Shown here piece by piece: positions 1 through 64,000 of a DNA stretch of 64,000 bases. A program made the position numbers and the translations under genes. The notes under the pieces were generated by a model that had not been told where the DNA came from, made no database searches, and was given only the letters and a program-made list of their open reading frames with translations. The stretch is from Udeniomyces pyricola (taxonomy: Eukaryota > Basidiomycota > Tremellomycetes > Cystofilobasidiales > Mrakiaceae), in the NCBI GenBank assembly GCA_039545295.1, contig BCIK01000015.1, positions 496,001 to 560,000 on the forward strand. Direction: 5' to 3'. How positions within the stretch are numbered: the stretch's first letter is position 1; the number at the start of each line of letters is the position of its first letter.

Positions 1-1990
1 CTCCTTCCTCGCAGCCATCTCCTTCCTCGGGGACGTTGGCCGAGGGAGATCTTGTGTTTGCAGGATTTCAGGCTATGTTGGATCCTCCGAGACGAGGCGT
101 GGCAGATGCGATTGCTTCGCTTCAAATGGCTGGCATCCAAATCGTCATGATCACCGGAGACGCTGAACAAACCGCACTTTCCATCGCGCGCGATCTCGGT
201 CTTCGCATGAACAACTCCATCATCCATCCCCCTTCTTCCTCCTCCTCCTCTTCCTCTTTGACTCACTCATCTTCTCTTTCGATGAGTCACCACTCGGCTT
301 GCTTGACGGGGAAACAGTTGGATTTGATGAGCGAGAGGCAGTTGCAGGAGAGAGTCGGGAGCGTTGCTGTGTTTGCGAGGGTGACGCCGAGGCACAAGAT
401 GAGGATCGTCAAGGCGTTCCAATCGAGAGGCGCGGTCGTTGGTATGACGGGCGATGGAGGTGAGTACTTGAGTTCGTTTTGAGAAGAGGGGAGGGGGGCG
501 GGGGGCGGGAGAGGGAAGCAAAAGAGAGTAGATTGCTAAACAAAGCTCAACCTTTTTTTTTTCCTTCTTTCTTTCTTTCTTGTGTTTTTTTTTTTCTGTT
601 TTCTTGTTCTTCTCATTCACTCTTCCATCTTCTACCGTCGCTTCACTACGATCAACTCTATCGCACATCTCAAATAGTCAACGACGCTCCTGCGCTCAAG
701 ATGGCCGATATCGGCGTGTCCATGGGAAAGAGCGGGACGGACGTTGCCAAGGAGGCAGCCGACGTCATCCTGGTCGATGATAATTTCGCGACACTGCTGC
801 CAGCGGTGGAAGAAGGTGAGGAAATTGTAAAGAGGGATAAGAAGGGTTTGGCGAAGGGAAGGGGGGGGGGATGAGTGTTTAGCGCTGGAGTTCCATTTGT
901 TTCTTGACCGCAATGCTCATTCACTTCAATCCTTTCAACCATCCATGTATATCCAGGCAAATCTATCTTTTACAATATCCAAAATTTCCTTGTCTTTCAA
1001 CTCTCGACGGCTGTCGCTGCGCTCTCCATCATTACCGTCTCGACGGCTTTTGGGATGAGTAATCCCTTGAACGCAATGCAGATCTTGTTCATCAACATCC
1101 TCATGGATGGTTCGTTTGGCTTTTCTTCTTCTTCTGTTATCTGTTTATCTCATTTTATCGCTTCACAACGCACTTTCCCTTCTACAACTCCGCTCATCAT
1201 AATCGACCTCAACTTCTCATCCATATCCCTCTTTTCCTGACTTTACTTTCCTCTGATGAACAGGTCCTCCCGCCCAAGCTCTCGGCGTCGATCCCGTCGA
1301 CAAGGCCATCATGCGCAAGCCACCGAAACCAAAGAACGCGCCGATCCTCACCGCTCGGCTCTTTGCGCGCGTCCTCTTTTCGGCGTCGATCATCGTGGTC
1401 GGGACGTTGTTCATGTATATCCATCAGACGATCGATGGGGGTTTGTCGAGGAGAGATCAAACTATGGTACGTATCATGATTTATAAATTCAAAAAGGGAT
1501 GGAGGAAGGTGGTGAGAGTAGGGTGTGTGTGTGGGGGGGGGGGGNGGGGGAGGAAAGGTGCCATGCCTTGTGAAAGATGAAGTTGGAAGCTAAAAGCTGA
1601 TCATCACCTTATCTTTCCTTGCCCTCATTCTGTCAATCTCTCTCTCTATATATATATATATCTTTCTTTCAGACCTTTACGACGTTCGTCTTCCTCGACC
1701 TCGCATCGGCCATCCAAAACCGAGGCCTCAACTGCGCTTTCTTCCAAAACCGGATGCTCTTCCTAACATGTTCGATCTCGTTCGTCGCTCAACTCGGGTT
1801 GATCTACATTCCGTTGATGCAAGGCGTGTTTCAGACGGAAGCGTTGGCAATGGGTGATTTGGGCATGGTCTTGGGGTTGGGCGCGTTGAGTTTGTCGATG
1901 CATGAGGCGAGGAGGGTGTATGAACGCGCGAGAGGGGTTAGAGAAGAGAGGGAGGAGTCGAATGTTAGGGCAGAAGAGGGATTGGCTTGA
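1..1990 (+). CDS. PMR1: Golgi Ca2+/Mn2+-transporting P-type ATPase, PMR1-like, 3' part
   Basis: C-terminal part of a P2A-type ATPase that pumps Ca2+ and Mn2+ into the Golgi lumen. The frame is open from base 3, so the gene starts upstream of the window. Exons: <1-459, 678-815, 957-1109, 1264-1466, 1673-1990. Visible in order: the DPPR and MITGD motifs of the nucleotide/phosphorylation domain, a Ser-rich loop (about 225-290) not typical of the family, the hinge [12 protein letters not shown] (split by intron 1), then membrane segments M5-M10 with [18 protein letters not shown] (M6 ion site) and [24 protein letters not shown] and the short cytosolic tail fit PMR1/SPCA rather than SERCA or the plasma-membrane type. 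Intron 3 has a GTTCGT donor; intron 4 holds an N at 1545 in a G run. Family call firm; subcellular site inferred from family. Confidence 0.93.
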
Positions 1991-2717
1991 GGATCGAGGG
2001 TGAGAGGGGTCATTTGACGCATGTACAGGAAGGGGTGGTTACATGGAACGTTGAGAGAGCGACTGAAAGATGGAATTCGAGGGGAATCAAGGGCAGGGGG
2101 GGGAGAGAAGAGAGGATTAAAAGGGAGGGGTCTTATTTATCCTCCGTCGTTTCTTTTTATTATGATTTTTCTTGTACAAACTGCATATCTGAGCTTTGCC
2201 ATTGTTTGTCGATATGCGCCTAGGGACATCTTTTACAACTCACGGTTGTCTGCATGTTCGTTGCTTTAGGCAGCTATGCATGATGTCATGCGCATGCGAT
2301 GTATAGCAGAGGTGCATAGTAGTATGATCATTGCGCAGTTTACCGGGAGCAGTTGGCCGTGACGTTGCACGGTAAACTTGGCTGCGCCCGCTATAGCGAT
2401 TTCAGCTAGCCCCTTTTGGCGTGAGCAACTCTTGACGTCACTGATTCACTGACTGCGAGAGCCTGATTGCTAACGTCAAACGTTGATGACGCGTTGAGTT
2501 GGATTGGACTGGGCCGTGGTTTTGGACCGCGCTTTGGTTATCTCTATATATTAGATTGTAGCTCGTTGCAGCAGCCTGCTTCCCTTACTACTACGAAACC
2601 ATCACTCCCACTCTCAAGCCCCTTCGATCTACAATCAACCCCCATACATATATATACATATCCCACTTCCCTGGCCTGTTTAAAGTCACAACTCAAGTTA
2701 GCCAACAAAACATCAAC
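1991..2717. other. intergenic, PMR1 3' end to Gly-rich gene promoter
   Basis: No coding frame with splice support was found. The stretch holds the PMR1 3' region and the presumed promoter of the glycine-rich gene. A TATA-like tctatatatta at about 2540 and a C/T-rich leader (2570-2700) precede the ATG at 2718. Confidence 0.5.
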
Positions 2718-2981
2718 ATGGGACTCATCGGCAAGATCCTTCATCACGGCGAGCAGAAGCACCACGGAGGTCCCCCTCCTCAGCAGGGCTACATGGGCGG
2801 TGGCGGTGGAATGGGTGGTGGTCAGATGCAAGGTGGAGGCTTCCAGGTAAGTTTATCTGTCTACTGTCTACGATTGTTCTCTACTTTGATGCCCCCCTCC
2901 CCTCCTTGATCTCATCACACAAAGCTTCTGAACACGATTCACCCAATGATATCCATCATACCAACAATGTACTGACTTCTG

Positions 2982-3030
<49 letters not shown>

Positions 3031-3409
3031 CATCTTTTGATTACTTGGCTTCCTCGGTTGGTGTTTCATTGACATTTCTCTTTGTTTCTGCACACTTGCT
3101 TCTTCATCATCTCAGGGCGGACCTGGAGGAGGCATGATGGGAGGAGGAGGAGGTGGTGGTGGTATGATGGGTGGAGGAGGTATGATGGGGGGTGGATCTC
3201 ACCACGGCGGTCACCATGGTGGACCCGGAGGGGGCATGATGGGTGGAGGAGGACCCGGAGGAGGGGGCATGATGGGTGGAGGAGGAGGCTTCGGAGGACC
3301 TGGAGGACATCACGGTGGGCCTGGGGGAGGTATGGGCGGCGGACCAGGAGGTATGCAAGGTGGTGGTGGAATGGGCGGAGGAGGACCCGGAGGTCAAGGT
3401 CGATGGTAG
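2718..3409 (+). CDS. small Gly/Met/His-rich low-complexity protein
   Basis: Two exons, 2718-2846 and 3116-3409, joined in phase 0 give a protein of 140 residues. It starts with a short distinct head (MGLIGKILHHGEQKHHGG) and then is almost entirely glycine with regularly spaced Met-Met, Pro-Gly and His-His pairs, ending GGQGRW. There is no signal peptide and no membrane segment. The repeat unit is roughly GGPGGGMMGGGG. The coding call rests on the open frame, a clean GTAAGT donor and CAG acceptor, and a promoter-like upstream region with a TATA-like element. I do not recognise the family; glycine-rich fungal proteins of this kind are often highly expressed or stress related, but nothing here proves it. 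The intron carries a 45-nt T run. Confidence 0.7.
2986..3030 (+). repeat. T45 homopolymer inside intron
   Basis: Uninterrupted run of 45 T on the + strand, within the single intron (2847-3115) of the glycine-rich gene and about 85 nt before its acceptor. Length is likely polymorphic or an assembly estimate. Confidence 0.95.
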
Positions 3410-3589
3410 ACATCATACTTCTTCGCGATCTTACGTATGCGTAGCAACCCAACAGTACTGTATATCAATAGCATGACTCCTTTTGAATGTCGTAACAAGT
3501 CGAGCCCAACAGAGCCAATGATCATTTGTAAGCTGATTGAGGTACATTTCCTGTCATACTAGTACTATATATTGTGTGTGAACTAGATG
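3410..3589. other. intergenic, 3' flank of Gly-rich gene
   Basis: Presumed 3' untranslated and flanking sequence of the glycine-rich gene. No coding signal seen up to the integrase relic. Confidence 0.4.
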
Positions 3590-4060
3590 ATATAATCGAG
3601 GAAGATACACTCGATCGTCTTGGACTGATGCTTCTTGTGCGCTGAGTTGTGTGCGTAGGCTCTGGATCCGAATGTTCTGAGATGATGAAGGGGTGGTTTC
3701 GACCCATAGTATGCTTCGTAGAGCGTCTTGCCTTGGTTAGCAGACGTCAGGAGTCGATCGATGAGATACGTTGCCGTGTTGAGGGCCTCTGCCCAGTATC
3801 AACTTCGTTCAGATGGATTGATGGCGTTTGCGTCTTGGAGGAGGCATGCGATCTTCTCTTCGATCGTTCGATTACCGCGTTCTGCTTTTCCATTCTGCTG
3901 AGGGGTGTGCGGGATGGTTGTCTCGGCGCGAATGCCTAAAGTTTTGAGGTAAGTCTTGAACTGATCGGATGTATACTCTCCTCCAGTGTCAGTGCGGAGA
4001 TCTTTGACCTTTCTTCTTGTCTCCCTCTTAGAAAGAAAAAGGAAGAATGATTTCGATATC
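3590..4060 (-). pseudogene. Ty1/copia retrotransposon integrase fragment (relic)
   Basis: Reading the minus strand gives a copia-type integrase core: LRTDTGGEYTSDQFKTYL (Asp of the DDE triad), then HTPQQNGKAERGNRTIEEK (Glu of the triad), then after a stop WAEALNTATYLIDR, YEAYYGSKPPLHHLRTFG and ECIFLDY, in the family's usual order. At least two in-frame stops (about 3799 and 3590) break it. I see no gag, reverse transcriptase, RNase H or LTRs on either side, so this is an isolated, inactive remnant of about 470 nt. Edges are approximate. The level of conservation between stops suggests fairly recent decay, but this is inference. Confidence 0.85.
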
Positions 4061-4513
4061 ACATGTTTCCATCTTCGAGCCCTCCTCATATTTCATCCCT
4101 GTCAAGCCTCCATCACTACCAGCCTATTGATATCCCTCCTGCCACCTTGGCATCATCTCTTCCTTCTCGTCACCTTCAAGTCGTGCATAAATCGGGCAGT
4201 TGTTCACAAGAGGGTTCGCGTCGTATCTTGATATTCAAACATCACGCTGATGGAGAAGAAAATAAAGCAGCGGATGAGTCATATATATCAGCTGTCTTTG
4301 AATGCATGTATGCAAATCAGATTGCATGATGCAACCTAAAGATTTTGATTCGAGTCTGATCTGTACTTTCGTGTGATCGGCCAGGTCCGAATGATTTGAG
4401 CGTTTCATCTATCACAGACTTTCGGCTCTTGGGCTTTTCCCCTTGATACCATTACCCTCCCTGCCCTTTCTTTCCGACATCTCCTACGCACACCATCCAC
4501 TCGGATCGCAACC
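4061..4513. other. intergenic, upstream of nickel permease gene
   Basis: Between the retroelement relic and the permease ATG. It holds a C/T-rich stretch at about 4430-4500 just before the start codon, typical of the leaders in this window. No gene seen. Confidence 0.4.
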
Positions 4514-7500
4514 ATGCGATTCCTATGCTCTTCCCTCTCCTCCCTTCGCCTGCCTAAGCCAAAGCGGCAGCTCACACTGTTCGCGAGATCCGGACTCCTT
4601 ATCTTGATCTTGCTCGTCGCCAATGGTGCGGTTTGGGCAGGTGCATCCGTCGTACTCACAAGGGGCGATGCCAAGATGCTAGGAGTCGGAGTCTTAGCTT
4701 GGGTAAGTCCTTGGTGATTTTGAAGCGTTGGATGTGAAGGGGGGGCTACTTTTCCTGATGGCCAAGACGATCAAGCCATCATGCTGTTCGAGACGGAGAC
4801 TCAAATAGACGCGTCTTTCGGTCAACCACTGTGTGATATCTTATAGTATTCCGATCTTTGCCACATCCTGATCTGACCCTTGTTTGGCTGATATACCCAT
4901 GGATGTCTCGACACACATTTTCCGACCCACTGATACAGACATTGGGTCTGCGACATGGCTTAGACGCAGGTGAGGCTCGATTTCGTAATTTCACAGCTAC
5001 ACCTTCGGTGATTTGATTCTGGTCGCTCTGTCGGACTAGATGAGATGTCTCGCCCGACGAGCGCCAAGCCAGAGGGGCAAGGATCTCCAAACTCCAGAAC
5101 AAAATCAATCGTTCGCCATCAACATTTGCTTCTGGGATTGCAATAAGATCAAAACTATCAACATCGATGGCCAGATCAGGAGAGGAAAGCCATCGTCCGA
5201 TCGATGAAGGGGCAATGAGAATTGACCATCTTTGTTCTGGCCCTTTTTTCTTTTCTTTCCTAATCGGACAGATCACATCGCTGCAGTAGATATCGCGACC
5301 CGAAATCTGATCTCTCTTGGCCGATTACCGATCATGACGGGCCTGTTCTTCTCGCTCGGTCATTCGACGATCGTCATTGTCGTCAACGTGGCCATCTCAA
5401 TTTCAGTTGCCGTTTACACTCATCTCGGAGGCGTCAGTGAAGTCGGTGGCATTGTCGGCGCTAGCGTCTCGGCGAGCTTCCTTGCGCTCATCGGGTTGTT
5501 CAATTCGGTTGTGAGTATTGAGTATACGTTCGGATGCCGAGGGCTTGGGGAATCATTTGATGCAGGTAGTCTCTGGATGCTCATCGAGTGCGGAAGGAGA
5601 TCCAGAAGTATACCCACCCTGACCTCTCGTTATTTCCACCTTTTTTTCGCTCTCTTGTCTTTCTTTCGATCACCAGGTTTTATGGAAGATTCTAAAGCAG
5701 CGTCGACGCCAGAAACGACGAAACGTGAACATCCCGTCTTTCCTTGATCTTATACAGCTCCTCAAAGACTTCGTTGATCGTGACCTCCTTCGTTTACCGC
5801 GCTTACTTTGACTGTACATCTTCTCACGTACCATCATCCTCTACCATTCCCTTTATCAAGGCTGCATCCCTTGACCCTCAAGTTGCCGTCGACGCTGAGG
5901 AAAGGGAGATCCAAGGAGGAGGGTGCATGTTCCGAGCGTTCGGTCGATGCTTCCGGTTGGTCGATAGAAGTTGGAAGGTATGGCTTCTGATTCCTTGCAC
6001 CGGGGTTTTCTCATTCCTTTTTCTCCATCGCCAGTGCAAAATGATGCTGCAAAGCCGACCTATGCTAACATATGGATCTTTCTTCTCATGCCGCTGTTCG
6101 CGACTGAAAATATATGGTCGGTCGCAGATGTATCCTGTCGGCATCCTGTTCGGTAAGCTTTCTCAACCCCGTCTATCTGTATCCGATCATCTCAAGACTC
6201 ACCTATCAACCCCCTGTTGTTGGTTCCTTTCTTTTCTCGGCATTCTTCTCTGTGATCCACTCATCTCCACTCATGTAATAGGCTTTGGCTTCGATACTGC
6301 GTCCTCCATCGCGTTGCTGGCATTATCAGCGCTCGCTCAAAATGTCTCTTCATCAGGCATCGTCGTCCTCCCTTTTCTCTTCACAGCTGGAATGACCCTC
6401 GTCGAGTTTGTGATACTCCTTTTTCTTGTCTTCCGTTTCATGGCTCGCGGGAAGGTCATATGAGCATCGACAGACTGTAGACTTGTTGAAAGTCATCACC
6501 TATTGACAATCGGGCTTTTTTTTTTTTTGTGGTCGCTTTTATCTGTATGGTTTCGGAATTACCTTCTGCGCCTCTCTCTCATCATGTTCTCTCTTCCGGC
6601 GGGGCATCATCAGCTCCCTCGATTCGATCCTCATGCTCTACGCTTACGCTCAACCGACCCTCTCAAACGAGGCGCAAAGTCGATTCGCTCTCTTCCAATC
6701 CTCGTCCCCTCTGCCAACAGACAAACAAGAGCAACCTGATCAAGATCCAGGTGAACGAGATGGCAAATTTCAAGATCCGGCTTTTGAAATTGGGGACCAG
6801 CAGCAGCGACAGTTGCCTGGTCAAAGTCAACTTGATCCTGCTGCTATCGACATCACGTTATCGATTCCGTTGCCTTACGATCGATCGACCATGACTCTCG
6901 ACGACGGGCCGGAAACTGAGGATTCTCCAAAACAAGTCATCAGTCCAGACACCTCAGGTGAAGACAAGACGACGTTGGACATACTTACGCTCGAGTCGGA
7001 CCGGTTGGAGGGCCGACCAAAAGAAGGTCTCTCGTTTGGGAAGGATCTGGGACGGGAGAAGGCAGGTGATAATGCAGAGCAACGTGATCGGCAGGTGGAC
7101 CGGAATGTGGCGACGAAAGTTCAGACGATGTCGTCCTTGTCGATCGCTCTGACGTTGCTTTCGTAAGTTGGTCGTTCTTCTTCTTCTTTACTTTTCGTTT
7201 GTTTGTTTGAGGGGGAACTATGTCTTGGGTGCTTTACGGTTGTGACCCTTTTGAGGCTGTGTCCATTTCTTGTCTGGTCGGAGAAGACTTCGGACCGATT
7301 TCCCAATCATCTAATCATCTATCCCTGGCGCTGCGCCTCGCTCGCCCTGAATATATTCACACGTATCCTCACACCTCCCATCTCTCTCTCTCTCTCTCTT
7401 CTCTCACAGGATCTGCGTCGCCTTTTCCATCTCCCTCATCGAAATCATGGGTCTCATCGGTGACAACTGTTCCTCCTGCCTCGCCGCCGCCGCCACTAAC

Positions 7501-7701
7501 GACGAAGACGGCGGTGGTGGTCTCGCCGGCAAGTGGTGGCGAGGTTGGGCCTCGGCGAACGATCAGAGTGGGTACATTGGCGCGGCGATCGTAGGTTGTT
7601 TCATCGTGATTTTAGGGGTGTATATGGTTGGGAAGAGTTTGATGGGGAGGAAGGAGAGGAAGAACAAGAAGAAGGAGGAGGAAGGGGGAAAGCTGAGTTG
7701 A
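4514..7701 (+). CDS. nic1: NiCoT-family nickel/cobalt high-affinity permease
   Basis: Membrane permease that imports Ni2+/Co2+ (HoxN/NixA family; in fungi it feeds urease). Exons: 4514-4702, 4939-4969, 5272-5510, 5677-5724, 5861-5977, 6128-6152, 6282-6405, 6614-7162, 7410-7701; 537 aa. Signature motifs are present in order: RHGLDADHIAAVD (metal-binding His/Asp helix), LFFSLGHSTIV, SFLALIGLFNSV, LFGFGFDTASSIALL and AGMTLVDSLDSILMLYAYA, with hydrophobic segments between. A hydrophilic loop of about 170 residues (6660-7120) precedes the last membrane segments, and the tail is Lys/Glu-rich. The boundary of intron 4 (donor near 5725 or further 3') is the least certain part. Start is the first ATG in frame with the N-terminal membrane helix. 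Confidence 0.9.
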
Positions 7702-8408
7702 CTGACGACGTGCCCTGAAGAGAAGGAGGTCGAGGAGAAGGTCCGAGAGGTGGACAAGGAGAGATTATAGAGCTCGAGGGGTCGGAAAGTGATATTTCAT
7801 ATTGGGTTATGATCTTATTCGATCAGGATGGTTTTTTTTTTGGGGGGGCGGGGGCGGGGCGAATATCAGTTCTTGATAAGGTATCAAGGGAAAAAAGGTA
7901 TCCAATGTCTTTTCTTGACGATATACTCAACGCATATGTGGAGGGATATGAAGAGACGATCTTGGGTTTGATCATGGAATTTAGAGCGCAGAACTCACCC
8001 AGATCAGCATAGAGGCTATAGAAGAGACCATGAAAGAAAGAGGCACCTGATGGATGCGCAACGACTGACTATATAAGCCGGCGTGTATAAAAGTCGAGAC
8101 GGAATACCCGACATATTGAGGAAACGACCCATGTAGGCCCAACGTAGCATATGATGGTACCCTGTCATACCATAGTAATGGACCGGAAACTGAGAGGAAA
8201 TCCGAAAAACAAAAATACACCTAAACGCTGACTAACGATGACGAGTTGCCTCACACTGCAAATATCCAGTGCACTCTTACCCCATATAATTCCCTATCGA
8301 TGCTCCGGCATTTTCTTCTCCAGATATAGCACTACTCGACCCCACCCCCTCCCCTTCTCTTACCCACGTGCCCTTATCTCTCACTCCCAAATCTGACGTA
8401 TCCTCCTT
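7702..8408. other. convergent intergenic region
   Basis: Between the 3' ends of the permease (+) and the unrecognised acidic/basic gene (-). It contains a short T8 then G-rich run near 7830-7860. No open frame with splice or family support. Confidence 0.4.
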
Positions 8409-9857
8409 CTAGACCTCTGCCGAAAGCTCCCTCTCGGTCCGCGTCTTCTTCCTCTGCTTCGCGGCGGCCTTGCGCTTCCTCTCGCTCCCATTCTGAAGCT
8501 TCCCCGTCGGGTACTCGGCCATCTGTTTCCCTCTGTTCCACATCGTCCTCCCTCCAGGCGTGACAAAGGCCTGGTCTGCCTGACTACTCTCTCCCCCTTT
8601 CTCGGGGGTCTGAGCCTCGTGCTCATCGTCGTCTTCGTCGTCAGTAGATGAGTCGCTCTTGTCCGAGTCCGAAACGCGACGGTAGACTTGACATTGACGA
8701 GCAGATCTTCGAAGACGAACAGGTTCACGCTGCGAGCTTGTCGAGGCTCGAGTTTGAGCTCGATGGGACGCTCGAGCACGCTTAGTCGAAGGCTTGGTCA
8801 TGTTGGCCTCCTGATCTTCTTCCTCTTCCGAGCAAAACACGTCTTTGAGCGTGGGATCATAGACGATCATCCCGTCTTGGTCAAGATCGACGTCAGCGTT
8901 GGTTTCCACCTGTTCCACCGGCATGATAAGGGGTCCAAGAACGAAACAACGTCATCGGTAACCGTTAGCCACACGGTGATTAAGAGCCCGTCGATACAGA
9001 GTCAACACAAGAACAGACGAACTTGATTGTGGTCCTCGCCCTTGGACATGTGATCGTCGCTTGAATCCTGGGGGTCGGCCACGACTGTCAGACGCAGGTA
9101 CGAAAACATTGAATCGCGCATATATTCAAGCAAGGTATATCCATTTTGATGTCAATCCATCAGTATCCGATAGTAACGATAGCCCACGAACGGCATGACG
9201 ACGCGCCATCAAGATTGTATGAATAGCATCATCACTCACACTTTGACATGAAGCACTTGAACCCGTCCAACTGGTCTCCCGTGAGGTACTTCTTCGCTTC
9301 CTCCTCATTCGTGATAGTTGTCCACTTGAGTCCCAGCGGAAATGAATCGGTATAGTCATCAGTACCCTAAGCTATATCACAAAATTCTGTTGTTCTGTTT
9401 ATTTTCTTGGAAGGATGGTTTTAGCCGGCGGCGGATGGTCCGGCGGATCGAAGACTACTTACTGACTGGCCGGAAAGTCTCCAGCTCCATTGGAATCGAA
9501 GTCGCGGCGACATTGCAAGAGATCAGTGCAGGCTGGCGAGACCCAAGGGTTCCGGAGAAGGAAGATACGACGAAGATGATGCGTTTGTGAAGAAGGGAAT
9601 AGGAAGAAAGAGTGATCAGGACGACTCGAGCGGGCGGGTCGGCAGGGTGACTGTAAGCTCCGCAGCGATGGCATCAATGACGAACACCTGATACGTTAGC
9701 GGTGAGGGGATGTATCTATTTCAGCAATGCTGAGTAGGAGGAAGGAGGAGCTGTGGACTGACCTGGTTGGCTTTGCGATTGCTTTGTGATGTGGGTACAG
9801 GGCTGAGAGATGTGATGAACGTGGGAGTGAAGAGGAGAGAAGCTGCTCACGGGACAT
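8409..9857 (-). CDS. unrecognised protein with acidic middle and basic C-terminus
   Basis: Three 3' exons are well supported on the minus strand: 9240-9366, 9023-9084 and 8409-8909, with matching phases. They read GTDDYTDSFPLGLKW..., YLTGDQLDGFKCFMSKF, then an acidic stretch (VDLDQDGMIVYDPTLKD, SEEEEDQ), Ser/Arg segments, an Asp/Glu cluster, and a Lys/Arg tail (KRKAAAKQRKKTRTE) that looks like a nuclear localisation signal. Upstream exons are likely (coding-like frame about 9430-9500 and 9660-9690, possible ATG at 9857) but I could not join them unambiguously, so the start is provisional. The donor at 9022 is GTTCGT. Composition suggests a nuclear or chromatin-associated protein; I do not recognise a family. 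Confidence 0.5.
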
Positions 9858-10740
9858 GATTGAATGGTTGAAGGGTTGGATGGGGACGGTTCGACCGACT
9901 GCAGGAACGCGGCTTCTCGACGCGTCCGGCGCTCAAATTACTCTTCCTTTGTCAACAAACGCGAGGTAAATCACTCTGAGTAGGCGACTTATGACAATTG
10001 ATGAACAACCAGACGCGTCAAGTTGCAACAGGATCGATGTGAGGTGATTGATTCCACTCTACGACTGCCATGGGTGATGGTGGCATGAAGCATGATATTT
10101 GCAAGCTCCGGCCTGGACTGCAGTTCTATCTCGACGGTGGGTGAACCTGGCAGATCCAACCCTTGTCTGAGTCTCCTTGGTATGTAGGCTACGCTAGTAT
10201 AGATGTCAGTATCTACAGCAGGACCCTCCTTCGGTAATAGCCGGCAGAACTAGTATGGGTGAAGCTGCTCGATCCAACACAGGGACGTCTTGATTCCTCC
10301 AAAGGACTGTGAGGGGGGAACCAGCTGACTCGCATGTAGTCCTCGCCTCATTCGTACCATGATCCTGGATGCAGATTCGGTCAGTGCGAGGGATATGGGG
10401 GAGTCTTGGGTGGGGCTAAGGGCTGTTGAGACGAGAGGTGAAAATTGTAAAAGGAATCGATGGTGTCGATACCTGGCTCTGCCATAGGCAGTCGGTGATA
10501 TCGATCGACGGAGGATGAGCCTAGCTGTGGGATCTGGGATCTGGGATCTGGCTGAGCGAGCTGAGTGAGCGGTTTCCCCTCGCTCTGACACGTTGGACAC
10601 GTCCTCTCCTCCCTTGATCATCATCATCCGGACGCGTCTCCACCCCCATCCAGTCCCCTCTCCCAGTTGCCTCCCTTTGGCCATCACCGCTCTCAGTCTT
10701 GTTATACACCAGCTCCCTCAGTAGGACCATCCTTGTAATC
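9858..10740. other. divergent intergenic region before cyclophilin
   Basis: About 880 nt between two divergently oriented genes. A frame open on the minus strand at 10250-10687 has no family or splice support. A direct triplication of a 7-base unit (gggatct) lies near 10530-10550. Presumed shared promoter space. Confidence 0.4.
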
Positions 10741-12103
10741 ATGCCCGCTAAATATGCCACCATCTCCACGTCCATGGGCGACATCACCTTTGAGCTTTAC
10801 GCTGATCACGCCCCAAAGGTACGCGAGCTAGCCATGGCTTCTTCGACTTCTTTTCTTTGTGGACCCTTGCCTGCTTCGGGAAGCGATGAGTTTCCGTCTG
10901 ACAGTTTTCTGACCGAACCCCTCCTCTACGCTCTCTCTTTTCTCCTTCCTCTCCACAACTTGCTACTTACCCTTTGCTTCCCGCGTCCTGGTCTTTGCTC
11001 CACGTCTTTCTCCCCCCTTGCCTCCTCTCCTCAGACTGTTCAGAACTTCTTGTCCCTCATCTCCCGGGGCTACTACAACAACACTCCTTTCCATCGCATC
11101 ATTCCCGACTTCATGATCCAGGGCGGCGACCCCACGGGAACGGGTCGGGGTGGGACGTCAATCTATGGCGGCAAGTTCGAGGATGAATTCCGTAAGGACT
11201 TGAGGTTCGTCGGTGCGGGTGTCTTGGCCATGGCTAATTCGGGACCGGTACGTGCTTTCATCGTCGGCTTGTTGTTCTTATCAAAGAATGAGGCTGGGGA
11301 ATCACAAGGTGGTAGGACAGGTGGTCAACAGGGATGAAGAAGGGTAAAAGGAGGTTGATATGATTCGGGCAATGTATGCTGTCTGACGATACTCGACAAC
11401 AATCTCTCACCTTGCTTCAACGTCAATATCATGAATATCATACAACGTTGTCGTGACAGAGTTGCTTAGGAACTCAATGATGTACTTGCAAAATGGTTGA
11501 GCGGTACTGACTCGCTCTGTCTTGTTCCTCTGTCTGTCAAACGTGTACCTGAAAATCCCCTTATTCGACGCCTCAGAACACCAACGGTACATAACGGCTT
11601 ACTATCTTCACCTCAGCTATCTTTGAACCAAGACTCATGCCCTATCTACTTATACTTCCTTCCTGCCACCCTCACTCTCTTCCTCCTCTTTGCTCGCTCA
11701 CTCACTCAACGCCTCCTTTGCATCAACACCTAGGCTCTCAATTCTTCATCACCCTGGCTCCAACCCCGTTCCTCGATGGCAAGCACACTATCTTTGGACG
11801 AGTCTCGAGCGGGATGAAGGTCGTCCAGAGACTGGGTGCCGTCAACACTGATGGCAATGACCGGTAAGTTTCTTCCGCTCTTGCTCTTGCTCTTTCTCTT
11901 TCTCATCAGGAATGGCGATTTACAGGAGTGGAAGGGGGGAGGGAGGGAGCAAGACCCGCAGGAAACGCCTTTCCTTTTCGAAGCCGAAAACCCGAAACTC
12001 GTTTGAATACTCACCAAAATCCCCCCTCCGTTGCTTTTTGGTGATCAGTCCAAGAACAGAAGTCAAAATCCACAAAGCCTCCGTTGCCGAAAGTGACAAT
12101 TAG
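10741..12103 (+). CDS. PPIL1-type peptidyl-prolyl cis-trans isomerase (cyclophilin)
   Basis: Single-domain cyclophilin of 161 aa, the size of PPIL1, which in other eukaryotes is spliceosome associated. Exons: 10741-10818, 11035-11247, 11577-11586 (10 nt), 11734-11863, 12049-12103. Motifs: [19 protein letters not shown], the catalytic stretch [19 protein letters not shown] (Arg of FHR), [25 protein letters not shown], and HTIFGRV. The 10-nt third exon supplies NTN of the highly conserved NTNGSQFFI motif. No signal peptide, so cytosolic or nuclear. All active-site residues I know for the family appear intact. The short N-terminus ([13 protein letters not shown]) argues for PPIL1 over cytosolic CypA, but the paralogue call is less sure than the family call. 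Confidence 0.93.
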
Positions 12104-12775
12104 TGCGGACCCGTAGAAGGGAAGAAAGACAGAAAGAAAGAACGACAAGATCAATGAAACAAGTCGAACCACGTCGATGCATCTCTGATGGCCGTCGAGG
12201 GTTCGCATGGAAATAGTTTAGATCATCGTGGTATATTATAGGGGGGTTGATTCTCAACCAGCTATATGATGCATGCCGTTGTTGTACCTCGAGTCTCTCT
12301 CTCTTTCTCTGATCTGCAGATTATGTATCTTATACTGCTAGTCACTTCGAGCGCTCTGAGATGAATTGATGATACTGCAGCTATCATATTGATGATGCGT
12401 GCGCATGAACAGTATGGCGAATATATCACTAGGGTTCATTGAATGCTATAAAGTAGCGCGATTTCTGACGTTTTTCTGCGAAACTGCAGTCTCGGGCTTC
12501 TTACCTGTACGTCTCTGAGACTCGTGGCCGATGATGTCGGTTGTCGGTATACTACCATGAGCGGTGAGATCTGTGCAGATCGACTGGTTTAGAAGATAGC
12601 AACTCTCTGATTGATCACCTGCGCATGCGATGATCCGGCAAGGCGCGCAAGATGCAAAATGGTCCGGCCCGTAACGTCCGTAATTACCCTTGCGCGCGTT
12701 GCTGCGCCCAACGTTCCATCCCAACGTTCAAGCGCTCTCTGTCTCTTACTTCTGATCTTCCAACCTCACATTACC
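12104..12775. other. intergenic, upstream of presequence-bearing unknown
   Basis: 3' flank of the cyclophilin and promoter region of the next gene. No coding signal seen; short C/T repeat at 12295-12310. Confidence 0.4.
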
Positions 12776-15040
12776 ATGTCGAAAGTAACCCGTAAGTATC
12801 CTAAATCAAACCAACTTGCAGTCTACTCTTCTGTGCAACTGCTTACATCGGCGTCATATCCCCATTGCCACTGTTCTCGTCACATGCCCTTATTCAGGTC
12901 TTGTCGATGCCGCACCTTGGCTCGCTTGTCGCTTTGCCACCTCTTCTCCTCATTACCCTCCATCCACTCTCTGTTCTCGCTCTCTAACGACCACACGATT
13001 TGACAATCGATTCGTCACTCAAACCAAGCCTCGACTTTCGACCGCCGCTGCTCGTCTTTCCTTCGCGTCGTCGTCCATCACGGGTCAGCCCATCGTGCCC
13101 ATCTACATCTCCCGTCGCCCCAACTCTACCGCTTCCTCCATTCCTCCACTCGAAGATGCTTCCATCGACCCTCAGGAGGAGGCCATAATCATCGAATCTA
13201 ACACCAAACGACTCAAAGAAGCCTTCTCCCAACTCTCAATCACCCCTGAGAGCTGTTTCACGGAAGAGGCGTCGAAAGCCTTCTTGAAGATACTCGATAC
13301 CCGTCCACTTCATCTCGATATCGTCTACGACTATTTCCTCAAGTTCCTGCGTCTCTACCGACATCAACTTCGCGCCTATCGGCATACTCTTGATGATGCA
13401 TCATCCCAATTGACGGCCACAAAGATCCGACAATGGCGCGACATATATGTTTTGTATCGAAACTTTTGGGACGAGACGGCGCGCCACCCAGGCATCCCGA
13501 CGCAACTCGGACAGACAATGACTCGAACCGTGAGACAACATCAGTTGGGTCTGTTAATGGAGATGGAATACTGGCCGCAGATTGGTTGCATCGTTGAGGA
13601 GATATGGAAAGAGGCTAAGCTCGATGAAAGGTCGGCTGAGCTGGGAGTTATAGGCAAGGCAGAAAGAGACAAAAGCCGCGTTGAGGTGGACGCTAGCTAT
13701 GGACACCTTGTACGTATGAATCCCTCTCTTCTTTTCGATATCATGGTAGCGGCGTGATCGTACGCTAGTCGTCGACCGCGTCGACTTTGGATGGTGGAAG
13801 CACCCGCATGGACAACTTCCAGGTGGGGCTTCGCCTGAGCTCATGGCCATATTCTGTCTTGTCCTGACCTTCTCAATCACTGTTCTCACATGTCCAATCT
13901 TGACAGCTTGGGCGAGTTGTGCGCCGATACTCTCGAGTCTGCAAGACTCGGGAGCGAGTATACCATGGCGAGCTTGGATTCCTCCTCCCTATCCTGAGTG
14001 TGCTCTCGTCTTCCCCGAAACCCGACCGCACCGAGTTTGCTTCGAGTCAATTATTTGAGCTCTATTCTTCATTCGTTGAAAGCGCCTTCTCCCTGAATAC
14101 GGTGTCGGATTCGACAAAAAGGGCGGTCGACGGGCGGGAGCACGGGACGCGTCTCTACAAACTCGCGACCACCGTGTCATCGGGCCTAGAAAGGTCCCCT
14201 GGGCTTTCATCTCCTGATTTACTCGGATTGCTCGTCACTGACCTGAAAAAGGGGGGGCCGAAGCTATATAGCAGCTTCTCGGTTAGATTGGCGGAGTTGA
14301 TCGAGCGTGAAGGGCTAGAGTTGGACGAAAACACAGCGAATACGGTAAGTTCCACTCGCCTCACCAAGATTGTAGTAGAGATTTGCTTGGTCGATTGAAA
14401 GCGCGAGATCACAGTATCAGATATCAGGGGTTCCGTTTGCACACGGATGAGGAGCATGCAGAAATGTCCGTTGATACAAGCCATCTAGATATGCTAACTT
14501 CTTGATTTCATTAACCCTTGGCTCGGTTTTTACGCCTGTTCTTATCAGATCATCCGCGGAATGTCTCTCAGATCCAGCTCCACCATGACTCTCAGCTTTG
14601 TGCGCTATACTCAATCCCGCGCCGTGCATATCAACGGTCATACTTGGAAAATCTTGGCGGCGAACATGAGTATGGCCGGCCAACAGAAGTCAACAGGTAC
14701 TGTCTGCATGGCGAAGCTGTATAAGCTGGTCCCGGAGGATCTGAGGCAGAGTGTTGAGAAGACTGTGGCGAGAACGTCGAAGGAACGTCGACGAATGACT
14801 AAGAGGGTGTACGCGGGTAGTGAGACGGTAGATGACGGGGTTGGGGAAAGACAGGAGACGACGGCCGTCATGGGAAGGGTGTTCGAGGGCAAGCTAGCGG
14901 AGGTCAAGGTGAAGGCTGCGGGAGAGGGAGAAAAAGGGATTTGGAGTGGTGGGATTGGTAAGGAATCGGTCTCGCCAGATCATGCGAGTGCAGAAGGCGC
15001 AGATGTTAGCAGGAGTATCGCTGCTGGTACAGCAAAATAA
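12776..15040 (+). CDS. unrecognised protein, putatively mitochondrial
   Basis: Exons 12776-12791, 12898-13709, probably 13769-13822, 13907-14344 and 14549-15040 join in frame to 603 aa. The first exon codes only MSKVT plus one base. The N-terminus (RLVDAAPWLACRFATSS, then many Ser/Thr/Arg and few acidic residues for about 90 residues) resembles a mitochondrial presequence. The rest is helical-looking with Trp/Tyr/Arg-rich parts (RPLHLDIVYDYFLKFLRLYR, KIRQWRDIYVLYRNFWDE, RTVRQHQLGLLMEMEYWPQ). The last exon contains RGMSLRSSSTMTL and a Lys/Arg-rich segment. I do not recognise the family. A helical-repeat protein of mitochondrial gene expression is one possibility, but this is a guess. The 54-nt third exon is inferred only from splice sites and frame. 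Confidence 0.6.
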
Positions 15041-15856
15041 AGATGACATGGTGGGAATTTTCTCCTCCGACTAGCTGATATATATATATATATATATATG
15101 TGAAGAGATGTCTAAAAAGCCTAAGCGGTAGGGGTTGCCGTCTTGCGATGACCATGCGGCATGAGCTGCATGAGCAAACGATATACAGCTGGCAAAACGT
15201 CATTCTGATAGATAGCCTCGAAGTTGGAATAGTCTGGCCAGAAACTGGAAGCTTTATTTGGTCCCGCGCCGTTGGACGAGACACCATGGACCATGGACCA
15301 CGCCGCGTGCGCGCGGGTTGGCGCTGCTGCAGCGCATGCGCATAGACGAATTGGGTGGCCTGTGTGTGACCTGGGGTCGATCAAGTCGCAACGAAGCACT
15401 TGCAGATGGCTCGTGGATGTATTAATATGATATATGTGTATGCGATGTCAAGTTGGCTGAGCAACGAACTGAAGAGAGACGATGATATCATGGTCGTCCG
15501 TCGCTCTCTTACGTCTCGAATGCTTAGCTGGCCGTACGTACGTCGCTGTCGAGGAATTACGTGTGACCGACCGGTTTGGGTGTTCTCACCCCCCACGTCG
15601 TCTTCGTCTTTCCTCGTCTCTCATATCAGTACCAAGGACCTCATTCCCCGTCCTTTGCTCCATCCTCTCACTCGAAGGCTGCTCCCTTCTTTACAGCTCC
15701 TCAAGTCTCATCATCATCATCATCTCAACCCCAACAGCTGCCCCTCACTCAACCTACCTTTTCCCCTTTCTTCTTCCTCCTGCTGCCGCTGCCTCCAACC
15801 AGGCCTCCTCGCCTTCTTCCCCTTCTCACGTCACCTCCGCCCAACCTCATCATCAC
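15041..15856. other. WC-2 upstream region
   Basis: Holds a (TA)n run at 15079-15099, palindromic catggaccatgg at 15286-15297, and a long C/T-rich leader (15590-15850). The frame of the first WC-2 exon stays open back to 15482, so a longer N-terminus cannot be excluded. Confidence 0.45.
15079..15099. repeat. TA dinucleotide microsatellite
   Basis: About ten TA units. Similar short TA tracts recur in non-coding parts of the window (about 1646-1662, 25256-25282, 29894-29908, 30428-30444, 33853-33867, 33958-33978, 34071-34085). Confidence 0.9.
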
Positions 15857-18800
15857 ATGCTTCAAGAATCACCACAACAGCAGCAGCAGCAACAACAGCA
15901 ACAACAACAGCCACAACCACACCACCACCAACAGCAACCTCAACAAGCCTTCCGTGGTCTCCATCAGCTTACAGGCGCGCCGACGCCTCCGATTCCAGTC
16001 CCAACGGGCATCTCGGGTCTCTCTCCTCCTCCTCCTCTGGAACAACAGCAACCATCGTCCTTTACTCAACAACAGCAACAGCAACAGTCGTCTCAACATT
16101 ATCCATACCAGCATCATCGACAGTCACAACAGTCGTCTTCGACCCAATCACACCCGTACCAGCAGCAGCAACAGCAGCAACAGCTCCCCGACCCTTCCTT
16201 TTCTTCTTCATCCTCCTCTTCACTCGACTCCAACGCCATGATGACTTCCTCTTCCCATCATGCCAGTGAACGCGCGCTCGGTGGATCGGCTGATGAGACA
16301 TCTCAAGCTCAGCAGCAACCGCATCAGCAACAGCAGCAACGACTCGTCGGAAACGGCCCTGGCTTGGGACTCGGTGGAAGCCTCGGCCGACCAGGGCAAA
16401 CTGGAGCTGGATCCAAAGAAGTTCCGGATGGCATCTTTGAGGTGAGTTTCGATATAGCTTCGGACACTTTCGTCGTTGTGATTGGAGCTTATGGAAAGGG
16501 ATAGAATGGAGAGATGAGAATGAATGGCATGTACAAGTCGAGAAGACGTCGTTTCCTTGCGCCTCTGGCAGGGTCTCGTTTCGTCCTACCTTTCATTTGC
16601 CCTCTTTGGAAACGTTGGTGGCGTCATCCATACCCTCTCCACCGTCAACTCTCACTCGCATCTGCCCGTATCACTTCGAGCCGACACGACATGGCTTTCC
16701 ACCCACATGGGTCTTGTAGCCAACACACCAGTCGATTCCCTACGTTTGGTTTTTTGACCTTGCATCCTGACGCTGTGCCTCTTCAACGTGACGCGTTTGG
16801 TTTCCCTCCGCTTTCGTCCTCTTCGGTCCCCCCTCCCCCCTCCTCTTTCCCTACGTCTTTTGTCATCAGTTCACCAAGCGAAAGAAATGGTCCCAGTTGC
16901 TCATCCATGAGCTTTCCGACACGGTCGTCTTTGTTCTCTTGCCTTTATCTAACGGCGGCGCAAAGGTATGTTTGTGTTTCCGGTTCGCACTTGCCCCAGA
17001 ACCCTCTTCTTCTGCCTTGGGTGTTTTGCTTCTGGTCGCCTGACTTTAGTTTTTTTTTTTTGTTCTCATGACTCCTACTTCATAACTTGTCCCCGCCCCC
17101 CCCCCCCTTCTCAAACCCCCAACCCTCCCCTCCAAACCGCGTCTTTTTCTGCCTCTCTTTCTTTTCTGCAAGATCATCTATACTTCTCCCGGGGTTGAAA
17201 AGCTTCTCGGCTACAAAGCACGCGACATTGAAAACAAGCCGCTCTCCGAGATCGTCCACGAACCGGACCTACCCGCGTTGCTGACGTACCTGCATCAATC
17301 GATTCTCAACCGGACCGATCTCAGCTCGTTCCATCGGTTCTTGCCCAAGTTTGATATCGCCCATAACTCTGGAGCGGGACCGGCTGGAGGACTTGGGAGG
17401 AACGGGAGTAAGAGCGTGGTCGGGAGGAGTAGTGGGATCGGGTCTGCGATGAGTGCTAGTCCGAGCCTTAGTCCAAATCCTCAAACGGGGGGTGGAGGAG
17501 GAGGAGGTTACTCGAGTGAGAGCAGCGCGAGCGAGAGTGGTAACAGCGGCGCGGGTGGGTTCGTGGAAAGTGCCGGAGGGAGCGCGTTCGGAGGCCGCGG
17601 GACTGGCGTGTCAACGAGGAAGGGAAGTGGGAACAGCAAAGACGCGTCGACAGAGAATAAAGGGAAACCGGTTCTGATGGAGTTGAGAGGCCATGGGTAC
17701 TGGGGCGAGGAAGTCGAACAAGGACCAGTGAGTGATGGACGTCTCGGATGATCTCTTCCTTGACCAATCTGTTCAGATTAGCGGGGAAAAGCTAGGGTCG
17801 ATCTGACTGCGACCTGAATGATCACTTATGATGTTTTGTTTTGTCTTTTTCTCTCTTTTCTTTTTTTCTTTTGTTGATCTGTCCATACTGTGTTTGTTCT
17901 TGCTTTTTGTGTGTGTGTTCGGTTTACCGTTTCTACTATCGATCCTCCTCTCTTTCCCCCCTTCCCCTTTGCCCCATCTAGCTTCCTCTTTCTCTCACGC
18001 AAGGCAACGCCTCGATCCCCTCGGCGCCTCACCCTGCGTCGTCGAGTACGGCAGGCGGCGAGCGATGCAAGTGCTTCTTCCTCATGGCTAAGCGATGGCC
18101 TTCGCGCGCAGGCGATATGCTCGATGGGTTCCTCGAGGAAAAGATTGAAAATGAGAGGCTTAGGGTCGAATTGATGGTGCGTTTGTCTTTGGACTGGAAG
18201 AGGAGGAGCGGAAACAATAGGAGGGGAGGGGAGAGGGGGGGGGGGATCGGGCAAGCGTCTGTTTGACTTTATCCACAACGTACAAGACTGATGCAACTTA
18301 ACTGTACCACCATCTCTTTTTTTTATTTGTATTTTATCTTCCTTCACTTGACCCTCTCAGGAAATGCTTGGTACCGACTCCATCTCCGACTCAGAACTCG
18401 ACCTTCACCTCAACAGTGCGACCTCTGCTTCCCTCGACCAACGGAACCCCTCACTGCCTCACTCGGCCGCCTCGCTCGGAGGCTCATCGACGTACCCTTC
18501 CGGAAGCAGCAACGCCAACAACAACGCGCTTCGAGGAGGAGCGGGAGGAGGTGGTCAACCGCCTCATCTCTTGGCGCAAACATTTTCGTTCTCGAGCTCG
18601 AATTATGGCGATGGAGAGCCTTCTGGAGGAGCGTACGATGATGATGACTCGGATGATGGAGGAGGAGGAGGTGGAGGAGGTGGACCATTTTCACCTTCCA
18701 ATCGACCTCATCATGATCCTTCGGATCGATCATCTTCTTCATCTTCCGTCGATTCGGCCACCGGTACCGGCGCCGTCGTTGGTGCCTCCTCGTCTTCGAC

Positions 18801-19389
18801 GACTAAGAACGCCAAGAGTTCGTCGAGTCGACGTGATCGATTGTCCGATGCCGCGCCTTACTTGCCCCATTCCTCTGGCGCGACGGGCGGTAGTGGTGGG
18901 TCCGGCTCGGCTCGACACCTTCATGCGAAACCAACGGGTGGATCGTCGTCGACGGCTACTCACAAACTTGGAGGAGGAGCGTACCCTTTTACGACGGCGG
19001 CGACTGGAGGAGGAGGAGGGATGACTTCTTCTTCGACGACCGGCTCGGGTTTGTTAACTAAATTCGACCCTTCTTCCTCTGCGACGACGATGACGGCATC
19101 GGTTTCTAACGGTGGTGGTACTACTACTGGGCCAAAGAAAGCTAAGAAAGCAAAGAAGTCGTCAAAGGAAGAAGGTAATTATGTTTGTGTGACGTGTGGA
19201 AGGACGGATAGTCCGGAGTGGAGGAAGGGACCGTTGGGACCGAAGACGCTGTGTAATGCGTGTGGGTTGAGGTATTCGAAAACGTTGAGGGATAAGGAAG
19301 GAGGAGGGGGTGGAGGAGGTCCGATGGGTCCTGGTGGAGGTGGAGGAGGCGAAGGAGGTGGGATCAAGAAGAAGGGTGGAGAAAAGTGA
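15857..19389 (+). CDS. wc-2: white collar 2-like GATA zinc-finger/PAS photoresponse regulator
   Basis: Partner of the blue-light receptor WC-1 in the nuclear white-collar complex. Exons 15857-16441, 16870-16965, 17173-17727, 17982-18176, 18361-19389; 819 aa. The first exon is dominated by polyglutamine and His/Pro/Ser tracts. The WC-2 core follows: [24 protein letters not shown] segment [49 protein letters not shown], then [14 protein letters not shown] and the helix [20 protein letters not shown] Ser/Gly-rich linker leads to one C-terminal GATA finger, [18 protein letters not shown] to CNAC (C-X2-C-X18-C-X2-C, about residues 751-778), and a Gly/Lys tail. Between FHRFLPKFD and KPVLMEL the PAS fold carries a Gly/Ser insertion of roughly 95-110 residues. 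Start chosen as the first ATG before the Gln tract; 15482 is an alternative. Confidence 0.93.
15874..16190 (+). repeat. CAG/CAA glutamine-codon tracts in WC-2
   Basis: Interrupted CAG/CAA/CAC repeats coding for polyglutamine and histidine in the WC-2 N-terminus; the longest pure Gln runs are near 15876-15912 and 16161-16184. Further short Gln runs occur at 16310-16340. Length variation between strains is likely. Confidence 0.85.
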
Positions 19390-20155
19390 TGGGAAAGTAA
19401 AAAAAAAAAAATTCGTCTTGGGGATTGTAAACCCCCCTCCCCTCCCCATCCCCACCATGTCGTTTTCTTTCTCTCTCTCCCCCCCCCCCTCCTCTCTCTA
19501 TTTCCTTGGTCTTGGTTTCTTTCACTCTTTCCTCTCTGTCTCTGTCTCTGTCTCTATGTGTCTCTCTCTCTGTCTCTTTCTCTCTCTCTCTGTCATGCTG
19601 AAGAAGCATTGGGAGATTCTTCCATATTTTTTTTTTGTCCTTTCGTCTTTTTCGTCTGGTTCTTTTTTTTGTTCTTGGCTTTTTGTTCTTCTTTCTTTTT
19701 CTTCTCTGTTATCTCTCTCTTTCGGTGTTCTCTTCAAACTCCAACCCCTTTTTCACCTTTCCCCCCCCCCCTTCCCCCCCCTCTTCTCCCTTGCCCGAAA
19801 AAAAAAGAGACCAGAGGTTGGACGAGCAATGAAGTCCAAAACCAAACCCCAACCTTCTCCTCATTCTTTAGTATCGTCTCTTGTCTTCTTCCTCCACCTT
19901 TGAATGTGTTTTTTTCCTCACGCGTACGTGCGTGCGCGTTTTCCCCCTTTGATTCATGATCTACTTTTCATCCCGCACGTATGCGACAAGGCTTTATACC
20001 ATCTATATATCAATATATATATATATATCTATCGTATTTCAGAGCGCGCGCCTTTAGAAAGCTTGATGTCGGGGTTGAGAAGATGGCTGATCACCGAAGT
20101 TGTTGTTATCGTTGTTGTTTCTTTTCATATATTAAAGATTCTTTTTTTTTTTTTT
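19390..20155. other. convergent intergenic region, pyrimidine-rich
   Basis: Between the 3' ends of WC-2 (+) and YME1 (-). Nearly 500 nt (19430-19900) is strongly C/T-rich on the + strand with tct/ctct repeats, T runs and C runs. A TA tract lies at about 20012-20030. Apparent open frames here are low-complexity artefacts. Confidence 0.55.
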
Positions 20156-23100
20156 TTATATACTCGGTCCTTCGGAGGCATCGATGTCCTTTTTGACGAG
20201 TTTCCCTTGGATCAAGAGTTCGACTTCGGCCCCTGTGAGGGTCTCGTATCGGATCAAGGCGTCCGCCAGCTGCAGGGGTTCGGGTGGGACCCCATCGGAG
20301 GAAAGGAAACGGAGGGATAAGATGGGATGAAATGGAATGGACAGGTTGGGTTGCGAGAGAGGTAAGGAGAGGGAGGGAATGGTGGGTGAGTTCACAGATG
20401 AGGGTGTTGAGAAACGAAAAGAAGGAAAAAAAAAAGAGAAAAAAGGGGGAAGTAAGCAAGGCGTTAGTTTTTTTTCTTTCTTCTTTCTTTTTGTATTTGT
20501 TTTGTTTCTTTTCCGTTGGTTCTCATCTGCAAGAATTAAAAATTAAAAAAAAACGTACCGCATCCAACGACGCGCGATGGGTCGTCAAGACGTCCGTCGC
20601 CCTCGCCGCTCCGGCATCGAGCATGGCGCGCACTTCCGATTCGATGAGGTCCTTGGTGGCTTCGCTCAGGTGGTCCGTTTGGTCGCCGTGCGCGACGAGG
20701 CCGACCTTTGATTTGATTGTTTTTCAAGTTGTTTTGGGGGGTTTTTTTTTGGGGGGGGGGGGGAATTAAGACGTGAGGGTGAGGGGTGAAGAGGTTGAGG
20801 AGGGGAGGAGGGCAGTAAGGAAAGAAGAAAGGCAAGGGAGAAATAAAAAGGTACAAGACAGATTCCTATTGTAAGTTCTACATCCCCACAAAAAAAGGAA
20901 AGGAACTCTTCCCCACTGAACCCAACGAAGACCCTCCCCCCAGAAAAAAATATCCAGGAAAGCTCTGTTTGTCGTTATAATTCACCTTATCACTGAACCC
21001 AAAGTCCTTGACCATCGCACTCGCGACCTGCGTCGCGTTTTGCAAATCACTACTGGCGCCTGAAGTGACGTTGTCTTTGCCATAGACGAGTTCTTCGGCC
21101 ACGCGACCGCCCATGGCGACGTCGATCCGGGCGAGGTACTCGGTCTTGGAGTAGGAATCGCGGTCCATTTCGGGAAGTTGGAACGTGATGCCGAGGGCTT
21201 GACCTCGTGGAAGAACGGTCCTGAGGGTGGGTGAGGGTTGGAGAAGGGAGCGAAAGTGGTTGTAAGAAAGAAAGAGAGAAAGAGAGAGAGAGGAGGGTAG
21301 ATGAAAGAAAAAAGGAACAAACCCATCACAGGTTAGCGTTTGACATTCCCTATGATCATCCTGACTCCAACTTCAGAACACCCAAAACGCATCTCCGCAG
21401 AGAATCGAAAAAAAAAGAAGAAAAAGAAAATAGAAAGAAGGAAATCACAGACGAACACTTTATGCAATGGCAATGCTCCCTCGGTGAGGAGTGCGACGAG
21501 AGCATGGCCACCTTCATGGAATGCCGTCATGCGCTTAGCCTCAGGCGTGACGAAATGAGATTTTCGCTCGGCGCCCATCATGATCCTGATGTATATGGAA
21601 CACATGAGAAAGAAAAACGGGAGAAGGTGGAGGAAAGGTGGTTGGGTTGGATCAATTTATCGTTCTATATGCTCACCCTCGCGCTCTCTCTTTCTCTCTC
21701 GTTCTCTTCGCGTCTTTCTCTCTCCATAAACCCCCCAATCTCGAATGAAAAAAAATAAAAATAAAACGTACCTATCCTTAGCCCACTCAAATGCCTCCAA
21801 CCCCACACTACTCTCTCCATCCCGACTCGCCTTGACGGCCGCCTGATTGACCAAATTCTGCAAATCCGCGCCGCTCATCCCGGGCGTACCCCTCGCGATG
21901 GTCGAGGCGTCGAGATCGGGGGACGTGACGATGTCGGCCATGTAGTGGTTGAGGATGTCGACTCGGCCTCGAACGTCGGGTAGAGGAACGGCGACGTGGC
22001 GATCGAATCGACCGGGTCGGACGAGGGCTGGGTCGAGGGATTGAGGGAAGTTGGTCTGGATGGAAAAGAAAGGAAGAGAGAGAATAAAGAAAAGTATGTG
22101 CGTCAGAGGAAGAGAGAGGAGCCGAAGAAGGAGAAGAAGGGGGGGGAGGGAGAGAAGAAGATGTTAATATACATCGTTCCAAAAATTGATACGATAGCAC
22201 AGAGAAAGCTCTTCTCGGTCACTTCGACAGGTAGAAGATGCATAAAAAGTCGAAGAGAAAGGAAGATGAAGGACGAACGGCTGCAATAACGATGATTCCC
22301 GTTTTAGAGGCGAACCCATCGAGTTCCGTCAAGAGCTGATTGACCGTTTGCTTGAGTGCCGCCTGTCATTCATCAAGAAGAGGGAAAACAAAGAAGCAAA
22401 GGGACGCCACAACGGAAAAAAAGGAGGAGGAGAAAAAGCAACGACCGAGTTGGGAAGCGAGACGAGCAACCATGACGCCGACCAAATAATGATCAAAACG
22501 TGATTATCCCAAAGATGAAAGCGGATGAGGTTTGTCAGTTACTATGCAAAAGTTTAATGCTTCTGTCAATCTTGAATCCTTGATCGAACCAACACCGTCG
22601 TACCTGATCTTTTGAACTCCTCTTGCCTCCGACCGAATCGAGCTCGTCGATGAAGATGATGGCCGGTGACTTCTTCTTGGCCGCCGCGAAGAGCTCCCGG
22701 ATTCGTTTCGCTCCGACACCGACGAACATCTCTTCGAACTCGGAACCACTCTGTGGGGAGGTTTATTGGGACGGGGGAGGAAGAGTAGAGGTTTCGAAAG
22801 GGGGGAGATGATAAAGAAGAGAAAAGAAGGGAGGAGAAAAGAGAAGGAAAGAAGGGAGTTTTATATGTAAGCGGATGGTATTTTTACTTTCTCTCGCTTC
22901 TCCCACAAGATGACCTCAAGACAGAAAAAAAGAAGCAATAGTGAAAGAAGAGGGACACAACAAAAAGGAAAGACTGCTAGAGATTCCCATTGAAGCCAAC
23001 CCCCCATTCTCCCCCCGCTATCCTCCCAGAAAACGAATACAATTGAAGATCTGAAAGACGTACAGCAAAGAAGAACGGAACCCCGGCTTCGCCCGCGACG

Positions 23101-25093
23101 GCTCTGGCGAGCATCGTCTTACCCGTTCCGGGCGGACCCGTCAGGAGGACACCTTTGGGCAGCCGACCGCCGAGGGTCGAGAACTTTTCGGGGTCGCGCA
23201 CTGAGGAAATGTCGGAAACAAAGAGAAAAGAGAGATAGGTGTATTAGTTTTCGTCGATGACACGCGACAAAACCAGGAAAACAAAAAAAAAAAAAGAAGA
23301 AAAAAAAGCCAAAGCAAGGGAAAGAAGAAGAGAAAAGTGCATCACGAACGGAAATCGACGATCTCTTGCAGTTCCTATCAAGACCACATGTCCAAAGAAA
23401 TGAGGAGTGAGGTAGGATAAGTGAAGGGGNGGAGAAGGGGGGGGGGGGGGGGGGGTTAGAGGTAAAAAAAAATCAACATCGGTATTCCTCTGCCTGAAAT
23501 CTCTGCTCCTGCTTGTCGCTTTCAGGGCCACCGAGTCCAAGTTCCGCAAAGCAGAGGCAAGGAAAAAGAAGGGGAGGAGGGTGTGAGGGTAAAGTGAGAG
23601 AGGGAAGAGAGAAGGAAAAGACCCACCTCTTTCGCCTCATCGACGCCTCGGACGTCGGCGAACGTGATGGCTTTCTCGCCGTCTTTGCTTGGTTCAAACT
23701 CGTTGGGCGAAGGTCCGAGCTTGACGTAACCGGCTTGATCCATAACGAGCACGACAATCGTCGCAATGGCTTTTTTTGGGTTTTGGTTCGATGAAATACG
23801 TGACACAAAATTTCAGAGGGGAAAAGGGGGGGGGGCGATTGGAATTATGTGAAAAAGTAGATCAGGATGTGTCTTGATACGAACCCCCCCTCCCAATTAT
23901 CTCTCTTTCATGCCTTGCGTTCTATTCCTATTCACAATCAAGATGGTCTGACGACCATATTCCAGGCCAGCGAGAGAAAAAAAAACCCTCCCAGATTGAC
24001 CGACCATTCCCAAGGACTTACCGAACCATTTAACCGACGTTCCCAAGAACCAAAAAACGCCACCTGCTCGTTCCTGCCAACTCTTTTTTTCAACTGAGGG
24101 CGATGGTTCTATCGTCGACGTAGCTGGCTCGGTTGTCGGGGGTGGTGATGGTGATGATGTCGAGGTTCCTGCCATGTGGGATGGAGATGCATCGGTAGCA
24201 GCTGAAGTTGCCGCTGGAGAAGTCCCTGAAGCAAGGAGCTTTTGAGCTGCCGCAGCTCCCGCCAATCCGACTGAAGATCCCCCCGAGCCCGAACTACCAC
24301 CACTTCCCATCTGATCTACACTCGCCTCCAGGTTCTTCAGAGAGGTCCCTCCAGTTTGAGAGACGGCTGCTCCCGAGGACCTGATGAGGTCTTCTCGGAT
24401 CTTGAGAGCTTTCTGGACAGAGTCCATCTCGCCCGCCTTGACCAAGCTCGCGACGTACATCCCAAACGCGTCTTGGGAATGAAACAGGTTTCTCGAGGGG
24501 TCCCATCCGCCGAGTTTCTCCCAGTTGTCGACAATGAGACGCGCGTGAGCGGGCGTAGAAGAGGTGGAGAGCGTCGTGAGAAGGGAAAGGAGGAGAGGAA
24601 GGTTGTCGGGTTTAGAGAGGCCGGAAGCTGCGAGGTCGAGGAGCGCCGTTTCGGCGGAAGAAGCCGTGGAGGGGAAAGACTGTGTGGAATGAGATGTGTT
24701 TGGCAAGGATGATGATGAGGAGGAGCTCATGGGAAGAGGAGGAGAAGAAGTGGAAGTCAAAGACGAGGGGGATGATGATGATGATGACGTTACACCATCC
24801 AAAGTCGATGCCGTCGCTGGGTCGTTGATCGACTTGACCGCTGATGTCTCTCCGATGGGTGCCAGGCCTCTATCGCCGCCACCGAGCGATTGAATGAGCC
24901 GAGCACGGTCGATAGCCTGGACGGCGGCGATGGCGGCGGCGACTTTGGGATCGGCATCAAGCGGCGGACGACCGAAGCCAAGGGACTGAAGGGGTGAGGT
25001 GGGCGCGCCTCGGAAAAAAGTCCGGCGAGGGAGAGGAGATGGAGAGCGAAGGGATCGGGTGAGAGGAAGTCGAGGGGAGGTTCGGGAGAGCAT
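20156..25093 (-). CDS. YME1: mitochondrial i-AAA protease YME1 (FtsH-family metalloprotease)
   Basis: ATP-dependent zinc protease of the inner membrane, facing the intermembrane space. Eleven exons: 25093-24022, 23769-23627, 23374-23350, 23200-23064, 22750-22604, 22362-22279, 22055-21772, 21585-21457, 21220-20986, 20705-20559, 20269-20156; 838 aa. The N-terminus [20 protein letters not shown] is Arg/Ser-rich without acids, a presequence. A Ser/Pro-rich region and one membrane helix (around [23 protein letters not shown], spanning intron 1) precede the AAA domain: GPPGTGKT (Walker A), [12 protein letters not shown] (Walker B), [13 protein letters not shown] (second region of homology). The protease domain has HEGGH (zinc ligands, catalytic Glu) and [11 protein letters not shown] (third ligand Asp). 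Introns after exons 3, 6 and 8 start GTTCGT. The family's usual HEAGH is HEGGH here, which keeps all catalytic residues. An N lies in intron 2 (23430). Confidence 0.96.
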
Positions 25094-25250
25094 GGTGGTG
25101 GTGGTTAGAGTCAGACAAGGAGAAAGAGAGAAAGGTCGCAAAGGATGCCGTCGTCGATGGTGGACGGATCTCGGTGGGGTGAAAGGGGTGGTGGTGGCTG
25201 TGTGGTTGTTGGTTGTGGGATGGATGGAAGGGACGGGTGTTGATGAACGA

Positions 25251-25286
<36 letters not shown>

Positions 25287-25979
25287 TCAAGTGGGGGAGG
25301 GGACGATGATGTCGTCTGATGGCGTGGGGGGTGGTGGTGGTGGTGGGTCAGAACAGAACGCTTTCTGTCGCGTTGGAGCTCATCATCAGAGGGACATCAT
25401 CCACCCGACTCATCACCGCGTACGTACGTACATGAGATCGGCCATCTACTGCAGTGGTACTAGCTGCTGCTGATACTCGGACGGCATCCATCAATATTCA
25501 ATGCCAGAATATATATAATCATCATACATCATCCATCATCCAGTTATGCGCGTCCCGACGCCGATCTAGCTGATCGTTTGACTGACAGTCGCTCCCGCCG
25601 TCAATCCATAAGCCATGCAGATCAAAGGACATTATTCATCATGTATTCATGATCCATTCTAATTTAGCATTGTTTGACCAAATCCACATTAGTAGCTCGA
25701 TCTTTTGAGGATATCCAATCAAATACAGTCTGTAACATGTCCACCCGCAACAGCAGAGAAAGTCAAGGCAAAAGAAAAGAAAGCAGATGGTTTCATAAAT
25801 TTAAAGACAGACGAAAAATATGATGTGGACGAATTAAAACTGAAATCTCACAGCTGTGCGCGTTGGCCGGTGCTGATTATTTCGCGTTGCTCACTTCTCT
25901 CTCTCTCCACTTGCCCATTCCCCCCCCCCCCCCCCCCCCTTCCCCCCTTCCCCTTTACCACCCCGTCCGTCCGTTCACC
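25094..25979. promoter_or_regulatory. divergent promoter region YME1 / PUF6
   Basis: About 890 nt between two divergently transcribed genes, so both promoters lie here. It contains a (TA)n tract at 25256-25282, the inverted repeat cgtacgtacgtac near 25420-25432, and a run of about 20 C just before the PUF6 start (25921-25940). No specific factor site is claimed. Confidence 0.5.
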
Positions 25980-28900
25980 ATGGCCACTACTGCCAAGCGT
26001 CCTTCCTCCGGCTCCTCTTCTTCTCGCCCGATCGCCAACAAAAAGGCCAAAACTACGCCCTCAGCCTCGTTGTCGTCCAAGCCAACGCCCAAGAACACCA
26101 AGTCGGCGCCACCCAAGCCCCAGCCTGAAGTCAAGCGAAAGGTCCCCGTCACGTCGACGACCAAAGGGTCGAGTGCGTTGGAGAGGGAAGAAGAGGAACT
26201 TGATGAGGAGGATTGGGTTGGAGACGAGGGAGATGATGATGAGGAGGATGAAGACGACGACGAGGAGGCAATGGAGGTCGATGCCGAGGAGGAGCAGGAG
26301 GGAGAGGGAGGAAACCAAGGTCAAGGAGAGAAGATTGACCCAGCCACGGGTGAAGTCAAGGTTCGGGATGCCGAGGGTGAGTTGCTTTGTTTTGTTGTTG
26401 TTGTTGCTGCTTTCTTTGCTCTTTGGCAATGTCTCGCTGGGTCGGATGGTATGGGCTAGAGCGTGAATTGGGCCATGAAGCAAGAGGAGGTTCGAGGTCT
26501 GGTACCAAGCGTCCAAGGACAGAAGGGAGCGAGAATCTCCGACTGGGTGGTTTCGGCATTCCTTCCTTGCCTTTCTCTCCCTTCCCCCCTCCTTCGCTCG
26601 CTGACGACCTAAACTTGCTTTCTTTTTCTTTCTTTCTCTCTCCCTCTTTTCTTCCTTTTCATTTCTTTTGCTTTTGATTTTACTTTTGCTTTTGCTTTCG
26701 CGTTCCTCATTTCTCTGTTCCCCTCACACCTCAAACCGTATCGATCCCGTTCCAGCCATCCGTCTTGCCCGATCGACCCAGAAAGCCGACCGTCTCGCCC
26801 GGCGAAACGCCAAGCCCAACTCCCAAGTCCTGCTCGAGTCCAAATCCCTCTGGGCCACCCTCAACCGCAAAGACGGCACCATCTCCAAAAAGGAACGCGA
26901 TGCCGCGCTCGAAGGGTTGATGACGCTCTTGGAAGGCAGGATGAGTGCCGTCGTAGGGAAACACGACGGTGGAAGGGTCGTTCAGAGTATCGTCAAGCAT
27001 GGAGGAAAGAAGGAGCGAGAGGCTGTCGCCGTCGAGTTGAAGGGAAGGTTTTTGGAATTGGTTCAGTCAAAGTACTCCAAGGTGCGTCGGAATCAAGAAA
27101 CTTCATTATCCCTTTCTTCTCTCTTTTTTTTTCTTCTCCTTGGGCCAAACGCGAAACCAAACCCTTGGACCGACGCGTGGGGGAGTTTTCCAGCAAATTG
27201 ACATCGTTTCCTCCAACCCAACCTTTTTTGCTCGTCCTTCCCCCCCCTAAAAATCCCTTATACGCAAACTTAAATCACGCTCTTCTTCAACCGTTCCCCG
27301 ACCAACTAGTTCCTCGTCGCCAAACTCATCCGTCTCGCCCCGACGGCACGACCATCTATCCTCGCTGAGTTGACTCCCCACCTCCCGCGTCTGATCCTTC
27401 ACCGCGAGGCTTCTCAAATCATCGAGGACGCCTACAGTCTTTGGGCTTCCGGCAAGGAGCGCAACGCTATGATGCGTCCTTGGTGGGGTAAGGAAGGCGG
27501 TCTCTTCTACACCGATGACGAGGGAAAGGGTATTAAAGGGTTGATTGAGGCTGAGAAGGATGAGGCGAGGAGACAGCGTGTCGCCGATAGCATCAAGGGG
27601 TACTTGAAGAACATGTACGTTTTTTTTTTCTAGAAAAAAAAAACCCTTACCCCTCTCTCCAGATATATTCCCTTCAATTACATCGTGAAACGAAGACTCG
27701 TCACTCACACTTCCCTTCTTTTCTTTCGCGTACGCGTTGGTGTATGTGTGTACCTCTGTAGTTTCAACAACTCGGACAAAGGCGCTATCAACCACTCGAT
27801 CGTCCATCGCTTGATCCTCGATTACACCATCATCTCTGCCTCGTTGCCCGACAACGAAGAACGTCGTCGAGTCCTCTTTGAAGAGTTCGTCCCCCCCCCC
27901 CCCCAAAAAACAAATCCTACCTTCCACTACTTGCTTCCTCTATGCTACTTTGCCTCATGAGATATGCCCTCTCCTTCCTCTCTCTTCGTTCCTAACAAAC
28001 TAAAACAATTGCTCTTGGCCTTATCTGTGTGTCTTTTTTGATTCCTCGCATATCATTCCCTTCTTTTCACCACTCCGCTGTGCTCTTTTTTCTTCTTCTT
28101 CAATCTAGCTGTTCGGAACTTATGCCCGAGATGGTCCATACTCGGGACGGTTCGTTTGTCGTCCGTGACTTCCTCGCGACGTCAGGTGCCAAAGACAGGA
28201 AGCAGATCGTCAAGGTCTTCAAGCCCCACGTCATGAACATGTGCGAGGACGGCGACGCTCAGACGGTTCTGTTTACGATGTTTGATGTCATTGAGTGAGT
28301 TCTTGATGGGATTGGGGGAGGAAAAGGGGGAGGGGGAGGGTCTGATCGGGGCTTTTATATTCCTCCTCTATCTCTTTATCTGTTGTTTTTACTAATAATA
28401 CTCTTATCCATTTGTTCTCTCAACCCTTCACTCCCTTTCCTGTCCCTCCCTCCTCCCATCTCTCCCCTCTCCTTCACCCTTCCTCTTTCTCCTCATCAGC
28501 GACACCAAACTCGTCGGCAAATCCATCCTCGGCGAACTCAACCTCTCCGATCTCTACCTCTCCAAACTCGGTCGTCGAGTCCCACTTTACCTTCTCACCC
28601 CTCGGTCTAAACGTCATTTCATCCCGTCGACGATCCAATTGTTGGCTTACCACGATGCTGCTCGGGCGGAGACGTCGAAGAAGGACCCGCTCGTGAGACA
28701 GGCGGAGTTGAGGAAGGTCGTTAGTCCTGGGTTGATTCAGGTGTTGGTCGAAGAAGGTGGAGCGTTGGTGAGGGATCCCGGAGCGAGTTTGTTGGCGGGT
28801 GAAGTCTTGCTGTATGCAGAGGGAGGTAAGTTGATTCTTCCTTACCTATATTCGGAAAATGCGTTCATTCTTTCAAGGAACAAAAAAAAACCGTCTTTTC

Positions 28901-29500
28901 TTTTGGGGTTCTGTTCTTGTTGCTTTTCTCTTTTCTCGTACCTCTTTTCGTTAACATCTCTCTCGCTTTCCTTCCCTTCCTTGGCACTTCCCCCCCCCCC
29001 TCTTTTTCCTCCTTTCATCTCTCCCCATCTCTTCTTTTCATCCCTTAGTCGACAAACTCCCTACGGTTCCCTCCCTCATCTCCACCCTTCTCACCCCTTA
29101 CAAACAAACGTTCTCCCTCGACCCGGACCCAACGAACCCTTCCGTTCACACCATCGATCTCTCCTACTCCGCCCGACTCTTCAAACTCCTCCTTCAAGGC
29201 GGTCATCATTCCTTTGCGACCAAGTCCATCGACGTCGTCCCTGGTTCGGAACCGTATGCGATTGCGTTTGCGAGACAGTTGTGGGATGGGACGAAGGAAG
29301 CGGGAACGTTGGTTCCGATGACGATGGGTGGGGGCGCGTTTGTGGTAGCGGAATGTGTGGAGAGGTTGAAGTTGAGTGGAGATGAGACAAGGTTGAAGGA
29401 GGTTAAGAAGGTGTTTGGAAAGGAGGAGAGGAAAGCGCTCGAAGCGTCAAAAGCGAAAGGCGCAAAGGTCTTGGAGGAGAAGATCGAGAGCTGTCCATGA
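25980..29500 (+). CDS. PUF6: PUF6-like pumilio-repeat ribosome biogenesis/mRNA-binding protein
   Basis: Nucleolar RNA-binding protein of the Puf6/PUM3 family with a C-terminal CPL domain. Exons 25980-26376, 26756-27081, 27310-27614, 27762-27884, 28109-28294, 28500-28825, 29049-29500; 704 aa. The N-terminus is Lys/Ser/Pro-rich followed by a long Glu/Asp run (EEELDEEDWVGDEGDDDEEDE). Degenerate pumilio repeats follow: GKHDGGRVVQSIVKHG, GAINHSIVHRLILDY, TRDGSFVVRDFLATSGAKDR, GDAQTVLFTMFDVID. The CPL region (KSILGELNLSDLYLSKLGRR, KKDPLVRQAELRK) and a Lys-rich tail complete it. Exon 4 ends at a GTTCGT donor; using it restores the Asp-Cys-Ser-Glu junction. The ATG at 25980 directly follows a C-rich leader and is in frame with the Ser/Lys head. 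Confidence 0.94.
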
Positions 29501-30687
29501 TGAGCAAGGAAGGACAAACAAGAAGAGAGAAAAAAAAAAAAAGAGATGGAAATTGTTTTCAACTTAACTTTTTTTCTTCCTTTTTCTCTTGAAGCTCCCC
29601 TTGATCCCTCCATTTTCTTTTCAACCAGCGCTCTCTCTCTCTCTCTCTTTCTCCTTTTTTCATTCTCTTGGTATAGCCTTTTTGACGTCTTGCCAAGTCC
29701 TCAATCTATCCATCCTCTTGTTCCTTCTCCCTCTCCTTTTTTGTTTGTTTTGTTCTTCCCTTCCTTTTTTCCTTGTTGCAAGTCGTTTTTCAGTCCCCAG
29801 ACCTACAGATCGTACGTGATGATGGTCTTTTATAACTTACATGGTGTTCATTCAAGAAAACGTCGATAAATATATGTGCCCTTGGCCTATACATATATAT
29901 ATATATACGTTTAGTATACATGATATATATCACGAAGAACAAAAAGAACGCACTAGACTTCGGAGAAACGCCATCATGATGCGGCCAAAGGTGAACCGGA
30001 TCGATCATGGCCTATGTACAAATGAGGGCTTGACCGTAGCTTAGGACTTCGACAGCATGTCAGGCACACTTATATATATAGCTAGTAGCTCAACGTACGG
30101 TCCAGTGTTCGATTGAGGACGAAAAAAGATCAAGCGACTCCATGCTTATTTTATGATATGTATATAGGGCCGAGTTGAATGTGAGGAGTATGAACTGATC
30201 ATACATATCTCTAATGTATATCATATAGAAGTGGTATTGGCAATTGGCACGGATAGATCGTATCAAAAGTGGAATGTTTTGCCGAAAGAAAGAAGAAAAA
30301 AAAAAAAGGAAGGGGGATCACAAAGGACTCAAACTAACATAAAGTACCTCTGACGACATATATGATACAGGACGACTACACTGGGCACACTTGATGGACA
30401 GACACAGTACACACACATACACACACATATATATATATATATAGTTATATTATATCACAGAATATTCCTTCGTTTGATCCCACTGCATGAGCTGGTCCGA
30501 GACAATTTGATGATCAGACTCGATGTGCGCTGAACGTGCACATGCAGGTCCTACCAGGTCGAAGGGGGAAGAGAAGAAGGAGCAGAAGGAAGAAGGGAGG
30601 GAAGGGCAGGAGTGTGTTTGATATTCATTTCTTTTCCTTTCTTTTTTTTGCTTGGGGTTTTTTTTTAAAAAATTGTTGTTCGTCTTC
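29501..30687. other. convergent intergenic region PUF6 / RAC1
   Basis: Nearly 1.2 kb without a supported gene. It contains a T-rich stretch after the PUF6 stop, TA tracts at 29894-29908 and 30428-30444, and an A run at about 30296-30307. RAC1 3' untranslated sequence lies at the right end. Confidence 0.5.
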
Positions 30688-33589
30688 CTAGAGGATGAGA
30701 CATGATTTCTTCTTCCGTTTCCCGTTGGATGAGGATGAGCCTGTGTGTGGGTGTGTGTGTGTGTGTGTGGTGCGCGAACCGAAGAGAGGAGGGAGAGAAG
30801 AACAAGAAGAGAAGAGAGGGAGAGAGAGAAAGAGAGAGATACATGATCGTCTCGAGTCAATCCCAAGAAAAGAAGAGACCCAAACCTCGCAAGAACAAAA
30901 TCTTGCGAAAAAAAAAAAAGAAAAAAAAGACACTTTACCTCCTAAAGCCGGGACCAACACCGCTCGAATCGCCTCGTCAAACACGGCTTTGAGACCTTTC
31001 TGGGTAAGGGCCGAGCATTCGAGGTACCGAACGGCGCCAATATCTCGAGCGCATTGGACGCCGGCAGCGTAAGCGATAGGGGACATGTGTCGGGCTTGAA
31101 GTTTCGAGAGTGTCGCTGGATCATCGCGGAGCTAGTTGGGCATGGGAGGAAGAGGGTGAAACGGAAGGGGGGATAGGAAGAGGTTGGGTGAGTGAGAAGA
31201 GGGGAGTCAGGTAAAAGTGTAGGACCAAAGAGAAAGAGAAGAATGAGAAACTGGAAAGAGGAAGAGAGAGGGGAGGGGGAAGGATTGGGCGTACATCTTT
31301 GAAGGTCAAATAGGAAATCCAAGATGGAAGAAGCAACGATACAAGATCAAAGAGGGAGGTTGATGCAGAGAGTCAAGGGTTTGGGTTTAGACCGAGTCAG
31401 CAGATGCAATCGTGAGACACCAGGTTGAAGGGGTTGAATTGAGGCCCAAAGCATGATATGTGACGGGGGTGGGATATGGTATGATAGTATCGGAAGAGGA
31501 TGGAGGATGGGGAAGAAAGGGTGCCGACCTAGTTTGGTGCCTACCAGAACGATGGCTGAGGGATAAACCAGAAAAACCCGGTACGGAGAAACAAAGAAGA
31601 GAAGAATAATCGTTGGGTTACGAGTGGAAGAGAAGCATATTCCAATCAGTATGCGTAATAAAAAGATGGGTCCAAAATCAACATCTCTTAATCATGCCTG
31701 TAGGCTTGGTTTGAGATTGGTTGAAGTTACATGACGCCTGGCTAGCAAGCCTCTGTGATGAGCTTTCCTTTTCCTTTCTTCTTGTTCCGGGGCTTTGAAC
31801 TTCCTCGTCGTTTCCCACACAAATGACTCCATTCAACTTTACTCCTCTTCGCCATCCGCCCCTCCCCCTCTTCTCCTCTTTCCTGGTCCTCCTGAAACGA
31901 ACCCCAGTACAACCAAGAAAGACCAATCCTCTGCCCCCTCCTCCTCCTTCCCTTCCCAAAAATCGAGGAGAACTCACGGACGCCGGGCGCATGGTGGCTG
32001 ACTTCCGCATTCCATTTCGACCGGACGTTCTCGAAACTCGGTGGGGAAACAAGCGAGAAGCAGATGAGAAAGACATCGGTTTGGGGATAAGATAATGGCT
32101 GCACAAAAAAAGAAGAAGAATTTATTTATGTTTTGTCATTATTGGTGTCCCAAAGAAAACAAGGGACCCCCCCCCACTAGATATTCCCTGAAGAGGCGGT
32201 CGACTTCAGATTTTATTTTTCCTTCTTTTTTTTTTACGGCAAACACCATGAGAAGTACAAGCCCTCCCAAAAAAAAGGAAACGAGAACAGAAGAGGCAGA
32301 ACGGACCCGAAGCCGATCGTAATCTTCCTGACCGGCCGTATCCCAAAGGCCCAACTGGAGCGGTTTCGAATCGACCGTCAGGTTCGCACTGTAGTTGTCA
32401 AATACCGTCGGAACATATTCGCCCTTTTGTGTTCGTTCGTGTGTTCATTTGTTTTTTGTTCGGAAAAGAAAGGAGAGTAGAGAGGCGGGGGGGGGGGGGG
32501 TTCGGGAGGAGGGGGGGGGGTCAAGGGAAGGAGAGTGTTAGTTGGTGGCTGATTAGGATCAGAGCAGGAGATATGCATATATATGTCTTTGTTGTTCTGA
32601 TGAAAGGATAGGTGGATTGGGGGTTGGATGTCCGAGGAGGGACGTCGTCTCGGCATCAACAAGATCCGAAATCCATGGATGAGAAAATGACATACTGGAA
32701 AAGCCTGGAGCGACGAAGGGCCCCATGATACACATACGTCACGTCCCCCAAACGAGCGGTACACGAACAAAGTTCAGAGAAGGCGAGATGAATGGATGGA
32801 TGAATGGATGAACGAAAAGACACGGGTTGAGGAGGATGAGGACGATCATTAGCTTCGCCAATCGTCCAGTGTATCCAATGATCAATTGGTTTCGTCGTCC
32901 TCTCCTGTGCGTTTCAGCGGACGGGCTCAAGCTTATGCGACGCGTCGTGAAGGATGAAGACGTACGTTGGTTGTGTAAGAGATGAGGAGACACGTCTAGG
33001 AGCGTGTTGGGTAGGTCAGTCCAAGGAGGGATCGCAGGAAGCGAGGGGAAAGACGCGTCAGTTACGCGTCCGTCGTCTGGCATCGCGAGAGAGAGTCAAT
33101 CTCGACCTGAAGAGACCGGGTGAATAAGAGATCGTTGAACCGAGGGTTTCAAAGAAGGAAGGACTGACCTTGCCGACAGCTCCATCTCCTACGACGACCT
33201 TTGGCACGTAAAGACGAAAAGGGCAAGGAAAGGTTGGATAAGGAAAGATCGGGGGGGGGGGGGTTGGATTTTTGGATTGACGTGAGTCGATTGATTCTCT
33301 AGCTCGAGCTTTCCTTCTCGTCCTTTTGGGCCGGAAGGGGACGTATGGGCTTAGGACCTTACACCTAAGAGGGATAGGTTGAGGAGAACGGATGGAGAAT
33401 GGGTGTCAGGACATGGATACGCGGGAGTGTGTGCGTTTGGGGTTGAAGAGATTGACGACCGAGAGAGCATAATACAGGGAGAGATAGAGAGTGTTCCAAC
33501 GGTCTGAGCCGGTGGTGGCTCTTGCCCGAAAGCGTGGGAGGTGAGGGAGAGGATGGGCAAGAGTGCGTCATACATTTTATGGATTGCAT
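30688..33589 (-). CDS. RAC1: Rho-family GTPase Rac1
   Basis: Small GTPase controlling actin polarity and NADPH oxidase signalling at the plasma membrane. My model has 11 exons: 33589-33574, 33364-33363 (2 nt), 33198-33169, 32995-32966, 32704-32696 (9 nt), 32423-32307, 32098-31978, 31555-31529, 31296-31295 (2 nt), 31131-30939, 30740-30688. They sum to 600 nt, 199 aa, a complete Rac1: [18 protein letters not shown] (P-loop), switch I with YVPTVFDNY, switch [23 protein letters not shown] (guanine specificity), [11 protein letters not shown] (SAK-like motif), polybasic KRKKK and the CAAX box CLIL (geranylgeranyl type). Without the two 2-nt exons the frame breaks at exactly the Cys and Asp codons they supply. 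Acceptors and donors flank both. The 5' end is firm because ATG-CAA-TCC-ATA-AAA matches the family start. Confidence 0.93.
31295..31296 (-). other. RAC1: 2-nt microexon 2 of RAC1 (AT)
   Basis: Minus strand reads ...CTTCAAAG | AT | GTACGC.... The preceding exon ends AAA-CTA-G and the next starts CTC-CGC-GAT-GAT; G plus AT makes GAT, the invariant Asp of the TKLD nucleotide-specificity motif. Flanking introns are 31297-31528 and 31132-31294. Confidence 0.8.
33363..33364 (-). other. RAC1: 2-nt microexon 1 of RAC1 (GT)
   Basis: On the minus strand the order is ...CTCTTAG | GT | GTAAGG.... Exon 1 ends ATA-AAA-T and exon 3 starts GTC-GTC-GTA; only an inserted GT makes TGT (Cys) and continues [10 protein letters not shown] in frame. 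The upstream intron (33365-33573) has GTATGA donor and a CTGAC branch-like site; the downstream intron (33199-33362) has a GTAAGG donor and CAAAG acceptor. Confidence 0.8.
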
Positions 33590-34273
33590 ACTTGAGGTCG
33601 GGAGGGTGTTGGGGATGGCGGTTGGTGAAGAGGCGAGCGAGGGACTAGACGAAGACCTAGGGCTAGGTGCTGGATGGAGGATGATGAACGATTGATGAGA
33701 TCGATGGGAGGTTGGTTGGATTGTTTGGTTTGGATATCGATCGAAGGGAAGGGAGACCGTCCACCGGCGACCGACGACCGACAACTGAACCGATATCGAT
33801 CTGCACGATGATCGACCGCTATACTAGTGCCGAGGCGTAAGTGTCGAATATGTGTATATATATATATACATGATATCTGAGATCGGGGTGAATTCATGCC
33901 TATAATTGAGAAGGAAAATGCGTGACGTCGGATGAAGAATGGTGCCACGCGCACATGGTATATATATATATATATATACGTGAAGTTGATAGTACATAAT
34001 CACATCCGACGCCGTTGCTAGACAAAGACGACTAAAGATTATGCAGTCTACCATGATTTGCGCCAAAAGCTATATATATATATATCATGTTGTTTTTCTA
34101 TATCCGCATCGTCCTCTGACAGTAATTTGCGCGATGGCGCAGTCGACTGAATTGGATGATCTTGTCCCAGGTTTGATTCTGGTTGGAATATTCTTCGTCA
34201 ATCACCCAGCCCATCGTATCGACCGGTTGTAACTTGCTTTGGCCCGTACATTGCTATCGATTCCATCTGCTCG
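33590..34273. other. intergenic, RAC1 promoter and MCMBP 3' flank
   Basis: Both neighbours are on the minus strand, so RAC1 is transcribed away from here and MCMBP ends here. Three short TA tracts lie at about 33853-33867, 33958-33978 and 34071-34085. No gene seen. Confidence 0.45.
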
Positions 34274-36933
34274 TCATCGACCAATAGGTGCCCTTCTTCC
34301 AAACTGTCCCCCAAAGTCCGTCGGTCCACCTTCGATCTCCAACTCATCCTCACTCTCTTCTTCTCCATCCTCATCGATCCCCCTAACTATAGGTTTCCCC
34401 AACAATCCCTCTTGACCTCGGTCAACCACCTTCTCTCCTCCACCTCCCATCTCCATCTGTACCAAAGCCTTCCCACGAACCCTCTCCAACCTCGCTTCAT
34501 CCATCTCCCAAACTTCCTTCCAACACCCCTCCCATATCTTCCTCTCTTCCTCCTCCTCTTTTCCTTGTCCTTGATCCGCTCGTGGTCTATCGAGGTTCAA
34601 GATCTTGGCCCAGACTTTGCATGCGCGGATGCGGATGCCGAGGTCGTCGCCTGAGAGGGAAGCGACGCCGTATCGTTGTCGATGGGCGATGAAGGCTTCT
34701 TGAATGGTTGAAGAGAGGTAAGAAGGGAAGGGGGATGAGGAGGATGAGGAGGAGGAAGGAGTGTGGAGGGAGAGGAGAAGAGAGCGGAATTGGGCGAGGG
34801 CAGTGGATGAAGGAGGGCAGGGAGAAGGGGAAGGAGAAGAAAGGGGACGGAGGGATATGGAGGTTGAGAGAGGGATCTTGACGTCCACCTGTTATTTTAA
34901 AAAAAAAAAAAAAAAAAAAATTGAAAGAAGAAAGTAAGAAATGGCATGGAGAAGAACATCAATACGAGATATCCTATTCTATCATACTTATTTCTCCCTC
35001 CCAATCCCGTAAAAGACAACAGAAAAAAGGACAAAAAAAAATAACTGACCGGCAAAAGCGTTCCTCCTTTCTCATCCCCAACGACAAACACCCCACCCAA
35101 CCCCATATCAAACCCAAACTTGGAGAACGGAAACTCATACTCGATCTTTCCTTTCCCCACGACGTTCGTCAGGCACTGAACGTTATCAAGTCCCGTTTGA
35201 TTGAGGATCCCACCGTTACCCATGGGTCGCTCGTCGATGAAGAGGATCGAGTTTGAGGGGAGTTGAAGCGCACCAGCAGAGAGGTCTTCGGTCGTCGTCA
35301 TCAAGAGATCATGACCGTCGTCGTTGTGATAACCGGCATGCTGGTCGTCGTCAGCGGGAGAAGAAGAGGAAGAAGGGTGGTCGTGAGAGTCGGTACTGAT
35401 ACTCCGAGATTTAGGCGCAAAAGAAGACGTGTTAAGCCGTTCGATGGAGAGGGGAAGATTGTGGACTGTTGGCATCAAGGAGGAAAAGACTCTTTGAAGA
35501 GGACTGTCAGAGGTGACAGTGGTGGGAGCGGCAGTAGTAGGGGGATGAAGGGGATTCGAATCGGACGGCGTGCCAGCCAACGGAGGTAAGAGGGAAATGG
35601 AGATAGGAAGTCCTCCCGTCTGCGGAATAGGAGCTCCCCGTTCTGAGCTCGATGGAGGACTGCCTGAGCACATTCCGATGAGGATCCACTTGGCCACCCA
35701 TTCAGGCTCTTGGTTCCCAAGCCCCTCCACGGCAATGTATCGCAGAAGAGCCTCTTTGATGTTGGATCTTTCAGTTGGGGTGGAGATAGGAAGAAGGAGC
35801 GGAAGGAAAGAGGACTGAGGAGTTATGAGGGTCGAACTGAGAACGTGAATCGACGGGATTGGGGCGTAATCGCCGTTAGATGAATGAGGAGCATGAGTCA
35901 AGAGACCGGTGATTGAGTAGAGGGAAGTAGGCGTAAATGTTTTGGAGTCGTAGAACTACCGTGCATTCCAAGAGAGAGAAAGGATACGGGGACATGTCAG
36001 CAATAAAATCAAGAAAGGCGACTTTATCGGAATTCCAGTTCAGCGAATCAAGTAAAACGCGATCCATCATCGGGGGAAGGGGTGGACCAGCGTTCGACTG
36101 ACCTTGATGTAAGCTCCCAGACGCTCGTTGCTCGTGCCCGGGAGCTGAGCTTGAGCGTGGGGGAATTTCTGAGCCATGAGAGGGTCCATAACGATGGGGT
36201 CGGAAGGGTTCGGTGGTGTGTCGTCGGCAAGGGCTGGACAGACAGCAGTTGGGTGAAGGAGCTGTTGAACAGGGCAGAGAGATAGGTAACAAAGGCGCGT
36301 CAGATTTGTCTTGGGTGATATGACGTTCGTTATGATGCTTGCTGTTCCATGCAGGCTTCACGCGTAGATGCGAGGACAGCGAACTACGAATATAGAGTAG
36401 GCAACATGGGCCAGTAGCAAGCAACGAAACAAAACAAAACCAAACAAAACAACCTCCGCCTTGCTTACCTCTTCGACCCAGTCTGATTCCCCTGGAACAC
36501 CGACGGCCCATACGACTGTACGCTCTCTGAGCTTGGCGTAATCGATGTCCTCGTCTAGCTGAGTGGCGTGACCTCTCCCGTGGATGAGGATGGGATCGGG
36601 GTCACCTGAGCGGACGGGAAGGAAGATCTCGGGCGCGAGGGTGGTGTCTTGGATCATGCATCGGAAGCGAACGAGCGTGTTGGGCTTGGAGCTGGCACTC
36701 AAGACAGGGGGTGCTGAAGTGAGGTTGCAGAACTGATGTTCAAGTTCTGAAGAAGAAGGCAAAGGAAGATGAAGAGGAACGGAAGGGTTAATTAGGTCGA
36801 TTCGTGATATTGGGGCTTGTAGGATAGGATATGTGGCCGATTTACGTTGGTATCGGTTGGACGCATTGACCTCGGTGAGAGCGGTGCGGAGGATATCGGT
36901 TGGATGGAGCGAGAGGTCGGTGGGTGTGTACAT
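34274..36933 (-). CDS. MCMBP: MCM complex-binding protein (MCMBP/ETG1 family)
   Basis: Nuclear protein that binds MCM helicase subunits and acts in replication and cohesion. Exons 36933-36846, 36746-36469, 36261-36103, 35955-35050, 34888-34274; 681 aa. Family landmarks in order: NTLVRFRCMIQDT, VPGESDWVEE, PLPGT-like QLPGTSNERLGAYIK, FYDSKTFTPTSLYSITGLL, and near the C-terminus SILFIDERPMGNGGILNQTG, DNVQCLTNVVGKGKIEYEF, FVVGDEKGGTLLPVDVKIPL. A Ser-rich disordered stretch lies in the middle of exon 4. The first intron (99 nt, 36747-36845) is a multiple of three with no stop, so retention would only add 33 residues. The acidic C-terminal tail (EDGEEESEDELEIE) is longer than I expect. Start is the ATG at 36933. 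Confidence 0.9.
34899..34920. repeat. A22 homopolymer in MCMBP intron
   Basis: Run of 22 A on the + strand (T on the coding strand), a few bases before the acceptor of the last MCMBP intron, acting as its polypyrimidine tract. Confidence 0.9.
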
Positions 36934-37272
36934 GAATGGGTGATGGTGATGGTGATGGTGTGAGTGGATGTGGATGTGTGGGGGGGGGGGGGGTGAATGG
37001 ATTATGTGTATGTATAGATGAATGAATGTGGGTTGTATTAGTAGGGTGATTAATAAATATACAAGTATATACAGTATAAGTGTCATGATTATCATAATTA
37101 TCATGATAATCATCATTACTCATCGGAAATAGAAAATACTACATCGTTTATCGTGTCACATTATCCATTACTTCAACCATCAACCACTCCCCATCACCGA
37201 CCATCCTCAACCCCCACCACAGATCTCCATCCCACACGCATACAGCCATCTGCCTTAGCTTCCCACAGCACC
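36934..37272. promoter_or_regulatory. divergent promoter region MCMBP / AP-2 mu
   Basis: Only about 340 nt separate the two divergent start codons, so the promoters are shared or abutting. It contains a G12 run (36979-36990), an A/T-rich core with repeated atcatgataatcat units (37085-37115) and a C/A-rich leader before the AP-2 mu ATG. Confidence 0.5.
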
Positions 37273-40200
37273 ATGATCTCTGTCAGCACCCTGTCTCCCC
37301 TCCCATCGCTCACCCTCCATCTTCAACTCACCCTTGTTCTCGTTTCCTTTCTCCAGGCCTTTTTCATCTTCAACCAGAAAGGCGAGGTCAGTCCATCCAA
37401 ACATCAACCCGTCCGAGTCGACGACTGCGTGCATCCCTCTTGTTCTCTTTCCCAAGTCATCTTAAACCCCCTTCCTTGTCTCGATCTCTCCCTGCCTGCT
37501 TGGATATCCATTCTCTCTCTCCATCCACACTAGGTCCTCATATCGCGTCTGTTTCGAACCGACCTCAAGTCTGTCGCCATCATCGCTCATCTCCTCTATC
37601 GTCCTAAACGCCAGCCATCATCCTGACTTTGTTTCTCGTCGCCCCTTCTTGTTCTCCTCCTCTCTAGACGATCGATAGCAGACGTCTTTCGGATCCAAGT
37701 CGTCTCAAATCCCGATGTCCGAAGCCCCATCATCACTCTCGGCAGCACCAGCTTCTTCCACGTCCGAGTCAACAACGTCTACGTCCTCGCCGTCACAAAG
37801 TCAGACCCAAATTACACCCCTTCTCCCCTCTTGCCCTTTACGCGTCTCTTTGTCATCGGGCCTCTGGTCATCCCGTCGTTGACGTGATAGCCATCTTAAC
37901 ACCCGCCCTTTCCTTACCCTGTCGAATCTCTCCTGGTTCCATACGCCTTAGGACCAACGCATCGGCCGCGCTCGTGTTCGAGTTCATCTACCGCTTCGTC
38001 GGCATCTCCAAAGCCTACTTTGGCAAGCTCGATGAGGAGAGCGTCAAGAATAACTTTGTCCTCATCTATGAGCTCTTGGATGGTGAGTGCTCGTCTCTCT
38101 GACTCTCAACCTTAGGGTGAAGGAACGAAGGAAGGCGGGAAACACACGCGTCAGGCCAATCTCTTAGACGTCGCAGCACAACGCACGACGCGTACAAGGC
38201 TCGAGCGATTCCATCTTGAGCAGACAAGTAGTCAGCAAATAGCACAGACGTCTCTCGCTATCGCTATCGAGCTCTCCAAACCTACAACTTCTAGTCTTGT
38301 AGATATCAGCTGTGTCGACCGACCCACTTGCATACATACAGACACGCCTACTCCTCGAATCCTTTGTCGTTGACTTTGTCGGACCGCGCTGCGCTCGCCC
38401 TGATCACCCCCAAACCCGGCGTGCGCTGTCTCCTGAATTTCACTTTCTAACTGTGCTTCCCTCCTCCCTTGTTCTCCAGAAATCCTCGACTTTGGCTACC
38501 CTCAAAACTCAGAGATCGATACCCTCAAGATGTACATCACAACGGAAGGCGTCAAGTCGGATCTCGCCGTTGTTCGTCTCTCGTCCCTTCCTTCGCCATC
38601 TTTAGTCCCCTCCTCCTCCCTCCTTTCTTCCTCCTTCTCCAACCTATGACTTATCGCTCCCCCTTCTTCTTCTCTCCCTTCCAGAGAGAAGACAGCAGCA
38701 GAATCACCATCCAAGCGACCGGCAACACGAGTTGGCGTCGATCCGATGTAAAGTACCGCAAGAACGAGGCGTTCGTCGACGTCATCGAGACTGTCAACCT
38801 CACCATGAGTTCCACGGGAACTGTCCTCCGAGCCGACGTCGACGGACAGATCTTGATGAGGGCTTACTTGTCGGGAACGCCGGAATGCAAGTTTGGCTTG
38901 AACGATAAACTCGTGCTGGAAAAGTCGTACGTATGGAAGACGCAAGAAAGAGGGGAGGGGGAGGGAGGAAGAAAGCGAGGTTCTCTTTCCTTTGTTATGA
39001 GCAAGAGTAACAAACGAAGGATACAAGTACCACGTTTGATAGTTGCTGAGAAAACCCCCAATCCACTGTCTCACACTCCTTCTCCCCCCCCCCTTCTTTC
39101 TCTCTCATGTTACGTCTGACAGCGATCGATCCAAGTCAGACAACGCCGTCGAACTCGACGATTGCCAATTTCACCAATGCGTCCGACTCGGCAAGTTTGA
39201 CTCGGATCGATCCATTAGTTTCATCCCACCCGATGGGGAATTTGAACTCATGAGGTGAGATTCCTCTTCTTTTGCTCTCGTTGTATTGTTGTCCTTTTCA
39301 TTTCTTTCCTCTCACCCACTCATCCACTCTTGCATATCTCTTCTCTCTTTCTCCGTTCTTTACTCCCTCTCAAGGTACCGCTCCACCACCAACATCAACC
39401 TTCCCTTCCGTGTCCACCCCATCGTGACGGAGACCTCGAAATCGCGTGTTGAATACTCCATTCACCTACGCGCCAACTTTGACGCCAAACTGAACGCCAA
39501 CTCGATCGTCCTCCGTATCCCTACGCCGTTGAACGCGACGGGCGTGAAGGTCGACGTGGGCGTGGGAAAGGCTAAGTGGGATAAAGGGGAGAATGTGATT
39601 GTTTGGAAGTAAGTCTTTCTTTTTATTATCATTACTAAGTTGGGTCGTGCCTGGTCAAACGGAGGTAGGTGCGCCGGAGAGGATGACTCGGGAAAGATTT
39701 AGAGAGGGGGAAAGGCAGAAGAGATGTCCATTCAGAGCTTTCAAGAATCTACACAAGAATAAGAAGAGGAAACAATCATAAAAAACGAACCTAGTTCCTA
39801 ACGTCCCAACCTTCTCGTCTTTTCTTTCTCGCTTCGTCTTTCCCACCCCCTCAAAAACCCTTGAATTTCTCAAAGGATCCCTCGTTTGCAAGGCGGTCAA
39901 GAATGTACGCTTACAGCCGAAGCCGCGTTGACGACGACGACTCATCGACAGACGTGGTCCCGACCGCCCATTAGCATCGACTTCTCAGGTGAGAATCGAA
40001 ATGAGAGAGCAAGAGTCTCGTTGTTTGCTTATTTTTATCATTGTTTTTTTCTATTGTATCAGACCTGACTAACTTTTGTTGGTTGACCGGTTTCGATCTG
40101 CTTGTTGTTTTTTTCTTTTCTTTGTTCTTCTTCCTATGTTTCCTTACTTTCAACCCGCGTCCAATTTCCCTATCTTCCTATTCTTCGCCCGCGACTTATC

Positions 40201-40849
40201 TCTCAATTCCCCACCACCTCCTCTCATTTTCCCCTTCTACCCCTTCCCTTTTTCTGCTTTCTGCCTCGATTTCTCGACCTCTTCGGAAAAAAAAAGTCGT
40301 CATGTTCACCGCGTCAGGCCTCTTAGTCCGGTTCCTCAAAGTGTTTGAAAAGAGCAACTACCAGAGTGTCAAATGGGTTCGGTAAGCAATTTATCTTCCT
40401 TTCTCTCTCCCTCTCTCCCTCTCTCTCCCCGGAGGCCTCTATGCGCAAGAATATCCATCTACCCATTCACGCGTCCATACCTCGCGTACCTCCCTTGATC
40501 TAATCCACATGGAAACAACCCAAAAATTCAAAACTAACGCGACCTTGATTCCACCCCCCCTTGTTTCCCATCCCTTCCTTGTTCTCTCCACAATCTGTTC
40601 TGGGCCCGGTCGATAGATACCTTACGAAAGCGCAAGGAGGTTATCAAGTCCGAGTACGTCTATTCCCCTCTCTCTTTTACTTTTTGGTTTCTCTTTCCCT
40701 TCCGCTTGCTCTTCCGAGTACTTGTCGTTCCTTTTGACTGAATTAGACCTATTCTATCCTTTTTTTTTCCCTTTTGTTTTACCTACCTCATTTCGTTGTC
40801 TTCCTTTCGATCCCCTCCTCCCTCATTTCTCTTTTCCCCTCAGTTCTAA
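37273..40849 (+). CDS. APM4: AP-2 complex medium (mu) subunit
   Basis: Cargo-binding subunit of the clathrin adaptor for endocytosis at the plasma membrane. Thirteen exons: 37273-37281, 37357-37386, 37534-37568, 37668-37799, 37952-38082, 38480-38571, 38685-38926, 39123-39254, 39375-39608, 39876-39988, 40297-40381, 40617-40653, 40844-40849; 425 aa, the usual length. It starts [18 protein letters not shown]; the longin part includes [31 protein letters not shown] and [11 protein letters not shown]. The mu-homology domain shows [57 protein letters not shown] and ends [12 protein letters not shown]...YQVRF. The first coding exon is 9 nt and the last only 6 nt (TTC TAA). RDD-type AP-2 features at the N-terminus favour AP-2 over AP-1. 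Confidence 0.94.
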
Positions 40850-41117
40850 AATAAAAAAAGAAGGGCGAAAAAGAACCCCAGCCTCCTCTGGTGTCTTTCC
40901 ATCCCCCCCCCCCCACACCTTCTCGCCTCTCTCATCTCTGAATTAGATGATTCCCTTAATGATTGCTTCACCGACCTGTCGCATGTATCCGTTCATCCAT
41001 CCATCCCGTTCTTGGCCTCCCACCTTCCTCCTACCATCCGGCTATAAAGTCCCTCTCGCTCTCGCCCCTCAATGTTCACGATCCTATGACGTCGCTCTGC
41101 GTTTTTTTGTCTTTTTC

Positions 41118-41154
<37 letters not shown>

Positions 41155-41740
41155 CTCTCTCTCTTCGTCCCTCTCTGGGTTTAAAGATACGATCGAAATC
41201 ACCTTGCGCGACGTCGAGACGCATTGTCTGCTGACACGCGCTTCAGTCCATCGATCCTTCTCTTGCTTCTTTTGCCTTTTCTTTTTCCTGGCTTTTTCTT
41301 CTTCTTTTTCTTCTTCTTCTTCTCAAATACTTTTTTCCGCGTTGGTCTTTTCTTATTCTTTCTTCTCCTTTTCTCTCCTTCCTTCTTAATTTCCTTCTCC
41401 CTGCTTATTTCATCCCCCCATCCCCCCCCCCGCCTTTCTCCTTCCCTCTCGTTCGATCTCACTTGATTGTTTTCCTAACTTCAACTTCTTTTTCTTCTTC
41501 TCCTCTTGGTCTCCTTTCTTATTCTCGTCATGACACGACTGAACCCCCTGCCCGACCTTCATCACATTGATGTACGCATGTGACCTCCTGCGAAATCCAA
41601 CTCTCGTAATGTACAATCCCATCAGCCGTCGTGCGGGCCTATAAGACAGAAAGAGAAGAACGTATATTTATATAATATACAGTACCCAAATAAAACCCCT
41701 CGATATATATATACTGTAAAAATTGCTGATAAGAGTCAAT
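40850..41740. other. convergent intergenic region AP-2 mu / RdRP
   Basis: C/T-rich with a (CT)n run at about 41120-41165 and many ttctt repeats (41250-41400). No supported gene; the open frames here are low complexity. Confidence 0.5.
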
Positions 41741-44700
41741 TCACAAGATCCAGCCATCTCCACAGGGCCAACCGTTTTCTGTCGTCCCTGGACCCTCCGA
41801 CACGAACACGACGTCATCTTCCCACTCTCCCACAATCTCCTCGTCTTCTTCTTCATCATCTTCATTCTCTTCTTCTTCTCTTCGTCGTCCATCGTTCCCT
41901 CCTTCTTCTTCTTCTTCGTCATTGACGTCTCGTCTGATCCGCCGAATCCTGACTCCAACGACCTGGACATCTTCCTCACTCTCGCCATTCAGCTCGCCCC
42001 CTTTCTCCTTGTTCTTGTCCTTTTGCAGCTGTTTCCATCGCTTTCTCGGTCGACCGACAGGACCTTGGACGACTTCGATCAAATCGTCATCATCGTCCTC
42101 ATCCTCGTTCTCCTTCTCGGCTGCGATAGCCTCGGTGGCGGCGGGTGTGGATTCGGGATCGGAATCGCATTGGTCGATCCATTGGGCCCGTCTCTTGCCC
42201 AACACCTTTTCACTCGGACGTCCTCCCGAAAAGCCAAGAAGCACGAGTTCACTCGAGGCGTTGTTGGTAGTCGTGGAGAAAACCCGCGTTGGAGGGAGGT
42301 TAAGAGGGATGGTTGAGGTGGTTTGATCGTCGTCGTTTGGCGCTAGGAGAGCTTCGACGGTATCGACGTCGTCTTTTTCTTCTTCTGATGATGATGATGA
42401 GTCGTCGACCTCGACCTCGACCTCGACCTCGCTTTCGTCCTCGTCTTCGTCCTCGTCGTCAATCACTTCGACCCGTTCCTCCCAATATCCCTCTTCTATC
42501 ATCTCTACTTCTCCTTCCTCTCCTTCGTCTGCTTCTTCTCCTTCTTCTTCTTCCAATTCTACTTCCTCCACTTCCATCACTTCTTCCGCAACATCGACCT
42601 CTTCCACTTTCTCCCCGTCAATCCCACTCTCGTCATTACTCCCAACCTTCTTTGAGACCTCCACAATCTCCCCATCTTCCTCCTCTTCCTTTTCCTTTTC
42701 ATCACTCCCCTGCTCCCCTTCATCCTCCTCCTCTATAACGACAACGCCCACTCTCGGTCCTCCTTCCTCCCAATCCTCATCATCCAAAAGGTTAACCCAT
42801 CCTCCCGATTTCCCTCCCTTCTTTTCTTTCCTCCTCTTCTTCTTCTTCCCCTCTCCTCTTCCTTTCCCCTCCCCTTCTCCCCCACTCGCCCTCCCCTCCT
42901 CTTCTTCTCCCTCTTGCCTCCTCCACTCCTTCGGACCTCGCTTGAGCAAAACCGTTCCCATCCCTACTGCCTCTCCCAAATCCATCATTTCCTGTGCCCA
43001 AACCCATGGAAAACTCCCCAACCTCTCCTCCCCCTTCCTCCTTTCCCCCGTCATTCCACCACCACAACCACCCGGCTGAGCAGCAACATGCGTGGCGGCG
43101 GTTCGAGCGGGATCGTACACGGTCAGATAAGCGGCAAGCGCAAACACATGGGTCGACGTAGGGTAGATGAGGGAAGGAAGTCGACGGTAGAGGGATTCGA
43201 TGATGGGTGAGGAGAGGAAGAGGTCGAGTTGGGAACGGAGACGAAGGAGGATTCGGGTGTGGTACGCTTCGCGAATTGAGACCTGTTCCCCCCCCCCCCC
43301 CCCGTGACCGAACCAGAGGAAGGCGACGGGAAAGGGGAAAGAAATGAAAGACGAGATGGGGAAAAGGAGAGGAAGAGATCGGGAAACAAGGACGACGTGA
43401 GCCAGTTAGAATTAGGGAGAACAAAAAAAAAAAACAGGACATGTTTCGTCAGCATATGCGCTCGTCATGGAAAAGTCAAAAAGCTCTGGACCGAAGAAAG
43501 AAAGAAGAAAGTAAGAAAACAAGAAGAAGAAGAAAGCAATCATGTTCTCGAACCTTGAGTCCATCGTCCTTCATCATCTTGGCCCGTCGGTTTTTGGAAA
43601 CGACCATGCCGGCGACGATACCAGTGACGACTTCATGTTCCGATAGCATGTACCTGGAGAAGGGAAGGGGAGGGACGAGTTGTTTGGATGGGGGTTGGGT
43701 TGGTTACCGATGGATGGAGAAGGGAAACCAAAGGCGAAGAAAAGAAAAGGAAGGGGGGGAAGAAGGGTTCACGGGAAAGCAGACAAGGAATAAGATGTTG
43801 AGAAGAAGGTCAGTTCTTTTGCAAAATACTAAGAGGAAACGATCCCAGATCGAATCATAAATAAAAGAAAGTTCTTTTCCAACTAACTGTCCCATAACGC
43901 CATGTAAATCCGCCTCGTACTCCGCCCGCATCGTCTCTGCTTGCCTGAAGAATTCGACGGGAATCTGTTCGCCTAACCGAACGAGACGAGCGTTCACCCG
44001 GCGGCTGATGTTGGTCCGCCGCGGTGGAGGTGCTTCGTCTTGGATGTGGCGGAACATGCGGCCGAGGATGGAGGGTGAGGCGTGGTTCTGCGTAGTATTA
44101 TCATAAAAGAAGGCATCATCAAGATTTTAACAAGTGGAACCGATAGAGGAGCGAAAAAGTACGACGCGAGATTAATAACCAGGAAAACGGTTGAGGCTAA
44201 ACAAAGAAGATGGATACGACAAGACAGGTAGCCTTCACAACTTACCCCGTCCATGAAATCTGGCTTGCTCGAACTGGGCGTTTCCCTCCGGAGCTCATCC
44301 TTTCAAATGCGAAATAAGTTCTCTTTAGTAGGATGTACAATCAATGCAAGATGCACCAAAGCACAACCTAGGCAAATTCAACGAGAGCGGCCACAAATGG
44401 CGCGGCAATGCTTACGGTGTAGTTGGCTCGAATGCCAGTCTGAAGCGAAAGTGGTGAGAAGAGGAAAGGCCGTGTCAGACATCGAGCAATAGAAGGCAAT
44501 AAAGGCGCATCTCTCACCTTGACGTAATCGACAGAGTCCGAGGCAAGCTTTGCCCTGTAAAGGTTGCACAAAAAAAAAAAGAGAAGAAGAAGGAAAAAGG
44601 AACACCCAAACGAAAGACACGATGAGATTTCAACAAAGCCGGTTTCAGCATAAACGCCATGCCAAAAGCAGGAAAAAAAAACGTACAAAGCAATACAAGT

Positions 44701-47700
44701 GTCACTGAACGGACTCGATCTCGCAGCGACGTTCATATGAGCGAGCGAAACGACTCCTAATACGTCGTTCTGTTTAGAGTATTTGTGAGTGAGATCCAAC
44801 CCCGTTCAACCGGGCCATCATCAGCATCTATTCTGCTTCTTCTACTGTCCCCCCCCCCCCCCTTAAGGCGCGTTCGATCGAGAAGGCAACGACGCACCTG
44901 AAAGTAATCGATAAACCACTTTCGGATGTGCTCGACGCGAACCTCGGGAACTTCAAGTGGCTGGACGGACAGCGCGTAGGACATGGGCGGGCAATTAACT
45001 GGAGGAACGAGGTCTTGGTTCCAGATGAGTGTGAACGTATCGCTGATAGGCCGAATATTTGGATAGAAAGTTCATGGCGAACGTTAAAGCTGGCTCATAT
45101 AGCTGGAAGGATTAACGATGTACCCGAGACCTGTAAACAACTTACCCATCTAGATCTCCTCCTGCCAGTCTGTGGAAAACGAGAACGCCAATCAGCCATC
45201 AAGCAATCGATGCATTGGCCTCTCTCCCTCTCCCTTTCTTTCTGCTCTCTCACTCATTGAGTGAGAAAGCACCAAGAATGCAGAGAAGAATGCAAAACAG
45301 TGGATGTCTCTCCACTAATCAACAAGCCCCTCCTTTTTCGAAAACTCGAGAACCAAAGGGAAAAAAAAAAAAGAAGATCAACATCGTACTCACTGACCAG
45401 CCAGATCGCGCGTGCCTCTTGTCGGAAAGACGATGACGTTCTGGACGCCTGCTGCGATAAGCTTAGGATGAGCGACAGCCGTCACCCTCCTAACGTCACC
45501 CGGATGCACTACCCATATCGTAACAGCATGAGAAAAAAAGAAGATAAAAGAAGAAGAAAAAAAGGGGGTAAACCCAAAAGAGCAAAAGATTAGAGCCAAA
45601 AGAGATGGGATGCGATCCGCATGAGTCCAGACGTTCTGTCCGCGTTGAATCGAGTTCAAATCATGGTTCTAAGGAACGAACGGGCAGGGGATCGATAGAT
45701 CAGACAAGGTCCTTCAACAACCCCTTCGACACCGTCCGGACCCGAATAGGAACAGAATACTTGATCTTCCTCCAAGACGCCGAGCTCATCGGCGATGCCT
45801 AGGTGACCAAGACGATTGGAAGGACATAAGTCAAGGAGAACGAGGAAAGAGTGAAGAGCACAACATGTCAATGGAGAGTATACTTTGAATCAAGGATCCG
45901 GATAAAGGAACAGTGCGCTGAGCTTGAATTTGACGACGTACCAAAGAGATAAACCCCTTGGTCGATTCGGATGCGGGCTTTCCACTTGAGGTCCCAGAGC
46001 AAAGCCGATCGGAGCACGTTCACTGCGTCTTGAAGGAATGGGTTGGCGCTGAACCCCGCTTGGTAAAGATGTTGAATCGGGAACTTGAAGAAGAGCAAGG
46101 AAGAAACCAACAAACAAGAAGAAGAAGAGTGTAGCCAACCGAGATCAATTCACTGGGTTCGATCTGTCGTCTAGATCGGACGAGAGAGCGAAAAAAAAAT
46201 GGCGAGACGATCAAAATTCACTGAGAGGTGCTTAAATTCAGAGACAGGGTCGACTTGGTTTGCTCTCTCTGGGAGGGACAGTGCATGTTGGGTTTGGTCG
46301 GCAAAGATGCGGAAAAGGCTTTCCTGTGGTTTGAGCCAGATGGGCGTTATACGAGTAGAAGAAAGGAAGGGACAACGATGTAGCAGAAACTTGAGCATGG
46401 GAAGCGAAACGGTGCTTCGTCATGGCCGAAGCCTATACGCTTACGGTGGAGACGCCGACGGAAGCGAGAAGAAGGATGACTTGTCGATTGAGATGGGCCG
46501 GGGCATACTTGGCGACCTAAACCGGAGAGAAAAGTGGGAAATCAAAAGGGCAGGGTCAATCGGTTTCATAACCTTGTCACGGGCCAGAACCTTGACAGAT
46601 CGCGAAAACCACTGGCCGTTCAAACGCACCTTGATAGCTCCAAGGACGGCATTAGGACTCTCAAACTTTTCCATGCTCTTTCTGATGCGGATTTCGTTTC
46701 CATCCACGTCAGGCCATGCTGCGAGCATTCCCTTGACGCCCCCGATTCGAATCTGTACAGCCGAGTACTTGGAAAAGAGGGTAGCCGTCTCACCCTCAAG
46801 CACACGAGCGCATGCGTCGAGAACAGCTTGGGAAGTGATGCCCACACCGTCAGTAAAGCAGTGCTTTCGTTTCATGATGTCGGGGATACGAGTGATCTGA
46901 ACAGGGATGTCGACGGCTCGAGTCGTCGTGAAGCAGAGGCCAATTCGAGCTAAGTCGATCGAGATGAGATGCATAGAAGATGGATTGGAAGGACGTAAGC
47001 CGTTAGTTGGTTGACGTATTTGAGGAAGAAAAAATAATAATAATAATAATAAAAACAGGGCATGATCTCAGCAAGAAAGAAAGAGAACGGGAACCAAGAC
47101 AAAGCAAGAAACTGTGAGAAAAAAATGGACATACCGCAATGCTTTGCGATTATCTTCTCCTTGGTAAAGTCACCCATCCATCGGAGGATGGACTCAGCCG
47201 TGAAGCCAGTCTCTGGATCCTCGCAAACAAACCAAACTTGCCTCTCTCTACCTCAGCCGATCCCACCGATGCTCTCAGGTCAGCAAGCAAGAAACGAAGA
47301 CACCGAGAGAAGGTGTCGATCTGAGCACAAGACCCGTTGCCGCACTCACTTCAACCCACTTCCACCCGCCGCCAAGAAAATCCACTTCCTTCCGGCAAAC
47401 TCCAAGCCATCCTCCATGACCCTCTCCATCCTACCGATCATGCCTTTACCGGGGCACCACCGCTTGCTCTTGCGATTCTTGGATTTCCCTCCCGACGCCT
47501 CGTCGCGGAGGTCCTTCCATTGATCCGAAAAGTGCAGCGGCGAGCTCTCATCCGTGAATTGGACGCGAAGAAATCGCGAGCTTTGTTCTGGATAATGGCG
47601 AAGTACATGGTTCGAGGTTTCGGGCTCGGGTGGGTAGAGAATCAGACGCGTCGGGGTCACGACGGCGCGACGGATGAGTGTCGAATGAGGAGGTAAAGGA

Positions 47701-49150
47701 CGAGGTCGGTAGTTGGGATGAATTTTGGCACGAAGCTCTAAGAAGAGTCAGACAACGATGATAGTTCAACGACGAACAAAGAAGAGGAATCAAAGTTAGC
47801 CTCACAAATCACAGGCACTCCCTTGACGCAGCTCGGCTTTGTGACGAACCGAGGTGGACTTGACTCACGTTCAAACGCTTCTCCAAGCTTCCCACTGACT
47901 CTTCCCATGCCAAACAACCCAACAAGGATTGCTTCCTTCTTTTCCTCCGACTCCTGCTCGCTCTCAGCATGCGCCTCAGGTTTTGCCGTCCGGAGTAACG
48001 CACAGAGGTGCGTCAGGTCCTCGGTTGCGACGACACCGTAACTGACGAGAGCCTCGAGGAGGTATCGCGTCTCGAATCGATACGGGACGATGGAAGAGAG
48101 AAGCGACCGTGGATTTGTGGGAAGGGGCATCGTTGGAGGGAGTCGACTCGTTGAGATGCCAGCTCCCGAGGAAGCCGAGGGTTGAACCAGGTCAAGAATC
48201 GAGACAAGGTTGGCGTGCTCGCTCGCCAGGAGAGGCATGGTGAAGCAATACGTCAACCAATGCCCGGGGTCGAAGAAAGATTCTTTGCCTCCCCTTCCTA
48301 CGACACTCAGGGGATCCATCTTGCTTGATTTGGTCCCCGCTGGACGCTCCTCGAGCGAGACGTAATCCTCCTCGGTTGCGCGACGCGGGTACTGGAGCTG
48401 CTCGATCCATCGACCCTCTGCGTCCACCTGAATGTCTTCATCAGGATAAGTGTAGTTGAAATGAGGTGGCCTCCGAAGGGAGATCCGGAGGTTGTAAACA
48501 TCCTCTTGATGGAGGTCCGGAGGATCAGCAAGGGTTTCGAATGACGACGGCCCAGCACGTCGAGAAGGGTCTGCTCTTGGGCAATGTGACCGAGCGGACG
48601 AGCGAGTAGGTGAGGAAGAGGAGGCCTTGGGAGGCAGGGTGACAATCTCGATGGAGATGTCCGAGTCGTTTCCATCGCTGTCGTCGTCGTCAATGACGAT
48701 GCGCTCGCGTCGCGTCTCTCGCTTACGCTTGGTCCCGACGTCCTCATCATCCCCATCGACATCAAAGACCTCTGGCTTCCCTTCTTTTGCCTCGAGGTTT
48801 GAATGTGGATTGACTGGTGCCGGATCGCCCCGAGGACGGACTTGGTCGAGTCGGATCCCCCTGGTGACCAAGCTGTCCCAACTGATGTCGCCTTCCAACG
48901 GCCACATGGATCGCCGACTCTGTCCGAACGCACGGCCCTCGGCTTCGACCCCTTCGCATCCCTGGCAGTAGGCAGTGAACTTGATGCGACGAGAGGCGAT
49001 ATCAAACGTGAGGGTCGATGGGGGACGGACTCGGGCGGAGGTAGTTGGGTCGGGAAGAAAGACGTCGAGGCCGGAAAGGAGTTGAGATGAGGTGGTAACG
49101 GTTCCGACGATGAGGTTGAAGGGATAGAAGGTCGACGTGGGTTCGATCAT
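41741..49150 (-). CDS. cellular RNA-dependent RNA polymerase (QDE-1/RDR type, RNA silencing)
   Basis: Makes double-stranded RNA for RNAi. Eighteen exons: 49150-47869, 47737-47350, 47241-47135, 46949-46591, 46516-46445, 46323-46222, 46083-45942, 45798-45682, 45508-45394, 45169-45146, 45042-44898, 44769-44687, 44554-44518, 44439-44416, 44299-44246, 44087-43888, 43653-43554, 43282-41741; 1630 aa. Core motifs in order: LIRRAVVTPTRLILYPPEPE, TDGVGITSQAV, VQIRIGGVKGMLAAWPD, KARIRIDQGVYLFG, SPALHPGDVRRV, and the catalytic AGGDLDGD (residues about 897-904, split by an intron after DG). After it come NDVLGVVSLAHMN, LASDSVDYVK and KPDFMDG. The long first exon (427 aa) has a disordered acidic middle. 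The last ~415 residues form a Glu/Asp-rich tail that ordinary RDRs lack. A GTTCGT donor follows exon 8. Confidence 0.93.
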
Positions 49151-49857
49151 GGGGCGTCGTGCGGGCTATGAGGGGGAGCGAGGGAGGGGGAAGGGAGCGG
49201 GAAGGCTTGGGTGGAGTACCTGAAGCGAACGAGGTTGAAAGGGAAGCGGACGCGTACTGCTCAGGAGTGGCAGGTGGTCATGGATGATGATGGGGAGAGT
49301 GCCGAACAAGACGCGTCGCGCGTTGGGATAATATATTCCAGTCGGTGCGTTGCTGCGGATGGAACTGGCGCGTGTGCGCGTGAGGATGGATGGACATGAA
49401 TATATGGATATATGAATTAAATGGTAGAAGGGTAGTAACCGGTCATGCCTTTCAGGTCAATATATCAAATCAGTTACTCTGTATTACCCCTGCAGTCATC
49501 TGGCATGCATACATCCTGACGCTCTCATCATGGAGACGGCAAGCCCTTGATTGTCTTGTCTTGATTGTCCAAGAGAAAGAAGAGACATATACTCTGCCTT
49601 TTAGCATGCGATCGTGTATGAAGGAGCAGGAAACATACATAACATCATATATCATCCACTTGGATATCTAGAAAAGAAACCGTGAGCAGGCTGATCGATG
49701 ATCGATCGACTGCATCATGCATCATCATCGTTCAAAGACACACGATCCTTCCTCTAGCCTCTCCCGACCAACCATTAACCAACGCCATCCCCCGTCCTCA
49801 TCATCGCCTCCACCCATCCTTCTTCCCCCTCTGGCTCTTTCAACTTGATCCCCATCC
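49151..49857. promoter_or_regulatory. divergent promoter region RdRP / RCF1
   Basis: About 700 nt between divergent start codons. It contains palindrome-like gatcgatgatcgatcga at 49694-49710 and a C-rich leader ahead of RCF1. No coding signal with splice support. Confidence 0.45.
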
Positions 49858-51213
49858 ATGTCCTCCTCCATCTTTCCCGGGACCCCTTCCCACTCTGCCT
49901 CCCATCCTCCCCCTGCCAACGCCTCATCCACTCACCCATCCGATCAGCTGCCCGACTCCTTCTTCGAGGACGACCCCTTGCGAGCTTCGTCCGACGCGAC
50001 GACGACCGGCTCTCTCTACTGGCAGCGAGGCATGCAGAAGTGTCGACAGAACCCATTTGTCCCCATCGGTTCGTCACTTATTCCTCACCCCCTCTATCTC
50101 TCTCTCTCTCCCACACACACATGGCCTCACCCCCTTCCGACCCGGGTGGAGGCAAGGGATGATCCAACGACGAGCTAAAGCAAGCTTACGCCTTTCTCTT
50201 CTTCTGCCTTTCAATCTCCCTCTCTTCTCGACCATCGCTTGGTCTGTCCTCTTCTATCGACTTCTCGACTTGTCGCTCCATCAGCCATGGCCGCGACGTG
50301 CTATGCCCTGTACGGAGCTATGCGATCCGCTCGAGCAGGCAACTCGGTCCAGCTCCAAAAGTTCTTCCGATATCGAGTCCTGTTCGTCACATCGCTCGCT
50401 CATCCCTCTCTCATCCCTCTCAACTGAAGTTGTCTTGAATCATTCCGTCAAACACACAAAAGACCATCTCAGCCGATCTTCATGGATGTTAATCGGAAGC
50501 ATCATCAGGAGAAGATACGCCAAGCTCTCGGGCTAATATCTTTCGGTTCTTTCTGATTGAACGAATCCAGAGCTCAAGGCGCTGCCATTGCCGCCATTTG
50601 CATCGGAGCTGTCGTCAACGAGGGCGTCGACATCACTCAAACTCTCGGAAGTGTCCCTCGAAAGCTCCAGGAAGGTCGAGGTGAGTGAAAAGCGTCCTCT
50701 AATCGGGCCATCCGGGGCTAAGGAAGGAGCGCGTCGGGTCGTCAATCCAGGGCAAGGATCGCAGTAAGGGGTTTTGTGGGGTCTTTGCTGGTTCCATCTC
50801 TGGATCGCTCCTGACGCGCGATCAACTTTCTTATTCCCTTATCCTCAAATCTATCTCTTCCCTACTACTACCCAACCTCTTGTCATGGTTCAGCTCGAGC
50901 CAAAAAACGTAAAGAGGAAGCCGAGCGTCTGGCCGAAGAGGAAGAATACGAAGACTACGTTGAGCCTGCCATCGTCACGCCAAAGAAACTCCTCGCGACG
51001 AAAGATATCCCACGCTCTACCCGACCTGCCGGGTCGACATCCTCCGATGAACCGAAGAAGACAGTCACGGAGGAAGTTAGGGCGAGGATCGAGAGGGATC
51101 GACAGGACGATCTCGACGAGTTGGTTAAGAGGTTGGAGGCGGAATCGGGAGGAAGATCGGAGAGGACGAAGAGGTACTCTCCGAATAGTGCGGCTGCTCA
51201 AGCTTCGACGTAA
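49858..51213 (+). CDS. RCF1: HIG1-domain respiratory supercomplex factor 1
   Basis: Inner-membrane protein that associates with complexes III and IV. Exons 49858-50068, 50285-50381, 50571-50680, 50894-51213; 245 aa. The HIG1 domain is clear: CRQNPFVPIAMAATCYALYG (first membrane helix), MRSARAGNSVQLQKFFRYRV, then LAQGAAIAAICIGAVV (second helix). The first 50 residues are Ser/Pro-rich with FFEDDP. After the domain a charged, probably coiled-coil tail (ARAKKRKEEAERLAEEEEYED and ARIERDRQDDLDELVKRLEAE) extends about 100 residues, longer than in many Rcf1 proteins. Introns 1 and 2 both begin GTTCGT; using these sites is required to keep the domain in frame. Start chosen as the first ATG in exon 1 frame. 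Confidence 0.92.
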
Positions 51214-52035
51214 AGAGATGATGTAACATGAAGATCGCTAGTGTTGTTTGGGACAGGGAAAGGGAGCTCACGCATAGGAGGGACAGGAGCTTGTGAGCGA
51301 CGTGGAATCATCGAAGGAGATGAGTTTGAGGATATCGTTTGGCCTAGCTTTTTGATAGGTAACGATCAAACATCTCTTGTTGCTCATTCAGCTCTATGCT
51401 CGTACTTGTACCTCATCTATCAATCATCAATCGATTGGGAACATCAACAATAACCCGACCCGCAATCTAACACATCACTCACCTATCTATCCTCTGGCCC
51501 TTGCCTCCCGCATCGCTCTCCACCCCTTCCACCCACTTGAAACGTCCGTCCGTCGTCTTTCTAAATGAACAAACAAATGCTATCCCTTCTCACCCATCCA
51601 TCCGCCATCATACCCTCCTCCCTGCCTATCAATTCACGCTTGAAAACCTAAGCTGATACTCAAAGAGAAATCCAATCGACTGTCACTAGCTCGTTCACCT
51701 CACCTGATCACCTGACTCATGTAAATCTCATCTAAATGCAATCTTCCCCAACTTTCTTTACTTTTTTTTTTTCGTTGCTCTTCATGTTGTCGTCTTCGTC
51801 GTCGTCGTCGTATCTTGTCTAAATAAATTAGAAAAAAAAACTTTCGTATCCTAACTTGATGCTTCCTCATCTACGTTTCCACCAAACAAGTCCAAGTCCA
51901 AGTCCCAGTCCAAGCAAAACCAAACATGATATTGTTTGTACATATATATATTGTCTCTTGGGTACTCTGGGGACATGACATGACATGCAATCATGAATAC
52001 CCAAGCCAAGCCAAACCGAGCCGACTAGCCTCGGC
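51214..52035. other. convergent intergenic region RCF1 / cysteine synthase
   Basis: Contains an array of gtcgtcgtcgtc near 51795-51810 and direct repeats of ccaagtcc/ccaagcc near 51890-52020. No supported gene. Confidence 0.45.
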
Positions 52036-54517
52036 TCAATCAAGGACGGCATACTTTTGAAGGTGTTCCGGGATAGCAACGTCGAGTCCCTTCTCCTTGA
52101 GCCACTTTTTCGAAAACAACCGAGTTTGGTACCTGGGTTTCGACAGGGAGGGTGTGGGATAGCGACAAGACGGAAAGGGGGGGGGGGTGTTGCAAAGAGA
52201 GACCGAGTGAAGGATGGAGAGTTTTAGTTTCGTTTTTTTTTTTCAATCTTGGTTCTTCTTCTTCCTTTCGCAACTTCAAGTCATGCCACCTCCCGTTCAA
52301 CAATATTTCTCTCTTCTATCTTTCCTACCGAAAGCAAAAAAAAACTAATGAAAAAAAAAACTGAAGAAGCCCCACGTACCTATACGCTCCATCGCACAAG
52401 ATCGTCACGACCGTCTTTCCCTTACCCAACTTCTCCGCCACCTTCACGGCCGAAACGACGTTGAGGGCGGACGAAGCCCCAATGTAAAGCCCTTCCTTGT
52501 CGAGGAGATCGTAGATCATGTGGATGGATTCGGCATCGGGAATATGGACCGCGCCATCGAGGAGGTCAAAGTCGGGCGCGAGGTTGTCGGTCAGTCGACC
52601 CTGTCCAATGCCTATTTGTAAGAACAAAAGCGGTTTTTTTTTTTCAATTATGATGTCAAGGCGTAATGGGATGTGATTGGGACAGAGGAAAAGGTGGGGG
52701 GTTCAGGATAGTTATATGAGTACTCTTATTGATTTCCTCCTCATTCCTTTCCCATGACCCAAATCAGACCCATCTTCCATCTCTTTCCCTCTGCTTCTTC
52801 CTATAAACACCTCCTCACCCCCTCTTCCCCTTCGAAGAAACAAAACAAACACGAAAAACGAAAGAAAAAAAAAACTCACCCTCAGTAATACTTCCCGTCC
52901 CCGTCCTCTCCTTAATCCCTTCCTCCTTAAACTTGAACAACACACTCCCCGGCGGATCCGCCAAGAAGCACTTTACGCTCCCTCCACTCTTCTCCTTCAA
53001 GTATCTCGTCACCCCCGCCAACGTTCCGCCCGTCCCCGTCGCACAGACAAACGCATCGAGGCCGGTTTCGCGGGTTTGGGCCCAGATTTCGGGACCGGTC
53101 GAATCGATGTGAGCTTGTCGGTTGGCGGGGTTGTCGAATTGGTTGGTCCAGACGGCGTTGTCGAGCGATTCGGCATACCGCGCGGCTTGATGGTTGTAAT
53201 TTTGAGGGTTGTCAAAGGGAACCGCTGTGACGAGAAGAAAAGAAGGCCAGGAGGGAGGGGAGGGAAGGGGAGCAAACACAAACGAACAACCAACCAAGAG
53301 ACGAAGGGTTGAATCAGGAGATAAAGGCAGGAAGGGAATCAGCAACGGAATGGGGGAAAGGAGGAAACGAAGGGATGTTTGGCTCTCAAGTGACAAGGGC
53401 TTTTTACCAGGTACAGGGCGAACATCAGCTCCCAGCATCTTGAGAAGGTCAATCTTCTCCTGAGACTGCGAATGAGTTTCCGATAAGATGCAACCATACC
53501 AACACCGAAATCAAAATCGAGAAAGAAAGAAAGAAAATAAACATCAGCTTAAGTTTCTGTTTTGTTTTGTTGGAAAGACAAGCGTTTTACGGATCCTCTT
53601 CAGATGCGATGTTGAAGAATTTGGTTGGTGGAGAGGGACAGGACAAATGAGGGTACGATGTCGATGACATACCTGATTTGAAGGCATGTAGATGACACAC
53701 TTGTAACCCTTGGCTCGACAGACATGGGCGAGACCGATCCCGGTGTTTCCAGCGGTACCTTCGACGATAGTTCCTCCCGGTTTGATCAAACCTATAACCA
53801 AACCGACGCAACCCCAATCCATACCCGAGGCAGCGCCAACACCAACGGCAGAACAAGACCCACACCATCAGCATCGAGACCACGATCCTTGTGCGGAATA
53901 GATCTCAAAGATCGCACCCTTTTCCTCAGCATTCTTGACGACCCAGAGCGCTGCTCGGTCCTTGACGGACCCTCCCGGGTTCTGAAATTCGGCCTTGCCA
54001 AGGATGTTGCACCCAGTTTGCTCAGAGAGATGCCTCAGGCGAATCTAAAGCTCATAGTCGATTGCAACAGAAGAAAAATAATAATAATAAAAAACCCCAA
54101 AAGTTAGCGAGACGAAGAGAAAGAGGTAAAAAGAAAGAAAAAAAAGGATAGCGGAGTGGATGAATCAGCCGTGGCGTGGCGCCGCCCATAGCTTGGGCGG
54201 AGTAGTGATGGGAGCTGGCGGGTTCGGCAGAGGACCAAGGCGACACTCACAAGAGGGGNGTTTCTGTGGCAAAAGAAGACAAGAGCTGTCGATCAACACG
54301 TGTCGTTCTCTGCGACAGACCATGAGTTTTCTATAGCCGCCAGGTGGTGGTGATGAGGAGCGATTAGAAAGGGAGAAAGAGAGACGAACCCGACTGATCC
54401 CACGAAGCCATCGACGGGACCGGCATGAGCTGGGAGGGTCGAATACGCAACCCGCTTGAGAGCGGTTGACGTTATGGGTGTGGCCGCTCTGGACGAAGCG
54501 GTACGAAGGGCGAACAT
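52036..54517 (-). CDS. PLP-dependent cysteine synthase, mitochondrial type
   Basis: O-acetylserine (or O-acetylhomoserine-linked) sulfhydrylase family enzyme making cysteine. Exons 54517-54390, 54263-54251 (13 nt), 54044-53918, 53791-53673, 53465-53408, 53224-52880, 52611-52380, 52132-52036; 372 aa. The N-terminus [20 protein letters not shown] is a mitochondrial presequence. Then: GN-x-PL (the x codon contains the N at 54259; A would give the usual Thr), [17 protein letters not shown] (PLP-binding Lys), [14 protein letters not shown] (phosphate/substrate loop), [25 protein letters not shown], and [12 protein letters not shown] near the C-terminus (PLP ring Ser region). Intron 1 starts GTTCGT. 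The tail ([18 protein letters not shown]) matches fungal homologues of the Cys12/Cys2 type, which I recall from family knowledge only. Confidence 0.93.
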
Positions 54518-55631
54518 GTGAGTAGGTGGGCAAGAACCAATGAAAGCCAGATGGGAGTCGTTGGGGGTGGAAATGAAAGCTAGCAGCAAGTCGAGCTTGA
54601 TGGATGATCTATCTAGCTTCTGTGCTCTCTGCGGATGGGTCGACCGGAACAGTGGCCAACGAAAAAACACGAAATGACGCCATCATTTTCCACACCCTCG
54701 ACTTGTTATATACGAATACTCAAACACATCAGTCATATTTCGTGTGCTGTCAGAGCGCTCCGGCCCTTTGTGCAGGTCAACGAGATCAAACCACCGAGCA
54801 AACCCTTTTCCCAGCCCTGATATATGTGCGTGGCAAACGAAACAGCATACATGACGGGCGATTAGGTGAGTGTCTATATATATGCGCGAACCAAGACTGA
54901 AACGAAGATTTGATAAGATTGAATAGCACTTGTATATAAGAAAACCGATGAACACAAAACCAGTGCCCCGACACGCCAATATGGCCAAGGTGGATGAAAA
55001 TGATTAAAGGATCACTTGATTCATGGGAAGGAACACGCCGTTACTAGATTGAGAAGAGGAGAAGTTCAAGTGGGACTAGATCGATAGGGGTACAACAAAC
55101 ATGCGAAATTCGAGGGAGTAAGTGACACTAAAGGAAAGATGAAGGGGGGGGGGGACAGGGAGCAAGGAGATAGATAGTGGAAGTCGGGGGTAAACAGAAG
55201 AAGCGTAAATGATAATCACACACACATATAAGACAAACATGATAGACTGTGAAGAAACGCAATGTAGATGTCAAAAGATGAGGGTGCAAACGAGTTTATC
55301 AAGAAAGCAGGGGGGGTGGATATCGGAAGAAAACACAAAGTTCGGGAAAGAGAAGGTTTGCTCAAGAGGAAATCTACGCGAGTGAGAACAGGACGTGGGA
55401 TTAGGGGAGAAAGTGAGGAAAAAAAGAGAGCAAGGTGTTGATAGATGCAAGGGGTAACGATGTGATGTCAAGGAAAGAAGACAGAGGATTGGAGATTCTG
55501 AGGGAAATTGAAACAGGTCAAGTCAGAAATGGTCTGGTCTCCCCTCGTCATCCAAGTGGAAGAATTGGCTGAGGAGAACGAAGAAAGAAAAAAGAAGAAG
55601 AAGCAAGGACGGTAAGATGAACAGTCGTGGT
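54518..55631. other. intergenic, cysteine synthase promoter and kinase 3' flank
   Basis: Both neighbours are on the minus strand. About 1.1 kb without a supported gene; G11 run near 55145-55155 and (CA)n at 55219-55226. Confidence 0.45.
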
Positions 55632-56453
55632 TCAACCGACCGCAGCGGCTCGAAGCTTGCTAAGAAGCTCATCGATCTTGTCTGAAAAGGTCAAAAAGAA
55701 CAAAAAGAAAAAGAAAAACGAAGAGAAAGGATCTCGAGCGTGAGTCACCCGTAGAGAACGAAGCGAGACTGCGAGCGACGTGATTCATGGCAAAGCCAGA
55801 CGTACATGGTTTGATAAACACGCTGTCCATTCCAGCAGCCTAAGAGCATATCAAAGTTGGTTTACAGCAAATCGGATCAGGTAATCAGCACGTTGGGACG
55901 GAGAACGTAAAGAGGCAAGAGTCTTCTATCCACGTACGAGGGCGACGTCGATCTGGGCTTGTCTTGCGTTGCCAGTCTGCTCGGACAAGGAAAGACGCAA
56001 CCAGATCTTTGGTCAACTTGAAGGACAACCAGAGGAGAGAGAGAGGAAGGAAGAAGAAGCAAATGCTGATCCATATACGTACAAGCGCAAACACCAGGTT
56101 CCGTTTCATCAGCTTGCCTTCCCTTTCGTCGCTACGGATCTGTTTGATGGCCTGAATACCCGTCATCCTCGGCATCTCTATGTCCAGCAGAATACAATCG
56201 AACCAACTTCCTTGGTTCGCTTTCGCCTGGGATGATCCCGAAATCAGACGAGATCGGTCAGAAAGGAGTTAGGTTGGGGCCGATGCATGAAGTCGTTTGG
56301 CGTTGGTCGAAGAGAAGAGTGAGTGAAAGAGTCAATGCACCTCGATCGCGCCCAACGCCTCAAGTCCATCCGAGGTGACGGTAGTTAGGAAGCCCGCCTT
56401 GGTTAATTGTCGTTGAAGGACCCGCTGATTGATGAGGTTATCTGTCACATCAC

Positions 56454-56487
<34 letters not shown>

Positions 56488-57164
56488 GCGTTAGATCCTC
56501 CATTGACCAGACGATGACATGATCAAAAGGTGTCATTCCAGACAGTGACCATTACATAATTGGAGATAAAAGTTGGCAAGAAAGGAGGAGACAAGGTGCG
56601 AACCTTCGACGATCAAGATGTCCAAAGCTCGACTGGGTGCGACGGGTGGCGTGGCCACTTTGGGAGGCAAGCTCTCGAGGGGCATCGGTGGCATCGATGC
56701 CGGTAAACCGATTTTGATATGGAATCGGAACGCTAATCAGAAAAACACAGTCCGAACAAGGTCAGGCATCGAATCCAACTGTCGACGAGTCGTGATAGAA
56801 AGACAGGGCGACGTACTACTTCCTTCTCCCTTTTCGCTCGAGACCTCGATGCGACCGTCCATGAGCTCCGTGATGGCTCTCGAGACTAAACCAGAACCAA
56901 GTTTCGTGAGACGCAAATCGATGAGTATCTGGTCGGGAGATAGATATCCTCGACTATGCACGAGCCGTCAAGTCTACGAACCATACAATCCCAGACCACT
57001 CCCCCCAAAGACGGCGTGCGTTTCAGGCGAAGCTTGTCGGAACTTTTGGAATAGTCGCTTCAACTCGTCTTGAGTCAGGCCTGAAGATACCAGCAATGAG
57101 GTCGCCGAGAGAGGTGAGAGATGAAATGGGGTAGGTCATCAGCGTCATCAGTTAAGCAACTTCG

Positions 57165-57202
<38 letters not shown>

Positions 57203-60200
57203 CCCACCAGGTCCGGTATCCTGAACGGCGCCATAAAGCCAAACGTCGTCTCCGGGCTCGAAGCACGACATATCCTGGACATCCTGGACGGAAGGGGGTA
57301 GGCACGAGTCGTCGATGGGCGGTGAAGTTCGAATCTGCAGAAAACACAAAACAAAAACGAACAAACATCGCATCAGTCGCGTCAGTTCAAATCTCACCAT
57401 TCAAACTTTATGAGAATTAGGGAAAGCAAGGAAAAAGAAATTCGAACCTCGACGTGCATCGTAATGTTTCGCACGGCAGAGCCAGCCGTAAACCGGATGG
57501 CGTTCGAAAGCTGCGATGATACCAAATCAACGTCAGTCCGATCCACCTCTTCCAGGCGTCGCTATCGTTGAAACACCCATCACCCTCGAATCCATTAAAA
57601 ACAACGCACCAAATTGACCCTAGAAGGCGACAAACGAGAACAACGACCCAAAATCAGTACTTCCGATTTCGGCTCAACATCATCGACATCATCGTTACCA
57701 AGACGTCAAGTGACGTACCAAACCTGGTTGAGCCGGACGGCATCTGTGAGAATGACCGTCCGACCAGCAGCAGCCATGACCGAAAACGTAGGACCAAGCC
57801 GCAAAGTGAGATGAATGCGTTTGAGCCGGCTACATACAGCGAGGAGAAGTCAGGTTGGCGTCAGCTCGATCTCTCTCACTCGTTGTGTAGGCTCAAGATC
57901 AACGGTCTCAGTCAGGCGATGGACTAACCATTCGTTTCCAAAGACAGTCACTCTGAGCGATCAGAACCAACACAAGCTTATTAGTTCTTCATCGCACGAT
58001 ACGGCACTCGTAGACACGTCAAAGACATCGAGCGGAAGGAAGGGCGAGGGACGAAACTGAAGACGAAGCAAAAAACGACCCAACATTTGAAAGAAAAAAA
58101 ATGTCTGACGTACACTCTCTGACATTCCTTTTGCAAATCCATCTCGACCCTAAAGATCTCCAACGTGGACAGTTGGATACGAGCCAAGCTGAGGACATCG
58201 TTTGCGATCCTCTCCATGGATTGGCCCATCTGAACGATGGCATCGAGGCCTTCGAGGTCTTCTTCAATCATGTGATTCAAGCTAGCCGTCGGCAGGAGAC
58301 CGGTGTTGGTGTCGAGGGCCTTGATCAGCTCGCTGTGGAGCATGCTGAGATTGTCTTTGGCGAGGGAGGCATCTGAAGAAGAGAAGAAAGTGCAACAACC
58401 CATCAGCTGTCCCTTCAAGGTCAAACATGGAGGCCATACGAGGAGCACGAGGAGCACGAGGGGTGAAGATATATATATATAGAAAGAGAAACACACTTTG
58501 GATGATAGCACTTGATGGAGAAAGAGTTTTCAGCAATACAGGAAGCACAAGCGAAAAAGAAAAACCAAGGGATCACCACAAATGTCAATCCATTCGGTTC
58601 TGATTCTGACAGACAAGAAAGCACGCCAAAGACAATCGACTGACGATACTGGGTTTCGCAGCTCGTGGGACCTTAAAAAGAAGCAGACTCGGTTCATCAG
58701 CAGTAGTTACAAGCGATATGGGTCGATTGGGGTTCCTACGCGCTTCATCCATCCAAGATCAACTTACGTAACCTGCGAGATGAATGTGCGAGGCACCGGA
58801 GAAAGCCACAGATGAAATCGTCAGCTAAGGGCCTTTCACAGCCCCGAACAACTTACTCAGACGAAGTCAAGACCAAAGATTTGGAGGCAAACTCACGTCC
58901 ATCAACAACTCCTGCTGCCGTCTTTGCTCTTCAGCCTTTTCTCTCTGTTCTTCGGCTTCTTTAGCTCGAAGCTGGATATCGGCCGTTCGCTGGTTGTAGT
59001 TGCGCTCCAACTCGATTCGGCGCTTGCCCATTTGCATCTAGGGGTTGATCCGGAAGAAAGGGGGAACGGATCTGTGTCAATAAGAAATGAAACGATGGCA
59101 ACACCCTTTTACATATACAGGTCGACAAGCCTTCCCCGCTCCCTCCTCCCCCCAAAAAAAACCAAACAAAAAACAATGAGGTGTGCATACCTGAAGATGG
59201 GATCGAGCAACGAGCTCTTTGCTAGAGAACGGCTTGGCCAACACATCTACCGCACCAACACCGAGTATCATCAGCATCAACCCCAGTCATAACCCAATCC
59301 TAAAGACAGGAAGCAAAGCCCTTAGGTCCTAAGAAAGTGATCGTCACTAACCTTCAGCGCCCATGAGGATTGTTTCGACTCGATCATCGGCCGAGCTCTT
59401 GGCCGTAACAAAGATGAGGGGTACCAGCGCGAGTTCCGTATCGGATGTTCTGATAGCCTCCAGCAATTCTGGACCCGACATGCGCGGCATCATGACATCT
59501 GCGACGATCAACGCTGGCTGGTGTTTTCGGGCAAATTCGAGCGCTTCAAAGCCATCTCGCGCTTCTTTGACAGTGCAGTATTGACCCAAGATCGTGGTGA
59601 GATAGTGACGCATATCGCTTTAAAGAGCAGGAAGAGCGAAACCAAGACGACTTGTCAATCTACCAGATCGTCCCTCGTTCGATCCATACTGTACAACACA
59701 TCGGCCAGATCACTTACGCGTTATCGTCAACGACCAGGATGAGGTCTTTCTCGGTCCAGAACAGCGTGGATGGATCGATACTCGATGGAGGGTTTGAGTC
59801 GGTCGAAGATGACACGACCGATCCACCTCCGGCCGAGGATGACGAGCCATACGATTCGTACGTCCCTTGAGCGGACCAGAGACTCATTTCTTGAACCACG
59901 CCCCGGGTAGTTTTGTGTGCCGCCGCCATGGGCATCTCCGAAGACGGGGTCTCGATGATACGGTCAGCTGGCAAGTGAGCGCGACCGAGAGGGATCTTGA
60001 CGGTAAAGGTCGAACCGTGAACGCCCGTCTCGGATTCCTCAGATGTTGAAGATTCGATGGTGAGCGTGCCACAATGGACATTGATGAGCTCGGTGACGAG
60101 TGACAACTATCGGAAAAGAAATTCGAGATATGAAAGCGAATGGTAGAGAGTAGAGAAGGAAGACGATATATGCCTCAGATCAGCTTCATCCTTCGGCTGA

Positions 60201-63200
60201 AGAAGGGAGAATCAAAAGATGAGTATCAAGACGCACCCCGATACCAGTTCCCTCAAAGGATCTGCCATGAGATGAGACCCGGTGGAATCGAGAGGTGACC
60301 TTATCTATGTCCTCCCCTACAGGACCAGCAGAATCGATGAAGCCGAGCAAACAAAACGACATAGAAAGTCAGCCCAACGTCTCTAGACGGCTCGCTAGAA
60401 GAAAGAAAGAAAGAAACAAAGAAAACCGAGCGCCACGCACTTGGAATGCCGATACCCGACTAGTGATAGCCCGGATAGAACAAAGCGTACAAAGAAAGGT
60501 CAGCTTCACTTCCATTAACGCGCGATCCAACCCGAATCTCATACCAGCAAGTAGTCTTACGTCTTTGACTCCAAACTCGACGTGGGTCGGGCCGTATTTG
60601 AGGTGAATGCGAATCGAGCCCGATAGGCAGTACTTGTAAGCGTTGCTGTAGGCATATACACGCATGTCAAAATGTTAGCCAACAGCAACGACGACCGAAT
60701 CTTCAGCAGAAATCGCGAGAAACGAGAGTTAGACCAAGAGAGGGGAGGACGTGGTGGGTAGCTTTGGACATACGAAAGCAAGTTGAGCACGATTTTCTCC
60801 CACTGAGCATAACACAACGTACAAAGACGAAACCCGGGTCGCTATCAGCTTTGCCACCTCTGTTCGCCCAGTGTTCTAGGCGAGCAAGGCCTTTCCGGTT
60901 GCAGCGAGAAAGCATAGAGAGGTCGAAATGAAAGACGCACCAAGTCGGGATCTACGTAGACAGGAACAGGATTATTTTGCTCGCATTCGACCGAGTAGGC
61001 AATGCCGCCGGCTTCAATCGCAGCTCTGCAACAAAAGACACGGACGGCGACCTCACAAATCAACAAACCAAGCTTCTGGTGCTTCCCTCGTAACAGAAGA
61101 AGAACATTAATGATGATAGCACCAAACGAAGCTGAGATGAGAAGACGAACCTGAAGAGACTCGCGAGATTAGCCGTATCCATGCCGAGGTTCCGCGGCGA
61201 AAACGTGCCGTTCATCCGGCCGGCCTCGACTCGAGAAACGTCCATTCTAAAAGGAGAGCAAAATAAGAACCCATATCACACAAGTTAGCAATCGCTCTTT
61301 GTTGTTGTTCGAGAGCACTGAGAGAGGACGATAAGACGAGAAGCAAGAGGGAGGAACGCACAGCATATCGACGAGTCGGCCTAGTCGATCAATGTTCCGA
61401 GATGCAACCGAGAGGAGGTTTTTACGATCTTTGCGGTCTTCTTTCGCAAGGAGATCGTTGATGGGACCTAGAGCAAAAAAAAAACATTAACGAAGAACCA
61501 AAAGTCAAAAACTCATATCAAACAACTTATATCGGGGAAGCGAGCGAGATCAAGAACATGTCAACGTATAGTGACGGGTCTTGTGAGAGAAAAAAATGAT
61601 AATTATACCTTGGATCAAAGTCAGAGGCGTTCGAAGTTCATGAGAGATATTGCTGAAGAAAGTCGTTTTGGCCCGATCTAGTTGAGAAAGTCTTTTTTGA
61701 ATTCAAACACAAAACACACAAAAAAAAAACATAAGAAGAAAATGACCAACGAACGAACGAACGAAGCAACGATGTGAGTATGAGCGAACGTCATCTGCAA
61801 CTCCCCAGCCCAAAGCACAGCAGCACTTAGGCAAACTCTGAAACAAGCTGAACAGATGACGTGCGGAGATGAACGTACTCTTCTGTCCTCAAGACCTGAG
61901 CAGCAAAGCTCAAGACGGACGTCAAAGCGCTACCTAGCTGGAGCTTCAGCATGCGTAACCAGCTCTAAGTATCGGGTAAACCATCGGTACGACACATCAA
62001 AAACATTGAGGTGGTTGTAAAGGTAACACCGCAAAGGTAAGGGACGATGAGTCTATGCACTAAGGAGGCACGAGGTTTTCTTCCCACGGTCAAAAGCACG
62101 CACCCGGTAATCATCGTCAAACGGTCGCTTGACGTTGAGTCCGACGATCAGGACCGTTTGGGTTTTCAATCCCACAACCCCAGTCTCATCATCTACTTCC
62201 TCGGCATCACCACCAATGGGAATGACAAGTGCTTTCGTTGGCAGCTCATCGAACGCTCGAAGGTCGAACCCTCTCACGAGTTCGGAACAGTCTTCGACCA
62301 AGATCGATCGTTTCCTCGCGACGGCCTGAGCGACAGGGAAAGGGTATGGTTTCATCGTGGCTTCTATGTCGCATATCGTCCGACAGCGAGCGTTTCCATT
62401 GGGAAGAGTGTAGTCGGAGCAAGATGAGATGGAGTCGGACAAGATCGTGTCGGATTGGAGAGAGAGTGACCGAGGAGGCAGTGGGGTCGGAGGACTGCTA
62501 GGTGTCGAGTGCTGATCATGGGTGCTGAGAGATGGGCGAGTAGATATGGGTTGGGACGCTGGTATCGGAGGTGGAACGACGGTGTTGAGGATGAGCGAGG
62601 AGGGGGCCGAGGGATGACGCTCGGGGACTCCAATCGAACCCACGAGGTTTAATCGCATGTTGGCATAATTGGCATGATGGCTGGCCGATGTTTCGGCTGC
62701 CATGAGACCGGAAACAAACCATGAGGACGATAAAAGGTATAACGAGGGAGTAGAATATGATGTATGCGAAGGGGGAGGGGAAACAAGGGGGGAAGGAGAG
62801 AGAAGGAGGTGATAAGCGTCGTTCAGGACCAACGCAGGCCACAGAGTAGCAAAACGCGTCACGCACAGGTATCGACGCCGTGATAGAGCATCATGAACGG
62901 AATGTCCTTGGGGTTCTCCCGCAAAGAGTCGATGACGGCTTCCGCCAGCTCTTCGAGCGAGCGAGCCGTGGTGGTCGATTGAGCTAGATTACGCAACACT
63001 TGCAATCGCCGTTCGGCAAGAACCTTGCTCGTCACTTCGTAGCAGGTATTCAGGCATCCGCCGTTGCGGCCGTCTTCGATCTGGGGTGTTTGAGGAATGA
63101 AAAGCTTTGTCAGATCCAATTCGTCTTGACCAGAGCAAATCATCTGAGTCAAGTAGAAAAGGAACGACGAGACTGACCTCGATTGGTGTGAAGCCCCACT

Positions 63201-64000
63201 AACAATGTCCACACCAGCAGGTCAAAACGATAAGAAAGACCAGAAGAGTGTCAGCAGCGATGCATCCCGGGGACACAAGAACTTGCTCCTAACCCACCCA
63301 CCACCCATATGGCTAGGCAACCATAGCCCAGGTAGGAAACATTATCACGCACAGTAAAGTGACATTCCTCTTGAGATTGCTCCTGGCTTCTTTGCAGCAG
63401 GAACGGCTCCTCCTCCTGATGGAAAGCGACGTCCGACTGGATGATGTGTTTGAGCGATGAGTGCCAAACCTCGTGCCAGCCCTCTTCGGCAGTGTTACCA
63501 AACAACCAAGGATGCTTCGTGCCCGACATCTCGGCGTATGCATCGTTGTCTGAGCGTGATCGTCAAGGGTATAACAGGGCCGTGAGTCATGATTCGAGCT
63601 TGCATTTGGAAACGGCCGTCTTAGGGAGCAGCACAAGACTCACAAATTAGTCGCCATACGCCCGAATCAGCTTCGTCCTGGGACCCCCACCAGAGACAGC
63701 ACTGAGTCTTCATGTTCATCACGATAGATACAGCGGTTCTGCAGTAACCCACGGGCCAACGATTAACGTCAGTATCAGCCGAGGTTCAGCAGGTATTGAT
63801 GCCAACAACGCCCAACATCGAAGGGGGAACTCACCTCAGACTCTGCGACCAATCCTTTCGAGGACCAAGGTGAGTCTTACTCCAGTCAAACGTTTCTAGC
63901 AGCTCCAGAGTTGAGACGCCTTTAAATCTCTTGTCCGGATTGACGGCGACGGACGAGGCACTATCCGAGCGATGCGGGATTTGTGGGGAAGATGGCCTGA
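55632..64000 (-). CDS. dual hybrid histidine kinase (PAS-GAF-HK-REC-HK-REC), 5' end outside window
   Basis: Very long two-component sensor; I resolve about 37 exons, 5' truncated at 64000. Order on the coding strand: PAS-like sensor ([20 protein letters not shown], 63353-63740; [17 protein letters not shown]), GAF-like segment (YHGVDT to [14 protein letters not shown], 63080-62104), HisKA 1 ([16 protein letters not shown], 61691-61609), HATPase 1 ([33 protein letters not shown], 61025-59990), REC 1 ([37 protein letters not shown], 59770-59191), Glu/Gln/Arg coiled coil (59037-58897), HisKA 2 ([13 protein letters not shown], 58772-58497), HATPase 2 ([29 protein letters not shown], 57743-56817), and REC 2 ([29 protein letters not shown], to the stop at 55632). 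Both phospho-acceptor His and both REC Asp are present, so both modules look active. Very short exons occur (5 nt at 58768-58772, 10 nt at 57610-57619, 14 nt at 58497-58510, 19 nt at 60441-60459). Donors at 56981 and 61150 are GTTCGT. Confidence 0.92.
56458..56484. repeat. A27 homopolymer in kinase intron
   Basis: 27 consecutive A on the + strand inside the intron between the exons 56604-56732 and 56341-56441, upstream of the acceptor on the coding strand. Confidence 0.9.
57165..57200. repeat. A36 homopolymer abutting a splice donor
   Basis: 36 consecutive A on the + strand. On the coding strand this is T36 starting directly after the GTGGGTC donor of the exon 57208-57334 in the histidine kinase gene. 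Confidence 0.92.
58768..58772 (-). other. 5-nt microexon of the dual histidine kinase (GTTAC)
   Basis: Minus strand reads ...CTCGCAG | GTTAC | GTAAGT.... Upstream exon ends at ...LLMD in phase 0 and the next exon starts G-TCC-CAC-GAG-CTG. Only inclusion of GTTAC gives Val-Thr-Ser-His-Glu, the H-box with the phospho-acceptor His. Flanking introns are 58773-58896 and 58672-58767. Confidence 0.85.

Follow-up and report, generated by a model that had tools for sequence, protein, structure and literature searches.

How a RAC1 gene can encode the aspartate of its TKLD sequence when the exons on either side of this residue do not join in frame is the question raised by this locus, which lies in a window of 64,000 nucleotides (the whole stretch of DNA that was analysed). 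The gene is complete on the - strand, at 33589-30688 of the window, and was modelled as 11 exons of 16, 2, 30, 30, 9, 117, 121, 27, 2, 193, and 53 nt, in this order, encoding 199 residues (Table 1). In the CDS check, 199 open codons run from the start MQSIKC through the CAAX box CLIL and the stop, with no internal stops. The best PDB matches of the product are Rac1 chains (residues 1-197, E about 1e-96), and its full-length similarity to Rac together with the CAAX box assigns it to the Rac subfamily of Rho GTPases. The residue in question, Asp118, is what we take to be the Asp of the [NT]KxD motif, which reads the guanine base. Upstream of RAC1, on the same strand at 36600-34274, lies an MCM-binding-protein-like gene, presumably a homologue of that protein; its closest match is a Phaffia rhodozyma protein (36%).

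Table 1. Predicted exons of the RAC1 gene and the two introns at Asp118 (window positions).
Feature	Position	Strand	Basis
Exon 1, 16 nt, ATG...AAA T (MQSIK and first base of Cys6)	33574..33589	-	Spliced alignment at penalties 4-12; CDS check
Exon 2, 2 nt, GT, finishing Cys6 (TGT)	33363..33364	-	Spliced alignment at penalties 4-12; shuffles; intron positions 6.1 and 7.0
Exon 3, 30 nt, 10 residues	33169..33198	-	Spliced alignment
Exon 4, 30 nt, 10 residues	32966..32995	-	Spliced alignment
Exon 5, 9 nt (AFP)	32696..32704	-	Spliced alignment; paralogue L012; 1/5000 shuffles
Exon 6, 117 nt	32307..32423	-	Spliced alignment
Exon 7, 121 nt	31978..32098	-	Spliced alignment
Exon 8, 27 nt, GTKL and G at end	31529..31555	-	Sequence reading; spliced alignment
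Intron gtcggc...caaag, 232 nt, phase 1 within the Asp118 codon	31297..31528	-	Splice-site scoring; same position in L012
Exon 9, 2 nt, AT, finishing Asp118 (GAT) of TKLD	31295..31296	-	Alignment; homologue conservation; join enumeration; decoys
Intron gtacgc...actag, 163 nt, phase 0 between Asp118 and Leu119	31132..31294	-	Splice-site scoring; intron-position comparison
Exon 10, 193 nt, LRDD at start	30939..31131	-	Sequence reading; CDS check
Exon 11, 53 nt, 3' part being the CAAX box	30688..30740	-	CDS check

Read on the - strand, the junction consists of ...ACCAAACTAG (to 31529), gtcggc...cttcaaag, AT (31296-31295), gtacgc...ccaactag, and CTCCGCGATGAT (from 31131). A preliminary description of this DNA had noted that the exon ending with GTKL plus G (31529) and the exon opening with LRDD (31131) are two bases out of frame with no direct repair, had assigned the Asp of TKLD to AT at 31295..31296, and had proposed another 2-nt exon in the same gene; all these claims withstood the analysis, and the coordinates of the junction proved right. 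When the joins from exon 8 to exon 10 were enumerated with GT, GC, or AT donors and AG or AC acceptors, no direct join gave the conserved 16-residue sequence that includes TKLDLRDD. When a single additional exon of 1-60 nt was allowed, AT at 31296-31295 was the sole GT-AG solution, and it was still the sole GT-AG answer when 0-3 residues were permitted between KL and LRDD. The same AT was picked at all five intron penalties (4, 8, 12, 16, and 20) by a self-written spliced aligner that works at the nucleotide level with exon length unrestricted. When the AG before AT was masked in silico, the alignment score fell from 679 to 647 and TKLD was lost; masking the GT after it gave a score of 671 and the same exon, with a GC donor instead. 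If AT is omitted, the reading frame continues as KLAPR and a stop. Asp118 is present in 120/120 homologues (the best 120 of 7987 matches), with no insertion columns between positions 118 and 119, and the flanking introns, 232 and 163 nt long, exceed the 70-nt minimum of the training introns. Microexons are internal exons of at most 15-30 nt, and AT is a stretch bounded by AG and GT that is needed for a conserved frame and residue. Judged from the genomic sequence, AT at 31296-31295 is very probably a 2-nt RAC1 exon restoring Asp118, and such an exon is by a wide margin the best explanation of this junction.

The companion exon GT at Cys6 (33364-33363) was picked at penalties 4, 8, and 12; at penalties 16 and 20 the aligner lost the 5' end of RAC1, that is, exons 1 and 2. 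Cys6 is found in 117/120 homologues (again the best 120 of 7987 matches), and omission of GT leads to a stop within the first 40 residues. The splice sites around this exon are mixed, with donors at percentiles 4.8 and 7.6 and acceptors at percentiles 78.3 and 2.4 of the 253 training introns, and the intron that follows it lacks a branch-like CTRAY/YTGAC motif in its final 140 nt.

The source genome (25.0 Mb in 38 contigs) also contains a second RAC1 (L012), CDC42 (L002), RHO1 (L011), and other Ras-family genes. The second RAC1 gene (G000:C11:686219-689392) has two 9-nt exons, one of them coding for the same AFP residues as exon 5 of the window gene, and phase-1 introns in Cys6 and Asp118. In Rac1 numbering, the introns of the window gene are at 6.1, 7.0, 17.0, 27.0, 30.0, 69.0, 109.1, 118.1, and 119.0, with one more near the end; positions 6.1, 17.0, 27.0, 30.0, and 118.1 are common to it and L012, and positions 7.0, 17.0, and 27.0 to it and CDC42. 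Both introns bounding the GT exon are thus found separately in paralogues, as is one of the two bounding the AT exon: the sequence right after the L012 intron at 118.1 is ATTTGCGC, with AT opening an ordinary exon. An intron at 119.0 is absent from all five other Rho-family genes placed. At the sequence level, these intron positions give independent support for the 2-nt exons. The window gene and L012 have the same residue at 138/177 codons, with a dN of 0.23 and no dS returned by NG86, which we read as a sign of saturated synonymous sites and purifying selection.

How readily such exons would arise by accident was estimated with shuffles, real introns, and decoys. AG-A[TC]-GT occurred in 63/5000 dinucleotide shuffles of the 397-nt AT gap and AG-G[TC]-GT in 151/5000 shuffles of the GT-exon gap; near-real scores at the acceptor and donor of the exon itself were reached in 2/5000 shuffles for AT and 4/5000 for GT, by score thresholds that, here as in the decoy test, were chosen after the real sites had been seen. 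Exon 5 (AFP) gave 1/5000. Among 110 real introns that are 150 nt or longer, with at least 60 nt on both sides, AGA[TC]GT was found in 7 and AGG[TC]GT likewise in 7, none of them with near-real scores. For the decoys, 2 nt were deleted at junctions of other conserved genes. The undamaged junctions gave a spurious exon of at most 5 nt in 0/214 cases; after the deletion, an exon of this size arose in 73/214, of exactly 2 nt in 44. Frame repair of any quality is cheap once a fault exists. A gapless 2-nt repair with the exact residue and both introns of at least 60 nt was obtained at 4/218 decoy junctions (2/83 for introns 150 nt or longer); scores like the real ones at the exon's two sites were reached at none of the 218. 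Two such repairs in RAC1 by accident are therefore unlikely, in agreement with the earlier argument against coincidence.

We give a probability of about 0.88 to the reading in which this RAC1-type Rho GTPase gene would have two GT-AG introns placed two bases apart around Asp118, with AT between them as a constitutive 2-nt exon. Were two bases simply missing from the assembly at this junction, the AG-AT-GT in the intron would be coincidental. The assembly is indeed imperfect, with 1-343 N in 16/77 loci fetched, and chance AGA[TC]GT is seen in real introns at the frequency of 7/110 given above; however, the RAC1 stretch (L001) contains no N, and an error would need the same coincidence at Cys6 of the same gene. 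Moreover, the aligner has no frameshift state, and frame faults would appear only as gaps or odd exons, but alignment gaps within 6 nt of a junction number 4 among 317 junctions in 42 genes of at least 55% identity, and those four (in RAB7, RAB5, and an ARF-like gene) are each one extra residue. The internal gaps of eEF2 probably stem from the reference used, which has 858 residues versus 841-842 in the model and most matches. We consider an assembly or sequencing error very improbable.

A decaying RAC1 copy with frame faults, its work done by L012, is a shade less probable than such an error: a second, complete-looking RAC1 does exist, but 199 open codons, an intact CAAX box, and a dN of 0.23 with no dS returned speak against decay, and both supposed faults sit exactly at introns common to paralogues. 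The least probable of the three is that non-canonical splicing supplies the two bases. AT at 31459-31458, the second solution of the one-extra-exon enumeration, is the only other one once AC acceptors and AT or GC donors are allowed, but it requires two non-canonical sites (AC acceptor, AT donor). GC donors were seen in 2/253 training introns, a set for which the aligner sought GT/GC donors and AG acceptors only, leaving AT-AC introns unsampled. AT taken from 31459-31458 or from 31296-31295 would yield an identical mRNA.

If AT at 31296-31295 is the exon, its splice signals are weak. Relative to the 253 training introns, a scoring set from which introns beside exons shorter than 18 nt were left out, the donor at 31528 is at the 2.4th percentile and the acceptor before AT at 9.1; the donor of the downstream intron is at the 13.9th percentile and its acceptor, 31132, at 20.6. 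The summed site scores are 4.3 for the upstream intron and 10.0 for the downstream one. CTGAC, the most enriched pentamer near intron 3' ends, is located about 100 nt from the end of the intron before AT and about 75 nt from the end of the intron after it; a branch-like motif within 10-90 nt of the 3' end is present in 188/253 training introns. AAG acceptors were noted beside several tiny exons, at 33199, 32424, and 31297 in the window and in L012 and the phosphatase gene L038; beside exons of at most 9 nt they make up 6/36 versus 15/389 elsewhere (p = 0.005), a post hoc comparison in which 4/6 come from the two RAC1 genes.

In the mechanism that we propose, a phase-1 intron inside the Asp118 codon, common to the RAC1 paralogue, would be followed by a phase-0 intron just after the codon, each probably recognised across itself (intron definition). 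The two would be removed sequentially and not together, because two spliceosomes can hardly fit on AG-AT-GT at the same time, and with one intron gone AT would become part of a normal-sized exon. If site scores were all that mattered, the intron after AT would be the first to be removed; pairing of a stronger with a weaker intron around tiny exons, taken as a sign of splicing order, gave no significant asymmetry (18 tiny versus 309 longer exons, p = 0.12). The phase-0 intron at 119.0 may be the younger of the two. We infer inclusion of AT in the mRNA and its constitutive use, as we do the order of removal and the relative age of the phase-0 intron.

Tiny exons were found in other genes of this genome. 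From 65 models made, 60 were kept (L045, L049, L050, L069, and L071 were dropped for identity below 40%), and these conserved housekeeping genes, a biased sample and not a genome average, contain 435 introns in 50,151 coding nt, or 8.67 introns per kb, and the median length of their internal exons is 85 nt. Among their 375 internal exons, 18 are at most 9 nt long, 7 at most 5 nt, and 3 exactly 2 nt. Better splice sites accompany AAA (3 nt) and GTCGTC (6 nt) in CDC42, TCG (3 nt) in RHO1, CAACC (5 nt) in RAB11, TTACAA (6 nt) in ARF1, and ACACTGAGG in beta-tubulin. The third 2-nt exon, CT, is in a PP6-type phosphatase gene (L038, G000:C16:135500-141000) at 3300-3301 on the - strand; it finishes an Ala codon, was picked in 6/6 runs with three references, and has no competing AG-CN-GT in its gap. 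Its acceptor is weak, AG-CN-GT arose in 375/5000 shuffles, and near-real scores in 2/5000. L038 may also have a 4-nt exon, GATG, further along, which was picked in 4/6 runs only and not relied on; 3'-terminal exons only a few nt long in automatic models (e.g., of PP1) were taken as artefacts and kept outside the internal-exon count.

The preliminary description had gone further, suggesting that the species splices 2-nt exons routinely and proposing a screen of other conserved genes as a check. The suggestion stands in part: 2-nt exons recur, at the counts just given, which bear out the word routinely only partly, and the genes sampled yielded CT in L038, with the weak acceptor and the shuffle frequency described. 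Multiplying 3/375 by a guessed number of ~50,000 internal exons would give about 400 sub-codon exons. That such exons are a regular feature of the genome, present in hundreds and spliced by sequential intron definition, with the 2-nt exons of RAC1 as a tunable gate because skipping either gives an early stop, is a speculative view that we hold to be unlikely. Several repeated genes were also seen in this genome. Many histone H3/H4 copies lie on contigs C2 and C9, with seven H3 places at 88-89% to the query H3, weaker H3 places too, and several H4 places nearby. Two EF1A copies with a near-identical match pattern are at G000:C10:944035-945898 (near the C10 end) and G000:C29:289612-291475, and a kinase match near the C29 end recurs on C38.

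Among the best 120 of 7987 RAC1 matches, the highest identity is 82%, for an alignment that covers 89% of the query; for alignments along the entire query it is 78%. For eEF2, the closest among the 120 matches listed are Mrakia frigida (91%) and Phaffia rhodozyma (90%), all others being at 85% or below, which would place the fungus near Mrakia and Phaffia (Cystofilobasidiales, Tremellomycetes). In the available part of a report on Cystofilobasidiales, intron densities of 7.4-7.5 per gene for Phaffia and 8.2 for Mrakia blollopis are called the highest among fungi, and the average exon length of Phaffia is given as 199 nt (PMC5103461); sub-codon exons are not mentioned in that part. Comparable to the RAC1 AT are the tiny exons of Cryptococcus neoformans var. 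grubii, a member of the same class Tremellomycetes, for which the accessible text describes intron-dense genes and exons down to 1 bp in an annotation based on RNA-seq, and in which a 2-nt RAC1 exon is not described (PMC3990503). By that text, the Cryptococcus genome has a median exon length of 194 nt and, in its coding sequence, 3.35 introns per kb; the biased sample of 60 genes analysed here has 8.67 per kb, and internal exons with a median length of 85 nt.

Plants provide further examples of sub-codon exons between two introns, according to the portions of the reports available: a constitutive 1-nt exon in Arabidopsis APC11, whose two introns are proposed to be removed in succession (PMC4674806), and 1-nt exons in plant APC11 and VPS55 (PMC8831610). 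The same succession, with intron definition, would be the likeliest route for AT. In contrast to plant VPS55, where the exon is 1 nt and the donors are conserved GTRAGT, the RAC1 exon, predicted from genomic sequence, is 2 nt, fungal, and weak in its sites. Stwintrons, the spliceosomal twin introns of fungi in which a second intron splits a splice element of the first (as described in the accessible part of PMC6616335), are similar in that neighbouring introns need consecutive splicing; however, they keep no exonic base between the introns, whereas the two bases between the RAC1 introns must remain in the mRNA, and a stwintron was rejected since the join without AT runs into the stop after KLAPR. 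Zero-nucleotide recursive splicing was rejected as well, because AG does not stand directly before GT and the two bases between them are needed. An exon of 2 nt so named was not found in the literature searched, where the wording may differ and most subscription papers were outside the scope. Since 1-nt exons have been reported in Cryptococcus and in plants, the RAC1 AT would belong to a rare but known kind, of which it is a good further example.

If the proposed structure is true, a central switch protein owes one of its invariant nucleotide-binding residues to a 2-nt exon with weak splice sites, in a lineage of extreme intron density. At Cys6, two introns would be separated by two bases, and each occurs in a paralogue without the other, an arrangement that would indicate a route by which such exons originate. 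Automatic gene models will break genes that have them. The relatives of this fungus include culturable laboratory yeasts, e.g., Phaffia, in which the minimum exon size and the order of splicing would be directly testable.
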